Source: a bacterium
Lineage (GTDB): Bacteria > NPL-UPA2 > JAGMAN01
Reading direction: 5' to 3'
Length of the DNA stretch: 12,071 nt
NCBI GenBank assembly: GCA_023130215.1
Contig: JAGMAN010000041.1
Span: forward strand, 1-12,071
Shown here: positions 1 to 12,071 of the stretch, one piece after another
Layout: every line of letters starts with the position of its first letter
Position numbering within the stretch: position 1 is the first letter of the stretch
Notes under the pieces: model-generated
Told to the model about the DNA's origin: nothing
The model's input: the letters and a program-made list of their open reading frames with translations, nothing else
Databases searched by the model: none
Position numbers and translations under genes: made by a program

Positions 1-645
1 CTCCAATATCACATTCCCTTCCCATCCACTCTTGATCAGATAACTCACTACCTCTTTGCAAAAACTGTCTATAGGCAAATGTTGCTTACTTCCTTCTCTG
101 GCTGAAAGATGTACATTCAAAATGCTTTCTTTGTAGCTTTTGAGCAAGCTCCATATCTTTTCATTATCCCGTATGTGCGAGGTATCAAGCGTCATCGGTA
201 AATTGAATGTAACCGTTTCATCGGGAGTAAATACTCTTCTTTTACCCTCAAAAGTTTCAATACAAAACACAACTTCGTCATTACATGCCTCAGCAAAATA
301 TCCCAAATTCTTAAGAGCTTCTTGTTGCACGTCTTTGTCCTTATTTACATTGTTAGGATGTAATGTAATAGTCTTCACACTTAGCGCTTTCGCGAAATCA
401 ACTATTTCCTTTCCCCATATTCTAAATCTCTCATCCGTAATAGGCGCCTGAACAGCGTGTATACTTAACACCTGCGTGTCAAAAGACTTAATCTTTTCAG
501 CTATCTTTGTCAAATGCCTCCTAATCGGTTCGTATATATCCCAGTAATAAGGCAGAGCCACTTCAACAGGTACCTTTATCTTTGAATATCTTTTTTCAAG
601 TTGTTCCATACTATCAAATGACTGTCTAATTCCAAACTTAATCAT
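1..645 (-). CDS. TIM-barrel sugar phosphate isomerase/epimerase-like protein, 3' end cut by window
   Basis: The frame opens at ATG 645 and runs without a stop to the left edge, giving 215 residues of an incomplete protein. The pattern is that of the AP-endonuclease-2/xylose-isomerase-like TIM barrel: alternating strand-helix units, an early SIH (H63), TLH (H96), CIETF (E130), TLDTSH (D154, H157), NVHLS (H179) and VILE (E215, the last codon in the window). In this family such E/D/H/E residues bind a divalent metal, so the metal site appears intact. Family members act on sugars or cyclitols as isomerases or epimerases, and the substrate cannot be told from sequence. There is no Shine-Dalgarno sequence before the start. 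Its ATG shares one base with the preceding stop (TAATG), so it is probably translated by re-initiation after the wHTH gene. The family assignment is firm, the function is open. Confidence 0.8.
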   Translation of the reverse strand, partial: MIKFGIRQSFDSMEQLEKRYSKIKVPVEVALPYYWDIYEPIRRHLTKIAEKIKSFDTQVLSIHAVQAPITDERFRIWGKEIVDFAKALSVKTITLHPNNVNKDKDVQQEALKNLGYFAEACNDEVVFCIETFEGKRRVFTPDETVTFNLPMTLDTSHIRDNEKIWSLLKSYKESILNVHLSAREGSKQHLPIDSFCKEVVSYLIKSGWEGNVILE

Positions 646-929
646 TAATTTGTTTTGGGGAAGAAGAGCGGCGGAATAAGTAGTTCATCAACCCCTATTC
701 CTTCGGGACCAGCTTCTAACGGTGAAAACGCGTATACACCTCGCTTTATCGGTGACAGTATCTTCTTCTTTTTAAGGCGAAAAACAACCTGTTTTCTGTC
801 CTCTGGAGAGAGATTGAACAATTGATCAAGATCCTTAACGGTGACAATCGCCTTTTTTTCGTATGTCAAACGGGCCACTATATTGGTCTCTATAGGCCCT
901 AAAATCCTTGATGTATTTTTAGGTGTCAC
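645..929 (-). CDS. Truncated AbiEi-type winged-helix protein (antitoxin N-terminal domain only)
   Basis: This 94-residue protein starts with GTG 929, preceded by AGGAG seven bases upstream. Residues about 15-70 form a winged helix-turn-helix (VKDLDQLF, then RKQVVFRLKKKKILSPIKRGVY), followed by the SPLEAGPEG-x-GVDELLIPPLFFP segment typical of AbiEi-like regulators. From what I know of the family, related proteins continue for well over 100 more residues after FFPK, with an aromatic YxxxxxALxxYG-like stretch. Here the frame stops after FFPKTN, so the C-terminal domain that senses or neutralises the partner is missing. The usual partner, an AbiEii nucleotidyltransferase, is not next to it; a TIM-barrel gene overlaps its stop instead. 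It is either a beheaded remnant or a stand-alone DNA-binding regulator. An inverted repeat surrounds its ribosome binding site. Confidence 0.72.
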   Translation of the reverse strand: MTPKNTSRILGPIETNIVARLTYEKKAIVTVKDLDQLFNLSPEDRKQVVFRLKKKKILSPIKRGVYAFSPLEAGPEGIGVDELLIPPLFFPKTN

Positions 930-1072
930 AGGTTATCTCCTAAATAACTTTTATATCCTTTTTTTACATACCCGGTTTACCACAATCCTTCCTGTTGTCA
1001 ATAAAAATAAGCCAGATCCAGTTTTTTACTTCCACATATATCCCTATAATTTGTAAAAACCATTGCTTCTGT
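930..1072. other. AT-rich gap between release-factor-like and AbiEi-like genes
   Basis: This 143-base AT-rich stretch separates two gene groups on the minus strand. It contains a lone TTGACA (996-1001), for which I found no matching -10 box at 16-18 bases, a TATAAAAG, and the inverted repeat at 932-948. No terminator hairpin with a T-run is evident. A promoter for the AbiEi-like/TIM-barrel pair is expected here but cannot be placed. Confidence 0.4.
932..948 (-). promoter_or_regulatory. Inverted repeat framing the Shine-Dalgarno of the AbiEi-like gene
   Basis: Read on the minus strand, GTTAT and ATAAC (5 bp each, perfect) flank the 7-base centre TTAGGAG, which holds the SD for GTG 929. As RNA it would put the SD in a hairpin loop; as DNA it could be an operator. 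AbiEi-type antitoxins are known to repress their own promoters through inverted repeats, which makes the position suggestive. The arms are short and AT-rich, so chance is possible. Confidence 0.3.
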
Positions 1073-1495
1073 TTATTCACTTTCGGAAGGAGTTTCAACT
1101 GCTTCACGTAACTTCTTTTTTTCGGATTGCTTACGTTTGGCGGCTAATATTTTTTCTTTTGCCCGTTTTGACCGCTTTCTCTTCTGTCGTCTAATTTTTT
1201 CTATCCGTTGTCTTTCCTCTGATAGTCTCCCCAGCATAAGTGTTTCAATTTTATTGGTAAGAATCCTTCTTGCCAAAAATCTATTCAAGGCCTGTGAACG
1301 TTCCCGTTGACATTTTACCTCTATACCAGTTGGCGCATGCTTCAAATAAACACATGTGGATGTCTTATTGACTTTCTGTCCTCCCTTTCCACTTGAACGG
1401 ATAAATTTTTCCTTAAGGTCCTCCTCGCGGATTCCCAGATTCTGCATTTTTTTCTTTAAGGCGTCTTTTTTTGTTTTACTTATACCGATTTGCAT
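1073..1495 (-). CDS. Peptide chain release factor-like protein (RF-1 domain, GGQ)
   Basis: The 140-residue protein carries the peptidyl-tRNA hydrolysis motif SSGKGGQKVNKT (GGQ at 38-40) within an RF-1 catalytic domain of about residues 20-90, including the following YLKHAPTGIEVKCQRERSQ segment. It then has a very basic tail (about 95-130, rich in K and R) and an acidic end. It lacks the codon-recognition domains of RF1/RF2, so it belongs with the short rescue-type factors (ArfB/YaeJ, RF-H, mtRF-R like). These hydrolyse peptidyl-tRNA on stalled ribosomes or split 50S subunits, with the basic tail binding rRNA. The start ATG follows the trmO remnant by 4 bases and has no close SD: GGAG lies about 12 bases upstream. 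Expression may therefore depend on read-through from the upstream frame. Its exact subgroup is undecided. Confidence 0.88.
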   Translation of the reverse strand: MQIGISKTKKDALKKKMQNLGIREEDLKEKFIRSSGKGGQKVNKTSTCVYLKHAPTGIEVKCQRERSQALNRFLARRILTNKIETLMLGRLSEERQRIEKIRRQKRKRSKRAKEKILAAKRKQSEKKKLREAVETPSESE

Positions 1496-1499
1496 CTGA

Positions 1500-1667
1500 C
1501 TAAAGCACTCCAGACTTTTCTTTATTTTTCTCGCAGTAGAGTATACGGTGGAACAGTACTACCTTCGGCTGTATGACGAACGAAGTGAGGAATTTTCTTA
1601 AACTCTTTCGGTCTTTATACGGTGCATGAATTATGCCTATGGGTTTTAATGCTATTCTATCTTCCAT
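1500..1667 (-). pseudogene. trmO: Remnant of tRNA methyltransferase TrmO (TsaA/YaeB family), N-terminal fragment
   Basis: From ATG 1667, which overlaps the end of the purF-like gene by 11 bases, the frame reads MEDRIALKPIGIIHAPYKD. This is the characteristic N-terminus of the TrmO/UPF0066 family, which N6-methylates t6A37 in tRNA using S-adenosylmethionine. After about 20 residues the likeness ends, and the frame stops at TAG 1500-1502 after 55 codons, whereas the family is at least about 130 residues long. In another frame a short TAEGSTV stretch faintly resembles the next family block, which fits decay by frameshift and deletion. It could instead be a retained small ORF that feeds ribosomes to the release-factor-like gene 4 bases downstream. 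I consider a decayed gene most likely. Confidence 0.6.
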
Positions 1668-3066
1668 GTTTTGGGCATTCACCGGTCCAGCAATAGAGAC
1701 ACAGCTCCTCCCTGGGCAGTCCGATGGCCTTGACCATATCATCTACCGTCTGATATCTAAGGGTGGTAACTTCTAAATCGTCAGCAATCCATTTCACCAT
1801 CTTCTTGTATTTCTCAGAACTCTCGTCTATGTATTCTACCACATCCTCCAGGTCTTTCCCTTCAAGAGCTCGAATGGCCTTTCGAGCCGCCAGTTCATGG
1901 ATGCTCCGGGTGGACAGATTAAACCGGCATGGAAACATCAAGGGCGGGCAGGCCGGTCGGACGTGCACTTCTCTGGCTCCTCCGCTCCAAAGCTTCTTTA
2001 TGGTGAAACTCTTGAGCTGAGTCCCCCTGACTATAGAATCCTCACATACTACAATCCTGTTGCCTTCAATTATCTCTTTGATAGGAATGAGCTTCATCTT
2101 AGCTACCAAATCGCGTGTCTCCTGCGAAAGCGGGGTGTAGCTCCGGCCATATCCAGGTGTATATTTCACCAACGGCCGCCGGTAAGGTTTCCCGGACTCT
2201 ATAGCATATCCCAGGCCATGGGTAGTTCCCGAATCAGGAATCCCGGAGACTACATCTACTTCTATATCCTTATCCCGTCTTGCCAGGCACTGACCGCAGC
2301 GCTCCCTTACTATCTCTACATTTATCCCTTCATAGCTTGAGGCAGGAAAGCCGGTGTATATCCAGAGGAATGCGCAGATTTGATTTATATTCCCACCCGG
2401 CCTCCTCTGCGCCATGCCTTCCTCATTTATGAGAACTATCTCCCCGGGCTGGATGTATTTCACTACTTGGAACTCAATATTCGGGAAGGCGCTACTCTCA
2501 GAAGTCACTGCCCAGGCATCCTCCCGCTTCCCAATCACAAGGGGTGTGTATCCAAACCTATCCCTGCCCGCATAGACTCCATCTTTATTCAGCAACAGGA
2601 GTGAGCAGGAGCCATCTATGGCATCGAACATCTTTTCTATGCCATCTACTAAATCCTTCCCCTGACTAATCAGCTTGGCTACCAGCTCTGTCACATTAAC
2701 CGTCCCCTTGCCCACCTCGCTAAAGGATATTCCTTTCTTAAGCAGCCCGGCCGCTAATTCTTCCACATTTTCTACCAGCCCATTGGTGACTATACAAAAT
2801 GGACCGAACTTAGAGTTTAGATAAATGGGCTGTTCATCAAAGGTACTAATAACGCCGATGCCCTTGTTTCCCTTCATGCGCTTAGAATCTTCATAGAATT
2901 TTGACTTAAACTGAGTCTGGCTTATGTTGTGTATCTGGCGGGCGAAATCTTCTCCTAACACAGCCATGCCGCCATATTCAGTCCCTAAATGTGAATGATA
3001 ATCCGTGCCGTAGAACAGAGCCTCTATACAATCTTCCCTGGAAACTACTCCAAAAATCCCGCTCAT
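1657..3066 (-). CDS. PurF-like amidophosphoribosyltransferase paralog lacking the catalytic Cys
   Basis: The 469-residue protein has the two-domain layout of glutamine PRPP amidotransferase, an Ntn glutaminase half (1 to about 225) and a type-I phosphoribosyltransferase half. The PRPP loop ECDSIVRGT-like motif is present at 341-349 (CEDSIVRGT), with SGIPDSG at 274-280 and four likely Fe-S ligands matching the Bacillus-type enzyme: C231, C380, C456 and C459. The N-terminus is MSGIFG instead of MCGI, so the glutaminase nucleophile is Ser. The RGQES and HVRYAT motifs are replaced (HLGTEYGG; VISTFDEQP), while TNG at 94-96 resembles the oxyanion HNG. Glutamine hydrolysis is therefore probably lost, and ammonia use or another role is likely. 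Related PurF paralogs with YHSHLGT occur in anaerobes. SD GGAGG lies inside the polX stop, 3 bases upstream. Confidence 0.87.
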   Translation of the reverse strand: MSGIFGVVSREDCIEALFYGTDYHSHLGTEYGGMAVLGEDFARQIHNISQTQFKSKFYEDSKRMKGNKGIGVISTFDEQPIYLNSKFGPFCIVTNGLVENVEELAAGLLKKGISFSEVGKGTVNVTELVAKLISQGKDLVDGIEKMFDAIDGSCSLLLLNKDGVYAGRDRFGYTPLVIGKREDAWAVTSESSAFPNIEFQVVKYIQPGEIVLINEEGMAQRRPGGNINQICAFLWIYTGFPASSYEGINVEIVRERCGQCLARRDKDIEVDVVSGIPDSGTTHGLGYAIESGKPYRRPLVKYTPGYGRSYTPLSQETRDLVAKMKLIPIKEIIEGNRIVVCEDSIVRGTQLKSFTIKKLWSGGAREVHVRPACPPLMFPCRFNLSTRSIHELAARKAIRALEGKDLEDVVEYIDESSEKYKKMVKWIADDLEVTTLRYQTVDDMVKAIGLPREELCLYCWTGECPKHGR

Positions 3067-3069
3067 CTT

Positions 3070-4788
3070 TCACCTCCGTTTTAATTTTTTCAACAGGTCT
3101 TTGAGTGAGAGAGTATTCAGAATATCCTTATTTTCTAACCAGCCCCGTCGGGCAGTGGCTACTCCGTAATGCATCGCCTCAAGCTGCATCTTATGGTGAG
3201 AATCTGTTCCCAGGGAAATCATCACTCCTCCCTCCCTGGCCCGGCGGCAGTGGACATCATTCAGGTCTAACCTATTCGGGAAGGCATTCAACTCCAGGAA
3301 AGTGCCCGTTCTCTTTGCTTCCTTAATAATGATTTCCATATCTACCTGATATGGCTCCCGCTCATGGAGCAGTCTACCGGTGGGATGAGCAAGGACGTGG
3401 ACAAACTTATTCTCCATAGCCTTAATAATACGATTGGTTATCGTCTTTCGGTCTTGTTTGAAGCCTGTATGAATAGAGGCTATTACTATGTCCAGTTCCC
3501 TTAAGATGTCATCCTCAAAATCCAGCCTGCCGTCGCTGTGAATATCTACCTCGCTTCCGGCTAAGACTCTAAACGGGTGAAGCTTTTCATTGACTTTTTT
3601 AATCTCAGCAATCTGCCTCTTTAAATCTCCCTCCGATAGTCCCCCGGCTACTCCTAAGGATTTAGAGTGGTCACAGATGGCTATATACCGGTATTTAAGT
3701 TTCCTGGCGGCTTCGGCCATTTCCAGAATTGTCCCTGAGCCATCACTCCATTTAGAATGGACATGCAGGTCACCCTTAATACTTTTGAGTTCAACTAATT
3801 CAGGGAGCGAACCTTCCTGCCCGGCTTCGATCTCTCCCCTCTCTTCCCTCAGCTCAGGTGGAATATAAGGAAGGTCCAGGGCTGCGTAAACATCCTCTTC
3901 CTCTTTACCTGCCACTTTCTTTCCGCTCTTGATTCTGAAGACTCCATACTCATTAATCTTTAAACCTCGCTTATTGGCCAGTTCCCTTAACTTGATATTG
4001 TGCGGCTTGGAACCAGTGAAATATTGAAGAGCGGCTCCAAAGCTATCTGGTTTGACTACCCGCACATCTACCTGCAATCCTTCCCCCATAATGACGCTTG
4101 ACTTAGTCTCTCCCGAAGCCAGGACCCCGGTCACCTGTGGAAGACTAATGAAAACTTCCATTACCTTGGCGGGTTTCCTGGAAGTAACCAATATATCTAT
4201 ATCCCCGATGGTCTCCTTCATCCGACGCAGGCTACCAGCCGGGCTTATCCGATCCACCTCAGGAAGTTTTTTTAGGGCGCCGATGATGGACTGAGCTAAA
4301 GGATAGGCTTTACCCAGGAGCATTCTTCCGTGCTTTCGCTTCAGGAACTCTATCCCTCGCAGGATATTCTCCTCCGTTTTCTCTCCTATTCCGGCAAGGT
4401 CCTTAATCCGGTGCAGTTTAACTGCTTTCTCCAAATCCTTGATGTTCTTTATGCCTAATTTTTTATAGAAAAGAGATGCTGTTTTGGGTCCGACTTCAGG
4501 GATGCCAAGAAGCTCTATTAATCCAGGTGGGACAGATTTTTTCAAATCTTCATAGTATTGAAGCTTCCCGGTAGTAAGGAGTTCCTCTATCTTCCTGGCA
4601 ATGCCCTCCCCTACTCCTTGAATACCTTCCAGTTCTCCCTTTTGATGTATTGCTTCTATCTCTTCCGGTAAATTCTCTAAGACCCGCACTGCCTTCTGGT
4701 AAGCCCGCACCCGAAAGGGATTCTCCCCCTTTATTTCTAAAATATCGGCAATCTCACTGAAGGTTAGGGCTATCTCTGAATTACGCAT
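3070..4788 (-). CDS. polX: DNA polymerase X with C-terminal PHP domain
   Basis: At 572 residues this is the usual length of bacterial PolX. Helix-hairpin-helix segments lie at about 54-68, 94-106 and 128-143. The palm has GSLRRMKETIGDIDIL with catalytic D196 and D198, and a third Asp, D241, in VDVRVV. The PHP domain starts at about 336 and keeps all the expected metal ligands: H342, H344, D349, H374, E413, H440, H468, D529 and H531. Bacterial PolX fills short gaps and, through PHP, has 3'-5' exonuclease and AP-site processing activity in base-excision repair. It starts at ATG 4788, 9 bases after the uracil-DNA glycosylase stop, with SD AGGAG overlapping that stop codon. The pairing with the glycosylase suits a repair operon. 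It shows no damage or missing residue. Confidence 0.96.
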   Translation of the reverse strand: MRNSEIALTFSEIADILEIKGENPFRVRAYQKAVRVLENLPEEIEAIHQKGELEGIQGVGEGIARKIEELLTTGKLQYYEDLKKSVPPGLIELLGIPEVGPKTASLFYKKLGIKNIKDLEKAVKLHRIKDLAGIGEKTEENILRGIEFLKRKHGRMLLGKAYPLAQSIIGALKKLPEVDRISPAGSLRRMKETIGDIDILVTSRKPAKVMEVFISLPQVTGVLASGETKSSVIMGEGLQVDVRVVKPDSFGAALQYFTGSKPHNIKLRELANKRGLKINEYGVFRIKSGKKVAGKEEEDVYAALDLPYIPPELREERGEIEAGQEGSLPELVELKSIKGDLHVHSKWSDGSGTILEMAEAARKLKYRYIAICDHSKSLGVAGGLSEGDLKRQIAEIKKVNEKLHPFRVLAGSEVDIHSDGRLDFEDDILRELDIVIASIHTGFKQDRKTITNRIIKAMENKFVHVLAHPTGRLLHEREPYQVDMEIIIKEAKRTGTFLELNAFPNRLDLNDVHCRRAREGGVMISLGTDSHHKMQLEAMHYGVATARRGWLENKDILNTLSLKDLLKKLKRR

Positions 4789-4797
4789 CTGTCACTC

Positions 4798-5400
4798 CTA
4801 AAATAAATCCAACTGTTCTGCCTCCCGCAATGCGGGTAGTGGCTTGGGTCTTACACCTGAATCTAAAAATTCTTTCAGCTTCTGAAAGTCTTCCTCTAAA
4901 GGTTCTCTCATCCAGCCCTGGTGCAGGGCCGCGGCCGGGTGATAGAGGGGGAAGACTAAGAAGTCTCTCACCTGGGTTGCTTTGGCTTTTACCTTGGTAA
5001 TGGGCACCCGTTTATCAAGAATGGTCTGGGTAGCAGAGTTCCCCAGCGTGCATACTACTTTGGGTTTGATGATTTCAATCTGTTTGAAGAGATGCCCCTT
5101 GCATGCTTCCACTTCTTCCCGGCTGGGATCCCTATTTTCCGGAGGGCGGCATTTGAGGATATTGGCAATGTAGACATCTGAGCGCTTAAGTCCAATTTTC
5201 CCGAGAAGCTCAGTCAAAAGCTTCCCTGCCGCTCCCACGAATGGCTCTCCTTGTTGGTCTTCATAATAGCCAGGGGCTTCCCCCACGAAGACAATATCAG
5301 CTTTCTCATTGCCGGCTCCAAAGACCAACTTTGTCCTGGAACGGCCGAGAGAACATTTCTGACAATCTTTTATCTCAGCATAAAATTCCTTAAGTGTCAC
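4798..5400 (-). CDS. Uracil-DNA glycosylase, family 4 (Fe-S type)
   Basis: This enzyme removes uracil from DNA to leave an abasic site. The motifs are those of the thermophilic/family-4 type: CxxC (C13, C16), then C84 and C100 as the [4Fe-4S] ligands, motif A GEAPG followed by QQGEPFVGAAGKLL, ANILKCRPPENR, and motif B HPAAALHQ. I place the start at GTG 5400 because GGGAGG lies six bases before it, giving 200 residues with CxxC at the expected place. A TTG at 5424 would add eight residues but has no convincing SD. The C-terminus (PLPALREAEQLDLF) is a short Pro/acidic tail. It is the first gene of a run with polX and the purF-like gene, and a strong promoter lies about 130 bases upstream. Confidence 0.95.
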   Translation of the reverse strand: MTLKEFYAEIKDCQKCSLGRSRTKLVFGAGNEKADIVFVGEAPGYYEDQQGEPFVGAAGKLLTELLGKIGLKRSDVYIANILKCRPPENRDPSREEVEACKGHLFKQIEIIKPKVVCTLGNSATQTILDKRVPITKVKAKATQVRDFLVFPLYHPAAALHQGWMREPLEEDFQKLKEFLDSGVRPKPLPALREAEQLDLF

Positions 5401-5416
5401 TTTAATCCTCCCTTCC

Positions 5417-5458
5417 CTATTCAATTCTCTTGAAATACCGAATCAGCTTCTCGGCCAT
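5417..5458 (-). CDS. Possible leader peptide or gene remnant upstream of uracil-DNA glycosylase
   Basis: ATG 5458 opens a 13-codon frame (MAEKLIRYFKRIE) that stops at 5417-5419, 16 bases before the glycosylase GTG. It lies in the transcript predicted from the promoter at 5532-5560. Upstream of the ATG the same frame stays open for about 30 further codons, with protein-like content (DLVRDTA before the Met) but no start codon. That could mean the decayed 3' end of a lost gene. No good SD precedes the ATG. Translation of this peptide could couple to the glycosylase start. The evidence is only the open frame and its position. Confidence 0.25.
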   Translation of the reverse strand: MAEKLIRYFKRIE

Positions 5459-5531
5459 GGCAGTGTCTCTTACCAGATCTGTTATATAAAATGGATTGAA
5501 AATCCTAAAATGCCAAAAGAAAGGTGTTCTT

Positions 5532-5560
5532 ATTGTAGTGTCAGATCTGAGCTATGTCAA
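5532..5560 (-). promoter_or_regulatory. Sigma70-type promoter for the UDG-polX-purF-like group
   Basis: On the minus strand a consensus -35 TTGACA (5555-5560) is followed after exactly 17 bases by TACAAT (5532-5537), one mismatch from TATAAT. Directly upstream are two phased A-tracts (TCAAAAAATCAAAAAATCA, 5561-5579) that look like an UP element. Transcription would start near 5525 and leave a leader of about 125 bases before GTG 5400. Confidence 0.75.
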
Positions 5561-5577
5561 TGATTTTTTGATTTTTT

Positions 5578-5621
5578 GAAACACCGGGAAACCCATGCTG
5601 ACAGGTAGAATCGGTGATTTC
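5578..5621. repeat. Imperfect inverted repeat upstream of the UDG promoter
   Basis: GAAACACCG (5578-5586) is matched by CGGTGATTTC (5612-5621), nine paired bases with one bulged base and about 25 bases between, which include the small palindrome GGGAAACCC. It sits just upstream of the A-tract and -35 box. No T-run follows on either strand, so it is not an ordinary terminator. A regulator site is possible but unproven. Confidence 0.3.
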
Positions 5622-5716
5622 AAAGGATTGGAATAAAAGAAGAATCTGCAAGGAGAAGCTAAGAGGAGATAAAATCAGTCCACCGGAAGGATTCTGTTAA
5701 CTTCCTTTTCTGTTCT

Positions 5717-6133
5717 TCAACTTTTCTCATACAGGCTATCATTAATAAGTTTGTTTATCGTGTATTTAAGAATCTTTGCTCTCTCTACTGCTTTAATACT
5801 GACGAATTTAATACCTATGGCATTTATATCAGGCTTTACCATTTTTGACCAGACCAACTCGCATAGGGTGATAATAGGGTCTTCACTCAAAGGTAATGTG
5901 AAAGTAATCTGCAATTTATCGTCTCTCATTTTTAACTTATATAAGTCTTGAGGGGAAAGGGCTGAAATCTCGAGAAACATCCCGTCACCGCTTATATTTT
6001 TAGCTACTCCTCTGCCCTCCGTAATTATGCTTTTCTCATCCCCGGCAAACCTGAGTGCATAGTCAACGGTAACCCGAGTTGGTAAGTGACGATACTTTCT
6101 CCTCTCTCTTCCATTCCATTCTTCACACGCCAT
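5717..6133 (-). CDS. PilZ domain protein (c-di-GMP binding), intact copy
   Basis: The 138-residue single-domain protein has both c-di-GMP-binding motifs of PilZ: RxxxR at R11-R15 within RERRKYR, and NxSxxG at 46-51 (NISGDG), followed by strand MFLEI. The rest shows the beta-barrel pattern with CELVW and AIGIKFV strands and a C-terminal helix (about 110-135) beginning KAVERAKILKY. No signal peptide or membrane segment is seen, so it is cytosolic. Such stand-alone PilZ proteins are c-di-GMP effectors acting on motility, secretion or other partners. Start ATG 6133 has GAGAGAGGTG ending about six bases upstream. It follows a frameshifted paralog by 82 bases and closes the fis-like/PilZ group. No effector domain is attached, so the output is unknown. 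Confidence 0.92.
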   Translation of the reverse strand: MACEEWNGRERRKYRHLPTRVTVDYALRFAGDEKSIITEGRGVAKNISGDGMFLEISALSPQDLYKLKMRDDKLQITFTLPLSEDPIITLCELVWSKMVKPDINAIGIKFVSIKAVERAKILKYTINKLINDSLYEKS

Positions 6134-6215
6134 GTTATCACCTCTCTCCTTAGTTAGTGCAGATACCTGTCTGATGACAGATAGGGACGATTCGAAGACA
6201 TAGCCTCCAGGTCAG

Positions 6216-6705
6216 CTAGGTGAACCTTCCATTTGCCTGCCTGTCCTCAATCAAACCCTTCTCAATGAATTTACTGACTGCATATCTTGCGATCTTTCCT
6301 TTATCTCTCATGCTCATATTACGAAATTTCACACCCATGCCAACTGCTCCCAACTTCGTCGGCCTTAACCAGCTAATTTCACTCAAAGTTGTAACCTGTT
6401 CTTTGTCCACCGGTAATTTAAATTCAAGTTTTAACTCGCGTATGGTTCCGTTCTCTATTCTGCGCAGGTCGGAACGTACAAGATCTGAGGTTTGAAGATA
6501 CATACCATCGCCTATGTTCGTGCCGACGGCATTTCCTCGCCTATATTTCTTTCTCCCGGACACGGGGGTATAACCAATCAAGATAAGGCCCTGGCGATCG
6601 TGGATATTTCCTCCTTTCCGCTCCATTCCATCCCTCTTGCTGTTTTATTCTATTCCCATTGCTTACTATACTCCATAATCTCTCAATAATTTCTGCCGCT
6701 TTCAC
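6216..6705 (-). pseudogene. PilZ domain gene interrupted by a +1 frameshift (paralog of the downstream PilZ gene)
   Basis: From GTG 6705 one frame reads MKAAEIIERLW..., then GWNGAERRKYPRSPG, which matches EWNGRERRKYRHLP of the intact neighbour and supplies the PilZ RxxxR arginines. This frame soon stops. The rest of the domain (LILIGYTPVSG ... GDGMYLQ ... EISWL ... GMGVKF ... KFIEKGLI) lies in another frame that is open from 6626 to 6216. The two fit together near 6585-6591 if one extra base, probably a C in GGGCC, is removed. The downstream frame alone starts at ATG 6626 and lacks RxxxR. The second motif is also altered (NIGDG, one residue short of NxSxxG), so even the repaired protein may not bind c-di-GMP. 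It may be a decayed duplicate, a sequencing error or, less likely, programmed shifting. Confidence 0.78.
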
Positions 6706-6714
6706 CCTGTTAAC

Positions 6715-6966
6715 CTATGGCTTATTCTCTGCATATCTACTCTGGCTGAAAGTCTGGCTGAGACGGCTCTGACTAACCCCCAAAATCCTGGCTGCTCTCT
6801 TTCGATTGCCATTGACCTTCCTCAGGATTACAGAAATAAGCTCATTCTCAAAAATTCTCCTGGCTGTTTTCAAGCCAGCCTCTTTCTCCATCATCTTTTC
6901 CATGACCCCCTTGATGACCATTCTTAAATCTAATTGTGGGTCATTAGCCACCATAGTCCGTTGCAT
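6715..6966 (-). CDS. Stand-alone Fis-type HTH DNA-binding protein
   Basis: The C-terminal half (ARRIFENELISVILRKVNGNRKRAARILGVSQSRLSQ) is the Fis/NtrC-type helix-turn-helix, with the family's GN-xx-xAAxxLG signature. There is no receiver or AAA+ domain, so this resembles only the DNA-binding end of an NtrC-class regulator, or a Fis-like nucleoid protein. I chose ATG 6966 (83 residues) because GGGGGA stands six bases before it. The frame extends to ATG 7038, but that start would lie about seven bases from the predicted transcription start; ATG 6996 with AAGG is another option. The promoter just upstream is overlapped by a perfect inverted repeat, suggesting autoregulation. It is followed by the PilZ pair, so it may control or belong with c-di-GMP output. 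Targets are unknown. Confidence 0.82.
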   Translation of the reverse strand: MQRTMVANDPQLDLRMVIKGVMEKMMEKEAGLKTARRIFENELISVILRKVNGNRKRAARILGVSQSRLSQTFSQSRYAENKP

Positions 6967-7044
6967 AAGACTTCCCCCAGTCATAGGTGACGACATTAGC
7001 TGCCTTATTAGTAAAGCAAGAAACGTGCCAACAAACAAAAAAGC

Positions 7045-7069
7045 CTATCTAAATATATGCATTAGATAG
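7045..7069. repeat. Perfect inverted repeat over the fis-like promoter (operator candidate)
   Basis: CTATCTAA (7045-7052) and TTAGATAG (7062-7069) form a perfect 8-bp dyad with a 9-base centre. It covers the -10 box and most of the spacer of the promoter at 7052-7079, the usual place for a repressor site. Seen as RNA, the minus strand has a T-run two bases after the dyad, but the stem is mostly A-T, so a terminator is less likely. Confidence 0.6.
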
Positions 7070-7079
7070 ACTTAGTCAA
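7052..7079 (-). promoter_or_regulatory. Sigma70-type promoter for the fis-like/PilZ group
   Basis: On the minus strand TTGACT (7074-7079) and TATATT (7052-7057) are spaced by 16 bases, or 17 with ATATTT. A second TTGACA lies at 7087-7092 but has a poorer -10. Transcription would begin near 7045, ahead of the preferred fis-like start at 6966. Confidence 0.55.
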
Positions 7080-7128
7080 AAGATGATGTCAATCAACCCC
7101 TAATTATTATGCACAATTATTTACGCAT

Positions 7129-7239
7129 TTATTGGGGCATACGCTTCCTTTCCCTACCTTTTCTCTCTATCCTCTGAAGCCAAATATACCATATCTTGTG
7201 GATGGCAAAAAAGTTCTTCCCAACAACTTGAAAAGACAA
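7129..7239 (-). CDS. Possible small basic protein, 36 residues
   Basis: TTG 7239 is preceded by GAGGAGG with eight bases between, the strongest SD-like sequence in this gap. The frame runs 36 codons to TAA 7129-7131. The peptide begins MSFQVVGKNFFAIHKIWYIW, so it has an aromatic-rich first half, and it ends in a very basic second half (RIERKGRERKRMPQ). The same frame is open for some 20 codons further upstream without a good start. I recognise no family. It could be a real small protein transcribed from the kinase operon, a remnant or chance; TTG as start lowers the confidence. Confidence 0.33.
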   Translation of the reverse strand: MSFQVVGKNFFAIHKIWYIWLQRIERKGRERKRMPQ

Positions 7240-7326
7240 CTTTCTATCCTCCTCAGTTGTTCCCTTCTCTACCACACTTGCACAAAAAACTATGCAATTT
7301 GAGACTAAAATCTAACTGCCCTCTCC

Positions 7327-9537
7327 TTAACTCTCTGTTGGCAGTTTTATAGTAAAAGTAGTCCCCTTTCCTACTTGGCTTTCTACCTCAATGGCGCCGT
7401 TATGTTCCTTAACAATCCTTTGGCTGATAGCTAAGCCCAATCCAGTTCCACCCTCTTTTGTGGTAAAGAATGGATTGAACAGGTTAGAAAGATTCTCCCC
7501 GGGAATCCCACAACCTGTATCTCTAAAATTGATCTCTATCGCCTTAGAAGATTCACCCGCTACCTTGACCGAAATTGTGAGGTCCCCACCTTCAGGCATA
7601 GAGTGAATAGCGTTTAAAATGAGGTTCATGAATACTTGCTTCAATTGCTCTTTATTAGCTACTGGCCTGGGAAGATGATTATAGTACTGTTTATGCACTC
7701 TAATCTGGTGTTTTGAGATTTCACCACCCATGAGAAGTAAGATACTATCAATAATTTCTGCAATATCAACTGGCTGGAATTTTACATCGGAAGGGCGGGC
7801 AAAATTCAGAAGCTCTCCTAAAACATTCTCCAGTCTGTCTAATTCTTGAGGAATTATCTCGCTGAACTTATCTCGAAAACTCTCATCCCTGAATCTACGA
7901 GGGAAAAGCTGTGCGAAGGTTTTAATAGAGACAAGTGGATTTTTCATCTCATGAGCCATCTCAGAAGCCAGAGTCCCCAGAGCGGCTAACTTATCAGATT
8001 GATACAGTTGTCTCTCCATTCCCCTTCTCTCTTCATATAACCTGGCATTCTCTATGGCTATGGCCGCATTGTTAGAAATGGTAGTAAGGAGCTCCAAATC
8101 CTCTGCAGTGAAAGCATCCTCAGATTTCTTCTCACCTAAGTTAAAGACACCGATTAGCCTGTCCTTCCTTACCAGAGGAATGCTTATCACAGCTTCCAAT
8201 TTATCCATTTGAGCCTTAGCTTCTTGGTATTCTTTCCACCTTTCCTCGGTCGCCTCCGGCGACCTGTCCTCACTCAACCTTACCTCAATCTCCTCTCTGT
8301 TGAGAATCCGCCTCTCTCTGTTTAATAACTTAACCAATCCGCTATCAAAACCAAGGTTTATATCTCCACCAACTTCTCCACCTTGCAGTCCTTTATGCAC
8401 CCTGACCTCAAACTGTTTCTCTCCCTCATCTAATATTAGTAAGGAACTTCTACCAATATGCATCGTCCCCGCAACTGTATTGACTATGAGATTAGATAGC
8501 CGGTCCAGCTCTACGATTGATGTTAAAGCTCCACTGAACTCTCTCAGCGTTTTATGATAATCGTATTTCTCTTTAAAGAACAACCTATCTACCACATATT
8601 GAACCTTATCCTTTAGCCTCTGGAAACCAAGGACGATGATCAAAGCAAAGGCAATTGTAGCCAGAACATTATGGCCGGCAACATTTGCAAACAGCAAACT
8701 AAATGCCCAGAGGATAATAAAATATCCTCCAGCAATGGATGCTGTCAAAGAAGCATAAGCCACACTCCTCCCGATAATAATGCGAATATCCATTAACTGG
8801 TGCTTGACAATGGCATAGGCGATAATGCCAGTGTAGATTATAGTTGTAAAACCTCCTACCGGATAGACCCTGACTGCAAATGATGTTAGGACATTCACAA
8901 GACCAAAAACAATGCAAATAGTAGCACCTATGAGGAAATATCTTAACTGGTTTCGCTCATGAGTAAACTTAGCCACTCTGTAACTTTGAAAAACATGAAA
9001 TAATCCATAAGATAACCAAAAAACAAGATTTATTAACCACAACCTATATAGTATTCCAGGCTTGGGGGAGTATTTCCAACCAGCATTGATGTATCCACTG
9101 GTAAGTAATCCCATCCAATGAAGAATGGTAGATGCTAACGCAATTGCATAAGCTATGTAAAGCAACTTTATTTTCCTTTTATCCTTGTTTCTAGTTAAGG
9201 CCAGTATGAAATGAAAGAATGTAGCGGGAATGAATAACATCCCAATTCGAAAGACCTTGCTCCAGTATGTGACGAAAGCTTCATTGGGGGCTATATATGT
9301 TCCAAAGAGAAGAAAAGCCCAAAGGCAAAGACAAATGCTCATTAATGCAAAAGTTCTATTTATCTCGCTCTTCTTATTCTTCAAATAAACAAAGATGGCG
9401 AGGGATAGATTGATCGCTGCGGCGATAAACCATGACAGAGAATGTGGATTCATTTTGATGCCAAAATAGATACCAATGCCGAGAAGAATAGGAACAGTAT
9501 AAAGGAAATATTTCTTGATTAGATTTTCATGTTTCAT
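7327..9537 (-). CDS. Membrane sensor histidine kinase: 7TM-type N-terminus, GAF, HisKA, HATPase_c
   Basis: The 736-residue protein begins with about eight hydrophobic segments (roughly 12-28, 35-52, 62-80, 97-115, 125-143, 165-183, 200-220 and 230-245), then further ones to about 305, the histidine-kinase 7TM-type sensor layout. A GAF domain follows at about 335-500. The HisKA H-box is LGTLASEMAHEMKNPLVS with phospho-acceptor H529. The ATPase shows the N-box (QVFMNLILNAIHSMPEGG, N638/N642), G1 DTGCGIPG 673-680, F-box FNPFFTTK and G2 GGTGLGL 696-702. All catalytic boxes are intact, and the core is closest to NtrB/AtoS-type kinases. No receiver domain is attached and no response regulator lies in the window. 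ATG 9537 overlaps the E1-like stop by 11 bases, implying translational coupling. The ligand is unknown. Confidence 0.94.
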   Translation of the reverse strand: MKHENLIKKYFLYTVPILLGIGIYFGIKMNPHSLSWFIAAAINLSLAIFVYLKNKKSEINRTFALMSICLCLWAFLLFGTYIAPNEAFVTYWSKVFRIGMLFIPATFFHFILALTRNKDKRKIKLLYIAYAIALASTILHWMGLLTSGYINAGWKYSPKPGILYRLWLINLVFWLSYGLFHVFQSYRVAKFTHERNQLRYFLIGATICIVFGLVNVLTSFAVRVYPVGGFTTIIYTGIIAYAIVKHQLMDIRIIIGRSVAYASLTASIAGGYFIILWAFSLLFANVAGHNVLATIAFALIIVLGFQRLKDKVQYVVDRLFFKEKYDYHKTLREFSGALTSIVELDRLSNLIVNTVAGTMHIGRSSLLILDEGEKQFEVRVHKGLQGGEVGGDINLGFDSGLVKLLNRERRILNREEIEVRLSEDRSPEATEERWKEYQEAKAQMDKLEAVISIPLVRKDRLIGVFNLGEKKSEDAFTAEDLELLTTISNNAAIAIENARLYEERRGMERQLYQSDKLAALGTLASEMAHEMKNPLVSIKTFAQLFPRRFRDESFRDKFSEIIPQELDRLENVLGELLNFARPSDVKFQPVDIAEIIDSILLLMGGEISKHQIRVHKQYYNHLPRPVANKEQLKQVFMNLILNAIHSMPEGGDLTISVKVAGESSKAIEINFRDTGCGIPGENLSNLFNPFFTTKEGGTGLGLAISQRIVKEHNGAIEVESQVGKGTTFTIKLPTES

Positions 9538-10333
9538 TAGACAAGTCCATCCTAACCAATTCTTGTCTAAAAAGGTCTAACATAATGCATTCCGGAACTA
9601 CTACTGGCTTTCTCTTGTTTAGCAATATTAGCACAGCCTCAGCGGATAACAAAGAGCCAGCCAATGTGCAAGCCGGACTCAATACTGAAAAAGGCCTCTC
9701 TCGATTAAGAGTTTTTTGTATTAACTCAGAGGACACATATTCTGGTAATTTAGGACAAATCTTATGGGCTGGCATGCGAAAATTCTCAATTTGTTTTTCA
9801 TCAGAAGGCACTTCAAAAAATTCTTCCATGGTTAGTCCATTCGGTGAAAAAACAAGGAGAGGAGCTCCGAAACCTGGAGCCCCTGAAAGAATTACATAAA
9901 TCCCCCGTTTTCTCGCTCTGGGATAGAGGAGCATCCTTTCTTTAAAAGTAAAAAATTCTATTGCATCAATCGCTATGTCAGTCCCATTTAAAAAATCATC
10001 TACATTATCTTTGTTGACACCACCAGGAAACATATCCAGTCGCAATTCAGGATTTATCTCCTTCAAAATTTTACCAACTACTTCTACTTTTTTCCTTCCC
10101 AGCACCTTTACAGAAGAACCAAATTGCCTATTAAGGTCGGACTCAGTGAAAATATCAGGATCAGCTATCTTTAAATACCCAATTCCCAATCTTGCCAATC
10201 TCTCTGCCGGTATTCCTCCAACTCCACCTGTCCCTGCAATCGCTACTGTAGATTTCTTTAATTTCTTCTGTTCTTCTTCCGTTAATATTCCGATATTTCT
10301 TCCAAACCTTCTCCAATACTGATCTTCTAACAA
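9527..10333 (-). CDS. E1-like ThiF/MoeB/HesA-family adenylating protein
   Basis: Residues about 5-150 form the Rossmann-type adenylation fold of ThiF/MoeB/E1 proteins. GTGGVGG lies at 35-40 after a hydrophobic strand, followed by the acidic strand end ADPD (58-60), the conserved arginine in DLNRQF (R69), K81/K82 and an AIDAIE strand. These proteins adenylate the C-terminus of ubiquitin-like sulfur carriers or peptides. The paired CxxC zinc ligands of MoeB/ThiF are absent; Cys occurs only at 193, 222 and 249, and DN of the usual DxxDN is replaced by DAIE. No ubiquitin-like carrier or rhodanese is nearby. Start TTG 10333 has AAGGA eight bases upstream. The 3' end overlaps the histidine kinase gene by 11 bases. 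Substrate unknown. Confidence 0.87.
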   Translation of the reverse strand: MLEDQYWRRFGRNIGILTEEEQKKLKKSTVAIAGTGGVGGIPAERLARLGIGYLKIADPDIFTESDLNRQFGSSVKVLGRKKVEVVGKILKEINPELRLDMFPGGVNKDNVDDFLNGTDIAIDAIEFFTFKERMLLYPRARKRGIYVILSGAPGFGAPLLVFSPNGLTMEEFFEVPSDEKQIENFRMPAHKICPKLPEYVSSELIQKTLNRERPFSVLSPACTLAGSLLSAEAVLILLNKRKPVVVPECIMLDLFRQELVRMDLSNET

Positions 10334-10354
10334 TTTAAAATTCCTTACTTACAT

Positions 10355-10408
10355 CTATGATTTCGTTTTCGTCTTCGCTGTTGCTGGCAACATTAATAGA
10401 ATGTTCAT
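10355..10408 (-). CDS. Possible 17-residue peptide upstream of the E1-like gene
   Basis: ATG 10408, preceded by AAGAG six bases upstream, opens a short frame (MNILLMLPATAKTKTKS) ending at TAG 10355-10357, between the outer-membrane protein stop and the E1-like TTG start. Some ThiF-family enzymes (MccB) modify a short peptide encoded directly upstream, so a peptide here has a precedent. This one has no residue-level match to MccA and could be chance. Confidence 0.18.
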   Translation of the reverse strand: MNILLMLPATAKTKTKS

Positions 10409-10417
10409 TACAAGCTC

Positions 10418-11350
10418 TTAGAAGAAAACCTCTACGCCGGCTTCCAGCCGGGATGTTTCGTAGGTGTTTCGGCCATCTAAGGGAATTCGGTAGTTGAGGT
10501 AGATCCTCATGGGGATTTTGTGTTTCGTCCAGAGATTGTATTTCACTTCCGGTTGGATAAAGTAAAGAATTGTAGAAGTATTTAGCTCCTTCTTGTGATT
10601 GAAAGCATCGGAATCAGAAGAATAGTTATCCTTTGCATGGAAACGTCCTTCCAATGTTAAACTAAGTCGGACATCATCGGGAAAGAGATTCCTCCTTTCT
10701 ACCCCCAGAGCTGCCCAGAGTTCCTCGCCGGGGTCTTTGTCATAAGTGTCGCCCAGGCCGGCATATGTCGCTTTAGCTGTCGCTCCTGAATCGTAGTCGT
10801 CTTCCAACTGCAAGTGGAATCGCAGTTTGCTACTGAAAATCCAGTCCTTGTCAGGAGTAATATAATCTGCGAGATTGCTGATTCGGATACGGGTGTAACC
10901 AGTTCCAAGGGAAATGTCCCGAGCATCATCCGGATCGTCAACATGTCCGGTGGGAAATCTTATGCCAACTCTTAATGCAGAAGACCATTTATCTGTTTTA
11001 TAGTATCTGTATTGTCCGCCTACCTCTATGTCACCTATCCCACTCTTGGATTGCTCTAAGTAACAGCGGCCAGCATAGTAAGGTATAACCGCTCCAACAA
11101 AGAAGTTATCGGTTACTCCATATACCATATCAATTGAATGGGCATATTCCTTTATGGCTTCAGCCAGGTCATGTTTCTCCCCTGTGTTATCGAATTTTTG
11201 GGGGCTGGAGGTCTGAACATAATAGTACTTAGTCCAGAAGAGTCCCCTGGGTACCATCTCGCTCCAGGGAGAGCCGGCCAAAGTCTGGTGAGCACCAAGT
11301 ACTGAGAACAGATAAACTGAAGCCAGGACCAAAAACAGTCTTTTCATCAT
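10418..11350 (-). CDS. Outer-membrane beta-barrel protein with signal peptide
   Basis: The 310-residue protein begins MMKRLFLVLASVYLFSVLGA, a classic signal peptide (basic n-region, Leu/Val-rich core), with likely cleavage near TLA/GS. The mature part is rich in alternating aromatic and polar residues with Gly and Asp turns (DMVYGVTDNFFVGAVIPYY, GDIEVGGQYRYY, ALRVGIRFPTG) and ends in Phe (VEVFF), the usual signal for outer-membrane assembly. It resembles the MetA-pathway/transporter-type putative barrel families of unknown substrate. I chose ATG 11350 because GAGGGG stands about five bases before it and the ketosynthase stop is two bases upstream. An upstream TTG at 11389 would mask the signal peptide. 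A second in-frame ATG at 11347 is equally possible. The 84 bases to the E1-like gene suggest the same transcript. Confidence 0.85.
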   Translation of the reverse strand: MMKRLFLVLASVYLFSVLGAHQTLAGSPWSEMVPRGLFWTKYYYVQTSSPQKFDNTGEKHDLAEAIKEYAHSIDMVYGVTDNFFVGAVIPYYAGRCYLEQSKSGIGDIEVGGQYRYYKTDKWSSALRVGIRFPTGHVDDPDDARDISLGTGYTRIRISNLADYITPDKDWIFSSKLRFHLQLEDDYDSGATAKATYAGLGDTYDKDPGEELWAALGVERRNLFPDDVRLSLTLEGRFHAKDNYSSDSDAFNHKKELNTSTILYFIQPEVKYNLWTKHKIPMRIYLNYRIPLDGRNTYETSRLEAGVEVFF

Positions 11351-11352
11351 CC

Positions 11353-12071
11353 CTACCCCTCTGTGCTTGAACAATCCCAGACGCTGCAATGGTTTTTTTT
11401 ATGATGAAGTCTACCAACTCCCGTCTTGTTATATACCATTTCGTCTCCTTTTTCAACCAAAATTGCCCGGCATATTCCATTGCCGTTAAACCCTCTCATC
11501 ACCATAGAAACATTGTTCCCCCCCATGCCAAAAGAATTGATCAGGGCTATCTCTGCTTTCTCATCACGAGCCTCATTTGGAATATAGTCCAGATCACAGT
11601 CTGGGTCAGGATACTCATAGTTAATAGTTGGTGGAAGACATTTATGTTTAATAGCTAAAGCCGCCGTTACCAGTTGAAGCCCCCCGGTACCTGCCAGTGG
11701 TTGACCAATCATTGATTTGATAGAGCTTATGAATACCCTGCGAGCATATTCCCCCAAAGCCATCTTAATGGCTTTTGTCTCCTTCTTATCGGTTATACGG
11801 GAGGAACTCCCATGAGCATTAATGTAATCCACATCTTCTACATTTACCTGAGCATCATCTAAAGCCAAGGTTATCGTTTTAGCGGCACTTCTGCCGGTAG
11901 GTTCTATTCTGTTTAAGTCATAAGCATCGTTGGTTATCCCATAGCCTAATAATTCAGCATAGATGTCTGCCCCCCGCTTTATGGCATGTCCCATCTCTTC
12001 TAAAACTACCGCACCCCCTCCCTCTCCCAGGATATAGCCATCTCTTAAATTATCAAATGGCCGGCTTGCCT
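11353..12071 (-). CDS. Beta-ketoacyl-ACP synthase (FabF/KAS II-like), 5' end outside window
   Basis: The C-terminal 238 residues are present. SRPFD-x-x-RDGYILGEGGGAVVLEE is the FabF signature after the active-site Cys, which lies outside the window. NAHGSSSRITDKKETKAIK carries the first catalytic His. In SIKSMIGQPLAGTGG the place of the second His of KSMTGH is Gln. LPPTINYEYPDPDCDLDYIPNEAR and ALINSFGMGGNNVSMV complete the thiolase fold. The enzyme condenses malonyl-ACP with an acyl primer in fatty-acid or polyketide-type chain building. KAS proteins normally end a few residues after this last motif, but here about 45 more residues follow, with a Lys/His-rich A8 tract in the DNA, up to TAG 11353-11355. 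An SD (AAGGAG) and ATG 11439 lie inside this tail. Confidence 0.92.
   Translation of the reverse strand, partial: ASRPFDNLRDGYILGEGGGAVVLEEMGHAIKRGADIYAELLGYGITNDAYDLNRIEPTGRSAAKTITLALDDAQVNVEDVDYINAHGSSSRITDKKETKAIKMALGEYARRVFISSIKSMIGQPLAGTGGLQLVTAALAIKHKCLPPTINYEYPDPDCDLDYIPNEARDEKAEIALINSFGMGGNNVSMVMRGFNGNGICRAILVEKGDEMVYNKTGVGRLHHKKNHCSVWDCSSTEG

Follow-up and report, generated by a model that had tools for sequence, protein, structure and literature searches.

A PilZ-domain gene split over two reading frames, probably a pseudogene, beside a complete PilZ paralogue in a draft NPL-UPA2 genome

The window, meaning the whole stretch of DNA analysed here, is 12,071 nucleotides of contig JAGMAN010000041.1 from an uncultured bacterium whose draft genome has 136 contigs, totals 1.01 Mb and is about 90% complete. 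The gene order is a histidine kinase (HK) and a small Fis-like gene, followed by a broken PilZ copy; the complete gene beside it, for a protein of the PilZ (cyclic-di-GMP receptor) type, is referred to below as the neighbour. The features of the two PilZ copies are as follows.

6216 to 6669, minus strand: PilZ gene remnant, the counterpart of a congener gene (G001:C116:641-1069), from nucleotide alignment and tree support of 96/94.
6590 to 6705, minus strand: part of the frame open from GTG 6705, with EGWNGAERRKYPRSP and the RxxxR arginines, from the sequence and a shuffle-tested peptide match.
6216 to 6626, minus strand: downstream-frame ORF (136 aa) that holds the bulk of the PilZ domain but no RxxxR.
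About 6587 to 6594, minus strand: net extra base relative to the congener, the site of the frame change (CCAGGGCC), from alignment to the single-frame congener gene.
6658 to 6669, minus strand: ATAGTAAGCAAT opposite the congener start ATGGTAGGCAAT, start codon not conserved, from alignment.
About 6501 to 6521, minus strand: second c-di-GMP motif, TNI-GDGM, with the Ser codon missing, from alignment.
5717 to 6133, minus strand: complete single-frame PilZ paralogue of 138 aa, PF07238 at 30.3 bits.

The initial annotation had described a PilZ copy divided between two frames by a single extra base, with RxxxR in the upstream one, and this arrangement was seen on the minus strand. The frame opening at GTG 6705 reads ...EGWNGAERRKYPRSPG... 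and has its stop codon at 6543-6541; the RxxxR-bearing EGWNGAERRKYPRSP lies in this upstream frame (...NRIKQQEGWNGAERRKYPRSPG...). The ORF at 6216-6626 is in a different frame from EGWNGAERRKYPRSP and encodes ...LILIGYTPVSGRKKYRRGNAVGTNIGDGMYLQTSDL... through to the end. The upstream-frame peptide was compared with the neighbour and with the congener protein, giving BLOSUM62 scores of 55 and 70, respectively, and none of 20,000 shuffles scored as high in either comparison. An orthologue in one frame is present in one of two congeners (142 aa, 62% identical to the downstream ORF; locus L047:641-1069, contig apparently JAUWHM010000079.1). Aligned to it, the window has one net extra base between the RxxxR frame and the rest, so that the frame is disrupted relative to an intact orthologue, as in a pseudogene, and the RKYPR that forms RxxxR does not share a frame with the barrel, unlike in a PilZ protein of the c-di-GMP type. 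Further orthologues were sought in a contig search of the genome collection, which matched only the known congener, and in nine genomes of the phylum, which otherwise held just more distant PilZ paralogues. No second copy of the broken gene was found in its own genome, and no exact match to the junction sequence was found in viral contigs. In a distant relative, a PilZ match close to the UDG gene (L025, G008:C19:7617-7901) has an internal TAA and is possibly another broken PilZ gene.

The remnant is about 76% identical to the congener gene at the nucleotide level across the downstream part and shows wear besides the extra base. The congener ATG aligns with ATA (6669-6667) in the remnant, which gives no support to GTG 6705 as the original start. 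The Shine-Dalgarno sequence of the congener (GAGGAGG) is weaker or not conserved. The second motif, defined as D/NxSxxG (PMC3131395), is NI-GDG in the remnant, where the congener reads NISGGG and the neighbour NISGDG; the earlier reading of NIGDG in place of NISGDG is correct, as the alignment shows one codon missing. The C-terminus also differs from that of the congener. Except for the extra base, nothing interrupts the downstream frame, with no stop over ~123 codons, and promoter and terminator scans around the remnant gave results at chance level.

The Pfam PilZ profile (PF07238, gathering cut-off 22.5 bits) was exceeded by the neighbour and by the congener gene. The downstream ORF alone scored 21.1 bits, just under the cut-off, and matched profile positions 49-100 only. 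Joining the two frames at an X gave 23.0 bits versus 41.0 bits for the congener, so the frame change accounts for the smaller part of the lost score. The remnant can be aligned to the congener's gene over the whole length; it differs from the family in having RxxxR out of frame and a D/NxSxxG motif without the serine. At the aligned RxxxR register, the neighbour has RKYRH, with RRKYR one residue earlier, versus RKYPR and REYPR, and this shift of the second arginine by one residue makes its own c-di-GMP binding uncertain as judged from the motif. Over the longer segment, the neighbour has ERRKYRHLP where relatives show ERR(K/E)YPRLP-like sequence.

A tree built from 18 PilZ sequences of the phylum pairs the broken copy with the congener gene (96/94) and groups the neighbour with both (99/98). 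The branch of the broken copy is longer than that of the congener gene (0.50 versus 0.22). The broken copy is about 32% identical to the neighbour versus 62% to the congener gene. The grouping indicates that the two PilZ copies in the window are old paralogues from a duplication older than the split of the two species, provided that the long-branched neighbour is correctly placed in the tree. The broken copy had been regarded as a tandem duplicate; a recent origin by duplication of the neighbour was rejected, as both the tree and the identities put the duplication before the species split.

Gene order around the locus differs in the congener. The kinase and the Fis-like gene are found elsewhere with no PilZ gene behind them, and the UDG-PolX-PurF block comes after other two-component genes, which indicates that the region was rearranged. 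The congener PilZ gene sits in a V-ATPase operon between subunits F and A (L047:290-3046), an unexpected place for a PilZ gene. The window's assembly yielded no V-ATPase A or B, the operon being lost or merely unassembled, and both are present in every other near relative tested. The Fis-like HTH_8 gene of the window (6715-6966, minus strand) has a raised dN/dS of 0.43 versus the congener and may also be under weak constraint; the congener's copy ends a few residues sooner, at TAG.

Differences between the remnant and the congener gene in the downstream part are almost even over codon positions 1, 2, and 3 (0.23, 0.22, and 0.28). Their dN/dS is about 0.53 (codon bootstrap 0.31-0.95), which is not assignable to one branch because the searched collections hold a single orthologue and the changes are unpolarised. 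For the neighbouring genes used as controls, dN/dS was 0.10 (UDG), 0.14 (PolX), 0.12 (PurF, part), and 0.17 (HK), and an independent PilZ orthologue pair (G000:C51 / G001:C92) gave 0.24 (0.15-0.39), with an interval that overlaps slightly with that of the remnant pair. Differences at codon positions 1+2 and 3 were 51:32 versus 404:527 in the pooled controls (Fisher p 0.002), and the same comparison against the PilZ control pair alone gave p 0.03. A dN/dS below 1 implies that the gene pair was constrained for some of the time, and a value near one half would be expected from one neutral and one constrained lineage. A relative-rate test for uneven change between remnant and congener was not significant (12 versus 8, chi2 0.8), and a three-taxon codon model did not separate the branches, given a saturated outgroup and just three sequences.

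The segment at 6216-6669 is probably a pseudogene of PilZ type or else a gene in advanced decay. We infer that the window's lineage is where the changes took place, that the organism truly carries the extra base, and that function was lost. The paralogue pair would already have been present before the species and its congener split, and in the member at 6216-6669 the conserved start codon, the ribosome-binding site and a residue of the second c-di-GMP motif would since have disappeared, and the frame would have been broken between the RxxxR motif and the beta-barrel. It resembles ordinary bacterial frameshift pseudogenes in the single-base frame change, the unconserved start, the small in-frame deletion, the raised dN/dS, and the retained paralogue alongside, with no notable difference. 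As such, it would be an ordinary decaying old paralogue, a routine loss in a small draft genome.

The main competing explanation, with a modest chance of being right, is an assembly or read error, in which the organism lacks the extra base and has a PilZ gene that is diverged yet whole. Just one base within a short run of G is concerned, the draft is fragmented, and the rest of the downstream frame is without stops. Such an error leaves unexplained, however, the ATA for ATG, the lost motif codon, the altered C-terminus, the raised dN/dS, and the low PilZ score of the joined frames. The UDG, PolX, PurF, and HK genes beside the remnant have no internal stops and give one-piece matches to relatives, so the assembly is not generally error-ridden in this region. 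The preference of the initial annotation for real decay over a lone read error is favoured by the extra wear and the raised dN/dS.

It is improbable that translation of the ORF at 6216-6626 yields a functional PilZ-like product lacking RxxxR. AGAGGG, a passable Shine-Dalgarno sequence, stands a few bases before ATG 6626, and PilZ proteins lacking full motifs are known, XCC6012 being one with incomplete c-di-GMP motifs (PMC3131395). Against this, the first dozen residues of the ORF come from the old RxxxR segment read out of frame, the ORF looks weakly constrained, and the form is absent among the relatives found. Taken by itself, the downstream ORF would resemble the PilZ proteins with incomplete motifs in that it lacks RxxxR, but the remnant DNA keeps the RxxxR motif in another frame, and its absence from the ORF is therefore secondary to the frame break. 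That the ORF is now a separate PilZ-like protein, freed from c-di-GMP and acting with the complete neighbour, is a still more speculative proposal. Programmed +1 frameshifting that fuses both frames into a single product, although the frames overlap and both encode alignable PilZ sequence, was rejected as very improbable: the junction has no stop codon or recognised slippery codon, the RNA shows no structure there (z = +1.87, shuffles being more stable), and the congener gene reads in one frame and needs no shift.

If the gene has decayed, a c-di-GMP-responsive PilZ protein would not be expected from the remnant, and the neighbour at 5717-6133 may still serve. For annotation, the finding is a caution: the downstream ORF would pass as a PilZ protein without c-di-GMP motifs, with the motif one frame over.
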